In this document: positions 1 through 64,000 of the stretch, in pieces | Layout: each line of letters starts with the position of its first letter | Position numbering within the stretch: the stretch's first letter is position 1 | Assembly: GCA_964035575.1 (NCBI GenBank) | Contig: OZ037925.1 | Span: 434,001 to 498,000, forward strand | Direction of reading: 5' to 3' | Length of the DNA stretch: 64,000 nt | Source: Rhynchopus sp. YZ270_cl-10 | Taxonomy: Eukaryota > Euglenozoa > Diplonemea > Diplonemida > Diplonemidae | The notes under the pieces: model-generated | What the model was told of the DNA's origin: nothing | Databases searched by the model: none | What the model saw: the letters and a program-made list of their open reading frames with translations, nothing else | Program-made: the position numbers and the translations under genes

Positions 1-101
1 CCTAACTCCTCGACCGAAATGGTACCGCTCCCATCGCTGTCAAATAAACTGAAGGCATCGCGAAACTCTTGTATCTGATCCTGCGAAAGCTGGTCAGCCA
101 T
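1..101 (-). CDS. Calmodulin, N-terminal fragment
   Basis: The minus strand from an ATG at 99-101 reads [20 protein letters not shown] followed by [13 protein letters not shown] and then leaves the window. This is the calmodulin N-terminus, with the first helix and the first EF-hand loop ([12 protein letters not shown], acidic residues at positions 1, 3 and 12). Calmodulin is a cytosolic calcium sensor that binds target enzymes and axonemal proteins. Only 33 codons are visible, so exon structure and the other three EF-hands cannot be judged. A calmodulin-like paralogue is possible but the MADQL start is characteristic. Confidence 0.88.
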
Positions 102-147
102 ATTACCGTGTGTGTTTTTTTTTTTTTTTTGCTGAGAAAAAGGGAGA

Positions 148-279
148 TTGGTGTGGCCCCAAAATAGCAGAAAGTAGCACAAAAATTAGCACCTCCCTTC
201 AGCCGTACCAATTCAGATGCCCAGAATAGAAAATAGCAGAAAAATAGCACAAAAAAAATACCCCCTTTCAGCCACACCA
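148..279. mobile_element. MITE family A, copy 1
   Basis: A 132-bp block begins TTGGTGTGGC and ends GCCACACCA, so its ends are inverted repeats. The interior carries repeated TAGCAGAAA/TAGCAC words. Related copies lie at 16646-16785 and 42880-43003. No coding capacity. A target duplication could not be fixed. Confidence 0.65.
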
Positions 280-292
280 TGAGATAAAAGAA

Positions 293-610
293 AGGTTTAT
301 AAGATGAACACCTGAAGCCTTCTCTTGTGCTAAGTGGGTAATACCTTTGATCACATTCGTTATCGTGTAGGCATCAAGCTGCGTGGGTGGTTTCCACAAC
401 TTTGTTGTCACACAGAAGGAAAGAAATTAATTTTGAAATATAAAAGCCCTCTCATAGTCAGAGCAGCCTTAGGTATAACCGGTGGGGGTGGGGGTGGACC
501 CCCTCCAACCATGCAGTGCTATAACTCCACTTTGAGGTTGGTATCTGATATGCTATCTACTCCCCCGCTTCCGCTCATTAGAATAAAGTTGCCTTTTTTT
601 TTATCATTGA
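293..610 (+). repeat. Composite dispersed repeat (modules B and C)
   Basis: Module B (about 293-420) starts near TTTATAAGATGAAC and contains the words GATCACATTCGTTATCG and ATCAAGCTGCGTG. Module C (about 427-610) contains AAAAGCCCTCTC, a G-run, CCATGCAGT and TCTACTCCC. The same B-then-C order recurs near 40170-40376. It sits between the calmodulin and SPFH genes, and the rest of 102-1071 shows no gene. Confidence 0.5.
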
Positions 611-753
611 GTTAGCGGCTGTTCAAACAGAAAAGTCAACGTCTTTAAAATATGAGGTGTCCGTACCTTCTTACCACACACCACTCATGTGTGCAGGTCT
701 CTCCCCACCTTCCCCCTAACAGGCTAGAATTGTGGGGTTTTTATTCATTTATT

Positions 754-804
754 TGAAAAACTTAGTTTTGTATGTGTGAACACCCGAGGATGAACTCCAC
801 TATA
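754..804 (-). repeat. Poly-A-tailed short repeat (family D1), copy 1, degenerate
   Basis: Contains CACCCGAGGATGAACTCCAC, the core of a roughly 48-bp repeat found at least thirteen times in the window. The 5' half is diverged here. Confidence 0.5.
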
Positions 805-1071
805 CTACACACGTTCATTTATTTTTTTTCCTCCTTCCTCAAGTGGAGACCCCACTTCTTTTGTTGGCCAACCCTCAACTTTTGCTGAGCTTATAAAAAA
901 AAGGGGGGTTTAATGTTAGAGACTAGCATCGATGTTTCGCTCGCTCTCTCGGTGTGGGATACACAATCACACTCCCCCCCTCCCTGCACTCCTCACACAC
1001 CCCCCACCCCATCAACCAGCACACCTCAGGTGTGGTGCAACACGACGCTGCTCATCGTGGAGGGTCAGCTT

Positions 1072-2181
1072 CTATTTGCTTGCTGCGCCTTGAAGTGCCT
1101 GTGAGTTGAACCGTCCGTTGACCAAAGGAAGTCCTGCATCATCACCGACAAAGACCTGTACGTGTGTGTTTTTGAAAGTAAATGTGGGTAAGTCCTTAGA
1201 GGGAAACCATGCCCATAATGTGTGTTGTTGTTTGCAAACAGCGTCATGTATCCTTGCCCCCGTCTATTGTCCCGAATGGGAACGAAAGAAAATATGGTAG
1301 ATGAACGTGACTGTTGTGCGTACAACATCTAAACCACTGTCGTGTTGCTGGTCAACAGAAAAAAGAGACAGTTGATTGGTGAGGACAAATCAGTTGGCAA
1401 AATGTTTCGCTTTTTTAAAATCACATACCATTTGTGCTGCGCAAGACCCACCCAGCTTCTCGGTGACATCGATGGCGTTCCAGTTTAGCATCGCCTCTGT
1501 CGTGGAGTTGGCTATGATCTGCTGGGAGCGGAAGATGCCTGTTGCCTCAATCTTTTTACGCTCTGCTTCCTGACGTTCCTTCTCGAGGACGAACTGCATG
1601 GTTTCTGCCTCTTGCTGGAGCTGCATCTTCTTTTCTATGGCATCTGTGATGAGCTGCGGGAAGACTAGCTTGTTGATTGGGGTGCTCTCGATCGTTACAC
1701 CGTAGGGCGAGGCTTCCCTCTGCAGTTGCTGTTTCAGCCCATCCGTCATCGCCTGCCGAGCAATCGCTGTGTACAACGCTGCTGCAGTGTGCGCGGACGT
1801 CACCTCCCTCACTGACGCCTCGAACAACGGAATCAACAGAGTTGTGATCAGCTGATGCCCGGTCCCAAACTTCTCAAAAATCTTCACGCCACTTGAAGAG
1901 TTAATATGCAACAAACAGCTGCTCTCCAAATGCACATTCACCCCCTCTTGGGTCGGCACATTATCCGAAAAATGCAATACCTGTGTCTGTGTGTTGTACA
2001 GCACCACAGAGCTAAGAGGGTTTACAATGGTCATGCCTGGGTACAGAGGTTCCTGCGTTGCAGTGCCTAGTAGCGTCACAACACCGACATAGCCTACGGG
2101 AATCACGACAATTCCGCTGAAGATGGTAACCAAAGAAAGAGAGAGCGCGGTGCACAGCGACACAGCAGCGAACGCCTTCAT
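1072..2181 (-). CDS. SPFH/Band 7 (prohibitin-like) protein, two exons
   Basis: Exon 1 is 1429-2181 (251 codons from ATG at 2179-2181). The intron 1156-1428 begins GTATGT and ends CAG. Exon 2 is 1072-1155 and adds VFVGDDAG...GAASK before TAG, giving 278 residues. Residues about 5-40 form a hydrophobic signal anchor. The SPFH core has the family signatures VLHFSDNVPTQEGVNVHLE and IEATGIFRSQQIIANS, the latter preceded by a charged coiled coil EKERQEAERKK. Such proteins oligomerise on membranes and scaffold lipid domains or proteases. A paralogue with a different intron pattern lies at 15320-18636. The splice is read from sequence: without it the frame ends in a short nonconserved tail, whereas with it the tail matches the paralogue's CNPKLVVIGGG segment. 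The leader just before the ATG is pyrimidine rich. The exact organelle is unknown. Confidence 0.85.
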
Positions 2182-2450
2182 GGTGTTGAGAGGAAGAAGA
2201 GAAGCGGGGAGGTGCGCAAATAGGAGGGGGAGAGGTGTATGAGCTTTTGTGTAAAATCTTTGTCCTGACGTGTTTGAGAGGATTTTTGAGGTGCCAAGGA
2301 GACCCTTTTTGACAGGTATAACAGTGACGTAGAAAAAAAAAATCTTTTTTTTTTCAAGAACAGACTTTTCCGGCTGGCGGTTTCCCAGCTGGAGAGTTCG
2401 GACGTTGAGAAAAGGGAAGGGGCGGAAGAATCAGAGTCAGGAGTTGAGCT

Positions 2451-4442
2451 TCAGCTCAAGGAGAACGTCCGTCGGTGCTCTGTGTCCATGTCTGCCCCTG
2501 CAGCAATCAGCAACTGCACAACGTCTGTGTGATTTTGCTCCACCGCTAAGTGCAATGCAGTGTTGTTGTTAGCGTCTCGGTGATTCACATCCACCTCTGG
2601 CAAACCCACAAGATAGCGCACAGTCTCGGTGTGTCCAAAATACGCAGCAATGGTAAGACACGTGTCACCATCGTTATTTGTGGCACACACTCCTGCACCT
2701 GCTTCAACCAACATCTTCACAATTTTGAGTACTCCTGATTGACAAGCACAGTGCAGAGGTGAAGACCCACTGTTCTTCATCTCGATGTCTGCCCCTGCAT
2801 CAATCAGCAACTGCACAACGTCTGCGTCTCCCTCTCCCGACGCACAGTGCAATACAGTGTTGTTATCAGAGTCTCGGTGATTCACGTCGACCTCTGGCAA
2901 GCCCACAAGATAGCGCACAGTCTCGGTGCAGCCACAACTCGCTGCAAGGGTAAGACACGTGCTTCCTCCGTTGTCTGTGTCACGCACTCCTGCACCTGCT
3001 TCAACCAACATCTTCACAACGTCGAGTGCTCCTGAATCACAAGCACAGTGCAGAGGTGAACACCCATCACAGTTCTTCATCTCGATGTCTGCCCCTGCAT
3101 CAATCAGCAACTGCGCAATGTCTGTGTGATTTTGCTCCACCGCCCAGTGCAATGCAGTGTTGTTGTCACCGTCTCGGTGATTCACATCCACCTCTGGCAA
3201 GCCCACAAGATAGCGCACAGTCTCGGTGTGTCCACAATTGGAATACACCGCAAGGGTAAGACACGTCCTGCCATTGTTGTCTGTGACACACACTCCTGCA
3301 CCTGCTCTAACCAACTTCTTCACAACGTCGAGTGCTCCTGACTCACAAGCATAGTGCAGAGGTGAACACCCATCACAGTTCTTCATCTCGATGTCTGCTC
3401 CTGCATCAATCAGCAACTGCACAGCGTCTGCGTCTCCCTCTCCAGACATATAGTGCAGTACAGTGTCGTTGTCACCGTCTCGGTGATTCACATCCACCTC
3501 TGGCAAGCCCACAAGATAGCGCACAGTCTTAGTGTGTCCATATTCCGCTGCAACGGTAAGACACGTGTCACCACCGTTGACTGTGTCACACACTCCTGCA
3601 CCTGCTCCGACCAACTTTTTCACAACGTCGAGTTGTCCTGATTCACAAGCACAGTGCAGAGGTGAACGTCCATAAACATTCTCTGTCGCTATGTCTGCCC
3701 CTGCATTAATCAGCAACTGCACCACATCTGCGTCTCCCTCTCTCGACATATAGTGCAGTGCAGTGTAGCCGTCAAAGTCTCGGTGATTCACATCCACCTC
3801 TGGCAAGCCCACGAGATAGCGCACAGTCTCAGTGTGTCCACTATCAGCCGCAAGGGTAAGACACGTCCTTCTTCTTTTGTCTGTGACACGCACTCCCGCA
3901 CCTGCTTTAACCAACATCTTCACAATGTCGAGTGCTCCTGATGCGCAAGCAGAGTGCAGAGGTGAACGTCCGTTCTCATCCTTTGTCTCGATGTCTGCCC
4001 CTGCATCAATGAGGACGCGACACACTGCAGGGTCTGACCACATCGCCGGACAGGAAATATCTACCTCACCTACGTGGTGCTCGGACGCTTGTGGTACAAA
4101 GGCCACGTTCTTGCAGACGGACCTCCAATGCTGCAAGAGGACCTCCGTGCACGCAACGTGGTTTGCGTGGACACACTCACTCAGCAAGATCCCAAAGCCC
4201 ACCTGCGTTGTCTCAACATGCGGAAGAAGCAGTGCGAGGCATTCATCGTGGTTCCCTCTGCATGTCTCGTGCGCAGCATCGAAGACAACTGTTTCGCCGT
4301 ATGTGGGAAGCTTCTCAAGGGCCGCCCGCACGGCAGTCGTGTCGCCCTTCTTGACAGCCTCCACCAAGACCTCCTCTGCAGAAAGCTGTCTTCTCTTTCG
4401 TGGGTTCTCATCCTGTGTGCTGTCTGCGTGTCGCTTCGGCAT
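2451..4442 (-). CDS. Ankyrin-repeat protein 1
   Basis: I start at the ATG of MPKRHADSTQDENPRKRRQL (4442), not an upstream in-frame ATG candidate, because the paralogue at 6545-7645 begins identically there. The product is 663 residues. The basic N-terminus (PRKRRQ) could be a nuclear signal. Residues about 20-190 are a helical region conserved with the paralogue, and about 190 to the end is ankyrin. The ankyrin part is built from a super-repeat of three ankyrins, about 99 residues: GADIE-K-G-SPLHCACESG, then TCLTLAA-GHTETVRYLVGL, then PEVDVNHRD-TALH. About five super-repeats are present plus a partial one. Ankyrins bind proteins; the partner is unknown. The last codons (EHRRTFSLS) are out of frame with the paralogue's ENTDGRSP because of a 2-base difference, so the C-terminal tail has changed. 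The repeat unit is nearly identical at DNA level, implying recent expansion. Confidence 0.85.
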   Translation of the reverse strand: MPKRHADSTQDENPRKRRQLSAEEVLVEAVKKGDTTAVRAALEKLPTYGETVVFDAAHETCRGNHDECLALLLPHVETTQVGFGILLSECVHANHVACTEVLLQHWRSVCKNVAFVPQASEHHVGEVDISCPAMWSDPAVCRVLIDAGADIETKDENGRSPLHSACASGALDIVKMLVKAGAGVRVTDKRRRTCLTLAADSGHTETVRYLVGLPEVDVNHRDFDGYTALHYMSREGDADVVQLLINAGADIATENVYGRSPLHCACESGQLDVVKKLVGAGAGVCDTVNGGDTCLTVAAEYGHTKTVRYLVGLPEVDVNHRDGDNDTVLHYMSGEGDADAVQLLIDAGADIEMKNCDGCSPLHYACESGALDVVKKLVRAGAGVCVTDNNGRTCLTLAVYSNCGHTETVRYLVGLPEVDVNHRDGDNNTALHWAVEQNHTDIAQLLIDAGADIEMKNCDGCSPLHCACDSGALDVVKMLVEAGAGVRDTDNGGSTCLTLAASCGCTETVRYLVGLPEVDVNHRDSDNNTVLHCASGEGDADVVQLLIDAGADIEMKNSGSSPLHCACQSGVLKIVKMLVEAGAGVCATNNDGDTCLTIAAYFGHTETVRYLVGLPEVDVNHRDANNNTALHLAVEQNHTDVVQLLIAAGADMDTEHRRTFSLS

Positions 4443-4719
4443 TGTGTGTCTGTGTATTGTTGCTGTCTTTTGTGTTGACTTCTTTTTGTGCAGATGTTGT
4501 GGGGAGAGAGGACGAAGAACACACATGCAACACACCCTGTGAGGGAACGGAACACGTGGGCACATCACACACAACCACAGCCACCTCCACGAGTCCCTGG
4601 GCAACGCTCAAAGAGGCTGGCGGAAGACGTCCACCCTCGATAACGGTTCAAACGGTGAATAACAGCTGTCACATGAATAGCATTTTCTATTTCTATTTGT
4701 TTTGCCTTGAGCCACCCTC

Positions 4720-4727
4720 CCCCACCC
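4720..4727. repeat. Target-site duplication, left
   Basis: CCCCACCC abuts the left inverted terminus of the element at 4728-6201 and is repeated exactly at 6202-6209. Eight bases is the hAT target length. Confidence 0.75.
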
Positions 4728-4762
4728 CAGGGGTACCTGTAACGAGGGGGGTAAAAACGGCC

Positions 4763-4832
4763 CGGCCCCCGGCCCCCGGCCCCCGGCCCCCGGCCCCCGG
4801 CCCCCGGCCCCCGGCCCCCGGCCCCCGGCCCT
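4763..4832. repeat. (CCCCCGG)n array
   Basis: About ten copies of a 7-bp GC-only unit near the left end of the hAT-like element. The G-rich strand could form quadruplexes. Confidence 0.9.
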
Positions 4833-5013
4833 TGGTTATCAAATGGAGAAAATCACGTGTATGTATACACGGTATACACAACGCAACCTTGTGCGCGGGT
4901 TTTTGGGTCATTGTTGCCCACAAACGGGCCGGCATTTGCATTCCGGAATCCGTCCGGCCAGTGGTGGGGTCAATTTGACGAAATGGACAAGTTCTCGTTT
5001 TTGGTCAATTTTT

Positions 5014-5320
5014 GCAGTATACACAGTATACACAGTATACACAGTATACACAGTATACACAGTATACACAGTATACACAGTATACACAGTATACACAGTA
5101 TACACAGTATACACAGTATACACAGTATACACAGTATACACAGTATACACAGTATACACAGTATACACAGTATACACAGTATACACAGTATACACAGTAT
5201 ACACAGTATACACAGTATACACAGTATACACAGTATACACAGTATACACAGTATACACAGTATACACAGTATACACAGTATACACAGTATACACAGTATA
5301 CACAGTATACACAGTATACA
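5014..5320. repeat. (CACAGTATA)n satellite
   Basis: About 34 perfect copies of a 9-bp unit with the palindrome GTATAC at each junction. Open frames through it are repeat artefacts. Confidence 0.97.
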
Positions 5321-5494
5321 CAGTGTTCACAGTGTTCACAGTGTTCACAGTGTTCACAGTGTTCACAGTGTTCACAGTGTTCACAGTGTTCACAGTGTTC
5401 ACAGTGTTCACAGTGTTCACAGTGTTCACAGTGTTCACAGTGTTCACAGTGTTCACAGTGTTCACAGTGTTCACAGTGTTCACAGTGTTCACAG
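5321..5494. repeat. (CACAGTGTT)n satellite
   Basis: About 19 copies of a 9-bp unit that differs from the preceding array at two positions (GTGTT for GTATA). It is directly contiguous with that array. Confidence 0.97.
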
Positions 5495-5504
5495 GGTATT
5501 GGGA

Positions 5505-5971
5505 GTACAGTACAGTACAGTACAGTACAGTACAGTACAGTACAGTACAGTACAGTACAGTACAGTACAGTACAGTACAGTACAGTACAGTACAGTACAG
5601 TACAGTACAGTACAGTACAGTACAGTACAGTACAGTACAGTACAGTACAGTACAGTACAGTACAGTACAGTACAGTACAGTACAGTACAGTACAGTACAG
5701 TACAGTACAGTACAGTACAGTACAGTACAGTACAGTACAGTACAGTACAGTACAGTACAGTACAGTACAGTACAGTACAGTACAGTACAGTACAGTACAG
5801 TACAGTACAGTACAGTACAGTACAGTACAGTACAGTACAGTACAGTACAGTACAGTACAGTACAGTACAGTACAGTACAGTACAGTACAGTACAGTACAG
5901 TACAGTACAGTACAGTACAGTACAGTACAGTACAGTACAGTACAGTACAGTACAGTACAGTACAGTACAGT
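5505..5971. repeat. (CAGTA)n satellite
   Basis: About 93 perfect copies of a 5-bp unit. It shares the CAGTA core with the adjacent 9-bp satellite. All frames are open because the unit has no stop in any phase on either strand. Confidence 0.97.
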
Positions 5972-6201
5972 GTAAAAAACTCAAAAATCCCTCTCGCGCC
6001 TTGGCGAAAAATATTTTTTTTAAAAAACCGGCTTTATTTGAAAGATTGAGATCCGCTGACCCCAAAAAACAAAATCGGCCCCAGCCAAGAATAGCTATAC
6101 AAAAGCAGAATAACGGCGAGAGCATTTCCCACGTAATTTCTTAAGGGATTTTTTCTCGGCCCAGAGGCCCGGCCCGCGGCCCCACGTTACAGGTACCCCT
6201 G

Positions 6202-6209
6202 CCCCACCC
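6202..6209. repeat. Target-site duplication, right
   Basis: CCCCACCC, identical to 4720-4727, directly after the right terminus of the element. Confidence 0.75.
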
Positions 6210-6544
6210 CCATACAACCCCCTCATTCGCTGCCCTCCCCCGAACGCTGTGCTAGGCAGTGAAGACCGCCCTAGCGTGCACTGCGTGCGTTTGCAATGGC
6301 AATGTCCTAATGAGGGTGGGGAAAGTGAACCTCCTCCGAAATCAAGTGATTTTTACACAAATAACTTGTTGTATCACTCTTCAGATTTTCCCATTGTAAG
6401 TGTGTTTGTGCTTCATGCTGGTGGGTGACGAAATCAGGCAGAGGAGGAAAGCGTTTGTTTTGTTTGAGTTCTGTATCTCCTTGCTCGTCCAAGTCGCGAG
6501 GTAGGAGAGTTTGCTGCCTGAAGCTCCAAGAACAATGCTTCAGC

Positions 6545-7645
6545 TCAAGGAGAACGTCCGTCGGTGTTCTCTGTGTCCATGTCTGCCCCTGCAGCAATCA
6601 GCAACTGCACAATGTCTGTGTGATTTTGCTCCACCGCATAGTGCAACGCAGTGTCGTTGTCACCGTCTCGGTGATTCACATCCACCTCTGGCAAGCCCAC
6701 AAGATAGTGCACAGTCTCGGTGTGTCCAAAATACGCTGCAAGGGTGAGACACGTGTCACCATTGTTGTCTGTGTCACGCACTCCTGCACCTGCTCTAACC
6801 AACTTCTTCACAACGTCGAGTACTCCTGAAGTGCAAGCACAGTGCAGAGGTGAACGCCCGTCACAGTTCTTCATCTCGATGTCTGCCCCTGCATCAATCA
6901 GCACCTGCACAACATCTGCGTCTCCCTCTGCCGACATATAGTGCAGTACGGTGTGGTTGTCAGCGTCTCGGTGATTCACATCCACCTCTGGCAAGCCCAC
7001 GAGATAGCGCACAGTCTCAGTGTGTCCAAAGAACGTAGCAAAGGAATACGCTGCAAGGGTAAGACACGTCCTGCCATTGTTGTCTGTGACACGCACTCCT
7101 GCACCTGCTTCAACCAACATCTTCACAATTTTGAGCGCTCCATAATTACAAGCACGGTGCAGAGGTGAACGTCCCCTCTCATCCTTTGTCTCGATGTCTG
7201 CCCCTGCATCAATGAGGACGCGACACACTGCAGGGTCTGACCACATCGCCGGACAGGGAATATCTGCCTCACCTACGCGGTGCTCGGACACGTGCGGGAC
7301 AAACTCCTCATTCTTGCAGACGGACTTCCAATGCTGCAAAAGGACTTCCGTGCACGCAACGTGGTTTGCATGGACACACTCACTCAGCAAGATCCCAAAG
7401 CCCACCTGCGTTGTCTCAACATGCGGAAGAAGCAGTGCGAGGCATTCATCGTGGTTCCCTCTGCATGCCTCGTACACAGCATCGAAGACAACTGTTTCGC
7501 TATCTTGGGGAAGCTTCTCAAGGACCGCCCGCACGGCAGTCGTGTCGCTCTTCTTGGCAGCCTCCACCAAGACCTCGTCTGCTGAAAGCTGTCTTCTCTT
7601 TGGTGGGTTCTCATCCTGTGTGCTGTCTGCCTGTCGCTTCGGCAT
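6545..7645 (-). CDS. Ankyrin-repeat protein 2
   Basis: ATG at 7643-7645 begins MPKRQADSTQDENPPKRRQL, close to the start of the gene at 2451-4442. The product is 366 residues. The helical N-terminal region (about 20-190) is almost identical to the paralogue, but only about two of the 99-residue three-ankyrin super-repeats follow, with one short insertion (AAYSFATFFGHTETV). It ends ENTDGRSP then TGA. The sequence beyond the stop (CTTGAGCTG on the minus strand) is shared with the paralogue, so both genes derive from a duplication that included the 3' flank. The upstream leader (ACACAAACACACA) is also similar. Super-repeat number is the main difference, consistent with unequal exchange inside the array. 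Function is unknown beyond protein binding. Confidence 0.85.
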   Translation of the reverse strand: MPKRQADSTQDENPPKRRQLSADEVLVEAAKKSDTTAVRAVLEKLPQDSETVVFDAVYEACRGNHDECLALLLPHVETTQVGFGILLSECVHANHVACTEVLLQHWKSVCKNEEFVPHVSEHRVGEADIPCPAMWSDPAVCRVLIDAGADIETKDERGRSPLHRACNYGALKIVKMLVEAGAGVRVTDNNGRTCLTLAAYSFATFFGHTETVRYLVGLPEVDVNHRDADNHTVLHYMSAEGDADVVQVLIDAGADIEMKNCDGRSPLHCACTSGVLDVVKKLVRAGAGVRDTDNNGDTCLTLAAYFGHTETVHYLVGLPEVDVNHRDGDNDTALHYAVEQNHTDIVQLLIAAGADMDTENTDGRSP

Positions 7646-9170
7646 TGTGTGTTTGTGTATTCGATATCTTTGCCTTCGGGGTGGTGGCGGTGACAGCCTG
7701 ATGGCAACCCCCAAAAGAGTGCATGCCCTGACAAGAACGTTTCGTGCGTGTGGCGTGTGTGCGACATGATTGCTGCATTCCGTGATGCGCGGAAAGCAGC
7801 TCTCGGTGAGGCCAATCAAAGTCTCTGTCGCCAACCTCACCTTCAAGAGAGAAGGTGGCAGACAAAGAAAGCACGAGCAAAACAGCTCAACAAATTGCTC
7901 CCTTGCGAGCGAGCTTGAGTACCCCTCACGAGCATGCACAAGCCAGAGCACGTGAATTATTTTGTTCAGAACTGGGCTGTGTTGGAAAGGAGAGCCCCTT
8001 GGGCAGCTGCACGGAAACACCATCAAACCCACGTCCGCTGTTGTCACGACATGTGTAGGAGCTAAGCTTGGGGGTTTCGATTCTGCTGTTTCTGCGGAAC
8101 ATACAGCAAAGGAGGAGCTGACGTAGTGCAGCGTCAGGACAATCCCGTTTTTTCAAAGCTATGGTCCATAGGTACTTTTTCCATTCAAAAAAAGAGAAAG
8201 CACACAAAAGGACGTAAAAACACATAGGAGACAAAAAGGATGGGGGACAGTTCTTTTAATATTTTTTTTTGCAACGCCTGTGTGCTTTTCCCCCCCCCGG
8301 TGCTGGGTGGAGGGGGCTTGGTGGTGTTCTGCACCCCATTTCACCCTCCCCTCGCTTTTTTACTTGATATTCACCCACATCATTTCAGCGCTGCCGTGGC
8401 AGTGTGGCCGCTATAGTTGTTCTATCCAGAGTAAACCCGGGACCGTGTCCCGATTGGTGCCGTTTTTTTACATCTAGGATGGGTGGGTTGCGGAAAAAAC
8501 GGAGGTCACCTCCCCGTTGTCTCCCAGGTACAAGGCATACAGGCAGCACACCACCCAGTATACCCTTTCTCTTCTTTCGTTTCCCCCTTCCATCCCCAGC
8601 ATACCCCCTTTTTTTTTTAACTTTTATCTTTTTTTTCCCCGTGAAGGAGTTCACGCCTTATTGCTGGTTTATTTTTTCCAGGATATTTTCAAAAATAGAG
8701 GGGTGCACTCGGTACGTCAAAGAGGAGGTTGCACAAAATAGTCTGACCGTCTCAAGAATTCGTGTTAATTTAAAAAAAAATAGGGGGATGAATTGAAAAT
8801 GTGTAGCTACCTTCTTTCCTCTCCCTGTCTTTTTTTTTTTTGCGATTTGGCAGATTTGTTCTTCATTTATGAACGAAGAATGAAAGGAAATTTTTAAAAA
8901 GGATGAACCCAAGACGTGCTTAGTTTCACCTTGAAATAAAAACTAAGCGTGGATGGTACATTAACCCTCAACTTATTATATACTTTCAATTCCGCACAGA
9001 AAGAATAAGAGAAAGGTGCAACCACCTGGACACACATTCATTTTAACTTTTTTGGTATACCCGCTGGAAATTTTGTTTGATTTTTTAGGCTGTTATAAGA
9101 TAACACGATTTTTTTTTTGGGGGGGGGCAAAAAAAAAAAAAAACGGAAAAACAATGTGCAAAGCAGGGTA
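7646..9170. other. Intergenic, no gene seen
   Basis: A/T-rich sequence with many mononucleotide runs. Short open frames here lack domain-like sequence. No recognisable repeat apart from a weak AAGATGAACCCAAG word near 8900 that recalls module B. Confidence 0.4.
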
Positions 9171-9174
9171 TTAG

Positions 9175-9235
9175 GGTGGTTAAAAAAACTGGTTTTGAAA
9201 ACCAGTTTTTCCAAAAACTGGTTTTCAAAAAAAAA
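9175..9235. repeat. Overlapping hairpins of AAAACTGGTTTT
   Basis: AACTGGTTTTGAAAACCAGTT is followed by a second CTGGTTTT copy, giving back-to-back inverted repeats next to A-tracts. The rest of 9236-10300 holds two copies of a CCTGCGGCGCCATTTT ... TTGCTCCGCAAAAA word (near 9419 and 9524) but no gene. Confidence 0.5.
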
Positions 9236-10301
9236 AAAAAAAACAGAGAAATCTGGAGGGGGAAAAAAAACCGACACTTTTCACCAGGCCTTTCTGTAAA
9301 TGTCGTCCCCAGATTAGGGCGGACTCGATTTTTTTCCCCGCATTTTTTCCCCGCCTGGTAGAACCGTGGTTGAACCACGGGAGTGCCTTTGGGAAATGGC
9401 TGTTCCTTGATTTTTTTTTGCCTGCGGCGCCATTTTTCACTTTTTGCTCCGCAAAAAAGGGTTCGTTTGAGTGGCTCTGTGGTGTAAAAAGCTAGATTTT
9501 TACACCGTACCCTCAAAATTTTTCGCCTGCGGCGCCATTTTATATTATTTTTTTGCTCCGCAAAAAAAAATACAGTCCCTATGTTCCCAATGTCTACCCT
9601 GGGTCAGCAGCGCCGAAAAATATTTTGAAATCGGATTCCTGGATAAGACACTGACCCCACCCCCGAAAAACCCGAAAAAGGTGACTGTGTCCGTCAATGG
9701 TGGAGGTTTTCGCCGGAAACACTAGTTTTCGCCACCCAGGAGAGAAAACCAGAAAAACCAGTTTTTTCCGGAATTTTGGATTTTCACCCTAATACCCTGG
9801 TGCAAAGACAACAAAAAAAAAAAAAGATCCCCCCTCCAGCACCACCCATCCCCATAACCCAAACCCGCTCGTTTAGCATCGTTCTCGTATCCCAATCTTT
9901 AAAAAAAAAAAAAAAGATGAGAAAAAAGACCTATTTTCTCCCCACACCCTTCCACCTTCTCCACTCCCCCTTGTCGAACAAAAAAAAAAAATCGTTTATT
10001 TTTAATATTATTTTACCTTGAGCGTTTTGCAGGCTATTTTGCTTTAAAAAAAAAAAGCTTGGTTGTCTTAGTGCAACCCGGAGGGACTAATACAATCAAA
10101 TTTTTTTTCCCTCCAAAATTAATTTTTGGACCCAAAAATATCGGTTACAGTTGCCTCCTCCGTTGTAGTGGTTAAATTTTTTTTTTTTGACGCAATTTTT
10201 ACTCTGGGGGGAAAAAAAATGGGGGCCCAACCCAAAAAAAAAAAGAACGGGTGAGGTGAAGAGGGCCTGATGGAGCAAATATAGTATACATGGATTACAA
10301 A

Positions 10302-10612
10302 AGATCTTAATTAAGATATGAGCGAAAAACACCGTTTTTTTTAAGATCTTAGTGTTTTCTTAAAATTAAGTAAGATCTTAGTGTTTTGTGTTGAATATCT
10401 TAGTTTTTTTTTGTTAAGATCTTAGTTTCCACCAAAAAAAACTAAGATCTTAAAAACAAAACTAAGATCTTAAAAATAAAGTGGCTACGATCTTAGAAAA
10501 AAAAACTAAGATCTTAGTTTTTTGGTGTTTTTTTCCACTAAGATCTTAGTGGAAAAAAAAAACTAAGAAGATATCAAAACCCCGCTCAAAAAAAATTTCC
10601 CCTTACTAAGAT
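10302..10612. repeat. AAGATCTTA palindrome cluster
   Basis: About a dozen copies of the palindrome TAAGATCTTA or near variants lie in 300 bp, separated by A/T tracts of irregular length. Not a fixed-period satellite. Confidence 0.75.
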
Positions 10613-10656
10613 CTTTTGTTTTCCATGAGTATACCCTTCCCTTTTTTGCCCTTTTT

Positions 10657-10708
10657 TGAAAACTTGGTTGTGTTAGTGTAGCCACCCTAGAGTGTGCTCC
10701 ACTAATAC
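10657..10708 (-). repeat. Family D1 repeat, copy 2 (both ends kept)
   Basis: AACTTGGTTGTGTTAGTG at the left and CACTAATACAACCAA at the right are inverted repeats. This copy shows that the family can be a short palindrome. Most other copies stop after CCACTAT. Confidence 0.6.
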
Positions 10709-10761
10709 AACCAAATATAGTATACCCTTCCCTTTTTTGCCCTTTTTTTTTTTTTTTTTGC

Positions 10762-13700
10762 TCACTCCGCTTGCAGTCTTTCGATGAGTGTTGCTGCCTT
10801 TCCAGATGCCGAGAGGCCACGCTCCTTGCACAGAGTCTGCGGGGATTGTGTGGTTGTGTGTTTTGAAAACTTGGTCGTATTAGTGTAGACACCCGAGGAT
10901 AAACTCCACTATACAAAACGTTTTTTATCTTATCAACAATCACCTAAAGACCCGCATTGGGGAACCTAGGATCTGTATTCAATGTTGTCCGAAAGCCTGT
11001 TTATACTTTTTTTTTTGTTGCTCGATCGACAAATCGCTCAGAAGGTAGAGAGTCAGCGTACTATTGTCTGAAGGCTATTTACACTTTTGAAGTATTTGTT
11101 TACCCTTTATTGCCCTTCACGAGATTTCTGTTCTCTCACTGAGCCCTTGCCCTGAGGAGATCCTGAGTTTATATGTGGATCCTGCCGCCCCAGACAAACT
11201 CCCAAAAAACTCGACTCTTACAGTCTGCCAACTGATCTTGATCACTCGACTAGAAAAAGGGGGGTAGATTATTTTCGTTGAAGCCAAAACAGTGTATGAG
11301 ATCTGAATTTTGGCGCAAGTGATTTTTAAAGGGAGGGAGAAAGTGGTCGGTATCAGGCGATTAAACGTTGGCTTTATTATTCGAGTTTCTAATAACACTA
11401 CGTGTAAGGGGGGGGAAAAATGAGTCAGAATGAATGCAGCCTAAACGTCACTCACTAAATGCGTGTGTCACATTCTAAGAAAAAAGGAGGGAGAAATAAT
11501 TTTAGCACACCTGAAGCTGCTTGTAGGAGAGTGTCTCGTAGTCGACGTCTGCGTCGATATCCATCGCGTCGTCGCCAAACTCGAGGTCCGCCTGTGGGTT
11601 GGCCACGTCGTCATCTGCCATGGGTGTGTCTGCTGTGTCCGCCTCTGCGCGCTTGGTCACGTACACCGCCCGCTTCACGGTGGCAGCGTCTTGGCACAGT
11701 GTGTCTTTCGCGATGATCGCGAGTGCCTCCTCAGCCTCCCAGTGTGTCAAATTTGTGTCCGTCGCGAGCATCGCCTTAACAAGCATCTTCTTGTCCACCT
11801 TTGTTGACTGGTTGATTGAAGCCTGCAAAAGAAAGAGAAGGATACGATAGAAACGATAGCGAACGATATAATATGAACAAAAAAAAAACAATCGTTAAGA
11901 TGAGTCTAAGACTCCCCTGCGTGCATGCGCATATCACTACTTGTCGTTTTCATGGTGTTCAAGACGTTGGATTTTTAAATTTGACAAAACCCCCCTCAAA
12001 GAACAAGAAAGGACCGTAAGGCATACCCCCCCTTCGAAGATCTGCATCGAGAACATCACCGCCTTGTTGACCTCCGTCGTGAGGTGCTTCTTCTCTGCGT
12101 TGTGCCCCTCACGCAGCTCCTTGACTGTCTCTGCACAGGTTCCCATCACCTCTGTTCTGATGGCTTCGCGTTCCTGAGAGGGAGAAAGAGGGAGGAGGTG
12201 TACAGGAACGGTGTCAGTTTGTATAAAAAATAGCGCGTTGACGCTTCCACACACACTAAAAACCACCTGTTGGGTGGTGGTGTTGCGGAGCACGGTTGGG
12301 TGAGTGAACGACGTGACACTTTCCGCTCACAAAAGTAGTGTGCGTAAAAAAAATATTGGTGCTCTTTGCTGTGCTCTGGTTTTCAAATATTTGCGGGTTT
12401 GCCGAAAATGCGTTTTTTTTGTTTGATGTTGGCCCCCTTTTATTGTTTACAACACACACCTTCTTGCGCCCTGGCTCCTTCTCCTCCACCTCGTCTTGTG
12501 TCTCACCCTCGTCCTCCTCCTTCCACCGCTTCTCCAGCTCTTCAACACGCGACTTGATCTCCTCGTCTCTGCTTGCCTCGTGTTCCGACACTGTCTTCAG
12601 CAACGCTGCATCTCGTTCACGGCTCTCGGCCATAGCGGCAACACCCTGTAGGAGAACGGATATGAGTGGGGGAAAAAGAGAGGACTTTTAGTTAACATTG
12701 CACCTCTAAGCACACATCAAGAAAAGTTTATAAGATGAAAGATAAATCAGAAAAATAATTTACATTTTTGTACGGAAATAAAAGAAAAAGAAATGGTAGT
12801 TGTTGATGCAGGGACTTCCGACTAACCCACTGTACGATGCCAGCCATCTGGATGAAAGCACAAAAATACCCTGCGGCCAACAGAAGGTGCAAAAAATCGG
12901 TGTAAAGAAATGCGCATGCCTCTTACACACATTTAAACCAAGGGTTCGTTGATTTGACACAACAATATTTTTTTTGTCAAAAATTGTTGGAATAGTGTAG
13001 TTGCCACCGCAAAGCTTGTCTTTTTTTTTTTTGAAAAAAATGGTTGTTTTAAGTACCTCAGTCTCAACTTCGTTCTTCACTGCAAGGAATGCGCGGATGT
13101 GGTGCAGGGCTTCTCTTCTGAGCAGGTCGTGGAGGAAGAGGAGACCGTGCTTGAGTTCGTTTGAGACAACGCCGGAGGAAGGCTGCTTGAGGGAGGCACG
13201 GCGGGTCGCGTGGCGGAGGGGAAGTATCGTGACGTCGACCGAGACGGCCATGAGAAGCTCCTTGCTTTCCTTGGTCACCACCTCCTCCTCAATCACCTTC
13301 TCCACCGTCTTCTTCACTGCCGCCAGCCGCTCTTGCCGCTCCTCCACAGTCTCCCCATCCACTTCCTCCACTTCTTCTTCCACCTCCTCCGTTTTCACTG
13401 TTTTCACAACGTTTGTCACTTCCCGCTCCAGGTTTGTGGTATCAAAGGTAAACTCCCCCTTCATCTCCGGAATGACGTACAAATGATCGAGCCCCGAAGG
13501 TTGCGACACCTTCCCAAGGACCCTCCATGTTGCGTGAGAGAAGTCGTGCCCTGTCTGGGCCTCGAGAAGGGGAAGCAGCTGCGGGAGGATGTGAGACGCA
13601 AACCCGCCGTTGTTGTCAACAATGCCACCGTAGGAGGTTGCAGGGGAAGTGTTGGAGAGAAGTGATTGGCATGCCATGAGGCGGATTCTCTTGGCAGCAA

Positions 13701-14409
13701 AGTCGGAGTGAAGCGGCAACACGTGGACACGGATTTGCCCTTCCCCACCTTCTTCCTCAAATGCAGCCAGCACCGCGTCTTCCTCTGACACAGTGCGGGT
13801 TTCCTTCCCGGTAGACATCTTAACACTCTCGCCGTCTCGCACCACGCTGACCGAGCCAGAAGGGATTGAATCAATATACGAGGTGTAGGAGGTTGCATGC
13901 GGCAACGGGGTGAAGGGGTGGCTCGCGTCGTTGGCGTAGCGTGCGGCCACCTGGAGGCTGCTGTAGTGCTTCTCGTGGAAGGGGAAGAACGGTGTTGGGA
14001 GGTTCTGTGTGCGGGTATTCGCGCGCGGGGTGTTAGGGTCGTGTGGGGGAAGGTTCTTTTTGTTCATGGGGTTCCTGTTGTTGTGGTAGTCGTCTTTGCC
14101 GCCTTTGCCGCCTTTGTTCTTGTTTGGGTTTGGGTTCGAGCCTTCATAGCCACGGCGAGGGACAGGCTGTGCTGCACGTCGTCCCTGCTCATTCCGGTCC
14201 GCATCCTTGCCTCCCTTCCCTCCACGAGGAGCGCGTTCCCTGCTGTTGCCCCGTGTTGGGTATGGGGCATACCGGTCGCCCCCTCTGTCGTCCCTCACGT
14301 CTCTTCTGTCGTCCCGTGGGTCGTCGCGAAATGAGCGTGGTGGTGGGCGGCTGTCACGGCGTCCCTTCCCACCCTTCGGCGCGGCCTTGCTACCTTTACC
14401 CTTACCCAT
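10762..14409 (-). CDS. DBC1/CCAR-like protein with C-terminal SAP domain, five exons
   Basis: Exons are 13057-14409, 12460-12645, 12027-12173, 11511-11822 and 10762-10836, all in phase 0 with GT-AG introns (donors GTACTT, GTGTGT, GTATGC, GTGTGC). The joined product is 690 residues. Residues 1-130 are rich in Gly, Lys and Arg (MGKGKGSKAAPKGGKGRRDS), as in RNA-binding proteins. About 140-300 resembles the inactive Nudix DBC1 domain (AAKRIRLMACQS, YGGIVDNNGGF, TGHDFSHATWRVLGK). About 310-560 is charged coiled coil (VEEVDGETVEERQ, ELEKRWKEEDEGE), then an acidic stretch. The last 35 residues, split by the final intron, form a SAP motif (LSYKQLQ joined to TLCKERGLSASGKAATLIER). CCAR proteins regulate transcription and splicing in the nucleus. 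The SAP call is firm, the DBC1 call moderate; domain order differs from animal CCAR1. Confidence 0.72.
10861..10913 (-). repeat. Family D1 repeat, copy 3
   Basis: GAAAACTTGGTCGTATTAGT followed by ACACCCGAGGATAAACTCC. It lies inside the last intron of the SAP-domain gene. Confidence 0.7.
11206..11408. repeat. 200-bp intron repeat, copy 1
   Basis: Starts AACTCGACTCTTACAGTC and includes GTGTATGAGATCTGAATTTT and CGATTAAACGTTGGCTTTAT. A second copy lies at 25790-25996. Both lie inside introns of minus-strand genes and in the same orientation. Confidence 0.8.
12803..12898 (-). repeat. 95-bp dispersed repeat (family R), copy 1
   Basis: Contains GATGCCAGCCAT and GGATGAAAGCACAAAA then ACCCTGCGGCCAA. 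Other copies are at 40674-40762 and 58163-58262. It lies in intron 1 of the SAP-domain gene. On the minus strand all three keep an open AAGYFCAFI-like reading. Confidence 0.75.
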
Positions 14410-14800
14410 TTGGCTTGGTTTTCCCTTATTATACTCTGTGGGCTTGGTTGTGAATCAGATCAAAAAAAAAAGAGAAAAAAAACTGAACAAAAAAGTTGTC
14501 TCCAATTTTTCTTTTTTTTCCTCTCGGGCGTTTAAGACTTAAATAGGGAGGCTAGAAATCCCCGAACCCACAAAAAAAAAACCCCCCCGCAAATCTCATA
14601 AGAGGACCACCAAAATACCTCATTTTAGTTATTTCATATACATTCTTTTATTACGCAAAAAAGAAGGCATAGAGGGTATAAAGAAGTACCCTTGCTTTTT
14701 TAGAGAAAAAGAGAGAGAGAAAAAGGGATTGGAAAAGATGAGCCCAAGCTTTTGCTTAGCCGCTTTACAGAAATGATGTAAGAACCTCAACTCTAAGTCG
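14410..14800. other. Intergenic, no gene seen
   Basis: A/T-rich sequence upstream of the SAP-domain gene with A and C runs. A TATAATA word lies about 20 bp upstream of its ATG, but a promoter role is not supported. Confidence 0.3.
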
Positions 14801-14808
14801 TCGTTCAC

Positions 14809-14966
14809 GGCGGAATAGTCAGAGGACTACCAGGTGGTGAACTGTGTACCCTCACTAGCCATGATACTAGTCGCAAACGACCAGTATTTTACGACTAGTG
14901 GACACTAGTAACACTATTAGTGTGACGACACAGTTCACCACCTGGTGGTCCTCTGACTATCCCGCC
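14809..14966. repeat. Inverted repeat with 39-bp arms
   Basis: Arms 14809-14847 and 14928-14966 are complementary with about three mismatches (GGCGGAATAGTCAGAGGACT opposite AGTCCTCTGACTATTCCGCC-like sequence). The 80-bp loop holds several ACTAGT-type palindromes. MITE-like, target duplication not found. Confidence 0.65.
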
Positions 14967-15319
14967 ATATTCGTAGCGGCTACACAACTTCTCCCCTTTT
15001 CCTTTTAAGGCTAGACAGTTTTGACGATCCAAAAAAACATTTTCTTTTTTTTTGGTGTCAAAAGAACAAACTACCAAAAACTCCATATAACGTTGCGCAA
15101 AGGCCAGATGAATCTGCCCTACAAAAAAAGCCCCAACATTTTTTTTTGCTATGGCCCACCACATTCCATCCAACAATTTGCTTTTTTTTTATTGCACGGT
15201 ATTACCACAACCTTTTTAAACCGTTACAATTGACACAATGCTTACTTGGAAGCGTTCTTTTCTCTCTCTCTCTCTCTCTCCTCATTTTTTTGAGCAATTT
15301 TTCTTCCAAATGTTGAGTT

Positions 15320-18300
15320 TTATTTAGAAGTTGGGTGATACGCATCTGACTGTGGACGGGTGACAGTTTGGGGTTTTGTTGCTTGAGACTGAACGTGTGT
15401 TGCACCGGAAGCGGTGTCTTGGTTGATTATCATGCTCAGCCCCTTGCCCCCACCAATTACAACGAGCTTTGGGTTGCATCCCTCCGAGAGTGTGCGTGTA
15501 GCCTCGATACCACGCCACCGAAGAAGCCGTTCCGTCACCCCCGAGGCCACAATGGTCTGGTAGGACGCAATCCCCTCCGCACGGATGGTGTTCTGCTCGG
15601 CCACAAGCGTCTCCTTCTGCAGCACGTACTTCATCTGCTCTGACTGCTGCTCGTAGGCCATTCTGTGGAAGTGAATGATTTTTTTTTAGAAAAAGATCGG
15701 GTCTTTTGTGCGCTCAAAGCAGGAAAACAAAAAGGTGAAAAAAAAAAAAATTTGTGTTAAACTGAGGTTGTTGCGGTTAATTGAGTACTCAAAGAAACCA
15801 AGCAAGCTTCTGTCTTTTCTTTTTTTCAATCCGTTTTGTTTGCCCTGCAGCGCTGCCTCCAATCTTTTTAGAATTGACAACAAGTTGTTTTATCAAATGT
15901 AGTACCTCGTTGGCACATTTTTATTTGGGAAGGGGGTAACATTATGCGGTTTCAAGCTCTGAACCCTTTTAAAAAAAATGAAGATTTGCACAAACTATAG
16001 CAACACAACCCACTACATTACTCCAACACCATCAAAAAAAGGGGAAAGCGAATGATAAAAGAAAACTTCGCCGTCCACCGCAGGGGGCTCTGCTCAAATG
16101 TCTCTGCACACAACTTATCATTGCATACTTCTTTTCAATGGACATCTCAAGCGAGGCTGGGAGCAGGAGTTTGTTGATAAGTGCAAGCTCGACAATGATG
16201 CCACGCGACTTGACTTGCTTCTGGATTCCTGAGAGCAGATCGCGGGTCATGGACTCACGCGCACTGGCTGAGTAGAGCTCCTGCGACGCATGCGCAGACG
16301 TCACCGAGCGGATAGCGGACTGAAACTCAGGAAGCAGAATCTTCTCCTCAAAGTTGGTGCCCACAGTACGGAAGAGCTCGACTGCCTTAGAAGGGTCCAA
16401 GCGGTTGATGCAGGACGCTGCTAGGTTCACGTTGACACCCTCCCGTGTCGGCACCTCGTCCGCAAAGTGCAGCACCGAAGAACGCACGCTCATAAAGTTC
16501 ACTGTCGAAATGAACGGCGACACAAAATGCATTCCGTTTGCCAGTGGTTCGGATTGTATGCTGTAGGGGGGGAGAAATGATTATGTCATAATATACCAAT
16601 TATATCGGCCACACCAATTATACTTTCTATGAATAGAAGGTATAATTGGTGTGGCCGACCCCAAAATAGCAGAAAATAGCAGAAAGTAGCACCTCCCTTT
16701 AGCCGCACCAAAAAATCCAGATGCCCAGAACAACAGAAAATAGCACAAAAAAAAAAAAAATAGCACCCCCTTTCAGCCACACCAATAGGGTCTAAATGTA
16801 CTCTACTAGGGGAATGAGAAAAGTTGAATAACGAATGCCAACAGCCACCTGGTTTTGCCTTGAAATATGATGGTGCTAAAAAAAAAGTGGTTTAAATCAG
16901 GGGAGGAGCTTGGGGGTTAAATCGGGTCAGATTGACCCGATTTCCTTCGGCCCCATGGAAAAAAACGGGTCAGGGCAAAAAAAAAAAAAAAAACTATAGA
17001 TTTTTGAGGGGAAAATCCAAAAAATAGGGTACTCTACTTGTCGCATGAGGGGGTCTGAGAAGGATGAGGAACTACTATGTGACCCCACCGCGACGAGCAC
17101 GAAGCTCAATGAAGGCAGAATGCCCTCAAACGCACGCTCCACCCCGATCAAACCCGAACCCAAGAGGGATGCCGAACTCGACCTAGCCGTTGGTTACTGG
17201 CGCGAGCTGACGATCCAGATATTGGATCGACTCGCTGGGTGACACACCAAAAGAGGGGCTCAGACAGTGACAAGTGTTGCCGGGGATACGGAACGTTCTC
17301 CGAAGTTTGCTCGAAGGGTACACCTGCCCAGAGAGAGTACCTGAACTGGCGAGGGCCTATACACACATTGCACACCTCCATTGCGCAACCCTACCTTGAT
17401 GACCTCATCGCCAGTGTCAAGGGCAACATGCATTCCGCGGGGATGGTGCAACACTTGTGTATCATCAACGTGTACCATTTTGTGAAACGCGCCTTCTCAT
17501 TCTGCATGTGTTTGTCTTCACAAGAGCTTTTCCGCCGAAGGCGGAAAAGCTCGGGACCTGACCCGATTTAACAGAATTTGACCCGATTTTGCCCCAAACC
17601 CATATTCCAAGCTCCTGCCCTGGTTTAAATACCACCAAAAAAAAAAAAAAAACTCCACTAAACTCCACCAAATTTTCTGGCAAAATCAGGTGGTACAGTC
17701 TTAGTAATTAACTTTTTACAAAAACCTTTTGGGTCTGAACTTTCATACAAACCTTTTGGGCCTACACTCTCCACTCTCTCCAAACGCCACAGTAGGTGAC
17801 CCTCACAGCCCTTTAAAGAACTGAGACAGGATGGAAAAAAAAAAAAAAAAAAGGGTAAAGCATGGGTGTTCCTAAGACGGAATACGAATACCACTTTTGG
17901 GATTGTGCACCTTTTTTTCTACAGGGATTCCCTTAGGGAAGAAAAAAAAGAGCAGACGGGTAACTAAGAGACTTTAGAACGGTCTTTTTCACTGAGTGAG
18001 GTGCCCGTGAACTGGGATGGAATGAAACAACACAAAAAAGACATTTTTCTCCTCGTAGGACGAACCCCCAAATAAAATTTTCGCCTCCGGCGGACACCCC
18101 CTTCCTCCACTGTGTACTGTGTACTGTGTACTGTGTACTGTGTACTGTGTACTGTGTACTGTGTACTGTGTACTGTGTACTGTGTACTGTGTACTGTGTA
18201 CTGTGTACTGTGTACTGTGTACTGTGTACTGTGTACTGTGTGGTTATGCAGCCACGCCAATTTTTTTTAATGGTACCACCGCTGAATGCTCGGGTCACCA

Positions 18301-18636
18301 AAAATTCAAATAAGACCAGTTTTGGGGTGTTTTGACCCTGTTTTTGACCCCCAAAGGGGAAGCCCACCCAAAGAAAAATAGTGGAATACGGACCCGATTT
18401 TCCCCCGAAACCCCCCGGAATACGGAACACCCATGGGGTAAAGGTACATACCTGCCTAACACACTGACCACCCCGAGCGACCCCACCGGCACCACAACTA
18501 TCGCCTCCCACACCAGCAGAAGGAACAGACAGAACCCAGCGATGGTGCAGGTCTGCCGCACCTTAGCTGTCTCCGGGTCCCGGTAGTTTGGACCCCCCAC
18601 CCTATGCCCGCCTCCCAGAAGCGCACGGTCTGCCAT
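15320..18636 (-). CDS. SPFH/Band 7 (prohibitin-like) protein, three exons
   Basis: Exon 1 is 18452-18636, exon 2 16129-16560, exon 3 15320-15662. Both introns are in phase 2 with donors GTATGT and GTATGC and acceptors ACAG. The joined product is 319 residues: a polar N-terminus, one hydrophobic segment (about residues 31-55), then the SPFH core (SVLHFADEVPTREGVNVNL, ALINKLLLPASLEMSIEKK), a heptad region and KLVVIGGGKG near the end. It is paralogous to the gene at 1072-2181, which reads VLHFSDNVPTQEGVNVHLE at the same place. The first junction gives VLG-SIQSEPLANGMHF, lining up with the paralogue's LLG-TATQEPLYPGMTI, which supports the splice. Intron 1 (16561-18451) has been enlarged by a MITE, a hAT-type element and a 7-bp satellite. 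Role expected: membrane scaffold; compartment unknown. Confidence 0.85.
15690..15898 (-). repeat. 205-bp dispersed repeat (family E), copy 1
   Basis: Begins AAAAGATCGGGTCTTTTGTG and ends TTGACAACAAGTTGTTTTATC. Second copy at 57581-57782 and a 5' fragment at 51556-51600. It lies in intron 2 of the SPFH gene. On the minus strand the two full copies share LSILKRLEAALQGKQNGLKK. Confidence 0.8.
16606..16657. repeat. 18-bp perfect hairpin at MITE A end
   Basis: CGGCCACACCAATTATAC at 16606-16623 is mirrored at 16640-16657 with a 16-base loop. The right arm is the left end of MITE family A copy 2, so a truncated inverted copy probably sits beside it. Confidence 0.75.
16646..16785. mobile_element. 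MITE family A, copy 2
   Basis: TTGGTGTGGCC at the left and GGCTGAAAG ... GCCACACCAA at the right are inverted ends of a 140-bp block in intron 1 of the SPFH gene. Interior matches the copies at 148-279 and 42880-43003. Confidence 0.72.
16898..17622. mobile_element. hAT-type element, 725 bp, copy 1
   Basis: Starts CAGGGGAGGAGCTTGG and ends CCAAGCTCCTGCCCTG, an imperfect 16-bp terminal inverted repeat. It is flanked on both sides by GTTTAAAT (16890-16897 and 17623-17630), a perfect 8-bp target duplication. A second copy with a different duplication is at 58989-59701. Subterminal AAATCGGGTCA words are repeated near both ends. The GC-rich centre has short open frames but no recognisable transposase. 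Inserted in intron 1 of the SPFH gene. Confidence 0.88.
18109..18243. repeat. (CACAGTA)n satellite
   Basis: About 19 copies of a 7-bp unit (ACTGTGT on the plus strand) in intron 1 of the SPFH gene. It shares the CAGTA core with the satellites at 5014-5971. Confidence 0.95.
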
Positions 18637-19330
18637 CCTATAACCCCCCTAAAACCCCCTTTTAGATATCTGTGTAAACTCCTGCAAGCGATGCAATGGT
18701 GGGGGGTATAAAGGGTAGTGTGTATGTGTGTTTTGATGACTAAATAGGGGTAATTCTTGCGCAGAATATGGCCCCAAAGGGAGTTTGAAAATGTTTTTTG
18801 TATGTTTTGAAAGTGATTTGTGCTCTGTTTAATTTTGCTTGATAGTTTTGTAGACGTGGAGTTGGAGAGGAAGGGTGCGTTACTTTGTATGAGATTACGA
18901 CTTATCCTCTTTAGAATATGGCCCCAAGGGAAGTGTGTGGTTTTTGATAACGGACTTAAAGTGGGTAACGCCTGAACGGAGTATCGCCCACTGTGTAGGT
19001 GGGTGTGTGTTTTCTTGAAAAAATAAAAAAAACTCCACCATTCCTATTATGGAACAAAGCATGTCCTGGAACAGCTCCAAGAAAATAGCTTTTTATGGGT
19101 ACCTGGGGTCTAAAGGGTTAAGAACTTATGAAAATCATGTGAGTGGGGGAATGCACAGGCCTTTTTTTAAAAAATAATGAACAATACGTTTTTCTTGGTG
19201 TTTTTTTTTCCCCCTCCTATGTTTTCGAAACTTTCGGTATTGGTGCGAGAACATTCTTTTTTTTTTTGCTTTTTTGCTTTGTTCGCATCGGTGTGGGGTG
19301 TGTTTTTTTTTTTGTTTTTTTTTTTTTTTG
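18637..19330. other. Intergenic, no gene seen
   Basis: Contains two similar GAATATGGCCCCAA words (near 18766 and 18912) and T-runs. No coding sequence recognised. Confidence 0.3.
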
Positions 19331-19335
19331 TTTTT

Positions 19336-19384
19336 TGAAAACTTGGTTGTATTAGTGTAGCCACCCGAGGATGAACTCCACTAT
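19336..19384 (-). repeat. Family D1 repeat, copy 4
   Basis: GAAAACTTGGTTGTATTAGT then CACCCGAGGATGAACTCCAC, directly preceded by a T-run on the plus strand, i.e. an A-tail on the minus strand. Confidence 0.8.
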
Positions 19385-19621
19385 TGTTGTTTGTTTTTCG
19401 TTTGTTTTTTTTTTTTGTGGTTCAGGCGTCGTTGGTCGTCCCAGCAAAAGAAAATCCATTGTGAGATGAACCTAAGCCACTCGACTACTGTAGTCAATAC
19501 AAGACCTATGAGAAGCCCAGTAAATATATAAAATAAGAGAGGGAACGGGGCTTCACCGCTGTTTCAGTGATGAACTTCCGAAACCCACTAATCTGTGCAC
19601 ATTTTCTTTTCTTTTTTTTTT

Positions 19622-19671
19622 TGAAAACTTGGTTGTATTAGTGTAGCCACCCTAGAGTGTGCTCCACTATT
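19622..19671 (-). repeat. Family D1 repeat, copy 5
   Basis: GAAAACTTGGTTGTATTAGT then CACCCTAGAGTGTGCTCCAC, the same variant interior as the copy at 10657. Confidence 0.8.
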
Positions 19672-20127
19672 TTTTTATCTCCACACATCCATTCCTCATC
19701 CTGCAAACCTTTTTCGCGACTCCTTAAGACAAGATGAGAGAAGATTTCCTTTTTAGCGCAAAGGAATTCTGCAGTGTATTTTAAAGGTCGGAGAAAAGGA
19801 AGGGGAAGAGGAAGAGGAGTAGGGTATGGTAGGGCAAAAAAAGCAAAAAAAATAAGGCAGAAAGGGAAAAGGATTTATACGCCTAGCATTGTTTCCTTTA
19901 AAAAAAGCAAAAAAAAATATTGCATTTGTCGTAATCGAATACTGAAAGGTGGGAGGGGGGAGAAAAAGGGAGGGGGGTGGGACGCACAAAAAATCAACCA
20001 GAAGTACAGCACTAAGAGAGATATATCAGAGAGAAAAAAAATCAATGCAAAAAACGTTTTTTTTCCCCTCTTTTTGGTGCGTGAACTGAGCGACCTCAAT
20101 TTTTTTTTGGGATTTTTTTTTTCCTTT

Positions 20128-20179
20128 TGAAAATTGGATTCGTATTAGTGAAGACAACCCGAGGATGAGCTCCACTATA
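20128..20179 (-). repeat. Family D1 repeat, copy 6
   Basis: GAAAATTGGATTCGTATTAG then ACCCGAGGATGAGCTCCACT, preceded by a T-run. The surrounding 19672-21250 is A/T-rich with no gene seen. Confidence 0.75.
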
Positions 20180-21251
20180 CTTTTTTTTTTCCATTTTTCC
20201 AACAATGTTGGTTTGTTTTTTTGTTTTTGTTGGGCAACGTTTAAAAAAAAATGGGGCTGGGGAGAGAAAAGGGAAAAATGCTGAAAAAAGATGAACAAAG
20301 CGTCTAAGCAAAAGCTCATCCTTTAAAAAAAGAAACAGGGAAATGGGATATTAAAAATAAAACATAAAAGGCAACAGCAATTACAAAGGAAGTTTAAAAA
20401 AAAAAAAGCAATAAATAATGGGTGAGAGCGGAGAGAGGGGGTTTTGGTGCGCTATTTTTTTTTCTCTTCATTTTTTTTTTTTTTTTGTTTTTTTGTTTTT
20501 TTGGTCAAAATTTTTGCAGATAACCTACCTAGTATTTGATGGGCTGGTCTATACAAATTCTGTTGTTACGGGGTTTTGTTCTTCAACATAAAGTTGTAAG
20601 AATACCGAAATACTGAGAAAATGACAAGACTACTAGGGAGTTATGTTATCAGCGAAAACAGGCAATTTGTGCGACTCACGTTACAACTTCTTCAAGATTG
20701 AAAGAAAGTCTTCGAAGGAAAATGGATTGCGGTGTGTTGTTTGCAAGCAACCGTGGGTAGTTCCACTAAGAGAAAAAAAAAATCCCAAAATTACTTTCAG
20801 GAATTTGATAGGTACTAAAAACCATCCATAAAAAAAACAAACAAAATAATGCGCAACTACGTAATATATTTATAAGGTGAGAATAAAAGGAAAAAAACAG
20901 GAAAGGGAAAAAAACAGGACGGAACATTATAAAAATAAAACTGTCATTTTCGAGAAAAAAAAGATAACCATTTTCAAAAAGAAACAGACAGTTGGGAGAG
21001 CGGAGATTTTTAAAATGAAAAACTATATTAAAAAAAAAAAACACACAAAAAAAAAGGGGGCGAAGGGTTGTACAATCAATGAGCGTACTCCACAACAAAA
21101 CGAACGAGGTGGGACAAGGGAGTCTCGGGGGAACCCTCCCCCCCTTTTTCGGAACAAAAAGCAAAGAATCATCACACTGCCAACTACCAAGGTACATATG
21201 AGCACACTTTTTTCCTTGGTGTGATTTTTTTAAATTTTTTTTTTTTGCTTT

Positions 21252-21302
21252 TTTGAAACCCTTGGTTGTATTTAGCGCACCCGAAGATGAGTTCCACGAT
21301 AC
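21252..21302 (-). repeat. Family D1 repeat, copy 7
   Basis: TTGGTTGTATTTAGCG then CACCCGAAGATGAGTTCCAC, preceded by a T-run. Confidence 0.7.
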
Positions 21303-21523
21303 CTTTTTTGTTTAAAAAAAAACGAGAATACTGCAAAATGAACCCATGCTGAATAATGTTCAGTCACTTTTTAAAAAAACCCCCCCCTCATTTGCCACAA
21401 AAGGGCTTCCGATCAGGGAATGCAGAACATAATACACCTCGCCTCACAGTTATGGCGGACCCCCCTTATTTTTCACATTTTTTTCTTTTCTTTTCCCCTG
21501 CCCCTTTTTTTCATATTGAGCAC

Positions 21524-24500
21524 CTATGACTCAGCCCCAACGTCAGCAGTGAGGAAAGACTCCAGCTCGCTTTCCGAGAGAGAGACCCCTGTCGCCTGGA
21601 TGCTCTGTGGTTTTTTTTTGGATGATGGTGTTTGTGGTTTTTTTTATGATTTTTCTGGTAGAAACGATCTGTACTCAATGCCGACCGAAGCCTTTTAATA
21701 CCAAAAGGGTATAGGGAATATGTTTTTGGTAAAGTATTTTCGCTGTGTGTCTACCTCCGAACCCTAAGCCTCTCTATGCTTGGCCACATCTTTGATCACC
21801 CTCACATTCGTTTATCGCACAGCATCAAGCTGCGTGATGTTTCCTCATTAAAAAAAGGGGGGGGGAAAAAACACACCTCCTCGACAGACGTTGCCCCTGC
21901 CAATATGGTGAGCGCCTTTCTGAGTCCTTCGATGTTGTCTGTGGAGGGTCTGCCCTGCGACTCCATGAGGCCTTCAAGCGTTGCGCCCGAGTAGAGCGAG
22001 CGGTACACCTCAAAGACCACCAATGCACGCAGTGCCTTCCGCTTCTCTTTGAACGCCGCCTGCAGCGTCTCGGAGCCGGCAAGCATGCGTTTGAGCAGGT
22101 CCTGGAAGGCACCCTCACGCTCAATCCCAAGCACCGCCAACACCAACGCCGTGGCGTGCGACTGGTCAATCTCCTCATCAATGGTCTTCTCCGCATCCTC
22201 CGCCACCTTGCTGTGGATCGACGCAATGCTTTTGTACGCATGAGTGATGTGCGAGAACACCACAGACGCCTTCTGCACCGCATGGTCCCTTGGCGCTTTG
22301 CTGTCCTTCTCAAGGTGGTCAACCAACGTCGTCACAGCCGACTTCACGATCAATGGCATCACGAAGTTGACATTCGCTGCTTTGAACGGCGGTGTGTAGT
22401 AAGACGGCAGCGCCGCTTTTGGGTTGCGCATCACTCCAGCGACTGCCTTTTCGAGCAGAGGGCGGACTTTGACCCCATGGTGGGGTCCCAGCATGAGGGG
22501 GAGGAAGGCTTCGATCGCGCCTCCGTCGCTCACGCTTCTTCTGTTCCCCTTGGTGAAGGCTTCCTGGGAGATGAGTTCGGAGTCGGCGGCGATTGTGATG
22601 GGGAGGCCGTTTGAGTCGCGGGAGACCTTGAGGCCAACACCGAGGACGCTGGTCTCTGCATCTTCCTTGAGGATCGCACAGCGAGGGGAGTTGTCGCGCA
22701 CACTGCTGACACAGGCGATGGGGAGGCTGGCGACAGGGAGCGCTGCCGCGTTGGGGACGAAGATCATCTCGCAGCCAGATCCGTTGCCCAGGACAAATGC
22801 GGGGTGGTACAACGCCTCCGCAGTGACACCAGAGAGCTTGTGTTCAATCTCCGTGCCGTTGACGCTGAAGCTGATCTCCCCGCTGTCAATGGAAAGGAAG
22901 CAGTCGACAATGTCCCCTGCCTCCGCTGTGACCCCCGACTCCACCGCCTCGCCGTTGTGGAGGAGCTTTCCTGAGGCTGGCTCGTAGCACCAGGTCTGGT
23001 CGTCCTGGCCTAGGTCCACGAGGTCGCCTTCAGGGGTGGACCATCCCAGGCCCCATTCGGCCTCGTGCTCGCCACGGTGCCGCAGCACGCAGCGGAAGTA
23101 GTGCTTCCCCTTGCCGGTGTAGTTGTGCATCCAGAAGTGTGCTGCCTTCTTCGATTCACTCCAGACACATCCCTGCTCCACCTTCAGCTCCGGTACCATA
23201 TCATCGGTAAACGGCCCGTTGAAGCATGGAATAGCCGGGAAAGGGTTCTTCAAACTGTGGCCCGTCTCCTTGCATTGGTACTCCTGAACGTGGACGCGGT
23301 CGAGGTTCAGGAATTTCTGCGAGACAGCCCGCTTTTCCTCGCGGAAGTACTCCTGGGAGAACATACTGCCAAGGTGCGCGAGGATGGTGCGCACCGGGTA
23401 TGCCGGCGACCAGCCTCCCTTCTGCTCCTTGCTGACTTCAAGACAGACCTTGTCTGCGTAGCGCGCGGAGCTCTGGATGTAGGGGTGGTGGATGGGGCTG
23501 CAGCAGCGCACCACTGGCGGCTCCATCGGGTATGAGTCAGGGAAGTAGATCACAAAGCGGACCACGAATCCTGCGTATGGGCCTTCGGTGGGCGACACGT
23601 TTGCATGCCATGTGAAGATGTCTGAGGTGGGCTCAGCCTTCACCGTGTAGAGCGGGCAGTCCTGAAGGTCGCAAAGGTCCTTCATCAGACGTCTGGTCGC
23701 TACCTTCGCAAAGCTGCTTTCACGCGCCGCAGCACGCTCGGGCTTCTTGATCGCTGCCGGCTGAGAATCAAAGGTAACTTCATAAGGCTGGCTTGCCTCC
23801 TTCTTCGCCATTCTGCTCATCAGCTCCTCGTATGAGGCCTTAGGCTCTGCACTGAGGTCAAGCTCGATGCCGTTGCTGGCAGCTCCACCACCGCCACCAC
23901 CCGGCTTCTTGGTGTTCTTCACAATGGTGATTCCCTTCGAGTAGTCAGGGTGGTCCGGTGTGAGCTTCACCTTCTTCGGGGGCTCGGGGATCACTTCAGG
24001 CTCTGGTTCTGGTTCTTCAACCTCGGGCTCGGGTTCGGGTTCTGGGATGGGTTCCTCTTCGGGTTCGGGTTCTGGGGTGGGTTCTTCCTCAGGCTCGGGT
24101 TCGGGTTCTGCTGGCTCTTCGGGTTCGGGTTCAGGTTCGGGGACGACCTCGGGTTCGGGTTCGGGCTCGGGGATGGGTTCTTCTTCGGGTTCGCCACGTT
24201 CGAGGCGGTCGATCATTGCTTTGTATTTGCCAGCTGCGGCGAAGTCGTCAGCGTCTTTTGCTTCGTTTTTGAGGTCGGTGAGCTCCAGGATGCGCTTCTC
24301 GGTGTCGGAAAGCTCTGGTTCAGGTTCGGGCTCTTCCTCAGCAGGGAGGCCTGCCTCGACACGGAGACGCTTGACTTCGTTCTCGATGCGGAGCTGTTCG
24401 CGGTCAATGCCCTTCTGCAGTATGTCGGTTTGCTTGGCCAACTTCTCCTGCTGGAGGGTGGGCTTCTTGATTTTGCCGAGGGTGATCTTCTTCTTCATTT

Positions 24501-26210
24501 CCTGTGCACGCTCGAACTCTGCGAACAGGGCAGTCAGGATGGTGCGGTCCACTGCAAACGGATCGTCCTCAGTGTCCTCCTCCTCCTCCTCGGGTTCAGG
24601 CTCGGGTGCCTTAGGTGCTGGTGCCTTCTTCTTTGGTGCTGGTGCCTCAAGCTCCTTCAGTGCCTGGTCGCGTACCCTCTTGTGCTTCTCGATCTCGTCG
24701 ACAAGTTCCTTGTGCTTCTTAATCTTCGCAACCTGTTCAGCGTTAAGCTCCTCCTTCGGCTTCTCTTTCAAGGCTTTAATCTGACGCAAAGTCTTGTCAA
24801 GCTTCTTGAACTTCTGGTCGAATGCTGTGAAGAGTTGAGATGAGGGGGAAAGGGGGGGAGGGTCCGTATAAAAAAATATTTTGACAGTGGAGATTGCACA
24901 ACTGTTGGCAACACAACCGAGGCAACTACACTACTCCAACTCATGCAATAATTGTATCAAAAGAAAAATAAAAACGAACCAAGCTTATTTGAAAACTTGG
25001 TTTGTATTAGTGTAGACACCCGAGGAGTGAACTCCACTATTATTTGTCACTCTGATAAGGCGGATTGCTCCCCTCACTCCCCCTGTGAGCGAACAACAAT
25101 AGTTCAATGACGGTTCATGTCGAAATATTCCTTCACCATCCGAAGAGGGGGAAAAACCCCCCATGATAAAGCCATACTGCTGTTGATTTCAGCCTTCTTA
25201 GCGTCGATGTCGACTGCTGGTTCTGCAGGTGTTTCTTCTGCTGCCTGCTGTATTTTTATTTTATTTTTTTTTTGGAGTAAAGAAAAAGGGTACGGTGCTT
25301 ATGCTATGTAGCTGACCCATGAGGTTGGAATCAGGGGCTCCGCTACCGTAAAGTAGTCCGGGTATTGTACTTTCGCACTGCCGGTAATGGGTAAAGTACT
25401 AAGATAAACTGAAGCCTCTCTCTGAGACGTACGAGAACACATCTAGCGTAAACACACTTCGTGTGGTGGAACAAAAAAAAAGGGGGCGAGATGAATACCT
25501 TGGCCTTACCGTTCCCGTTGCGCTTCGGCGCTTCCTCGGACACTTCCTCGTGGACTTCTTCTGCTGAGGCTTCTTCGGCCCCACCGTCCTTGAGCAGTTG
25601 CTGCGTTAGTGTGGAGATGGGGGAACACAAACTATAATATGAACTTAAGTCTCACGCCGATTAGTTACCCAATTTAAACAAAAAACAAAACAGTCAGGCA
25701 AAGTCACAGTAGACAGGGTCTACAGCCACGATTTTTCTACACAGATTCCGTAAAAGAGAGCAAATCGAAGGAGTACGCTAGGAAAAAGAAACTCGACTCT
25801 TACAGTCGCCAACTGATCTTGATTACTCGACTAGAAAAAGGGGGGAATATTATTTTCGTTGAACGCAGCCAAAAACAGTGTATGAGATCTGAATTTTGGC
25901 GCAAAGTGATTTTTAAAGGGGAGGAGAAAATAGTCGGTATCAGGCGATTAAACGTTGGCTTTATTATTGGAGCTTCTCATAACAGTACGTGTCAGGAAAA
26001 AAGAAAAAGAAAAAACACAGATGTATTTTTTTACCATACAATTTTGTCCTTGAGCTGCGCAATATCCTTCTTGAGCTGTGGCTTCTTCTTCAATTTATCC
26101 TTTTGTGCGTCGTCCAGCTTGATCCCCTTCTTCTTTTCCAGCTCCTCAATACCGTCCATCTTCTTCCGCATCCCGCGGAGCTTCTTCTCCATCGTTTCAA
26201 TCTCGGACAT
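21524..26210 (-). CDS. E2 ubiquitin-conjugating domain fused to SPRY domain, five exons
   Basis: Exons are 26040-26210, 25499-25600, 25178-25247, 21877-24824 and 21524-21604, with GT-AG introns and consistent phases (0, 0, 1, 0). The product is about 1,123 residues. The first 200 are charged helices starting [20 protein letters not shown]. About 280-395 carries Pro-Glu repeats. The E2 fold is at about 485-640: [20 protein letters not shown], then KVCLEV with the likely catalytic Cys near 574, then [18 protein letters not shown]. The canonical HPN tripeptide reads HPY. A SPRY domain follows at about 645-840 ([33 protein letters not shown]), then a helical C-terminus. E2 enzymes carry ubiquitin as a thioester; SPRY domains bind partners, so this may be an E2 with its own targeting module. 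The 3' junction (SVEE to [17 protein letters not shown]) is read from a clear acceptor. Confidence 0.87.
24989..25041 (-). repeat. Family D1 repeat, copy 8
   Basis: GAAAACTTGGTTTGTATTAG then CACCCGAGGAGTGAACTCC, inside intron 3 of the E2/SPRY gene. Confidence 0.75.
25790..25996. repeat. 200-bp intron repeat, copy 2
   Basis: Matches 11206-11408 with scattered differences, including GTGTATGAGATCTGAATTTT. Located in intron 1 of the E2/SPRY gene. Confidence 0.8.
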
Positions 26211-26960
26211 CGCGTGTACGGGCCTCAACTCAGAGGTGAGGAGACTAAGGCAAAGAACAATAAAGGGAAAACGGTGCCGCTGTTCCTTTGCTCTGCAGTG
26301 GGGGGGGGGAAACCCTTTGCCTCTTTTTGTAAAAGCCGAGGTAAATAGCCTCGGAGTGCCTAAGGTTGGTGGAGGGTTGAGGGTTTGTGTTTTTTTTGGA
26401 GATAAAAAAGAGAAAAGTAGTTGTGGGGGTGGGTCGTTTTATTATCGAAGCTCCCCTCAGACGCAAAGAACGAAAGAGAGAGAGAGAGAGAGAGAGTGGG
26501 GATCGGGAGTTGTGTGGACATGGGGTATGCGGTGTTTTGACCACTTTGCCATCGTTCTCGGTTAATTGTTTTACATTGTGTTCACCAGTGCAGTGTTGCA
26601 AATCAGTCTTCAAAAAAAAATATATATAACACTTCGGAGCCACAGCGAAAGTCCAACCAACATCAAAGAGAAGAGGGGGAAAAGCAAAACAAAAAGAGCA
26701 GTATCATATGTGACGCATGTATCACACCTTCGGAAGTGCACTTTGTTTGTCTTCGTCCCCTCCCCCTCCCTCTTGAAGCTTGGAATTAATGAGTCGTCTG
26801 TCGCTGATGTTCCGTCAAATGTAGTATAATCACACTGGCGTGGCTTGCACAACATATAACACTTAACATGAGATCTATGGGGGAAAAATCCAACGTTTGT
26901 GGACAGATACGACAAACAAAATAAAAGGAATTTAGAAAAAAGAAAAAAGGGGAAAACGTT
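26211..26960. other. Intergenic upstream of the E2/SPRY gene
   Basis: Holds a (GA)n run near 26471-26496 and A-runs. No gene recognised. Confidence 0.3.
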
Positions 26961-26969
26961 CATAAGACA

Positions 26970-27010
26970 ATTCAAGGTGACGAAGCCTCGCGTGCTTCGT
27001 CACCTTGAAT
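26970..27010. repeat. Perfect 17-bp hairpin
   Basis: ATTCAAGGTGACGAAGC at 26970-26986 and its complement at 26994-27010 flank the loop CTCGCGT. The loop and stem recall the AAGC-CTCTCGT-GCTT hairpin of module B. It could act as a processing or termination signal, which is speculative. Confidence 0.7.
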
Positions 27011-27365
27011 AATTAATGCGGGTGGTGGGGGCGGAGGTGGTGGTGGTGGATATTCATGGGCAGTGGAAAAACGTGTGAGGTTTGACTAAAACAACACACA
27101 TGCCAAAAGGCTGCACGAACAAGGTTTGTAACGATGAACCTAAGCCTCTCGCTTGCTTAAGTCACCTTTCGAACCCAAAAAGAACAACGTAAACCAGACT
27201 CACCGTGCACGTAACAATGAAAACACAACATCCTCGCTACCCACGTCGATTCTTAGTAGGGTAGTGAATACCAGACGTTGTGCCTGCAAGCATAGTGCAA
27301 AAGGAAGAGACCAGTGTACGAGTCCCCACACTTCCGCGTAAAAACCCCGGGGGTCGGGAAAAGAA

Positions 27366-27480
27366 GCAAAGTTTATAAGATGACCCTGAGCCTCTCGTGC
27401 GTAGTCACCTTGATCACATTCGTTATCGCGGAGCAACAGCTGCGCTGGTTTCCACAAGAAAGAAAGTTATAAAAATATAA
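27366..27480 (+). repeat. Dispersed repeat module B
   Basis: AGTTTATAAGATGACCCTGA, CTCTCGTG, AGTCACCTTGATCACATTCG and TTATCGCGGAGCA match the B module at 293-420. A weaker copy is near 27131-27175. Confidence 0.65.
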
Positions 27481-28033
27481 ATGTATCGAGTTTCGCTGCT
27501 TCGCTTGGCTTTCCCAAAGCAAAGGTGATGGAATATGTACAAAACAAAATTATATTCACTTGTATACTTTCCATTCACTGAATAGAAAATATGCAAAAAA
27601 ACAAGACTAAAAAAAAAAAAAAACGGGGGTTGGAGTTGGCAGTGCAAATGCCTCTGGGGCATCAGGGAACTAGCTTGGCTGTGTCACTGGGTCAGCTGAC
27701 CCACATAAAAAAGCCTCAAATGTTTGCGAATATCCTGCAATCGGAGAAAACAACCCAGAGAAGGTTGCGAAGCCATCTTCAGCAGTAAAATAAAGAGAAG
27801 TTGAAGTGCAAATGCCTCGCCGTACATCATCGGACACAGGCACTGGTTCCCCGCGGGTTATCGAACCCCAGAGAGCACTTCATTGGCAATGCAACTAAAA
27901 AAATAGCAGTCCCTTCACGAAAATCGACCCACTTTTGGATTTCCTTTCAAAAAACCAAGCTAAGATACTGGCACAGGCACTCCCAACAAAAAAAACACAA
28001 CAAAACACGAAACACAAAACACAAAACACAAAC

Positions 28034-28230
28034 ACAAGCACAAGCACAAGCACAAGCACAAGCACAAGCACAAGCACAAGCACAAGCACAAGCACAAGCA
28101 CAAGCACAAGCACAAGCACAAGCACAAGCACAAGCACAAGCACAAGCACAAGCACAAGCACAAGCACAAGCACAAGCACAAGCACAAGCACAAGCACAAG
28201 CACAAGCACAAGCACAAGCACAAGCACAAG
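28034..28230. repeat. (CACAAG)n satellite
   Basis: About 33 copies of a 6-bp unit. The open frames through it (poly-Ala-Gln, poly-Ser-Thr, poly-Leu-Val) are artefacts. The flanks 27481-28830 show no gene. Confidence 0.95.
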
Positions 28231-28830
28231 TGATCTGTTGCAAAATAAAGTCAAAAACACTGCCACGTATCGCAGGACCCGAGCCGACCATGACATTGTC
28301 GTTGGTGAAGTGTCCTCCACACAACCCTGTCACATTTAGGCTGACGTCGCAACGTTGGGGGGAAGCAGCAAAAGGAAGAAGCAACTCGAAGATGAATAGA
28401 CCTCGTGGGACACACATGCCTGCGCAATACCTGTGTCACCTTCGAAGGCCCAGTTTCAATAAAACTAATGCGAGACGTATTTCTTGGGGGAAATGGGGGG
28501 CAAAAAAACGGGGGAAAATCGGAAAAAATCGGTAAAAATGAGAAACAAAAGTAAAAATATAAGAATTCTTTTTGTCAGAAGAATAAACCATCCGACGTTT
28601 CTTTGCAAGCACTAACGGCTGCCTGGTCTGGTCTGGGATGATATGATGTGTACTTGTTAGAGGACTACAAAACTTTGCTTTCTTGGAGCTGTGTTTTGCA
28701 GGCCGGTTACGCACTATGTGTGCTATTGAAAAACTCTTCGCTGGATATGTTCATTCTTGTCTTGTGCGTGCCTCCCACTCAGGGCTACCTCCTCTTTCTT
28801 ATGAAACAAGGACACCCACACATAGGCACA

Positions 28831-31800
28831 CTACACAGAGGTAAACTCGTGCTGCGAGTGGTGCATCTCTTGCTGCTGGGCGTCCACCTCGCAGAACTCC
28901 GCAAGCGAGATGCTATCACCGGAATTCCGCTTCACCGCATAGGCTGCCATGGCTCCCAGGCACACGATCCCACCAAGGGCAGCAACGAGCCACACCCACC
29001 AAGCCGTGCTGCTCTCCTCCTTCGCAGGCTCAGGGGTGTCAGGTGTCCCGGCAGACCCACGCAGGCCCTCGAACTCACCATTTGCAATAAGCTCTTCCAA
29101 CAGCGCCGCTGCTGCCGCCCCCTCAGCACCCTTGAAGGTCGTCACCAGCATGTCCTCCCCGTCGCCGATGTCCGTTGCCGTCACCTCAATCGTATCAACA
29201 GGCTCACCCGTGCGACGTGCCACACGCTTCTTGTACTCCTCCTTGTCAAACGGGCGCAGTGTGCGGGAGGTCACCTTCCCGGTCACGGGCCTGGGGCCTG
29301 GGGAGCTGGTCTCTGGTGTGTATGTCTCGCCGCTTGGCAGGGAGGTGATGTCAACTGGGGCACGGGTCTGGCCACTTGGCAGGGGTGTTCCGTCCGTTGG
29401 CGCACGAGTCTCTCCGCTCGGCAGGGGTGTTGTGGCCTGCGGTGCATATGTCTCGCCACTTGGCAGGGGTGTGTCAACAGGCGGTGCCGGTGTGCCTGCA
29501 GGCGCTGTTGTCTTTGTGTTGATGGCACTGCAGTCTGCAGCCCCGCCGGTTGCCTTCACCCCGTTACCGCATGTGCAGGTGAAGTCCTTCAGGCTCTGAA
29601 GTGTCTGCACAGGGTCCTCACAGGTCTGGTCATCGCCACACGGGTTCGACTCACATTCGTCCTTCGAGCATGTTGCGGGCCCATCCGTCTTTTTCAGAGT
29701 TGCATCACTGTCACAGGTGCACACAAAGTCGTGCTGCACGAGGTAGCTTGTGTCTGGGTCGGAACAGGTCTGGCCATCGCCACAGGGTGCTGCATCGCAC
29801 TCGTCAAGGGTGCAGGTGGCTGCAGCTCCTGTTGCCTTGAGCGAGGCATCAACAGTACAGGTGCAGGTGTAGTCCTTCAGGCTCTTCAGCGTCTGCACAG
29901 GGTCCTCACAGGTCTGGTCGTCGCCACACGGGTTCGACTCGCACTCGTCCTTCGAGCATGTTGCAGGGCCGTCCTTCTGTGTGAGGCTTGCGTCTGCGTC
30001 GCAGGTGCAGACAAAGTCGTGCTGGCTTCCGTAGCTTGTGTCCTTGTCCTCGCAGGTCTGGCCATCCCCACAGGGTGCTGCATCACACTCGTCAAGGGTG
30101 CAGGTCGCTGCAGCTCCTGTTGCCTTGATCGAGGCATCAGCAGTGCAGGTGCAGGTGTAGTCCTTCAGGCTCTTCAGCGTCTGCACAGGGTCCTCACAGG
30201 TCTGGTCATCGCCACACGGGTTCGACTCACACTCGTCCTTCGAGCATGTTGCAGGGCCGTCAGTCTTTGTGATGCTTGCATCGACGTCGCAGGTGCACAC
30301 AAAGTCGTGCTGCACGAGGTAGCTTGTGTCCTTGTCCTCGCAAGTCTGGCCATCCCCACACGGCTTCGCCTCACACTCGTCAAGGGTGCAGGTCGCTGCA
30401 GCACCAGTTGCCTTGATTGAGGCATCAACAGTGCATGTGCAGGTGTAGTCCTTCAGGCTCTGGAGGGTCTTCACAGGGTCCTCACAGGTCTGGTCGTCGC
30501 CACAAGGGTTCGAATCACACTCGTCCTTCGAGCATGTTGCGGGGCCGTCCTTCTGTGTGATGCTTGCATCGACGTCACAGGTGCACACAAAGTCGTGCTG
30601 GCTCTTGTAGCTTGTGTCCTTGTCCTCGCAGGTCTGGCCATCCCCACACGGCTTTGCATCACACTCATCAACCATGCAAGTTGCTGCAGCTCCTGTTGCC
30701 TTGATCGATGCATCAACAGTGCAGGTGCAGGTGAAGTCCTTCAGGCTCTTCAGCGTCTTCACAGGGTCCTCACAGGTCTGGTCATCGCCACACGGCTTCG
30801 ACTCACACTCGTCCTTCGAACATGTTGCAGGTCCATCCTTCTGTGTGATGCTTGCGTCGACGTCGCAAGTGCAGACAAAGTCATGCTGGCTCTTGTAGCT
30901 TGTGTCCTTGTCCTCGCAGGTCTGGCCATCGCCACACGGCTTTGCCTCACACTCGTCAAGGGTGCATGTGGCTTTCCCACCTGTTGCCTTCACTCCGTTC
31001 TCGCATGTGCAGACGAAGTCCTTCAGGCTAGTGCGCGATTGCTCAGGGTCCTCGCATGTCTGGTAGTCGCCACAAGGGTTGTTCTTGCATTCGTCATTGA
31101 AGCATGTTGCAGGTCCATCAATGTTTGTAAGAGTCGCGTCGTTGTTGCAGGTGCACACGAAGTCATGCTGGACAAGGTAGCTTGTGTCCTTGTCTTCGCA
31201 CCATTGGCCATCCCCACAGGGCGGTGTGGTTGCTGTGCATTCGTCCAGTTCACACGTCGCTGGACCACCAGTCGATGCAACACCGTTTGCACATGTGCAG
31301 GTGTAGTCGAGAGTCGCAGATGGGTCCTTGCTCTTGTCTGCACAGGTCTGCACATCGCCACACGGCTTCGCAAGACACTCGTCCAACTCACACGTTGCAA
31401 CACCACCCAGCATCGACCCCGTGGCACCTCCCTTGCAGCTGCACGTGTAGTCGCCTGTGCTCAACGCAGCCTTGTCTGCATCGACACAGTCCTGGCTGCT
31501 CCCACACGGGTTTGCCTCACACTCGTCCACCTCACACACAGCAGCCGACCCGGTCGCAGATCCCATGCCCGTCGTGCACGTGCACACAAAGTCGAGTGTG
31601 CTGGTGCTTGTCGTGTCGGGGTCGACACAGTCCTGTCCCGCACACGGGTCTGTTGCGCACTCGTCAGTGTCACCCTTCATGCACACAGCAGGCGCACCAG
31701 TCTGCTTCTCCCCGTTCGCACACACGCACTCAAAGCTACCTGTCGCACTGGGCGACTTGTCCATGTCTGTGCACGTCTGTCCGTCACCACAGGGCATCGA

Positions 31801-34800
31801 CTCGCACTCGTCCACCTCGCACACTGCTGCTGCACCTGTCTTCACAGTCATCGTGTCCACATCGCAGGTGCACGTGAAGTCAAACCTCGACCCCAACGTC
31901 TGCACGGGGTCAGAGCACGTCTGTGCATCACCACACGGGTTAGGGACACATTCGTCGAGGGAGCATGCTGCCACCTTAGCTCCTGTGGCCTGCACAGTCA
32001 TGTCGTTGTCGCAGGTGCAGGTGTAGTCCTTCAGGCTCTTCAGCGTCTGCACAGGGTCCTCGCAGGTCTGACCGTCTCCACAAGGCTTCGACTCACATTC
32101 GTCCTTCGAGCATGTTGCAGGGCCGTCCTTCTGTGTGAGGCTTGCGTCTGCGTCACAGGTGCACACAAAGTCGTGCTGGCTTCCGTAGCTTGTGTCCTTG
32201 TCCTCGCAGGTCTGGCCATCCCCACAGGGCTTCGCCTCACACTCGTCAAGGGTGCATGTGGCTGCAGCACCAGTTGCCTTGATTGAGGCATCAGCAGTGC
32301 AGGTGCAGATGTAGTCCTTCAGGCTCTTCAGCGTCTGCACAGGGTCCTCACAGGTCTGGTCGTCGCCACACGGGTTCGACTCACACTCGTCCTTCGAGCA
32401 TGTTGCAGGTCCATCCTTCTTTGTGATACTTGCGTCGACGTCGCAGGTGCACACAAAGTCGTGCTGCACGAGGTAGCTTGTGTCCTTGTCCTCGCAAGTC
32501 TGGCCATCCCCACACGGCTTCGCCTCACACTCGTCAAGGGTGCATGTGGCTTTCCCACCTGTTGCCTTCACTCCGTTGTCACAGGTGCAGGTGTAGTCCT
32601 TCAGGCTCTTCAGCGTCTTCACAGGGTCCTCACAGGTCTGGTCATCGCCACACGGGTTCGACTCACATTCGTCCTTCGAGCATGTTGCGGGGCCATCCGT
32701 CTTTTTCAGAGTTGCATCACTGTCACAGGTGCACACGAAGTCGTGCTGCACGAGGTAGCTTGTGTCTGGGTCGGAACAGGTCTGGCCATCGCCACACGGC
32801 TTTGCCTCACACTCGTCAAGGGTGCAAGTTGCTGATCCGCCTGTTGCCTTCACTCCGTTGTCACAGGTGCAGGCGAAGTCCTTCAGGCTCTTCAACGTCT
32901 GCACAGGGTCCTCGCAGGTCTGGTCATCGCCACACGGGTTCGACTCACATTCGTCTTTCGAGCATGTTGCAGGTCCATCCTTCTGTGTGATGCTTGCGTC
33001 GACATCGCATGTGCACACAAAGTCGTGCTGGCTCTTGTAGCTTGTGTCTGGGTCGGAGCAGGTCTGGCCATCCCCACACGGCTTCGCCTCACACTCATCG
33101 ATCATGCAAGTTGCTGATCCGCCTGTTGCCTTCACTCCGTTGTCACAGGTGCAGGTGAAGTCCTTCAAGCTCTTCAGCGTCTTCACAGGGTCCTCACAGG
33201 TCTGGCCAGCGTCACAAGGCTTCGACTCACACTCGTCCTTCGAGCATGTTGCGGGGCCGTCCTTCTGTGTGATGCTTGCGTCGACGTCACAGGTGCACAC
33301 AAAGTCGTGCTGGCTCTTGTAGCTTGTGTCTGGGTCGGAGCAGGTCTGGCCATCCCCACACGGCTTCGCCTCACACTCATCGATCATGCAAGTTGCTGAT
33401 CCACCTGTTGCCTTCACTCCGTTGTCACATGTGCAGACGAAGTCCTTCAGGCTCTTCAGCGTCTTCACGGGGTCCTCGCAGGTCTGACCGTCTCCACAAG
33501 GCTTCGACTCACATTCGTCCTTCGAGCATGTTGCGGGGCCGTCCTTCTGTGTGATGCTTGCATCGACGTCACAGGTGCACACAAAGTCGTGCTGGCTCTT
33601 GTAGCTTGTGTCCTTGTCCTCGCAGGTCTGGCCATCCCCACAGGGCTTTGCCTCACACTCGTCAAGGGTGCAAGTTGCTGCAGCTCCTGTAGCCTTGATC
33701 GAGGCATCAGCAGTGCAGGTACAGGTGTAGTCGTTGAGCACAGCCGCAGATGTGTCCTTGTCCTCGCAAGTCTGGTCGTCGCCACAGGGCTTTGCTTCAC
33801 ACTCATCAAGGGGACAGTCTGCCGGCATGCCTGTCGCTGTCACTGTAGCATCACTCTCACACGCACATGTGAAGTCGCCTGTCACCTGCATGTCCACTTC
33901 CGTGCATGTCTGTCCATCACCACAGGGCATCATGACTGCGCACTCGTCCACATCTGCTGCGGGCACATCTGTTGGCGGGGCCGGTGTCGGCTCTGTGACT
34001 TCCTTCGAGTAGTAGCGTGTGGTGAAGGCCTCGTTCGTGTGGAAGCGGCCTCCGGGACGGTCGTCAAGCGTGCCCCATGTGTAGCCGTAGCCGTTGCCGT
34101 TCCATGTGCAGGACTTGCCGCCTACGCCGCCGTCGGTCTTCTGGCCAACCTTGTTCGGTGTGCCGTCGTCGTTGCGCTTCCATGTGTGTGCCCAGGCGAC
34201 ATCACCGTTGCCAAGTGTTGCCCACTGCGAGTCCTCACCCCACATCGTCGCCTCCGTCACCTCAATAGGCTCAGTCAGGTCGTTCCCGTCACCGTCAATC
34301 TCCTTCAGGAAGTACTTCGCAGGGTAGTACGCGTCCGCCGCCATCTCACCCCACCCAAGCAGGAAGCGGTCGCAGTCGCCAGACCCAAGCTTCGCAAGCT
34401 TCACACTGCGTTCGCGTGTGCCCGAAGTCTTGATCACCCACTTCTTCAGCTGCACCTCACCGCTCCTCGAGAGACGCATGAAGCCCACGTCGTTCGTCTG
34501 CGACTCGAAGACATCCTTCAGACCGTCGGCACCCTGCCACGCCTGCACGTACCCGTCGCCACATGGCAGAAGGTCGCCAAGCCAGCCAGAGATCGCCTGG
34601 TTGTAAACGTTCTGGAAGGGTGCGACGGTAATGGGACCGACCTTCTCGATGTGCGACCGGAAGACAAGCCCGTTCTTCCACTTGTTGTCGACGTCGCAGT
34701 TGTCCTTAGCGGGGTTGCCGCAGCTGCCACCCAGGTCCGAGCAGCAGAGCACGGCAAGCTCGTCCACCTTCTCGTTGTACGCCATGCGTGCTGTCTCCGT

Positions 34801-35610
34801 GTGCCCACCCGTGCACGCCCAGTTGTCCCCGTAGCCAGACACCTGCTCCTCCGTGTCGCCGTCCCAGAAGGTCATCGAGTCGGCCACGTGCCCACCCCAC
34901 TCGCCGTTGTGGAAGGCCACGTACCAGTTGTGCGACGGGATGTACTGCACAAGACGGAAGTCGGCACCCTTCATCATCGGGTATGCTCCCGTGCACTCGC
35001 CCGTTGCACGGCATTCCTCCTGGAGCACGCTGAAGCGGCGCACCTCCTTGGACAGGTCTGGAGACACCTCAACAACCTTCAGGTGCAGCCACTCCTTCCA
35101 CCCAGCAACCTCAGCGCAGATCACGGCGAGGGTGTCGCCCTTACCACGGGTCAGGCCACCTCCGTGCACGCACTGCGGCAGCTTGATGTGTGCAACAATC
35201 TCTGCCCCGCTGTCTGTGAAGCGCACCTTCTCAATGTGTGTGCCCGCAGTCGTCCAGTCGTCTGCGTCCTCCGCCCAGTAGAAGTACATGGTGTCCGGGC
35301 TGCTCCAGTCGGGGAAGGAGTTTATCGGCATCGGCTGCCCGTCGCAGATGTTCTCCGGGTAGAGGGAGAAGAGTGTCTTCGCACCAAGCCCACCACGGAT
35401 GCGCCCGTCCAGGCAGTGCTGGTGGGTGTACATCTTGTCAGCAACAGACGCGTAGAGCTGGTCTGCCTGCGGCTTGCATACGCACTGCAACGCCTTTTCC
35501 TTCGACGACACAGAAAGCTCTGTGCACGTGCCCTCATAGAAGTCTTGGTAGTCGGCAGACACCGAGGGGAGCAGCAACGCTGCTGCGAGCAGAGCTGCAC
35601 GCAACATCAT
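28831..35610 (-). CDS. Type I membrane protein with 31 EGF-like repeats
   Basis: A single exon of 2,259 residues. It starts MMLRAALLAAALLLPSVSA, a clear signal peptide. Residues about 20-550 form a Cys- and Trp-rich ectodomain that I do not recognise. From about 555 to 2025 there are 31 EGF-like repeats of about 47 residues with six cysteines (DEC, PC, QTC, C-TC, ATC). Two types alternate: type A with CEDKDTSYKSQHDFVCTCD and type B with CEDPVKTLKSLKDYTCTC. A Pro/Thr stalk with repeated TPLPSGET follows. A ferredoxin-like or SEA-like stretch (TIEVTATDIGDGEDMLVTTF) comes next, then a transmembrane helix (about 2200-2223, WWVWLVAALGGIVCLGAMAA) and a short cytosolic tail. EGF arrays act in adhesion or ligand binding at the surface. 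The DNA of the array is almost tandemly identical, so copy number is likely to vary. Confidence 0.9.
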   Translation of the reverse strand: MMLRAALLAAALLLPSVSADYQDFYEGTCTELSVSSKEKALQCVCKPQADQLYASVADKMYTHQHCLDGRIRGGLGAKTLFSLYPENICDGQPMPINSFPDWSSPDTMYFYWAEDADDWTTAGTHIEKVRFTDSGAEIVAHIKLPQCVHGGGLTRGKGDTLAVICAEVAGWKEWLHLKVVEVSPDLSKEVRRFSVLQEECRATGECTGAYPMMKGADFRLVQYIPSHNWYVAFHNGEWGGHVADSMTFWDGDTEEQVSGYGDNWACTGGHTETARMAYNEKVDELAVLCCSDLGGSCGNPAKDNCDVDNKWKNGLVFRSHIEKVGPITVAPFQNVYNQAISGWLGDLLPCGDGYVQAWQGADGLKDVFESQTNDVGFMRLSRSGEVQLKKWVIKTSGTRERSVKLAKLGSGDCDRFLLGWGEMAADAYYPAKYFLKEIDGDGNDLTEPIEVTEATMWGEDSQWATLGNGDVAWAHTWKRNDDGTPNKVGQKTDGGVGGKSCTWNGNGYGYTWGTLDDRPGGRFHTNEAFTTRYYSKEVTEPTPAPPTDVPAADVDECAVMMPCGDGQTCTEVDMQVTGDFTCACESDATVTATGMPADCPLDECEAKPCGDDQTCEDKDTSAAVLNDYTCTCTADASIKATGAAATCTLDECEAKPCGDGQTCEDKDTSYKSQHDFVCTCDVDASITQKDGPATCSKDECESKPCGDGQTCEDPVKTLKSLKDFVCTCDNGVKATGGSATCMIDECEAKPCGDGQTCSDPDTSYKSQHDFVCTCDVDASITQKDGPATCSKDECESKPCDAGQTCEDPVKTLKSLKDFTCTCDNGVKATGGSATCMIDECEAKPCGDGQTCSDPDTSYKSQHDFVCTCDVDASITQKDGPATCSKDECESNPCGDDQTCEDPVQTLKSLKDFACTCDNGVKATGGSATCTLDECEAKPCGDGQTCSDPDTSYLVQHDFVCTCDSDATLKKTDGPATCSKDECESNPCGDDQTCEDPVKTLKSLKDYTCTCDNGVKATGGKATCTLDECEAKPCGDGQTCEDKDTSYLVQHDFVCTCDVDASITKKDGPATCSKDECESNPCGDDQTCEDPVQTLKSLKDYICTCTADASIKATGAAATCTLDECEAKPCGDGQTCEDKDTSYGSQHDFVCTCDADASLTQKDGPATCSKDECESKPCGDGQTCEDPVQTLKSLKDYTCTCDNDMTVQATGAKVAACSLDECVPNPCGDAQTCSDPVQTLGSRFDFTCTCDVDTMTVKTGAAAVCEVDECESMPCGDGQTCTDMDKSPSATGSFECVCANGEKQTGAPAVCMKGDTDECATDPCAGQDCVDPDTTSTSTLDFVCTCTTGMGSATGSAAVCEVDECEANPCGSSQDCVDADKAALSTGDYTCSCKGGATGSMLGGVATCELDECLAKPCGDVQTCADKSKDPSATLDYTCTCANGVASTGGPATCELDECTATTPPCGDGQWCEDKDTSYLVQHDFVCTCNNDATLTNIDGPATCFNDECKNNPCGDYQTCEDPEQSRTSLKDFVCTCENGVKATGGKATCTLDECEAKPCGDGQTCEDKDTSYKSQHDFVCTCDVDASITQKDGPATCSKDECESKPCGDDQTCEDPVKTLKSLKDFTCTCTVDASIKATGAAATCMVDECDAKPCGDGQTCEDKDTSYKSQHDFVCTCDVDASITQKDGPATCSKDECDSNPCGDDQTCEDPVKTLQSLKDYTCTCTVDASIKATGAAATCTLDECEAKPCGDGQTCEDKDTSYLVQHDFVCTCDVDASITKTDGPATCSKDECESNPCGDDQTCEDPVQTLKSLKDYTCTCTADASIKATGAAATCTLDECDAAPCGDGQTCEDKDTSYGSQHDFVCTCDADASLTQKDGPATCSKDECESNPCGDDQTCEDPVQTLKSLKDYTCTCTVDASLKATGAAATCTLDECDAAPCGDGQTCSDPDTSYLVQHDFVCTCDSDATLKKTDGPATCSKDECESNPCGDDQTCEDPVQTLQSLKDFTCTCGNGVKATGGAADCSAINTKTTAPAGTPAPPVDTPLPSGETYAPQATTPLPSGETRAPTDGTPLPSGQTRAPVDITSLPSGETYTPETSSPGPRPVTGKVTSRTLRPFDKEEYKKRVARRTGEPVDTIEVTATDIGDGEDMLVTTFKGAEGAAAAALLEELIANGEFEGLRGSAGTPDTPEPAKEESSTAWWVWLVAALGGIVCLGAMAAYAVKRNSGDSISLAEFCEVDAQQQEMHHSQHEFTSV

Positions 35611-36672
35611 TTGCAGCGAAGAAGAACGAAAGAAGAAGAGAAAGCTGCTTTGTGTGTGGCTCTTTTTGCTTGCAACTGCTCTTCAGTTTTGTCACGCTCT
35701 CTTTTTTCTAATGTGTACAAGGTTACAACCTGTAGGGGTTTTAAAACTAAAAGATGGCAGGGAATAGGGAACAGGGCAAGACATGGAGGTGATACGAGAG
35801 GCGACGAAAGACGGGAAGGGCGACAAAAGGCGACGGCTGGTGGTGGCAGGGGAACTGCCTGGACGGAGAAGGATCGCCTTGAGACCGCAAAGCCTGCTGC
35901 ACTTCACGGTACGACGAAGACCGAGACGTGCAACTCACAACTGCACAACCCGCAACGAACTTGAGCGAAATCCACCTGCATCAACTTCCGTCAATACTGT
36001 AAACAGTCATTGCGACAAACATACGGCACACCGAAACTAAAACTGAGGGGCGGAAGAGGTAAATAAAAAGGGGAGCGGGGGAAGGGAGGCGTTATGAGTA
36101 ATATCCTCGGTTCAGGAGCAACATCGGTCCTTTCCACACAGGGACTTTCTTCTCCCCCAAAAAAACCCCACTAAGCCCTTCCCGAAGACGGGGCTTTAAA
36201 AAAAAAAAAAAAAAAAAAATGACACAATGGAAAAGAGGGAGTATTATTTACCCATGTGTGACCTACACACACTGGGATTGAAGAAGAAAACCCCCCTTTT
36301 TTACCATGCCGTTTTTTTTTGAAAAAAAAAGAGAAAAAAAAGTTTATCTTGCACAACAAAGCCCTCTTGTGACAGTGTACCAAGAGAAAACCTTGAAGTG
36401 GTGTCGCTCGTTCCACACAAATACACACCTTTCAAAAAGGGTGATTTTTTCTTCTTTTTTTTTAGGTAGCTAAAACGTTTGTTTCCGCACAACAGAGAAT
36501 TACAAGGCGTTGGTGCAATATTTTTGGGGGGTTTTTTTTTTGTTTGCTTTTTTAAAACAATCATCGCACTGGAAAGATCCGGTTTTCCTTTTTACCACCA
36601 CACACCCTAACCCACAGAACAAGCCCCCCACTGAGGCATTTGTCATTAATCAATCATCACAGCTGTGTGTTC
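35611..36672. other. Intergenic between EGF-repeat and centrin genes
   Basis: The first 60 bp upstream of the EGF gene are rich in AAGAAG on the plus strand, giving a pyrimidine-rich leader on the coding strand. The remainder is A/T-rich, with a 21-base A-run near 36200 and a module C fragment (inverted) near 36350-36400. No gene seen. Confidence 0.35.
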
Positions 36673-39651
36673 TCAGTACTCGTCAACCTCCTCCTCCTCA
36701 GCGTCCCTCGGGAACGCACGCACAGGTGCAGGGGCACGGCCGGGGATCTGCGGGGGTGTGGTGCAGTGAATTGCGGGTCTAAGTAGATGGTAGCACAGTA
36801 CGTTGCCATTGTACCAATGATGGTTGTCTTTCGCAGTTTGCAGTCGTAATAGATGTAACCAATAAATAAACAAAAGTTAAGCTTAGTTTACTTGAAATAC
36901 AACATCCCGTACACCTATTTAGTTTACTGGGGGGGGGGGCTAATACAAGTACCCCCGGGTAATACAAGTACCCCTGCAAATACAAGTACCCCCCGGGTTT
37001 TTCGATTTAAATTAAATTATCAGTCCTATTCGTGGTCATTTACCCCCCCCCCCCCTTTGGGTCGGTGAACCGGAAATTTTGGAAATAAGGGGGTAAAATA
37101 AGGGGGGGGGGGTAAATGAGGGGGTAAGGGGGGGGGGGTAAATTACCATGTTATGGGTTAGGTCATGTTTTTGGGTGGGAAGGGGGGACTTTTTCATACA
37201 CGGTGGGGTAAAATTTTGCACAACACAGTGTGACGACACATGCTCTCATGACAAATGTGTCATCTGAAAAAAAATCCTCACTTCCTTGCGACATCGCAAG
37301 CAGTCATGCATCATGGATCCACATCATCCACATCATCTTTCTGCCCGTGCCTGAACCATGACTGGTCAGGGATCACGGTGTTGCCTCAGATTCCGTGAGG
37401 TGTCCCAAACGTATCGCCCACGCAGCACAAACGTACCCACCTGCACCCATCTACCTGCACACGTGATGTAAAACAGGGTGAAAGATTATTTGCACTTTAC
37501 CCCTTTCCTCATTTCGAGCTTGTCTCCAGCTTCAAATCAGACGAGTCCTACAGTCTCCGGATGTACGACCCGCTGAACACATCAGCCCCTCCCAGCAAAC
37601 CATAAAACAAAACAGGTATGCGCTGCACTAAGTGAAACTATTACCCCATAATTACACGCCAGGTGGTGTTTTGCCACTCGTTCCCTGAACCCCCTCGCTT
37701 CGCTCGTGGGTTTAGGTCACTCGTGACAAAACACCACCTGGCGTGTTGCGGCGATAATTACCCAAAAATTACCTGGTGGCTGGTACTTTACCCCCCCAGG
37801 GGGGTAAAGTACCAGCCACAACAGGGTATTATAAGGGGGGGGGGTAAATTACCATGTTATTTTGGCCTGAACCGTTTTTTTCTGAAAAAGGGGGTAAAAT
37901 AAGGGGGGGGGGTAAATTTAGGGGGGGGGGTAAATGACCACGAATAGGACTGATATTTTTAATACAAGTACCCCCCACTTTTGTGCACGTTTTTCTTAGC
38001 AGGTGGTGCCAAAAAAATTTTCCCAGCAATTTTTACCACAAAAATCGAGAATTTTTTTTTTCTATTTCGGTGCTAGGCTTTGCGCTAATTGTTGGCCCTT
38101 GGCCCGGGATTTTTGGATATTTTTGTGGTGCGTTTTTTGCAAACCGGGGTTTCTTTACCAAAACCAGAGAATCTCATATTTCATAGTAAGGGTACTTTAG
38201 AGTGTTTTTGTACCCACATGTGACCCCACCGTGGAGAGCAATCAGCTCGCGCAATCAAAAGAAACCGGAGAAAAGAAAAAAAACGAAAAAAGTTGGGTAC
38301 CGTGCACCTGCGGCGCTACCTGTTCCCAGTCAAAAACACCACAATTTCATCTGAAATTGGGTTTTCAGACTGAAAATGCCCCTTGTTTAGGAGTCTGGGT
38401 TCATATTTTGTGAAAATTTAAGTCACTAAAATTTTGTCCATTTTCCCGAATATGCCCCACCACAGCGCGGGATTGTCTCAGAAATGCCACAAAATACTGT
38501 TTTTTCACCCCAGACGTTACCCGTCGCAACTATTTGAGGTGCGTTTTTTTGGGCCCGAAACATGATTTTTCAGATTTTTTCCAAAAGTTAGCGCGAAAAC
38601 ACCTTTTCTCTTTTCTCGATTTTTCGGACTTTTTTTAAGGCGTTGGCCCATACAAAAAAAATTATTTCCCCCCCATACAAAATGTACAGGGAAAAAGTTT
38701 TTAATACAAGTACCCCCATCACCTTTTTTATTTTTGAAAAACCCGGATCTATTAGTTTTACCCGCTCAATACAAGTACCCGGTACTTGTATTAGCTCCCC
38801 CCCAGTAACCGGACACTAACAGACGCAATGGAAGCAAAAGGAAATTCAAAAAAAAAAAAAATGATTTGAAATACAAAGCCCCTTTCGTGACAGCGTGCCC
38901 AAAATAAATTTTCCAAAAAAAAACCCCTCTCTCTCTCCCACTCCTTTCCACTGGCATACCTGCTTCCTTTTGTACTTGGTCACGGCGTGCTCGAACTCTG
39001 AGTAGTTCAGTGCTCCATCGTGGTCGAAGTCAGCGCTTTTAATGACAGACTTGAGGAAGGCCTCGTCAGCGGGACGTCCTTCCACAAGCTCGGCGACGCG
39101 GGCAAGGTTGTCGTACGTGATGGCACCCGAGCCCTCCTCATCGAACATCTTAAACGCAAGCTTAATCTCCTGAGGGCCTCCCGCATCTGCGTTGTTCGAC
39201 TGCACCTTGGTGCAGAACTCCTTGAAATTTATCTTCCTGTCCTCCCCACCAACGTCCTCCATCACGAAGTCAATGTCCGCCTTCGTGACCTTGCTGTACC
39301 CAATGCTTTTGAGCGCGAATGCAAGCTCCGTCTCATCGATGTAGCCACTGCCGTCGGTGTCGAACAATTCAAACGCCTGTCAGAGAAAGGAAGTTTTGTG
39401 CATAAAGTGTGTAATAAATTATTTTTTATTGCAATACACTCCCACTGACCTGGGCCGTGAAGAGGAAACCTCTTTGAGACCAAAAAAAAAAAGAGAAGTT
39501 GACTTGAAATACTGTTATATTCAATATCTAATTTTAGTTGTGGTCCGAAGGACCACCCCCGATTTCTCAACTTTTCAACACCGCAAAATGCAATCAGAGA
39601 GGGCAGACATACCTCTTTCAAATCCGCCTTCGTCGCGCGTGTGTGCGTCAT
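36673..39651 (-). CDS. Centrin-family EF-hand protein, three exons
   Basis: Exons are 39613-39651, 38960-39376 and 36673-36747, all phase 0 (donors GTATGT and GTATGC). The joined product is 176 residues, the usual centrin length. It starts MTHTRATKADLKE joined to AFELFDTDGSGYIDETEL, an intact first EF-hand loop. The second loop (DVGGEDRKINFKEF) and third (DEEGSGAITYDNL) are altered. The fourth (DFDHDGALNYSEF) has the calcium-binding acids. The last exon adds IPGRAPAPVRAFPRDAEEEE and VDEY, an acidic tail unlike the usual KKTSLY end of centrins. Centrins act at basal bodies, in contractile fibres and in nucleotide excision repair. The 2.2-kb second intron is swollen by the nested TIR elements at 36927-38805. 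The last-exon assignment rests on a strong CCGCAG acceptor and matching phase. Confidence 0.82.
37021..37952. mobile_element. Nested palindromic element with G/C runs
   Basis: CAGTCCTATTCGTGGTCATT at 37021 is mirrored by its complement ending at 37952. Both arms run into C- or G-tracts of nine or more bases followed by GGTAAAT-type words. It lies inside the larger element, so it inserted later or arose from it. AT flanks both ends. Confidence 0.62.
37654..37819. repeat. Two strong hairpins
   Basis: Arms 37654-37673 and 37727-37746 (ACACGCCAGGTGGTGTTTTG and complement) are 20 bp and perfect. Directly after, 37776-37796 and 37799-37819 form a 21-bp perfect hairpin (GTGGCTGGTACTTTACCCCCC) with a 2-base loop. 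Confidence 0.8.
38388..38500 (-). repeat. Dispersed module M, inverted copy
   Basis: On the minus strand it reads TGTGGTGGGGCATATTC, AAATGGACAAAATTTTAGTG and AAATATGAACCCA, closely matching 45662-45860. Confidence 0.65.
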
Positions 39652-39826
39652 TGTGTTGGCCTCTCTTTGTCTGTGTTGCTGCAGATGAGGATGGGTAGGG
39701 TAGGGGGTCATCTCCACGACGGTGAAGTAACGTACATTGCATGGTTTTGTCATATTTAGTTCAACACCACATCTCCCACTTCATGAACAATATGAAGCAA
39801 TACGAGAAGAAAAAAAGGGAGACAAA

Positions 39827-39858
<32 letters not shown>

Positions 39859-40165
39859 CTAAGGTGGGTCTTTCGCCTCTCAGTGGAGTTTGTGTAAAAA
39901 ATAGTGTTCCAAATATGTTAGGCGAGAAAAAAGACGCCAAATAACTCAAATACGCCAAAAAAAAACGTATTTGAACACAAAGTTTTCTTTTGGAGTGCGT
40001 GTATAGGAAGAGTCGTGCAAACACCCCATCCCATCCCCCCCGACATCCTCATGACCCCTTGTTCAGTTGTTTGCAATCCCGCTTTTGCTGTCTTGGTGTG
40101 CAGGTGATGGCAGAAAACGATTGAACCATTGGTACGCAGGTTCTACAAGAAAAGAAGCAAAAAAA
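39652..40165. other. Intergenic upstream of centrin
   Basis: Contains CACGACGGTGAAGTAACG near 39717, half of the MITE-like repeat at 48152-48282, and a (GA)n run near 39828-39852. No gene seen. Confidence 0.4.
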
Positions 40166-40410
40166 AAAAAAGTTTATAAGATGACCCTGAGCTTCTCGTG
40201 CTTAGTCACCTTGATCACGAAAAAAAAAAAAAAAAAGGTTCGGCTTGAAATACAAAAGCCAGTGAACAGTGTACCTTTGGTACGTAGCTGGTGCACCGTG
40301 GGGTGGGACCAACCGTGCCGTCCTACATCTATTTCGGAATGGAGCTCATCCTCGGGTGGGTCAAACACTAACTAAATACAACCATTTTTTTTTTTTTCAA
40401 ACAAAACAAA
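40166..40410 (+). repeat. Composite dispersed repeat (modules B, C and D1)
   Basis: Module B (AGTTTATAAGATGACCCTGA, CTTAGTCACCTTGATCAC), then an A-run, module C (TTGAAATACAAAAGCC, GAACAGTGTACCTTTGG, CCGTGGGGTGGGACC), then a D1 copy reading GGAGCTCATCCTCGGGTG and AATACAACCA. It shows the three modules joined in one unit. Confidence 0.6.
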
Positions 40411-40673
40411 AACAAACCGTTTGTTTTGGTCGACACCTCACCTCACCCAGAGGTTCTGCTCAAAATACTACCCAAAAAAAGCTGAAACGTACTAAAACGC
40501 AGCTCGATCGTATCCATACATGGGAATGGTGGGACGTGAGTGCTCCGTACCGTAAGAGAACGGAGGGCAGTTCACAACCGCTCGAAAAAAACACACAACC
40601 TCTAAAAATGCAACATAAGTCTGTACGCATCATACACCCTCTCTGTTGGACCCCTTCAAAGCGAAGTTATTAA

Positions 40674-40762
40674 TGCAGGCACCTCCGACTGACCCACTGT
40701 ACGATGCCAGCCATCCGGATGAAAGCACAAAAGTACCCTGCGGCCAGCAACAGAAGATCTAA
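40674..40762 (-). repeat. 95-bp dispersed repeat (family R), copy 2
   Basis: GTACGATGCCAGCCATCCGG, ATGAAAGCACAAAAGTACCC and TGCGGCCAGCAACAGAAG match the copies at 12803 and 58163. Confidence 0.75.
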
Positions 40763-40955
40763 AAAGGAAACCTAATGACTGGCCCGTACAGAGTGGACTT
40801 CAAAAGAGGGGCTACGATAACAGGGAGAGTAGCTTCTTTTTGTTCTCTGCTCACTTCCTCTCCCCCTCTCCAGTACGAAGTAAAGGGAGTTTTAGCGCCT
40901 TGAGAGATCTAATATGAAACGCGTCTACCCTTTTTGATTCTTGAAGCAGAATCGT

Positions 40956-42209
40956 TCATGAGAGTGCTTCATATTGTTTCCAGGCTATGTCGTGCTTGGC
41001 AGAGACATGCCGTCTGACAGATTCATTCGAAGTAAACGATGCTGACGAGGCTGTTGCAGTAGCACCACAGAGCTTACAACGGAAGATATGACTGCGAAAG
41101 TGCATATGACGTGCCGCAATGATGCTGTCGGAAAGCTGAAACAACACATCTCCTGAAGACGCAACCACAAAGGTCGCCGCATTCGGCACAACGCACTCCA
41201 CCTCAGGGACAAGCTCATTCCCGTTCTCTACATCCCAGAAGGTGGCAACTTCTTTAGACTCCCAATTTGAGGCAACGATATACCCACAGCACGACACGCT
41301 GCAGCTATAGATCCGCTCTCGATGCCCGCAGATCTCCCGCAAACAGACAAACTCTTTCAAATCCCAGACCCTCAATGCGGTATCATCACTCCCCGAGACT
41401 GCTAGGTGCTGTGCTTCGGACACAGCTATGCACGACACCCATGAGGTGTGTCCACGCAGCTCCGTCTCCACCTCATATGTCCCCAGGTTGTATACTGAGA
41501 TGACGGAACCTCCGATAGATGGTGCTAAAATGTAGTCCTTGGTTAGTGCGACGGAGGTTGCGGTGTTTGCGATGCGATGTGTGCAGTGCTCAGTGCCGCC
41601 TTCTATGGTCCAGTTTTCCCAAAATTGGAGTCCGGTTTTGTTTGCAACGACCAGCAAATTTGTGGAGCTTATCGCAAGAAAATCAATCGGTGATGTCGAA
41701 GAGAATTTCCGGACAGAATTTCCATCCTGCACCGACAACACCCAGATTTGGTTGACGATCGCCACCACAACCCGCTCCCCATTCAAGGAAAAGCAGAGCG
41801 CTCCTATGATATTCTGTGACAGCGTTTTGCTCCAGAGATCTTTGCTTTGCGTAGTACTAGAGAGGGTAGCACATCCTCTAGTAGTTCCAGTTGCTAGCCA
41901 ACGGTTGCATGCTGACAAAGCCACTGCAGTGTAGGACCCTGAGGAAGGGGGTCTGTCGAAAGGCACCTTAATACGGTCTGGGGTGAACAGAACCAGCTCA
42001 TCCCCGCAGGACAGTTGCGTCTCAGACAAGAGTGTATCGTCGTCGCCCACCGCCCCTCCACCCTTCGCCTGCAGGCCCAGCCACGCCACCTCCACTTCCA
42101 ACCCTACCGCAGCGATAAACCGCTCCTTTACCACGCCTAATGTATCATCACAACCCACCTCGATTACCTGTGTTATCTTCGCTTCATCGTAGCTCACTAC
42201 AAGCTCCAT
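40956..42209 (-). CDS. Ubiquitin-like/WD40-repeat protein with C-terminal zinc finger
   Basis: A single exon of 417 residues from MELVVSYDEAKITQVIEVGC. Residues 1-78 look like a ubiquitin-like fold (VVSYDEAKITQVIEVGCDD ... LVLFTPD). About 85-370 is a WD40 propeller with a clear repeat ELRGHTSWVSCIAVSEAQHL followed by VSGSDDTALRVWDLKEF, and weaker blades elsewhere. About 378-404 has CKLCGATAT ... SVRRHVSAKH, a C-x2-C ... H-x4-H zinc-finger pattern with a long spacer. WD40 proteins are scaffolds; the Ub-like and zinc-finger parts hint at a ubiquitin or RNA context, which is inference. No family name is assigned. Confidence 0.8.
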   Translation of the reverse strand: MELVVSYDEAKITQVIEVGCDDTLGVVKERFIAAVGLEVEVAWLGLQAKGGGAVGDDDTLLSETQLSCGDELVLFTPDRIKVPFDRPPSSGSYTAVALSACNRWLATGTTRGCATLSSTTQSKDLWSKTLSQNIIGALCFSLNGERVVVAIVNQIWVLSVQDGNSVRKFSSTSPIDFLAISSTNLLVVANKTGLQFWENWTIEGGTEHCTHRIANTATSVALTKDYILAPSIGGSVISVYNLGTYEVETELRGHTSWVSCIAVSEAQHLAVSGSDDTALRVWDLKEFVCLREICGHRERIYSCSVSCCGYIVASNWESKEVATFWDVENGNELVPEVECVVPNAATFVVASSGDVLFQLSDSIIAARHMHFRSHIFRCKLCGATATASSASFTSNESVRRHVSAKHDIAWKQYEALS

Positions 42210-42875
42210 TTAAAAAAAACAGCAAAAAAGAGGATTTGAAGAAATATGTAAAGTATTTAAAGACTGTGTGTAGGGGGGGGAATGAAAAGCAAAACTTCTG
42301 GTGCTCCTGATAACCCCATTTTGCGTACTTGTTGCGTAGTTGTTGCGTACTTGGGATTTTTTATTTCTGGAGTACCAACTTCTGGAAAAATAAAAACTGT
42401 TATCTGAGTTTAAGCTAGTCTGATAAAGAAAGAAACGAAATCAGAAAAAGAATTTTTCGTTGATCGCGCCGGACACCGATTTGGCGGACACCGATTTCGT
42501 TGATCGCACCGGATTTTTGTGGAGTGTGTAGGGACAAAATCAAAAACTTTTCTGTGACTAAGTTGTGTCGTGTTTACATCGCTCACAAACGGAGAGGGAC
42601 ACGAAAAAAAAAACGCTTCCAAAAAAAAAAATGCTTTGTTTTTTTTTTCTATTTCCTCCTTCATGAGGTGACAAAAGAAGAAAATTGGGTTAGAGATATC
42701 TGAGATGAACCGAATCCTCTCGTGGTGCATTAGTTGTCTTTTGGCAAAAAAAAAAAAAATGAAAAACAAAGCATGTAAAGGTGTCCTATGGTGAGAAGTA
42801 CTCATAGCGGGGTTTGTAAGTTTGTTTTTGCTCTTTTTTGTTTTTTGCTACTCTGTGTGTATTGTATTGTATTTC
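42210..42875. other. Intergenic, no gene seen
   Basis: A/T-rich. CGTTGATCGC and CACCGATTT words are repeated near 42456-42515. A degenerate module B word (GATGAACCGAATCCTCTCGT) lies near 42704. Confidence 0.3.
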
Positions 42876-42879
42876 ATTG

Positions 42880-43003
42880 TTGGTGTGGCTGACGACCCCA
42901 AAATAGCAGAAAATAGCACCTCCCTTCAGCTGCACCAAAAAATCCAGAGGCCCAGAATAGCAGAAAATAGCACAACAATAGCACCCCCTTTCAGCCACAC
43001 CAA
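42880..43003. mobile_element. MITE family A, copy 3
   Basis: TTGGTGTGGCTGA at the left and AGCCACACCAA at the right enclose 124 bp with TAGCAGAAAATAGCAC words matching the other two copies. Confidence 0.72.
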
Positions 43004-43079
43004 TTGTACTTTGCTAGTTGAGAGGTAGGTACTCACAGGTGCTGTGGAGAATAGTCCCTCTTCTTCAGGACTAAACAAA

Positions 43080-43250
43080 AGAGTAGAGTTGAAATACAAA
43101 AGCCCTCTCGTGAACAGTGTACCTTTGGTATGACCGGCTGTACCGTGGGGGTGGACACCCCAACCCATGCAGTCCTACAATCCATTTCGTTATTTACATC
43201 TGATATGTGCGCTACTCCCGCTTCCACTCATCGGTCAGATGAAAGAATTT
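43080..43250 (+). repeat. Dispersed repeat module C
   Basis: GTTGAAATACAAAAGCCCTC, GTGAACAGTGTACCTTTGGT, CCATGCAGTCCTACAATCC and ACTCCCGCTTCCACTCATCG. The best preserved copy of this module. Confidence 0.65.
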
Positions 43251-43514
43251 TTTTTTTTTTTGTAAGATCAAATATGTCACTCTCGTGCACACGCTTTTTA
43301 CCACTATCGTTATCGTGCGGGAATAGCGTTGGGTTTGAATCAAGAGAGGTCTAAAGTGCAAACGACGAACAAATATTTGTTTGATTATTAGACTGTTTAT
43401 CACTTTAGATAGCATTTTGTTTTCTCTCCAAATGACAAAAAAGAGTAGTTGAAACCCGTGCTGCAACGCATCTCAGAGTTGATTAGATTCATTCAGAGTT
43501 GAGAAAAATAAAGA

Positions 43515-43620
43515 AAAGTGTATAAGATTAACCCTAAGCCTAAGCCTGAGACTCTCGCTGCTTAGAAACCTTTTTTTGATTTTGATCACAAATCGTTGTC
43601 GCACAGAAATAGTAACTCTG
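43515..43620 (+). repeat. Dispersed repeat module B, diverged
   Basis: TATAAGATTAACCCTAAGCC, CTCTCGCTGCTTAG and GATCACAAATCGTTGTCGCA match module B with an internal CCTAAG duplication. Confidence 0.55.
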
Positions 43621-44026
43621 ATAGGTAAGTAAAAGGGGGGAAAAAAGGGTTTTTTTTTCGTTGATTGCACAATTACCCTGTTTGAGGGGGTGATTGGCGA
43701 CCCGTATCTGAGGATACTATTTCTCCTTTTAAGCTACGCTTTGTAGGTATAAAAACATACTGTGTCGCGGATGAATGTGCCTCACGTGGGGGACATATCT
43801 TTGACGCAAACCTCTTGTGTTTGGGTCATCTTGGCCACAATCGTTTTCCGAGGGGGGAAACAAACGGCAAGGTGTTTCCAGGAGCAGTTCTCAAAGATGA
43901 GAAAAGAGAAAAAAATTTGTAAGAAAAATGTGCCCTCTCTCATGCACACAGATCTTTACCACTATCGTTATCGTGCAGGAACACGCGGGGGGGTTTGTAG
44001 AAAAATGGGTTGTCAGAATAGAAAGA

Positions 44027-44100
44027 GAAAAGTTTATAAGATGATCCTAAGCCTCTCGTGCTTAGTCACCTTATCATATTCGTATAGAAATATTGTAGCC
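44027..44100 (+). repeat. Dispersed repeat module B
   Basis: AGTTTATAAGATGATCCTAA then GCCTCTCGTGCTTAGTCACC. The stem CTAAGC/GCTTAG is perfect here. Other words of the unit recur at 43930-43990. Confidence 0.65.
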
Positions 44101-44958
44101 GTTAAGTGCCTCATGATCGTTTTCTGCATCTTTTTTTTTTACAAAGAAGTGTGAACTCTAACCAAAGCAGGAAACATAAGTAGGGGTGAAATCAGGGTTT
44201 CCGCGAGGGCTAAAGCCAAAAAAAAAAAAAAAAGCAACAAACTTAGCCCATTCCTGATATTTTTTTGAGAAAAAATCCGTGTGCTTATGTCGGAAAAATT
44301 TAAGAAAAAAAAAACGAATTTCTGTCGGGCGACACCGACCACGATCCTCGACACTATATTACATACACACGACACACGTTTCATATATTTTTTTTGTTGG
44401 TGTTTTGAGAAACTGTTGAGATAGTACGCTTGCGTCTTTGTTGCTGTATTCTCGCCTGAGTTTGGCCTGTGATACTTCTTGAGCACATGTTCCACCCACC
44501 CCCATTGTGTTTTCCTCCGGGATTCAATGCTATTATGTGCCTGTTTAGCGGCGAAGCTAGCTATGAAAGGAGAAAAGAGGGGTTGAAAGAGTGCAAACGC
44601 CTCACCAAAAAAGGCGGTGGAAGTTTAAAAAAAGAGGGGGAAAAGGGAATGCGCAATGTGGTCCACTAAAGAGGAAAGAAAAAAGAAAGTATGTCAACAT
44701 ATGCAATCAATACATTGATAGCATAGGAGGGATCAATAAAAATGTTCCCCTTTTCAAAAGAAACAAAGATGAGCGAAGCACAGGGATTACGCAGTTCAAC
44801 GTGTTGAAACCAACACGTTCAACCTGTACAACGCAATGGGGGGGCTAAGCATCATAAAAGGGAGAGAGGGGGTGGGTCAGTTTTATGAAAAAAACTGCAC
44901 ACCCAAAAGTGGGAAGATTAGTGTCTACGCGAGAGACGCGATGACACCTTTTTTTTTT

Positions 44959-45007
44959 GAAAACTTGGTTGTATTAGTGTAGACACCCGAGGATGAACTC
45001 CACTGTA
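44959..45007 (-). repeat. Family D1 repeat, copy 9
   Basis: GAAAACTTGGTTGTATTAGT then CACCCGAGGATGAACTCCAC, after a T-run. Confidence 0.82.
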
Positions 45008-45100
45008 CCCAACTATATTTTTTTTTTGTTTTGTTCGTGTATTATAAATTGAAAACTATGACAACAGAAGGCAAGGAACGTAAGTGTGTTTTGTTTTTTT

Positions 45101-45149
45101 TGAAAACTTGGTTGTTTTAGTGTAGACACCCGAAGATGAACTCCACTAC
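45101..45149 (-). repeat. Family D1 repeat, copy 10
   Basis: GAAAACTTGGTTGTTTTAGT then CACCCGAAGATGAACTCCAC, 95 bp from the previous copy. Confidence 0.82.
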
Positions 45150-45661
45150 TTTTTTCCCCTCCTCTTTTCTACATACATATGGGCGTTATACTAAATGGTA
45201 TAGCATTCCTTAACCAAAAAAAACGCAAAGATCATTTGAATATCCCGCCTAATGTATGGTTTTCCCTGCTAAAAAAATAAAAAATAAAAAAGAGGCAAAA
45301 CTGTTCTGGCGCTTGGGAGCCAAAAAGTAAACTTGAAATGAATATACCCATGTGTGCACACAGACGTACACATCTTTCAAGTGCAACAAAAGATACGGAA
45401 CTGATAGAGAAAAAAAATATAAACGTAAATGGAATGATAAAAAAGCACACAGCAACAGATCAAAGGTATGGGGTTCGAGTCTTCACACGGAGGGAATAAA
45501 TTCTGTTTTTTTTTTATCAAAGACGAATCTAATCCATTACCACAACACTTCTTTTTTTTTTAGATCTTTTTCAGTGGTCGCGCTAATTATGGGAAAAAAT
45601 GGGGAAAAAATGGATTTCGGGTACGGAAAAACGTTCCTTGAAAAGGTTAGCTGGGGAGGCC

Positions 45662-46135
45662 CGGAAACCCCGTTTTGTGGCATTTCCGGGCCAATCCCGG
45701 CTTGTGGTGGGGTATATACGGAAAAATGGACAAAATTTTAGTGACTTAAATTTTCGCAAAATATGAACCCATACTCGTAAACAAGGGTCATTTTCAGGAA
45801 AATTCGGAAAATTCCGAGATTTGGAAGCAATTTTTCTCCTGAAAATCAGTGGGTTTTCAGCCCCAAAACATACCGCGATTGGAATTTCCGGAATCCGTCC
45901 GCGCTGTGGTGGGGTCACTTTGCCGAAATGGCCAATTTTTTGGTTTTGGTCAAAATCCATGTGGGTAAAGAGGGCCAATGTAAATCCCACAGCCAGATTT
46001 TCTCTCCCTGATCCTGACGTCTTGCAACATGAAAATGCGCGAAAACACTGGCATTTGCATTTCCGGAATTCGTCCGTTCTGTGGTGGGGTCAATTTGCCG
46101 AAATGGACAAGTTCTTGGTTTTGGTCAAAACCCGT
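45662..46135 (+). repeat. Three degenerate copies of module M
   Basis: Copies begin near 45662, 45868 and 46045. Each has a GGAAT/CGTCCG-type word, TGTGGTGGGGT, GCCGAAATGG and TTTTGGTCAAAA or ACTTAAATTTT. The same module is in the hAT-like element at 4932-5012 and in the tandem array at 60272-61320. Confidence 0.65.
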
Positions 46136-46475
46136 CAGTGTAAGGTAAAGGGGGTAAAGTGTTTGCCTGTAGAAACTGGAAGGGAACAGGCAGCGCCGCA
46201 GGCGCACGGTAACCAACTTTTTTTTTTTTCCCTTTTCTTTTTTCTCCTCTTTCTTTTGACTTTCCGAGCCAATTGCGTTCCACGGCGGGGTCACATGTAC
46301 ATGCAAGTCCACTATGTGGTGGTCTTACTCAACAATATTAGAACTTCTGGTTTCTTAATGAAATCCCCGTACTGCAAAAAAAAAACGTTCCTACCAAAAC
46401 CCCCAAAAATCCCGGGATGAGGGATGGACTTTAGCGCGAGCTCTGATCTTTTTGTTTCTTCTTTTTTTTTTTTTT

Positions 46476-46526
46476 TGAAAACTTGGTTGGATTAGCTTAG
46501 ACACCCGAGGACCGAGCCCCACTATA
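46476..46526 (-). repeat. Family D1 repeat, copy 11
   Basis: GAAAACTTGGTTGGATTAGC then CACCCGAGGACCGAGCCCCA, after a 16-base T-run. Confidence 0.75.
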
Positions 46527-46674
46527 CCTAACATCGAAAAACACACACCCTTTTGACCTGACACAGAATATTTCCAGAATATTCTCTCATGATCCTATCC
46601 CCCTTCTCCAACCCTCCCCCTCTCCAGAACAGAGAACACATCACTCTCCCTCTCTCTCCTCTCTCCCTCCTCTA

Positions 46675-47613
46675 CTATCCCCGCTGAATCAATTTGTCTG
46701 CCTCGGAGTTTAGTACACGATAATCACGACGGTAGTCAGCAAGATCCAGGGTCCAATCGTAGACAGGCTTGATCAACCCAATGATGATTGTGGCAAGCAC
46801 GATCACAGTCGCATAGGCGTCTGCCTGGTCTCCGTTGATGCCGTAGGCCCAGATCAGAATCGACTCCGTGAGTGTTGTAAACGACCGCAGCAGGTCGGCA
46901 GAGATGTGCATGAAGGCGGAACACAAATTCGCCTCTTCGGACGTCGCAGCTTCATCGAGCCCTTTATTTTTCTTGATGCAAGGACATCCATACAGCATAT
47001 ACGGGATCAACGATACCAAATCGAAGACAAGCCCTCCCACCGCAAAACCAAACACAATGTAAGGATTGACATCACCGTTGGAAGAGGACCCGGAGGTGCT
47101 GTTACTATCGCTGTCGTCATCCCAGGTGTGTGCTTCTAGGTCGCTGATGCCTTGGATTAAGAAGATAATGGAGATAAGGATCAAAGCGAAGAAGGAAAAG
47201 CCGGAAGCGATAAGCGCATTGCGACGGGATTTGCGTTCGTCGGGTTCTTGTTTGCATTCTGCGAGGAGGTTGAATGCATATGTGATAGCATCGACCGCCA
47301 TGCTCGCGCAATCTGCCAAAAGCGCAGTAGAGTTCGCAATCAACGCGCCCGCAACCTGCGCAGAAGTGATCGTCGACGTCATCACCAAACTCACAAAAAA
47401 GGTCTTCGCGTTCCGCGACCAGAAGCACCCACAGATTTTTGAGTCCGCGTGCACCAACGCCTCACCCAGCTTCGACAGAGTTCGCGTTCGCTGCGTCATA
47501 GTGCGGCTCCCCTGGCTGGAGCGGCTGAAGTAGCTGGAGCGACGGCTCTGGTGGCTGTGCTGGCTGTGCTCATCGTCCTGCAGGGGTGACTCGTGTGGTC
47601 GATTGGCAGTCAT
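46675..47613 (-). CDS. Cation diffusion facilitator (ZnT-like transporter)
   Basis: A single exon of 312 residues starting MTANRPHESPLQDDEHSQHS, a His/Ser-rich cytosolic head. About six membrane segments follow: about 70-90, 96-116, 132-153, 185-206, 228-250 and 258-280. TM2 reads ALIANSTALLADCASMAVDA and TM5 reads LCSAFMHISADLLRSF. In CDF transporters two HxxxD motifs in TM2 and TM5 bind the metal. TM5 keeps H-I-S-A-D, but the TM2 motif is S-M-A-V-D, so the first His is Ser. These proteins export Zn, Mn or other divalent ions from the cytosol by proton exchange. The usual long C-terminal metallochaperone-like domain is absent, leaving only about 30 residues after TM6. The changed site suggests altered metal choice, which is inference. 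Confidence 0.8.
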   Translation of the reverse strand: MTANRPHESPLQDDEHSQHSHQSRRSSYFSRSSQGSRTMTQRTRTLSKLGEALVHADSKICGCFWSRNAKTFFVSLVMTSTITSAQVAGALIANSTALLADCASMAVDAITYAFNLLAECKQEPDERKSRRNALIASGFSFFALILISIIFLIQGISDLEAHTWDDDSDSNSTSGSSSNGDVNPYIVFGFAVGGLVFDLVSLIPYMLYGCPCIKKNKGLDEAATSEEANLCSAFMHISADLLRSFTTLTESILIWAYGINGDQADAYATVIVLATIIIGLIKPVYDWTLDLADYRRDYRVLNSEADKLIQRG

Positions 47614-47689
47614 TGTTGTGGAGGTTTTAGTGAAAAACCCCTGGGGTGGTGGTGGTGGTGTGGGTATGTTTTAAAGGAGAGAAGAGAAA

Positions 47690-47825
47690 AGAAGTTGCCT
47701 TGAAAATACAAAAAATCTCTCGTAAACAGTGTACCTTTTGGTATGACCGGTCCTTCCAGCTGAAGAGTTGTGAGCATTACGAATACTCCCGCTCGCTTCA
47801 CTAAAAAATAAATCGGTCAGCAATT
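47690..47825 (+). repeat. Dispersed repeat module C
   Basis: GCCTTGAAAATACAAAAAAT, AACAGTGTACCTTTTGGTAT, GACCGGT and AATACTCCCGCTCGC match module C. Located just upstream of the CDF gene. Confidence 0.6.
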
Positions 47826-48151
47826 GGCAAAGGGATTGAGGGTGATGCATCCTTTTTACCCAGTTTGCGTTTGGGTTTGGGTGTGTTTTTCATCACGAAA
47901 AGGGTACTCTCGAACAGAAAATGGATGGGAGAGAGGGGGGCGAGGAGGATAGAAATTGATCTATAGTTGCACACCATCAGATGTGTCTTCAGGAATTTGG
48001 TGCACGCAACACAACGTGATGGGTAGCGTATTGAGCCCACCCTACTGAGCAAGATGCTGACAGAAGACAGGCAGATCTACACCCCTCACCCCCCTACCCC
48101 ACCAAGCTCCACAAAATCTCGCAGCAAAACCCTCCCCCCCCTCGCACTCTG

Positions 48152-48282
48152 CACGACGGTGAAGTATGTTACATTACAAGTGAAGTTACTCGTAACGTTA
48201 CAAAGTGAAAACCCGTTACAAGTGACATGTAACAAAAGTTACATGTAACTCCACTTGTAACACCCGTTACTTCACCGTCGTG
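48152..48282. repeat. MITE-like inverted repeat, 131 bp
   Basis: CACGACGGTGAAGTA and its perfect complement form the ends; the arms extend imperfectly about 45 bp with GTTACAAGTG words. One end recurs near 39717. It lies between the CDF and the helical-repeat genes. Confidence 0.65.
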
Positions 48283-48297
48283 TGTCCTCCGTCAGGC

Positions 48298-51200
48298 TCA
48301 AACACTCAATATCTTCAAGGTGTCAACAATGGACATTGTTCTGAAGGCGTTTTCTGATAGCGGTCGTTCCGTTTCTTCGTTTTCGCTGCCCTTTTTCTGT
48401 CGTTTCTCTGCCTGCAGCATCGTTGCCCATCGTGCACAGAGTGTCTGATTTTGTGCATTACGGTGCTCTGCTTTGACATCTACCTCCATCCTGAGCACAC
48501 TGACCGCAGATAGCTTCGGGTAGACGAGGAGAAGAGCTGCGCGAGCGCTTTCTGAAGCAACATAGCTGAAAACACTACTGAACACTGCGGAGTAGCGCCC
48601 ACCCCCTAGACAGGAGATTCGTATTACATCACCACAGCCTTCAAGCACTGCCATCACCTCCACCATTTCTGCTACCGCGTTGGTCACCCGCAGGGCCGTA
48701 ATCGTCTCCACACACCCTTTCTCCTTCATAAAAGCGTTCATCCTCTTCAGGACCTCGGGCACGCCTTTTACCCCCATATTATTCTTGAGATGCACATAAA
48801 CGAAACGCAATTCTTCAAGTAATTCCTCTTTGCCGCAAAAATCCGGAGTCATTGTCTCTTTCGACTCAAAGAAATGCGCTATACACGAGATCAATAAATA
48901 ATTGCTTCGTTGTCCAGTATTGTCATAGCATTTTATGGTTGAAAGGAGGAAGCGCCAGAGCGTGTTTCGGATTGCAGCGCGCTTTTGAAAGTGGGGTGTT
49001 GTGGTGGTAAATCCGGTGATAAGTAGGTATAATATGTGGGTCACGTTGTGGAGGATAGAGACCACAAAAGGCTGGTCCCGCTGGAGTAAAAGCAACGTTG
49101 ACAGCTCTTCTACCACGATAGCGACATCGAACACCAAATGATAGAGAAATTCTTGCGTATAGTCGACTACACCCCTCAACTCTCTAAGAAGTGGCAAAAA
49201 CAGCGTGCCATCCACAACGGTAACAGCATCTCTCGCAAAATCTTCGAGGAAGATGCAGACCTCTCCATTTTTGGCGCGCTTTTTTGAAAAAAATATTTTC
49301 TTCAATCTGGTTTTGCGGGAGTCAACGATATATGCCTTCAAAAAAGCGTTCCATAAGGCAAAGCTACGGGAAAACCGGGTTGCGGTGGGCATCATTTTCC
49401 GAAGAGACGGAGAGGTGGGTGTTTCGACAATGGTGCTGGCGTGGAGCTCGTAGAGCAGCTTCGTTGTGACGTTGCTAATCACAGCGTTATCCATACGGGG
49501 TAGATCCGACAGTGCAGAAAACACACGAAACGCGTTGCGTCGCACCCCCTCTGCCGTCCCTACCTGCTTACACCCGATCATGCCCGCACACAACCTCTCA
49601 CACAACTTCCTGCTTTCCTCTTGCCCATCCAAAAGGCACGCATGGATCACTACCGCCGCTTCCTCTCCTACCCACTGATGAGATCCAAATCTGAGAATAC
49701 CTTTTAAAAAGGATGACAAAAAATGTTTTATTTCCCAAATTCGTTGAAATGCGGGTTCATCGAAGGCACGCAATGCTACTAATGAGGGGAGCAGGTCTAG
49801 ATAAAAACGGAGCGGAACGTTGCCTTGGAGCATTCTGGTGTGGACGGAGCCGATGAAGGTGGGGATGAGTACATCTATTTTCATCTGACGTCTTGCTCCT
49901 TCAATGCTACAGCGGAGACAGAGGGCAAGAATAGAACGAAAGACGATACCCCCATGAGGTCCATAAGGGCGTTTTTTGAGAAGATCAGGGACCATCAGGG
50001 TTGCAGTTTTGATGAAGACTAATGTGGAGATCGTAACACTTTCGTTTATTGTGGTAAAATAGCGCAGGTGGCTGGTCAAAAGCGCGGCAAGATGCTCGAT
50101 TCGTGCCCCCTCCTTTATACGATCAAAGACTGTAGTAAACGCTGTCAGCACCTTAGCAATTTGGTGCGGGGGCATCGGCACTGCCTCCATCGCTCGCAAT
50201 ACCATGCATACGTTCTGTACTGTCAGCTCTTCTCCACGCATGGAGGCTTCCTGCTTGGTCAACTCTTTTCTCGGTTTGCCTACCTTCTCTATTTTGTGCA
50301 CAAATTTTTGCGTTAAAATGGTGAATCTTGCAAGTGGTTTTGTACTCTTTGGGTCCCGATGTTTGATAAAAATATGTAAAATAAGCGCTATGTCGATGGG
50401 CTTCATCAATTCGTGTGGAATGACCCCCGAGGATATCCCGTCTGCGATCGTTCGGAGCAATGTGGAGGAGGCGACGGAGAGACTGGAGGCACCCCAAAGG
50501 ACGGTTGCTGCGTGGTGAGGGAGGGTCGCATCGATTTGGTCGTCATCATCGTGGGTGGGGAGGTATTTCTTGTGGGTCTGCATTGTGAGAAATCGGTGCA
50601 CAGCCTTCTGCGCAGCACTGTGCAATCGATCTGGGTGCACCTCCCCACCAAACCGAGCGAGACCACTCAAAACCCCAGACACACCACTCACACTAAATGC
50701 CCCCCAGAAAGGCGAAGCTGCTCCGACAGCACCCACCCCCGCCTCCCCTTTCTCACTTATCTCTACAAAGCGAGAGACCAAATCGCAAAACAGCTTTTTC
50801 CGTTCTGGAAATCGGGCTTCATTGCATTGCGGCAGTAAAATCGGCAATCCTGACAGCAAAACAGCGTGGTGCTTCACTCTAAACTCTGTCTGCGATCTGT
50901 GGGGCCTCAATTTGTGGTTGCGCAACAAGATGGATACAGCCTGATTTATCCCAGAGGAGTCAACACAACGTGTCGCTACAAATGTATTTAAAAACCATAA
51001 AAGCTGTGGTGCAGTCAATGCTGCAATCTGACCTGGTGTAACTGAATCGATTCGGCGAAAGAATTGTGTACGAGCTTCGGGGTAATTCCGCGATATTCGT
51101 GAAAGCACCACCGCGGTGAACGGTGTGAAGCTGTGTTGCGGGTCGTTCTCCATTTCGCGTAGGAGAGCGGGAACGTCTGCTACCCGCTTTACCTCACCTA

Positions 51201-51435
51201 CAGAGAGGACCTGCAACGCTGCGGACAACACATCTTGCGCGTCTGCCCCAGACCCCACCCCACCTGCAGAGCACCTAATCAAATCCAACAGCCACACCGG
51301 CGGGGTCGAGCCACCCCACCACTTCTGTTCGTTGCTCATCCTCCTCCGCCATGTGTTCACGTACTCGAACATACTCTGCCGTGTCCCCCGAGGGATGCCC
51401 CCTTGCGCCATGCTCCATCTACAGTGATGTAACAT
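48298..51435 (-). CDS. Large helical-repeat protein of unknown function
   Basis: A single exon of 1,045 residues. Starts MLHHCRWSMAQGGIPRGTRQ; a second Met at residue 9 is an alternative start. The N-terminus is basic and aromatic, compatible with but not proof of mitochondrial import. The rest is leucine-rich alpha-helix without transmembrane segments, for example VTPGQIAALTAPQLLWFLNT, LTVQNVCMVLRAMEAVPMPP and PHQIAKVLTAFTTVFDRI, with a loose period of 30-40 residues. Such arrays are seen in mitochondrial RNA-binding families (PPR/OPR/FASTK-like). I see no RAP domain or catalytic motif and do not name it. Positively charged patches (LKKIFFSKKRAK, AEKRQKKGSENEE) occur near 700 and 1015. Confidence 0.75.
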   Translation of the reverse strand: MLHHCRWSMAQGGIPRGTRQSMFEYVNTWRRRMSNEQKWWGGSTPPVWLLDLIRCSAGGVGSGADAQDVLSAALQVLSVGEVKRVADVPALLREMENDPQHSFTPFTAVVLSRISRNYPEARTQFFRRIDSVTPGQIAALTAPQLLWFLNTFVATRCVDSSGINQAVSILLRNHKLRPHRSQTEFRVKHHAVLLSGLPILLPQCNEARFPERKKLFCDLVSRFVEISEKGEAGVGAVGAASPFWGAFSVSGVSGVLSGLARFGGEVHPDRLHSAAQKAVHRFLTMQTHKKYLPTHDDDDQIDATLPHHAATVLWGASSLSVASSTLLRTIADGISSGVIPHELMKPIDIALILHIFIKHRDPKSTKPLARFTILTQKFVHKIEKVGKPRKELTKQEASMRGEELTVQNVCMVLRAMEAVPMPPHQIAKVLTAFTTVFDRIKEGARIEHLAALLTSHLRYFTTINESVTISTLVFIKTATLMVPDLLKKRPYGPHGGIVFRSILALCLRCSIEGARRQMKIDVLIPTFIGSVHTRMLQGNVPLRFYLDLLPSLVALRAFDEPAFQRIWEIKHFLSSFLKGILRFGSHQWVGEEAAVVIHACLLDGQEESRKLCERLCAGMIGCKQVGTAEGVRRNAFRVFSALSDLPRMDNAVISNVTTKLLYELHASTIVETPTSPSLRKMMPTATRFSRSFALWNAFLKAYIVDSRKTRLKKIFFSKKRAKNGEVCIFLEDFARDAVTVVDGTLFLPLLRELRGVVDYTQEFLYHLVFDVAIVVEELSTLLLLQRDQPFVVSILHNVTHILYLLITGFTTTTPHFQKRAAIRNTLWRFLLSTIKCYDNTGQRSNYLLISCIAHFFESKETMTPDFCGKEELLEELRFVYVHLKNNMGVKGVPEVLKRMNAFMKEKGCVETITALRVTNAVAEMVEVMAVLEGCGDVIRISCLGGGRYSAVFSSVFSYVASESARAALLLVYPKLSAVSVLRMEVDVKAEHRNAQNQTLCARWATMLQAEKRQKKGSENEETERPLSENAFRTMSIVDTLKILSV

Positions 51436-51978
51436 TTAATAGGACGGCGCGCAATACAGACCGGGTCCACCTACAGGGTTGTTTCGATAAAAAGAAATCA
51501 CGGTAAAATAGGTTTGTAGGTTGATACAGTGTGTGTGTTCGGTTAAGAGTAGTTGAAAAAAAGATCGGGTCTTTTGTTTGTGCGCCCAAAGCCGGGTTCT
51601 GCCGGATGCGGCTCGTTGAATCTAGAATCGAGTCGGGTTGTGGACAGCGTCGAAGAAGGTGCCGGGGTGGGAGCGGGGAGACGATGCAAAGAGAAGATAT
51701 CTCCTGCAGTGGGTGGTGTGCATGTTTCCTCCCCTTTTTTGGATATTATTTTTTTTTGGCTCCCACCTGAGAAGTGGTGTTGTGATGGGGGGTAGGTGGG
51801 GGAAATTGTTGCAAAAAAAAAAAAAAAAGAGAAAAATGTAGTTCGTTTATTTTAGCCACGACATACAAAAAAGTAATACACCACAATTTTTGTGGGATGT
51901 ATAGAGGGAGGGGGGTATTTGAGGGCAGAGGGGGGTGAGTGCTGCAGCGCGACTCACAAAAAAAAACCCCCCCCCCTC
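51436..51978. other. Intergenic with family E fragment
   Basis: AAAAGATCGGGTCTTTTG at about 51556-51600 is the 5' part of family E (15690, 57581). No gene recognised. Confidence 0.4.
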
Positions 51979-53227
51979 TAGGGGGTTCCACGTATAAGGA
52001 AATCCTTAAGGACTTGCTGTCCAAAACCCATTTTTTTGAAATTTCGGTGAAGAAACCCACTAAAATGGGCGTGCCTGGCCGCAAATCGCCCTGGGGATCA
52101 CCCATATATCCCAATAAACCACCTGACGACCTTCACAGAGCATTTCTTGTCTAAAAAAAGTCGATTTTTTGTGAAAAAAAGCCCCAAAACTGCGTAACGC
52201 TCGCGTAACGCTTGGAGGCCAAAATTTTACACTTGCCAAGAAATTTCTCCAATCAGATAAAACTCCTTTTAAACACCCGAAAAACACTTCAGTCCACATC
52301 TTCTGGGGTCCCGGGGTGGAAATGTATGGTTTTTGCACCTTTTAGGGGTCCTGGGAGGGTCCCAGACGTATTCATGAGGGACGGAACCGCTTAAAATGCC
52401 CGAATTTACCTCTTTTTTAGGGTGCTTTTTCACCTTAAAAATTCAAAAAAAAGTTCTCAGATAAGCACAGAAGTGTCCAAACCCCCTCGGAACTACTCGC
52501 CAGACCCCCTGCGGGGTGGAGAATCATATTTGCGATCACTTTTTGGGCTATTTTGCCCAAAATAATCCCGTGTCCCACTTTTGTCCCACTTGTCCCAAAA
52601 TAGCCTAAAATACCCTATTTTGGGACAAGTGTAACAAAAGTGTAACATGAGGTTATTTTGGGCAAAATAGCCCAAAAAGTGATCGCAAATATGATTCTCC
52701 ACCCCGCAGGGGGTCTGGCGAGTAGTTCCGAGGGGGTTTGGACACTTCTGTGCTTATCTGAGAACTTTTTTTTGAATTTTTAAGGTGAAAAAGCACCCTA
52801 AAAAAGAGGTAAATTCGGGCATTTTAAGCGGTTCCGTCCCTCATGAATACGTCTGGGACCCTCCCAGGACCCCTAAAAGGTGCAAAAACCATACATTTCC
52901 ACCCCGGGACCCCAGAAGATGTGGACTGGGGTGTTTTTCGGGTGTTTAGAAGAAGTTTTGTCTGATTGGAGAAATTTCTTGGCAAGTGCTAAATTTTGGT
53001 CCCCAAGCGTTACGCAAGCGTTACGCAATTTTGGGGTATTTTTTCACAAAAAATCGATTTTTTTGAGACAAGAAATGCTCTGTGAAGGTCGTCAGGTGGT
53101 TTATTGGGATATATGGGTGATCCCCAGGGCGATTTGCGGCCAGGCACGCCCATTTTAATGGGTTTCTTCACCGAAATTTCAAAAAAATGGGTTTTGGACA
53201 GCAAAACGCCCTTGGTGGAACCCCCTA
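51979..53227. mobile_element. 1.25-kb foldback element
   Basis: Two arms of about 615 bp are inverted copies (51979-52603 and 52615-53227) around an 11-base loop CCTAAAATACC. Outer ends are TAGGGGGTTCCAC and GTGGAACCCCCTA. Both flanks read a 10-C run then TC, consistent with an 8-12 bp target duplication inside a C-tract. Arm identity is high, with a few substitutions and small indels. Each arm contains the same 92-codon open frame (MQKPYISTPGPQKMWT), with no known domain. No transposase present. Confidence 0.82.
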
Positions 53228-53301
53228 CCCCCCCCCCTCCCCTTCTCCCTTGCCCACATTCCCCCCCTTAGTACACTCCTCACGCACCATTTTTTTTTTT
53301 T

Positions 53302-53350
53302 TTGAAAACTTGGTTGTTTTAGTGTACACCCGAAGATGAACTCCACTTTT
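53302..53350 (-). repeat. Family D1 repeat, copy 12
   Basis: GAAAACTTGGTTGTTTTAGT then CACCCGAAGATGAACTCCAC, after a T-run, immediately 3' of the KIN17 gene. Confidence 0.8.
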
Positions 53351-53400
53351 TTTTTTCCAACATTTCTTTTTTGAGAGTGCTTTAGATACCCATAAAAAAG

Positions 53401-54522
53401 CTAAGCACTCAACTTGCTAAAATGCTCGTACGGAAGCTCAACGGTCGACTTTCCGAGAGAGAGGACAGCGGAAAAGGATTCTGCATTTAATGCGTCCAGC
53501 ACTGCCCGACTCCCTTTGTGTCTACCTTGGAGGAGGAGGACCGTGTTTCCGAGCTTGGGGATGACTGTTTGGAGGTCCTGTTGGTCTAGTTTGAGCACCG
53601 CTGATGGTTCGGCTATCCGCACTGTTGCAGTGTAGCCGTCTGTTGCCTCTACCTTCCCTTTCTTTTTGAAAAACCGTCCACCCCCAACTGCCTGGTTGAC
53701 TACTTTTACTACAATGCCTGGTGTTACCCAGATTGGGTCAGTTTCTGTTGCGGTTTCCACTTCGACACGGCGTTTCTTTTCTTTGCGTGCCGCAGCTTCT
53801 TCTGCTTCGCGTCTAGATGCTTCGCGCTCGTTTCTGCGCAGTTCTTTTTGTGCTGTGAAGATATTTGCTTCAGAGGTCTCTTTCGCCACAGTAAGATTCA
53901 TCTTCATAGATGATGCGGTTGTGGTAGTGTTCAATAGAGGCTCTGCCGTAGAAGAAGGCTTCTTCCCCCCCAACGCTGCAATCGCCGCATGCCGCGCGGC
54001 GAATTGACTTTCCAACTCCGTTTCGTTCTCTTGCCTCATATGGGCGTCACGTTCTCTCTTTGCTAACATCTTTTTGTGCGCTTCTTCGTTTCGTTTATCA
54101 TATAAACGGATAAATTGAATTGGCTGGCCTGATACCGCATCGTCGATAGAACGGACCTTGCAGATTCCGTCTTCTTCGAGAGAGCTTATGAAATGGGCGA
54201 GGCAGGACCATCGGGTGGCGCTAAGGCGGGCGCATTGAGAGTCGGAGCCGAGAAGCTGGTTGTAGGGGACCGCAGCTTTTGTTTCGGCGAAGGCGTGTTT
54301 CTCTTCGAGGACCTCAAGGAATCGGCTGCGAAATTCGGTGCTGAATTCGTTGATGTAGCGGTCAGGGTTTTTCGCAAAGAGCGCCATCTGCTCGCAGTGT
54401 GCACGTCCTTGACAGTGCATGTCAAACCCGTTCTGGTCACGACACTGCTTGCGACACATTTGGCACCATAGCTTTTCTCGTTTCGAACATTTTTGGCTGA
54501 ATGCTTTGGCGTTGCTGGACAT
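53401..54522 (-). CDS. KIN: KIN17 DNA/RNA-binding protein
   Basis: A single exon of 373 residues, near the usual 390. Order of parts fits KIN17: a zinc finger at about 19-42 (LWCQMCRKQCRDQNGF, then H-x5-H); the KIN17 winged helix at about 50-165 (FSTEFRSRFLEVLEEK, ATRWSCLAHFISSLEEDGIC, IQFIRLYDK); a charged helical linker; and a C-terminal tandem SH3-like/KOW part (WVTPGIVVKVVNQAVGGGRF, KGKVEATDGYTATV, LKLDQQDLQTVIPKLGNTVL, VELPYEHFSKLSA). KIN17 is a nuclear protein acting in DNA repair, replication and pre-mRNA processing, with curved-DNA and RNA binding. A polypyrimidine-CAG sequence lies about 20 bp upstream of the ATG and could be a cis or trans splice acceptor. All parts appear intact. 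Confidence 0.93.
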   Translation of the reverse strand: MSSNAKAFSQKCSKREKLWCQMCRKQCRDQNGFDMHCQGRAHCEQMALFAKNPDRYINEFSTEFRSRFLEVLEEKHAFAETKAAVPYNQLLGSDSQCARLSATRWSCLAHFISSLEEDGICKVRSIDDAVSGQPIQFIRLYDKRNEEAHKKMLAKRERDAHMRQENETELESQFAARHAAIAALGGKKPSSTAEPLLNTTTTASSMKMNLTVAKETSEANIFTAQKELRRNEREASRREAEEAAARKEKKRRVEVETATETDPIWVTPGIVVKVVNQAVGGGRFFKKKGKVEATDGYTATVRIAEPSAVLKLDQQDLQTVIPKLGNTVLLLQGRHKGSRAVLDALNAESFSAVLSLGKSTVELPYEHFSKLSA

Positions 54523-54738
54523 GAATAAATTTAAAATCGCCTGGGGAAAATGGAGTAGGGTGAGGGAGGGGAGGGGAGGGGAGGGAGGGTAAATAGAGGT
54601 TGGTGATGGCGAAGATTAAGAGATATTTTGCAGGGGGGGTCGATTGTGGCGATTTTTTTGTTCCACAAAAAATACAGGAATGCCTCCTATATTGCGTACT
54701 TGGTATTTTTTTTCTTTCTGGAGCACCATCAGGCACCA

Positions 54739-55977
54739 TCAGTGCTCCTTCTTCTGTGCCCCAAAGATGTCCGCCAGGCTTGCTAAGATAGCAGGTAGTA
54801 CTCTCTTTGCGTGGACCTCTTTCACCATGGTGTCCTTCTCTTTGACTACCTTCGCTCGAATCGCTTGCTGGAGGAGGGTGAGGTGATCTGCTGTCGGCGG
54901 TGTGGTCTCGGTTGCCTGCAGGATGCAGGAGACCACCTCGTGTAGTCGCTGTGCCTTGTCTCGTTCCCATCTCTGGAGTCCTCTGTGCCCTTCCAATGCC
55001 AGAGCCTGCTTCAACACTTCAAGCGAAGACAATATGTTATTCACTTCCCCCGTCTTACAGTACAACGCTGCGAACAGAGCGGATCGGTGAAAGAGATACC
55101 ATGAATCTACCTCCATTTTGCTTTCATATGTGTTACATAAACTGTCACACCACCGTATTTCTGTTACCCCACCATGCAGCACTACCAACGGAATTAACGA
55201 TGTCAAATCAGCTAAAACAGGGGTCATCTCAGAGTTTAACGCAATCCTCCACACCTCCCATCCTTCTTCAGGTCGATTTTGCGCGACCGCTATTTGAGTT
55301 AACCCTGCGATAGCGCTGTGCGGAATGCTAATTTTCCATAAATCCTTCCAAAGCCCAGATTTCGCGTAAAACAATGCAAGGCTTCCTCGCACAGCATTGT
55401 GCTCCACTACATTTCCTGCCTCTATCACAATCTGTTTGCCCCAATCAAGATTTATCACTACAGCGCAAGAAAGCGCCGCACTAACAATAATTGGCTCTTT
55501 CTTCTGTCTATCGGAGAGTGTAGACCACAATGCAGACCCAGAGGAGGCAGTGCTATTGGTTCGTTTAAGGGTGGCAAAAGCTATGCTAGCGAAGGCATCG
55601 TTGGGCAGGTGGGATTGTGAATGGGCAGAGAGGCAGGCGTGGACGGCTTTGGAAATGGAGTTTCGATCGCTTCGGGTGGACAGAGGGAGTTCTCCGAGTC
55701 GTTGGATGACACAACAGAGTGTGTCTGTGTCGTGCATATAGTTCAATGCGTAGCGCAGCAACTCGGTTGTGTCTGTGCAGGTAGCAATCTTACGTCTTGC
55801 TGGGCGACCTTCGATCGAGCCAGGACGCAGCCCGGAGGGGCGTATTGCCTGGGTCCGATGATGCCCTGCTGCGATGCTCCTCTGCCGTGACGCAGGGAGG
55901 TCCTGCAGTTGAGAACGCAACCATCTAGTTTGACACCAACCTCTTCTCACAGCGGTAATCTTGTGTATTGTGAACAT
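54739..55977 (-). CDS. Helical (PPR-like) protein, probably mitochondrial
   Basis: I choose the ATG of MFTIHKITAVRRGWCQTRWL at 55975-55977 because the next 40 residues are Arg-rich and lack acidic residues, as in a mitochondrial presequence. In-frame upstream sequence is low-complexity proline. The product is 412 residues. The body is alpha-helical with degenerate 35-residue periodicity (IAVAQNRPEEGWEVWRIALN, FHRSALFAALYCKTGEVNNI), similar to pentatricopeptide repeats but too weak for a firm call. If correct it would bind organellar RNA. It lies 216 bp upstream of KIN17 on the same strand, the tightest spacing in the window. Confidence 0.68.
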   Translation of the reverse strand: MFTIHKITAVRRGWCQTRWLRSQLQDLPASRQRSIAAGHHRTQAIRPSGLRPGSIEGRPARRKIATCTDTTELLRYALNYMHDTDTLCCVIQRLGELPLSTRSDRNSISKAVHACLSAHSQSHLPNDAFASIAFATLKRTNSTASSGSALWSTLSDRQKKEPIIVSAALSCAVVINLDWGKQIVIEAGNVVEHNAVRGSLALFYAKSGLWKDLWKISIPHSAIAGLTQIAVAQNRPEEGWEVWRIALNSEMTPVLADLTSLIPLVVLHGGVTEIRWCDSLCNTYESKMEVDSWYLFHRSALFAALYCKTGEVNNILSSLEVLKQALALEGHRGLQRWERDKAQRLHEVVSCILQATETTPPTADHLTLLQQAIRAKVVKEKDTMVKEVHAKRVLPAILASLADIFGAQKKEH

Positions 55978-56287
55978 AAAAAATGGACGTTTTTTTTTTA
56001 TCATAAGGTTAGGTTCCAACGTCCTGGGAGGGGAGGGAGGAGGGGGGAGGGGATGGGGGGGAAAAAGATGTGGTCTTATTTTGGGAAGGAGAGGCAATTA
56101 AAAAAAAGGGAAGGATACTTGTAAAAGGGGGTAGAGGTGATATTGTTCTCTCTGTTGGAAAGCGTATATGGTGCGACGTTGTGTGGTTCAAAAAGTATTT
56201 CAACATATGCAAGCAATGAATTGGTAGCATAGGTATAGGGGATCAGCAAAAAAGAAATGAAAAGTTTATTGGGGTAATTATCATAAC

Positions 56288-56360
56288 ACCCACGTTACTA
56301 ATACCCGTTTACGATAACACCCATTGGGTACTATCGGAAATGGGTATTAGTAACGTGGGT
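56288..56360. repeat. Hairpin with 19-bp perfect arms
   Basis: ACCCACGTTACTAATACCC at 56288-56306 and its complement at 56342-56360, continuing imperfectly inward. MITE-like. Confidence 0.7.
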
Positions 56361-56373
56361 TAGTCATTTCCCC

Positions 56374-56425
56374 AAAGTTTATAAGATGATCCTAAGCCTC
56401 TCTGTGCTTAGTCATCCAATAATAG
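56374..56425 (+). repeat. Dispersed repeat module B
   Basis: AGTTTATAAGATGATCCTAA then GCCTCTCTGTGCTTAGTCA, directly after the hairpin at 56288-56360. Confidence 0.6.
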
Positions 56426-56437
56426 TATTTAATTACT

Positions 56438-56574
56438 ATGCAATTATTTCACCATAATTGCTACGAGGAGGTGTTTTTTTCACGAGTGGTTAATTGCACG
56501 AGCGCAGCGAGTGCAATTAACAAAACGAGTGAAAAATACACCTCCGAGTGCAATTTTCTGTGAAATAATTGCAT
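56438..56574. repeat. Inverted repeat, 137 bp
   Basis: ATGCAATTATTTCAC at the left and GTGAAATAATTGCAT at the right, with nested AGGAGGTGT/ACACCTCC and TTAATTGCAC/GTGCAATTAA pairs around GAGCGCAGCGA. A full palindromic MITE-like unit. Confidence 0.72.
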
Positions 56575-56713
56575 GGAATTTGATATTTAATTGCCGTAAA
56601 ATTATTTCCGAAAGCCAAAATCCGTTTTCGGCAGCCTGTGCTGTCACGGTGCGCTGGTCAGAGGTCTGACCAGGTCACCTGGTCACATTTACCCAGGTAC
56701 GTACCCAGTCACC

Positions 56714-56846
56714 CAGGTACACAGGTACACAGGTACACAGGTACACAGGTACACAGGTACACAGGTACACAGGTACACAGGTACACAGGTACACAGGTAC
56801 ACAGGTACACAGGTACACAGGTACACAGGTACACAGGTACACAGGT
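56714..56846. repeat. (CACAGGTA)n satellite
   Basis: About 17 copies of an 8-bp unit, related by one inserted G to the 7-bp CACAGTA unit at 18109. Confidence 0.95.
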
Positions 56847-57330
56847 AAGTCGTGACAGGGCAACCACAGCCAACCCGCCAGTCACTGAGAAGTGACCAGA
56901 CAGTCCACTTGACAAACACAAAAGTGTCCAGTCACGTGGGGCATTCATGCACTGAGGAGATAAATGATCCAACAATTTACAAGAAAGCATTACTTAACCT
57001 ACTGCTGGAAGTTGCCAGGTCGTAGTAACACACAAAGTGTGCCTCCGTTCGGGAATACCGGATATTCTAGAGACCAAAAAGGCCTCTTCCGCTGGTCAAG
57101 GTATAACCGAGTGAACGGCCCAAGACCCCCGTGGAGAAGTTAAATGTTGTAATGCTATCAAGTACAAACTGCGACCACTGTCTTACCCTCCTCAATGCAT
57201 GGTGGAAGATGTCTTTGACAACAAACCGAGCTCTGATTATCAATCGTTAGACTCAGAGGAATGCCTGCGGTACAGGTATCAAACCCGGGGTGTTCACAAA
57301 AGAAAAAAAGAAAAAAAATCGCGATTTTTT
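56847..57330. other. Unassigned stretch of mixed composition
   Basis: Balanced base composition unlike the A/T-rich spacers. Short words such as CTCTGA/TCAGAG pair around 57233-57260. I tested it by eye for tRNA-like folds and found none convincing. No coding frame recognised. Confidence 0.3.
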
Positions 57331-57425
57331 TTTTAGCCGGGTTTCCCACACAAAAAATAATTACCGTGTAATTATTTCCTATAATTACACGGTAATTATT
57401 TTTTGTGTGGGAAACCCGGCTAAAA
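57331..57425. repeat. Perfect 45-bp-arm palindrome
   Basis: TTTTAGCCGGGTTTCCCACA continues to 57375; after a 5-base loop (TTCCT) the arm 57381-57425 is its exact complement. The inner arms contain TAATTACCGTGTAATTA, itself near-palindromic. Confidence 0.88.
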
Positions 57426-57580
57426 TACCTCCACTGCAATTATTTCCAGACGTCAATTATGGCATTCTTAAAACTCCGCTCCTAGAAGGATTTTGGCTTG
57501 AGGAAATAATTTTACGGCTATTAAAGAATTATTTCGTGAACGTTCTATTCTACTGAATAGAAGGTATAACAAAAATAGAA

Positions 57581-57782
57581 AAAAGATCGGGTCTTTTGTT
57601 TGTGCGCTCAAAGCCGGGAAAACAAAAAGGTGAAAAAATGTGTTAAACTGAAGTACGGTTGTTGTGGTTAATTGAGTACTCAAAGAAAACAAGCAAGCTT
57701 CTGTTTTTTTCAATCCGTTTTGTTTGCCCTGCAGCGCTGCCTCCAATCTTTTTAGAATTGACAACAAGTTGTTTTATCAAAA
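57581..57782 (-). repeat. 205-bp dispersed repeat (family E), copy 2
   Basis: AAAAGATCGGGTCTTTTGTT through TTGACAACAAGTTGTTTTATC, high identity to 15690-15898. Confidence 0.82.
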
Positions 57783-57929
57783 AAATATCGGGTCATTTGT
57801 TGGTTCAAAAAGGCGTTACTACAAATGTTATAACGTTTGCTACAACGTCTTGTGCATGAAAAAAAGATAAAAGATACAACAGAGTTGGTACAATGACCTG
57901 ACAGTTTTAAATGTGCTAAAGTGTTGAAA

Positions 57930-57985
57930 AGAAAAAGGTTATAAAATGAACCTAAGCCCTCTCATGTAGTCACCAATAAATTCAT
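57930..57985 (+). repeat. Dispersed repeat module B, diverged
   Basis: GGTTATAAAATGAACCTAAG then CCCTCTCATGTAGTCACC. Followed near 58005 by AGTTGAAGGTGCGAAAACACC, a word also found near 44580 and 27797. Confidence 0.5.
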
Positions 57986-58162
57986 GACATCAAAAAAAAG
58001 AGTTGAAGGTGCGAAAACACCTCAAAACCGATCGAAATATATCCACAAAAATAGAAGCCACTTAGAAGACCGAAATTTTCTCGTTTTAAGATATTGCCAG
58101 GGGTGAAATAATACTGGAAAAAGGGGTTGTCCTTTTATAAGGAAAAAAAGAGAAATGGTAGT

Positions 58163-58262
58163 TTGCTGATGCTGACACACCTCTGACTAACCCACAGTAC
58201 AATGCCAGCCATCCGGATGAAAGCACAAAAGTACCCTGCGGCCAACAACAGAAGATGTAAAA
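58163..58262 (-). repeat. 95-bp dispersed repeat (family R), copy 3
   Basis: ATGCCAGCCATCCGGATGAA, AGCACAAAAGTACCCTGCGG. On the minus strand a pyrimidine tract and GGCCGCAG precede the conserved GYFCAFIRMAGIV reading. The rest of 58263-58980 is A/T-rich without a gene. Confidence 0.75.
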
Positions 58263-58988
58263 AAAATAAAAATACAGCAAGACAACAAACATCGGTGGAA
58301 TAAAAACCCCTCCTTAGAGTTTCGAAATCCCAAAAATCCACCTTAGTTTTTACCCCCTCCGGTGGTTGTTGTGTTACTGTAAATAAAAGGGTCTTACACC
58401 ACTTCCATGTGAACAGTGCTGCAAGCCTACCCCGAAGAACTGTTATGTTCGCTTCTGTACAAAGCACGGTAAGTACCATGATGCTATGTTATGAAAAAGA
58501 CCCCCTTTTCCGTGAAGTGTTTTTTTAGAAACTGGCAACAAAATGAAAGAAGAGAAAAAAACTGAGGGACAGAAGAGAAAAAAAAAGATACACTCACATA
58601 GACAGAATTGTCTCTGGATACCCAAAAAAAAAAAAGGTTTGTAAAATGGAACCTATAACAAAATCTCGTGTCACACAAACCATCCACAAAAAAAAAAAAC
58701 AGTGTAATAGCTTCGCTGAAACGAAGAAGAAAAAACGAAGCCATTACCCTGAGCCACAAAAAGAAAAATGAAGAAAACTATTTGATTACGTGCGCACATA
58801 CCAGCCACTCCGCTAGGTACTAAAGTTCTGTTGATTGTCAACAGAACTTTTTTGAAAACCAAAAAAAAAAAAAAAAAAAAAAAAAGCTCTTACAGGGGGT
58901 TGCGACCCCTTGAACTCATCAAAAATCCCGGAGTGAGGGCACCACGTTCCGGTGAGAGCTCAATGCGTCCAAAAAACGCAAAATCAAA

Positions 58989-59701
58989 CAGGGGAGGAGC
59001 TTGGGGGTTAAATCGGGTCAGATTGACCCGATTTCCTTCGGCCCCATGGAAAAAAACGGGTCAGGGCAAAAAAAAAAAAAAAAACTATAGATTTTTGAGG
59101 GAAAATCCAAAAAATAGGGTACTCTACTTGTCGCATGAGGGGGTCTGAGAAGGATGAGGAACTGCTATGTGACCCCATCGCGACGAGCGCGAAGCTCAAT
59201 GAAGGCAGAATGCCCTCATATGCGCGCTCCACCCCGATCAAACCCGAACCCAAGAGGGATGCCGAACTCGACCTAGCCGTTGGTTACTGGCGCGAGCTGA
59301 CGATCCAGATATTGGATCAACTCGCTGGGTGACACACCAAAAGAGGGGCTCAGACAGTGACAAGTGTTGCCGGGATACGGAACGCCCTCCGTCGTTTGCT
59401 CGAAGGGTACATCTGCCCAGAGAGAGTACCTGAACTGGCGAGGGCCTACACACACATTGCACACCTCCATTGCGCAACCCTACCTTGATGACCTCATCGC
59501 CAGTGTCAAGGGCAGCATGCATTCCGCGGGGGTGGTGCAACACTTGTGTATCATCAACGTGTGAAACGCGCCTTCTCATTCTGCATGTGTTTGTCTTCAC
59601 AAGAGCTTTTCCGCCGAAGGCGGAAAAGCTCGGGACCTGACCCGATTTAACAGAATTTGACCCGATTTTGCCCCAAACCCATATTCCAAGCTCCTGCCCT
59701 G
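58989..59701. mobile_element. hAT-type element, 713 bp, copy 2
   Basis: Same inverted termini as 16898-17622 (CAGGGGAGGAGCTTGG ... CCAAGCTCCTGCCCTG). Flanked by AAATCAAA on both sides (58981-58988, 59702-59709), a perfect 8-bp target duplication different from copy 1. Identity to copy 1 is high, with a few substitutions and small deletions, so both moved recently. Confidence 0.88.
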
Positions 59702-59759
59702 AAATCAAAGAAAAAAAAAAAAAAACAAGTAATTGCTATCGGAAAAAAAACGGGGTGTG

Positions 59760-60130
59760 ATGTGGAACTCCATCCTGTAGAAATAATCTACAACACGCCC
59801 AGCATTCTGCTCTTCTGCAGGTATGCTAACGCTCTTCGTACGCTGCCAGACCCACTGGGACGCCAGCATCTGAAACGTTCAAGAAGAGGGGGCTGTCCTC
59901 TTCGTCCAGCACCATCTGCTCGATAGCGTCGTTGGACGTCGGCTCGGCAGGCTCGGCGTGTTCCAGCTCGTTTTTGTCCACAGGCTCCCCACATTGTCGT
60001 CGTCGTTGGAGCAGTGCGGAAGGAACACAGAATGCACAGACTACAACACATCGATCACACCAGGCACATCAGCACCTCCAGCAAATCGCCAGGATGCTAC
60101 GGTGGTTTCGAAAAGCGCGCGGAGTTTTCC
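59760..60130 (-). pseudogene. GC-rich gene remnant, uncertain
   Basis: Codon-like composition contrasts with the flanks. One minus-strand frame reads EPVDKNELEHAEPAEPTSND, then AIEQMVLDEEDSPLFLNVSD and a stop near 59825. The upstream part is open only in a different frame, and tandem repeats follow, so no complete gene can be proposed. It may be the 3' end of a lost gene. Confidence 0.25.
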
Positions 60131-60271
60131 ACAGCACACCCCGCTTTTTTCTTAGCAATTACTTGTCCTTGTTGTTATTGTTGTTTTCAACCACCTTCCT
60201 TCAACCCTTGTAGGATCAGTTGTTATTTTTTTCGCGAAAACATGAAATTACACATTTCAAGAGAACAAATT

Positions 60272-61320
60272 AAAAAGGGTCCTTATTTGCATTTTTGGGC
60301 TCCGCCCGTGCAGTGGTGGGGTCAATCTCAAAAATTGGACAATTTTTTGACCACTTAAATTTTGAGAAATATGAGCCCGGTTCCTTATACGTGGGGCCCA
60401 TTTTCGGCTAAAATTTTCCTCAAAATCTGGTTTTGTAAAATTGACCCTTTACTCCCCCCCCACATCGATTTCAATACTATACCTTACTTCACCTACGGTT
60501 GCCCTTACAGGGGGGGTGAAGGAAGGTAAGTTGAAAAGGGTCCTTATTTGCATTTTTGGGCTCCGCCCGTGCAGTGGTGGGGTCAATCTCAAAAATTGGA
60601 CAATTTTTTGACCACTTAAATTTTGAGAAATATGAGCCCGGTTCCTTATACGTGGGGCCCATTTTCGGCTAAAATTTTCCTCAAAATCTGGTTTTGTAAA
60701 ATTGACCCTTTACTCCCCCCCCACATCGATTTCAATACTATACCTTACTTCACCTACGGTTGCCCTTACAGGGGGGGTGAAGGAAGGTAAGTTGAAAAAG
60801 GGTCCTTATTTGCATTTTTGGGCTCCGCCCGTGCAGTGGTGGGGGCAATCTCAAAAATTGGACAATTTTTTGACCACTTAAATTTTGAGAAATATGAGCC
60901 CGGTTCCTTATACGTGGGGCCCATTTTCGGCTAAAATTTTCCTCAAAATCTGGTTTTGTAAAATTGACCCTTTACTCCCCCCCCACATCGATTTCAATAC
61001 TATACCTTACTTCACCTACGGTTGCCCTTACAGGGGGGGTGAAGGAAGGTAAGTTGAAAAGGGTCCTTATTTGCATTTTTGGGCTCCGCCCGTGCAGTGG
61101 TGGGGTCAATCTCAAAAATTGGACAATTTTTTGACCACTTAAATTTTGAGAAATATGAGCCCGGTTCCTTATACGTGGGGCCCATTTTCGGCTAAAATTT
61201 TCCTCAAAATCTGGTTTTGTAAAATTGACCCTTTACTCCCCCCCCACATCGATTTCAATACTATACCTTACTTCACCTACGGTTGCCCTTACAGGGGGGG
61301 TGAAGGAAGGTAAGTTGAAA
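60272..61320. repeat. Four tandem copies of a 261-bp unit
   Basis: Copies start near 60277, 60538, 60800 and 61061 (GGGTCCTTATTTGCATTTTT). They are almost identical: a T-to-G change in the third copy is the main difference. Each carries module M (GCAGTGGTGGGGTCAATC, ACTTAAATTTTGAGAAATAT) and ends in a hairpin CCTTACTTCACC ... GGTGAAGGAAGG. The array ends 173 bp before the transposase-like ATG. Confidence 0.95.
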
Positions 61321-61493
61321 AAAGAAGAAAAAAAAAAAGGGGGTGGGGGCCCCTTTCCCAGTCTGCGGGCTGTATACGTGTATATGCATATGCTCTAGGC
61401 TTGTATTCTTTGAAATTCTCTACAAACCCCCCTCAACCCCCTACCCTGCCTCGTACCACACACCCTGCAGACTTAATTTCACTAATTTCACTA

Positions 61494-64000
61494 ATGTCTG
61501 CCTCCAACTCCACACCCGTCTCCGCCATGAAGAAAAGGAGGGTGGTTCGTGAGGATGTGGAAGACCCCGACGGCCTCTGCCGCTCCTACAACGAGTGGAC
61601 GAAGGAGAGGCTTAAAAAAAAAAATATAAACAGGTCGAAATTCCTGAAAGCGCAAGCGCGTCTCCGGAAGTTTATCAACTTCCAGTCCATGACAGTACCC
61701 CTACTGCATGCGACCCTGAAGACGTTTGACACCCTCATTGCCGTCGACAACGTCAACCCCCCAGACAGGAGGAAGTCAGTCCGGGAGCTGCAGTTAGAGG
61801 CAGTGAATGAGGCTGAGGAAGAGATTGAGACGCAGGTGAATATCGTCGTGGTGCCGGGGGTCGTGCAGCAAGCCGATGCTGACATCCTGCTTCGAGCCAT
61901 CGTGGCTGGCGAGGAGGAGTATGATGCGGAAGCGAAGGAAGAGGCACTAGAAACCTTCCAGGCAGGAGTTGAGGCAAGGGTAAAACGGTTGAAGGTCGTG
62001 AATGCATACGATCGAACGGTGTATAAGACCAAGTGCGCGTATCCCGCGATGCTGAGCCACGAGGTTGAACGGTACTGCGGTCTCACCACCTCCCGCAACG
62101 AGCGTGCCCCTCCTGTTGTGTTTCCCACCCCCGACGAGTTGCTCCACATCCCGGCCAACCTCTCCAACCTCTCTGGCACTCTTGCAACTGAACAATGGCT
62201 ACAAGCCACGGAAAACGGGTTGGTTTGCCGTGCTTGCAAGATTTTTGACCGTAGTGACCGAGCACAGCACGCGCTGGTGAAACAACCGTTGCCATACGAT
62301 CAAGTCGCCAACCTCCTCATCAGTCGAAGTGACTCGCACGTGAAATCTCAGAACCACATCGAGTATTGGAAGAGGTTCGAAGACCGTGAGCGGAGCCTCA
62401 GGGACGGCAGCACAGGGTCGTTGGGGAAGATGTTTAAAGCAGGGAACGCTATTCAGGACAAACAAAAGCGCCTCCTCGCGACCCAGCACCTCATAGGGGC
62501 GTTCCACCACGTGGTCTTCTTGGCCAAGAATAACTTGGCTCCTTTCCACCTCTTCTCCAAGATGCACAACAGACAGGCCCACTTTAACCAAGAGACCATA
62601 GATTTTCTCTGTCAGCGTAATAATTACACATCGCATGATATACACCAGCAACTGTTGGAGATTGTGGACGCTGAAGTTAAAAAAAGGACCCTCCGACGTC
62701 TGCAAGCTTCCTCCGCGCTTGGCCTCCTTCTAGATGAGGCACAAGATCGCACCGCCAAGGCCCAGTATGGGGTCGTGTACAGGGTGCTCGAAGAAAGTGG
62801 TGTGAAGGAGGTGTTTTTTGGGATGAAATCCCTCAAAGCAAGTGGCAACGCGGAGAACATCGCTGCCCACATGAGGGACATGTGCCCGGAGGGACTGTGG
62901 CCGAAGGTGCTGGCGCTGGGAACCGACGGGTGCAACTGCATGTCGGGTGAATACGGTGGGTTGCAATTAATTTTACGACGAGACCGGTGCCCTTTTGCAC
63001 TCTGGTGCTGGTGTAGGGGACACCGGCTGAACCTCATTGCCCTGCACTCCGTAGACTCGTTTCCGCTGTTTAAGACTGCTTACAACCTCATCAGTGAAAC
63101 CTTTCGGGCTGTTTATCGGGGGAGGGGGGACAACAAAGGGAAGGTGGCTACGTTTCGCGACGCCGTGGCCGCATGTGCTGCAGTTGACCAGTTTGGGATG
63201 TGGCGTGAGAGAGAACTGTGCGAGGTGGGGACGACCCGTTGGGTGAGTCACGAGCGTGGGGCTGCTACGATATGTCTAACCCTTAAAGGAATCATCCAGA
63301 CCCTTGTGATTTTGGAGAAGAGCGATCTTGTCACGAGCTACCGGTCCCCCACTTCGCTCTGCTCCATCTTCCTCATCTCTGAACTGATGCCAATTCTCGG
63401 CAGGTTCAGCAAGTCGCTGCAGCAGGAGGAGCTGTGCTACTTCGAGATACCGGCGCTCACCGCCCACTATAAGGGGAAAGTGAGGAACCTGCGGGACAAT
63501 CCGGAGAACTACCCGACGTACTGGAGCTCGCACATCCGGATCAACGCCGCGTTTGAGGCGTTTGATCCTGAGAGCCGACCAGAGGAAATCGGTGGCTCTT
63601 TTGTGCGGGAGTTCCACTCGCAGTATGCGCTCCCCTACCTCACCCAGCTCGAAGACGACCTCGAGGAAATGCTGCAGGGGGCACCGGTTCTGGCGGCGTT
63701 TGGGGTGTATGACGTGAGGTGTACGTGGAGCCAGGAAAAGCTCGAGACAGAATTGGGTGTGCTGTGTGAACACTACGGAACGGGGAAGGACTTCACCGCA
63801 CAAGTAGAAGACTCTGAGGTCATTCGTCGGAGCCCCCCCTTTTTCTCGCAGCAAGTGATCTCCTCAATCAAGCACGAGTTTGAGGGTGTACTGAGAGAGC
63901 TGAAAAAACTCTCAGAAAAAATAAAATCCAAGAACTTTACTACAGTGACGTTGGCGTTTGTAAACGACGAGTTTCTGAAGAGTGCATACCCGTCAACCTC
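61494..64000 (+). CDS. hAT-superfamily transposase-like protein (ZNF862-like), 3' end outside window
   Basis: An open frame from ATG 61494 runs 835 codons to the right edge with no stop. It begins MSASNSTPVSAMKKRRVVRE. A Cys/His motif at about 244-290 (NGLVCRACKIFD ... RSDSHVKSQNHIEYWKR) looks like a zinc-binding DNA-recognition domain. The RNase H-like core shows LGLLLDEAQDRT (Asp 414), LALGTDGCNCMSGEYGGL (Asp 478) and CWCRGHRLNLIALHSV, including the hAT CxxH (Cys 507, His 510). The third acid and the C-terminal dimerisation region are not identified in the visible part. hAT transposases cut and paste with 8-bp duplications, so this gene or a relative could mobilise the elements at 4728, 16898 and 58989. 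It is the only plus-strand gene. It may be an active element or a domesticated gene; the visible frame is undamaged. Confidence 0.85.
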   Translation, partial: MSASNSTPVSAMKKRRVVREDVEDPDGLCRSYNEWTKERLKKKNINRSKFLKAQARLRKFINFQSMTVPLLHATLKTFDTLIAVDNVNPPDRRKSVRELQLEAVNEAEEEIETQVNIVVVPGVVQQADADILLRAIVAGEEEYDAEAKEEALETFQAGVEARVKRLKVVNAYDRTVYKTKCAYPAMLSHEVERYCGLTTSRNERAPPVVFPTPDELLHIPANLSNLSGTLATEQWLQATENGLVCRACKIFDRSDRAQHALVKQPLPYDQVANLLISRSDSHVKSQNHIEYWKRFEDRERSLRDGSTGSLGKMFKAGNAIQDKQKRLLATQHLIGAFHHVVFLAKNNLAPFHLFSKMHNRQAHFNQETIDFLCQRNNYTSHDIHQQLLEIVDAEVKKRTLRRLQASSALGLLLDEAQDRTAKAQYGVVYRVLEESGVKEVFFGMKSLKASGNAENIAAHMRDMCPEGLWPKVLALGTDGCNCMSGEYGGLQLILRRDRCPFALWCWCRGHRLNLIALHSVDSFPLFKTAYNLISETFRAVYRGRGDNKGKVATFRDAVAACAAVDQFGMWRERELCEVGTTRWVSHERGAATICLTLKGIIQTLVILEKSDLVTSYRSPTSLCSIFLISELMPILGRFSKSLQQEELCYFEIPALTAHYKGKVRNLRDNPENYPTYWSSHIRINAAFEAFDPESRPEEIGGSFVREFHSQYALPYLTQLEDDLEEMLQGAPVLAAFGVYDVRCTWSQEKLETELGVLCEHYGTGKDFTAQVEDSEVIRRSPPFFSQQVISSIKHEFEGVLRELKKLSEKIKSKNFTTVTLAFVNDEFLKSAYPST

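Follow-up and report, generated by a model that had tools for sequence, protein, structure and literature searches.

Between positions 4728 and 6201 of the window (the whole 64,000-nucleotide stretch of DNA analysed here) lies an element of 1474 bp that has perfect 17-bp inverted ends and is bounded by an 8-bp duplication. The end sequence, CAGGGGTACCTGTAACG, is exact both at 4728-4744 on the plus strand and at 6185-6201 on the minus strand; with up to 3 mismatches allowed, the window holds 2 matches, against 0.09 expected from shuffles. The target-site duplication, CCCCACCC on the plus strand, is identical on the two sides (4720-4727 and 6202-6209). Termini and duplication had both been reported in a preliminary description of the locus, and both stand exactly as claimed. 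The element sits between two similar minus-strand frames (2451-4604 and 6545-8047), of which the second contains ankyrin repeats according to Pfam and the first resembles it in a repeat comparison. Rfam returned nothing for the window at gathering scores.

Tandem arrays of four unit types make up about 1.02 of the 1.474 kb, in agreement with the earlier estimate of roughly 1.0 kb. On the plus strand, the left terminal inverted repeat is followed by 10.1 units of the 7-mer CCCGGCC (4761-4831) and by a dispersed module of ~85 bp (4931-5012), which is also found ahead of arrays at some other loci. Then come 34.4 units of the 9-mer CAGTATACA (5015-5324) and 18.9 units of a 9-mer variant, GTTCACAGT (equivalent to CACAGTGTT; 5325-5494), the two 9-mer arrays together occupying 5015-5494. 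A cassette junction, GGTATTGGG (5495-5503), leads into 93.6 uninterrupted units of the 5-mer AGTAC, equivalent to CAGTA (5504-5971), and a unique region (5972-6184) separates this array from the right terminal inverted repeat.

The window contains other repeats. Two perfect short arrays with similar-looking units, ACTGTGT (19 units) and CAGGTACA (16.8 units), lie at 18109-18241 and 56714-56847. A large palindrome at 52014-53204 has 590-nt arms that are 96% complementary and spaced by 11 nt, and a dispersed motif of ~50 bp, GAAAACTTGGTTGTATTAGTGTAGACACCCGAGGATGAACTCCACTA, is seen for example at 19316-19388 and 44938-45010 (direct-repeat family D13, 9 places).

Copies, plan and target sites of the MITE-1 family

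The preliminary description had proposed a genome search for inverted pairs of the end sequence. In the genome analysed (152.4 Mb in 126 contigs), the exact end occurs 44 times, as 20 inverted pairs and 3 single ends, the rest belonging to a 21st pair with 1 mismatch in one end. With up to 2 mismatches, 76 matches are found, against 17 for the reversed pattern. The termini are thus not unique to the window, and the other copies bear the same kind of arrays at different insertion sites. The 21 pairs and the 3 single-ended copies, 24 loci in all, are referred to as MITE-1.

The members share one order: left end, CCCGGCC repeats, a unique left part closing with the module, and the CAGTATACA array, then a junction resembling GGGATTGGG, the AGTAC array, a unique right part and the right end. 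The pairs are 741-1528 bp long, except for L010 (3418 bp), which contains a nested insertion of 2,367 bp with its own 8-bp duplication, ATTGAGAT; L028 and L031 have additional sequence between the arrays. Arrays of at least 3 units of the 9-mer are absent from five of the 21 copies (L010, L011, L013, L024 and L027). The junction takes the form GGTATTGGG in the window copy, L025 and L032 and the form GGGATTGGG in 14 others, and it is missing from the remaining four (L009, L012, L015 and L028). Outside the arrays, none of the 21 copies has a transposase-sized frame, the longest being 139 aa. MITE-1 therefore has the properties of a miniature inverted-repeat family, in being short, lacking a transposase gene and comprising many similar copies with common ends. 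Helentrons are marked by Helentron ends and by the lack of a target duplication, whereas MITE-1 has inverted ends and 8-bp duplications. The hAT elements have short inverted ends starting with CAGNG, and the MITE-1 ends, which begin CAGGGGTA, fit this motif.

Of the 21 pairs, 20 have an exact 8-bp duplication and none matches over 9 bp, which bears out the hAT-type ends and duplication length of the first account. L015, the sole pair without an exact duplication, looks as if one C had been lost from a homopolymer. If no transposon were involved, the window feature would be an ordinary satellite that happens to lie between two inverted repeats, and the C-rich flanks do raise the odds of an 8-bp match: when the left flank of one copy is paired with the right flank of another, 30 of 420 combinations match, which is the chance level for such flanks. 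However, low complexity cannot explain agreement at exactly 8 bp in 20 of 21 pairs and at 9 bp in none, and coincidence on this scale is scarcely credible.

Insertion sites are of a distinct class. In 20 of the 21 copies, the left 8-mer resembles a C/G tract, one of its strands having no fewer than 7 pyrimidines and 5 C; the same holds for 2,397 of the 63,993 8-mers (3.7%) of the window, which served as the background. L016 is the only copy outside this class. Of the 20 exact duplications, 8 consist of the octamer CCTCCCCC or its complement. The C-rich strand of the target is the plus strand of the element in 11 copies and the opposite strand in 10. Comparison of the flanks of the 21 copies with the genome loci collected revealed no paralogous empty site.

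A candidate transposase and related elements

An autonomous relative is found at C17:941668. It is 3,715 bp long, has the ends CAAGGGTACCTGTAACT and ATTTACAGGTACCCTTG and the duplication CCTCCCTC, and contains an open frame of 923 aa; its left end occurs 14 times in the genome. Its ends agree with those of MITE-1 at 15 of 17 bases on the left and 14 of 17 on the right, and the first 75 bp of the MITE-1 right unique region resemble its subterminal region (76% over 79 aligned columns). The common ends and subterminal sequence relate MITE-1 to this element. The genome yielded no autonomous element whose ends are identical to those of MITE-1. A search with the 923-aa protein identified 14 copies, of which 7 can be read without a break from residue 1 to residue 923 and the other 7 are interrupted. 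Six of the latter are split around residues 362-366 by an insert, one of them also having a stop and another matching only from residue 27; the seventh is split near residue 780. In the one insert read (L037 2080-2388, G000:C11), the inserted sequence is 309 bp. Among the three left flanks read, the C17 copy lies in a C tract and those on C3 (GGTCCCAT) and C11 (CGGTGACC) do not, and the site preference of the autonomous relative may thus differ from that of MITE-1.

The 923-aa protein gave no relevant match in Pfam up to E 10 or among solved structures (best E 0.94), and its structure model, built from a two-sequence input, was too poor for use (mean pLDDT 33.7). Its only relative found outside the genome is DIPPA_13850 of Diplonema papillatum (42% identity over 64%). 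A diplonemid spliced-leader sequence had no match in the genome at up to 3 mismatches, and KIN17 returned just distant hits. When a profile of the 923-aa protein and DIPPA_13850 was compared with four hAT transposases that Pfam recognises in this genome, the match reached 88% (E 3e-6) and covered the catalytic part of the transposase. A local rerun gave 66% (E 5.6e-5), against at most 0.4% for 30 column shuffles and 0.2% for the reversed profile. On this profile comparison, the protein is tentatively described as hAT-like.

Partners for MITE-1 were also sought among the Pfam-recognised hAT families of the genome. Right ends were read for families A, E, F, G, H, I and K, with family D and families represented by single or truncated copies left out, and none equals that of MITE-1. 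Families E, H, I and K begin with CAGGG or CAGTG, and families A, F and G, as judged from the break of identity, begin otherwise. In the copies shown, A, G and I end beside C or G tracts and the other four do not. The transposase of the autonomous relative is the best candidate partner found for MITE-1, judging from ends and subterminal sequence; a close sibling may act in its place. A separate frame of 1008 aa with a hAT dimerisation domain overlaps the right end of the window, from ~62478 to 64000 and on (L060; G000:C93:497978-498133), and this domain was matched in 139 among 150 scored candidates in the genome. A sequence resembling the transposon end also recurs four times, 8.8-10.1 kb apart, on the 40.7-kb contig G000:C112 (L046, L047), which suggests a long tandem repeat.

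Two other families bear on the role of the arrays. One, a 213-bp relative, is present in three identical copies with ends similar to those of MITE-1; two of the copies have an exact duplication, and that of the third is offset by one G. Neither this relative nor the autonomous one contains arrays of the MITE-1 kind. The other family (L097, L098) has the ends CAGGGGCAGCTATA, a central CAGTA array and exact 8-bp duplications in both copies; its left end occurs four times in the genome, once within L031. The arrays might serve transposition, for example as clustered transposase binding sites, and be kept by selection: all 21 MITE-1 pairs retain a 5-mer array of at least 15 units, and the L097/L098 family carries a similar array between different ends. 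Such a function is very unlikely, however, given an autonomous relative without such an array, a 213-bp relative that has none and three identical copies, the absence of 9-mer arrays of at least 3 units from five MITE-1 copies and the position of the arrays, which is central rather than subterminal.

Array turnover and the cassette elsewhere in the genome

The unique parts of 20 MITE-1 copies differ by 1.34% on average and by 3.3% at most (L010, whose right part is interrupted, was omitted, and the 7-mer arrays were trimmed to three units). The 5-mer array, by comparison, has 21 distinct lengths in the 21 copies, from 15.6 to 135.6 units. Counted in the longest array of each copy, a measure that misses changes more than 2 units wide and takes no account of variant units at the edges, such as those of L016, interruptions number 0 in 7,546 bp of 5-mer array, against 22.6 expected, and 2 in 4,274 bp of 9-mer array, against 12.8 expected from the private substitution rate (28 in 9,335 unique bp). 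L011 and L013 are identical in 467 unique bp and have 5-mer arrays of 119.6 and 135.6 units, respectively. The window copy differs from L032 by 1 substitution and from L025 by 2, yet it has 18 full copies of GTTCACAGT, compared with one in each of the others; the variant array runs to ~19 units in the window copy and to ~2 in L025 and L032, and the variant was not found in the other 18 MITE-1 copies. It is probably a satellite caught while growing, loss in L025 and L032 being the alternative. The 7-mer array has 10 units in the window copy and 16 in L019; 17 copies have 3 units, and L010 and L031 have still fewer. Array lengths might partly reflect assembly errors. At each site, unequal exchange or slippage would alter the length of the arrays and homogenise them at a much higher rate than that at which the unique parts change.

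The arrays also occur outside MITE-1, in a cassette of the form [CAGTATACA]n-GGGATTGGG-[AGTAC]n. Its exact junction, GGGATTGGGAGTACAGTACAG, is found 204 times genome-wide (reversed control 0), and 10 of the 24 MITE-1 loci contain it; among 100 of the 204 places listed, 3 are in MITE-1. Starts of the CAGTATACA array number 219 (control 0). There are 176 same-phase ends of ACAGT arrays (control 2), 22 of which lead into the MITE-1 right part, and one locus may contribute several to either count. The preliminary description had pictured the transposon as moving satellite seeds around the genome. This idea survives in that every copy plants an array able to change, but the numbers of junctions inside and outside the family do not support transposition as the main route of spread.

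Ten arrays outside MITE-1 were sampled at roughly even steps among 100 listed ACAGT ends. The junction GGGATTGGG lies between the 9-mer and 5-mer arrays in L101, L106 and L108, is shortened in L103 and is absent from L100, L102, L104, L105, L107 and L109. With matches accepted up to E 0.01, none of these ten arrays has the module next to it, and the module-plus-array arrangement is thus not the general form. Four further junction loci include three with the module (L110, L111 and L112) and one without (L113); eight more loci were picked for matching MITE-1 parts and are no guide to frequency. The 31-bp core of the module, GTGGTGGGGTCAATTTGNCGAAATGGACAAG, has 1,162 exact copies genome-wide (control 0). 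The module stands ahead of arrays at some loci and alone at others, and within the window it is seen at 4931-5012, 45878-45956, 46050-46130 and 60285-61132. At 60273-61321, four tandem units of 261 bp, 99% alike, each contain a diverged module.

The flanks of the cassette are diverse. Seven right flanks without mutual match (E up to 1e-3) were distinguished among the cassette loci compared, namely those of MITE-1, L080, L101/L103/L113, L106, L108 (which looks like a foldback element), L110 and L111/L112. On the left, MITE-1, L080, L110 and L111/L112 match one another over the module and a few bases (67-101 bp), and the L101/L103/L113, L106 and L108 groups match none of these. Further out, the left flank of L080 and the right flank of L101 have a 58-bp piece in common (83%), and the two groups may be parts of related repeats. 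The right flank of L101/L103/L113 recurs in L107 and L109 (156 bp at 90-92%), whose arrays are different; on the left, these two loci have no more in common with L101/L103/L113 than a 34-bp piece and a weak 82-bp piece. L031 is a MITE-1 copy with the left end of another family fused to it at the arrays, and L018 joins MITE-1 sequence at the module boundary.

These distributions bear on whether MITE-1 is the source of the satellites. The arrays could have been born inside MITE-1, those elsewhere being worn-out insertions that have lost their ends; single-ended copies that keep their arrays (L017, L018, L030 (one array 203 units) and the diverged L045) and the long 9-mer variant peculiar to the window copy would accord with such an origin. 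It is nevertheless improbable in view of the few exact junctions that lie in MITE-1, both among the loci and among the places listed. Moreover, in a comparison of 11 cassette-bearing or related loci outside MITE-1, the flanks of the other cassettes read match no MITE-1 sequence except the module, and the autonomous and 213-bp relatives are devoid of arrays. MITE-1 thus looks like one carrier of the arrays and not their source. Because these two relatives lack such arrays, it is more probable that MITE-1 took up a cassette already in existence than that the satellites arose within it, and it is from this that we infer the direction of transfer.

The window feature is accordingly best read, with a probability of about 0.8, as a member of a family of miniature hAT-type transposons that are not autonomous, are moved in trans and have captured a satellite cassette. 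A hAT-like transposase would move MITE-1 by cut and paste; an ancestor of the family would have captured a pre-existing module-plus-array cassette, and the family, in a recent burst, would then have taken it to new sites. Some loci have arrays that resemble seams where different repeats may have swapped ends, and the cassette could have entered its different flanks either by exchange at arrays or by separate capture by several families. A wider proposal, to be regarded as tentative and more doubtful than not, is that the composite cassette passes between unrelated transposon and repeat families, with the arrays serving as exchange ports for ends and cargo. It draws on the 204 junctions, the seven right flanks, the flank sharing of the L101 group with L107 and L109, the L031 fusion and the L018 joint, and is weakened by the shortness of the left pieces, the absence of the module at the ten sampled arrays and the oyster precedent for array sharing described below.

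Known systems and significance

Transposons with internal satellite arrays are already established, and array sharing between elements has been reported for the oyster. Cg_HINE of Crassostrea gigas are non-autonomous Helentrons with one or two tandem arrays at their centre; like MITE-1, they are dispersed through the genome and have related arrays outside the elements too (PMC7492417; PMC12628747). According to a review, different Helitron elements can have an array type in common and a single element can contain several types, a precedent for array sharing between elements (PMC12628747). Cg_HINE differ from MITE-1 in being Helentrons, described there without target duplication or hAT-type ends, and in having units of 140-180 bp on average, mostly in up to 5 copies, whereas the MITE-1 units are short. 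Each array cluster of Cg_HINE was also reported in 2020 to have one specific flank pair (PMC7492417), unlike the MITE-1 cassette with its seven right flanks.

Other parallels are closer in some respects and more distant in others. The Tc1/mariner MITE miDNA4 and the Xstir MITEs of Xenopus, as reviewed, share with MITE-1 an internal array of variable copy number, and capture of a pre-existing repeat has been proposed for miDNA4 as it is here, although miDNA4 belongs to Tc1/mariner and a single satellite is described for it (PMC9659126; PMC12628747). Lepidopteran MITE-like elements with (GTCY)n resemble MITE-1 in the hitchhiking of a short-unit microsatellite, but one unit type is listed for them, located in the 5' inverted repeat (PMC9659126), and not several central arrays. 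The DINE-type elements of Drosophila have, like MITE-1, a centre of tandem repeats flanked by two conserved blocks, and some of these repeats have turned into satellites; the elements are of the Helentron type, and the DINE-TR1 repeats are ~150 bp (PMC9957191). Pineapple Ac-mMITEs are likewise MITEs associated with low-complexity DNA, but there the microsatellite is the target (PMC8449440), whereas MITE-1 carries microsatellites as cargo and inserts into C/G tracts. The words hAT, microsatellite and MITE are absent from the main text of the Diplonema papillatum genome paper (PMC10161547). Within the wording and the collection searched, no hAT MITE with several short-unit arrays was found in the literature. 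MITE-1 is set apart by ends of the hAT type, by short units, by the succession of several arrays and by insertion sites in C/G tracts.

MITE-1 amounts to a replicated natural experiment, in which about two dozen copies combine near-identical unique sequence with different array lengths at known sites. It makes it possible to measure how, and how fast, satellites expand and how they travel from one repeat family to another. If the arrays do act as exchange ports, elements would swap ends and cargo at satellites, and satellites would gain many carriers.
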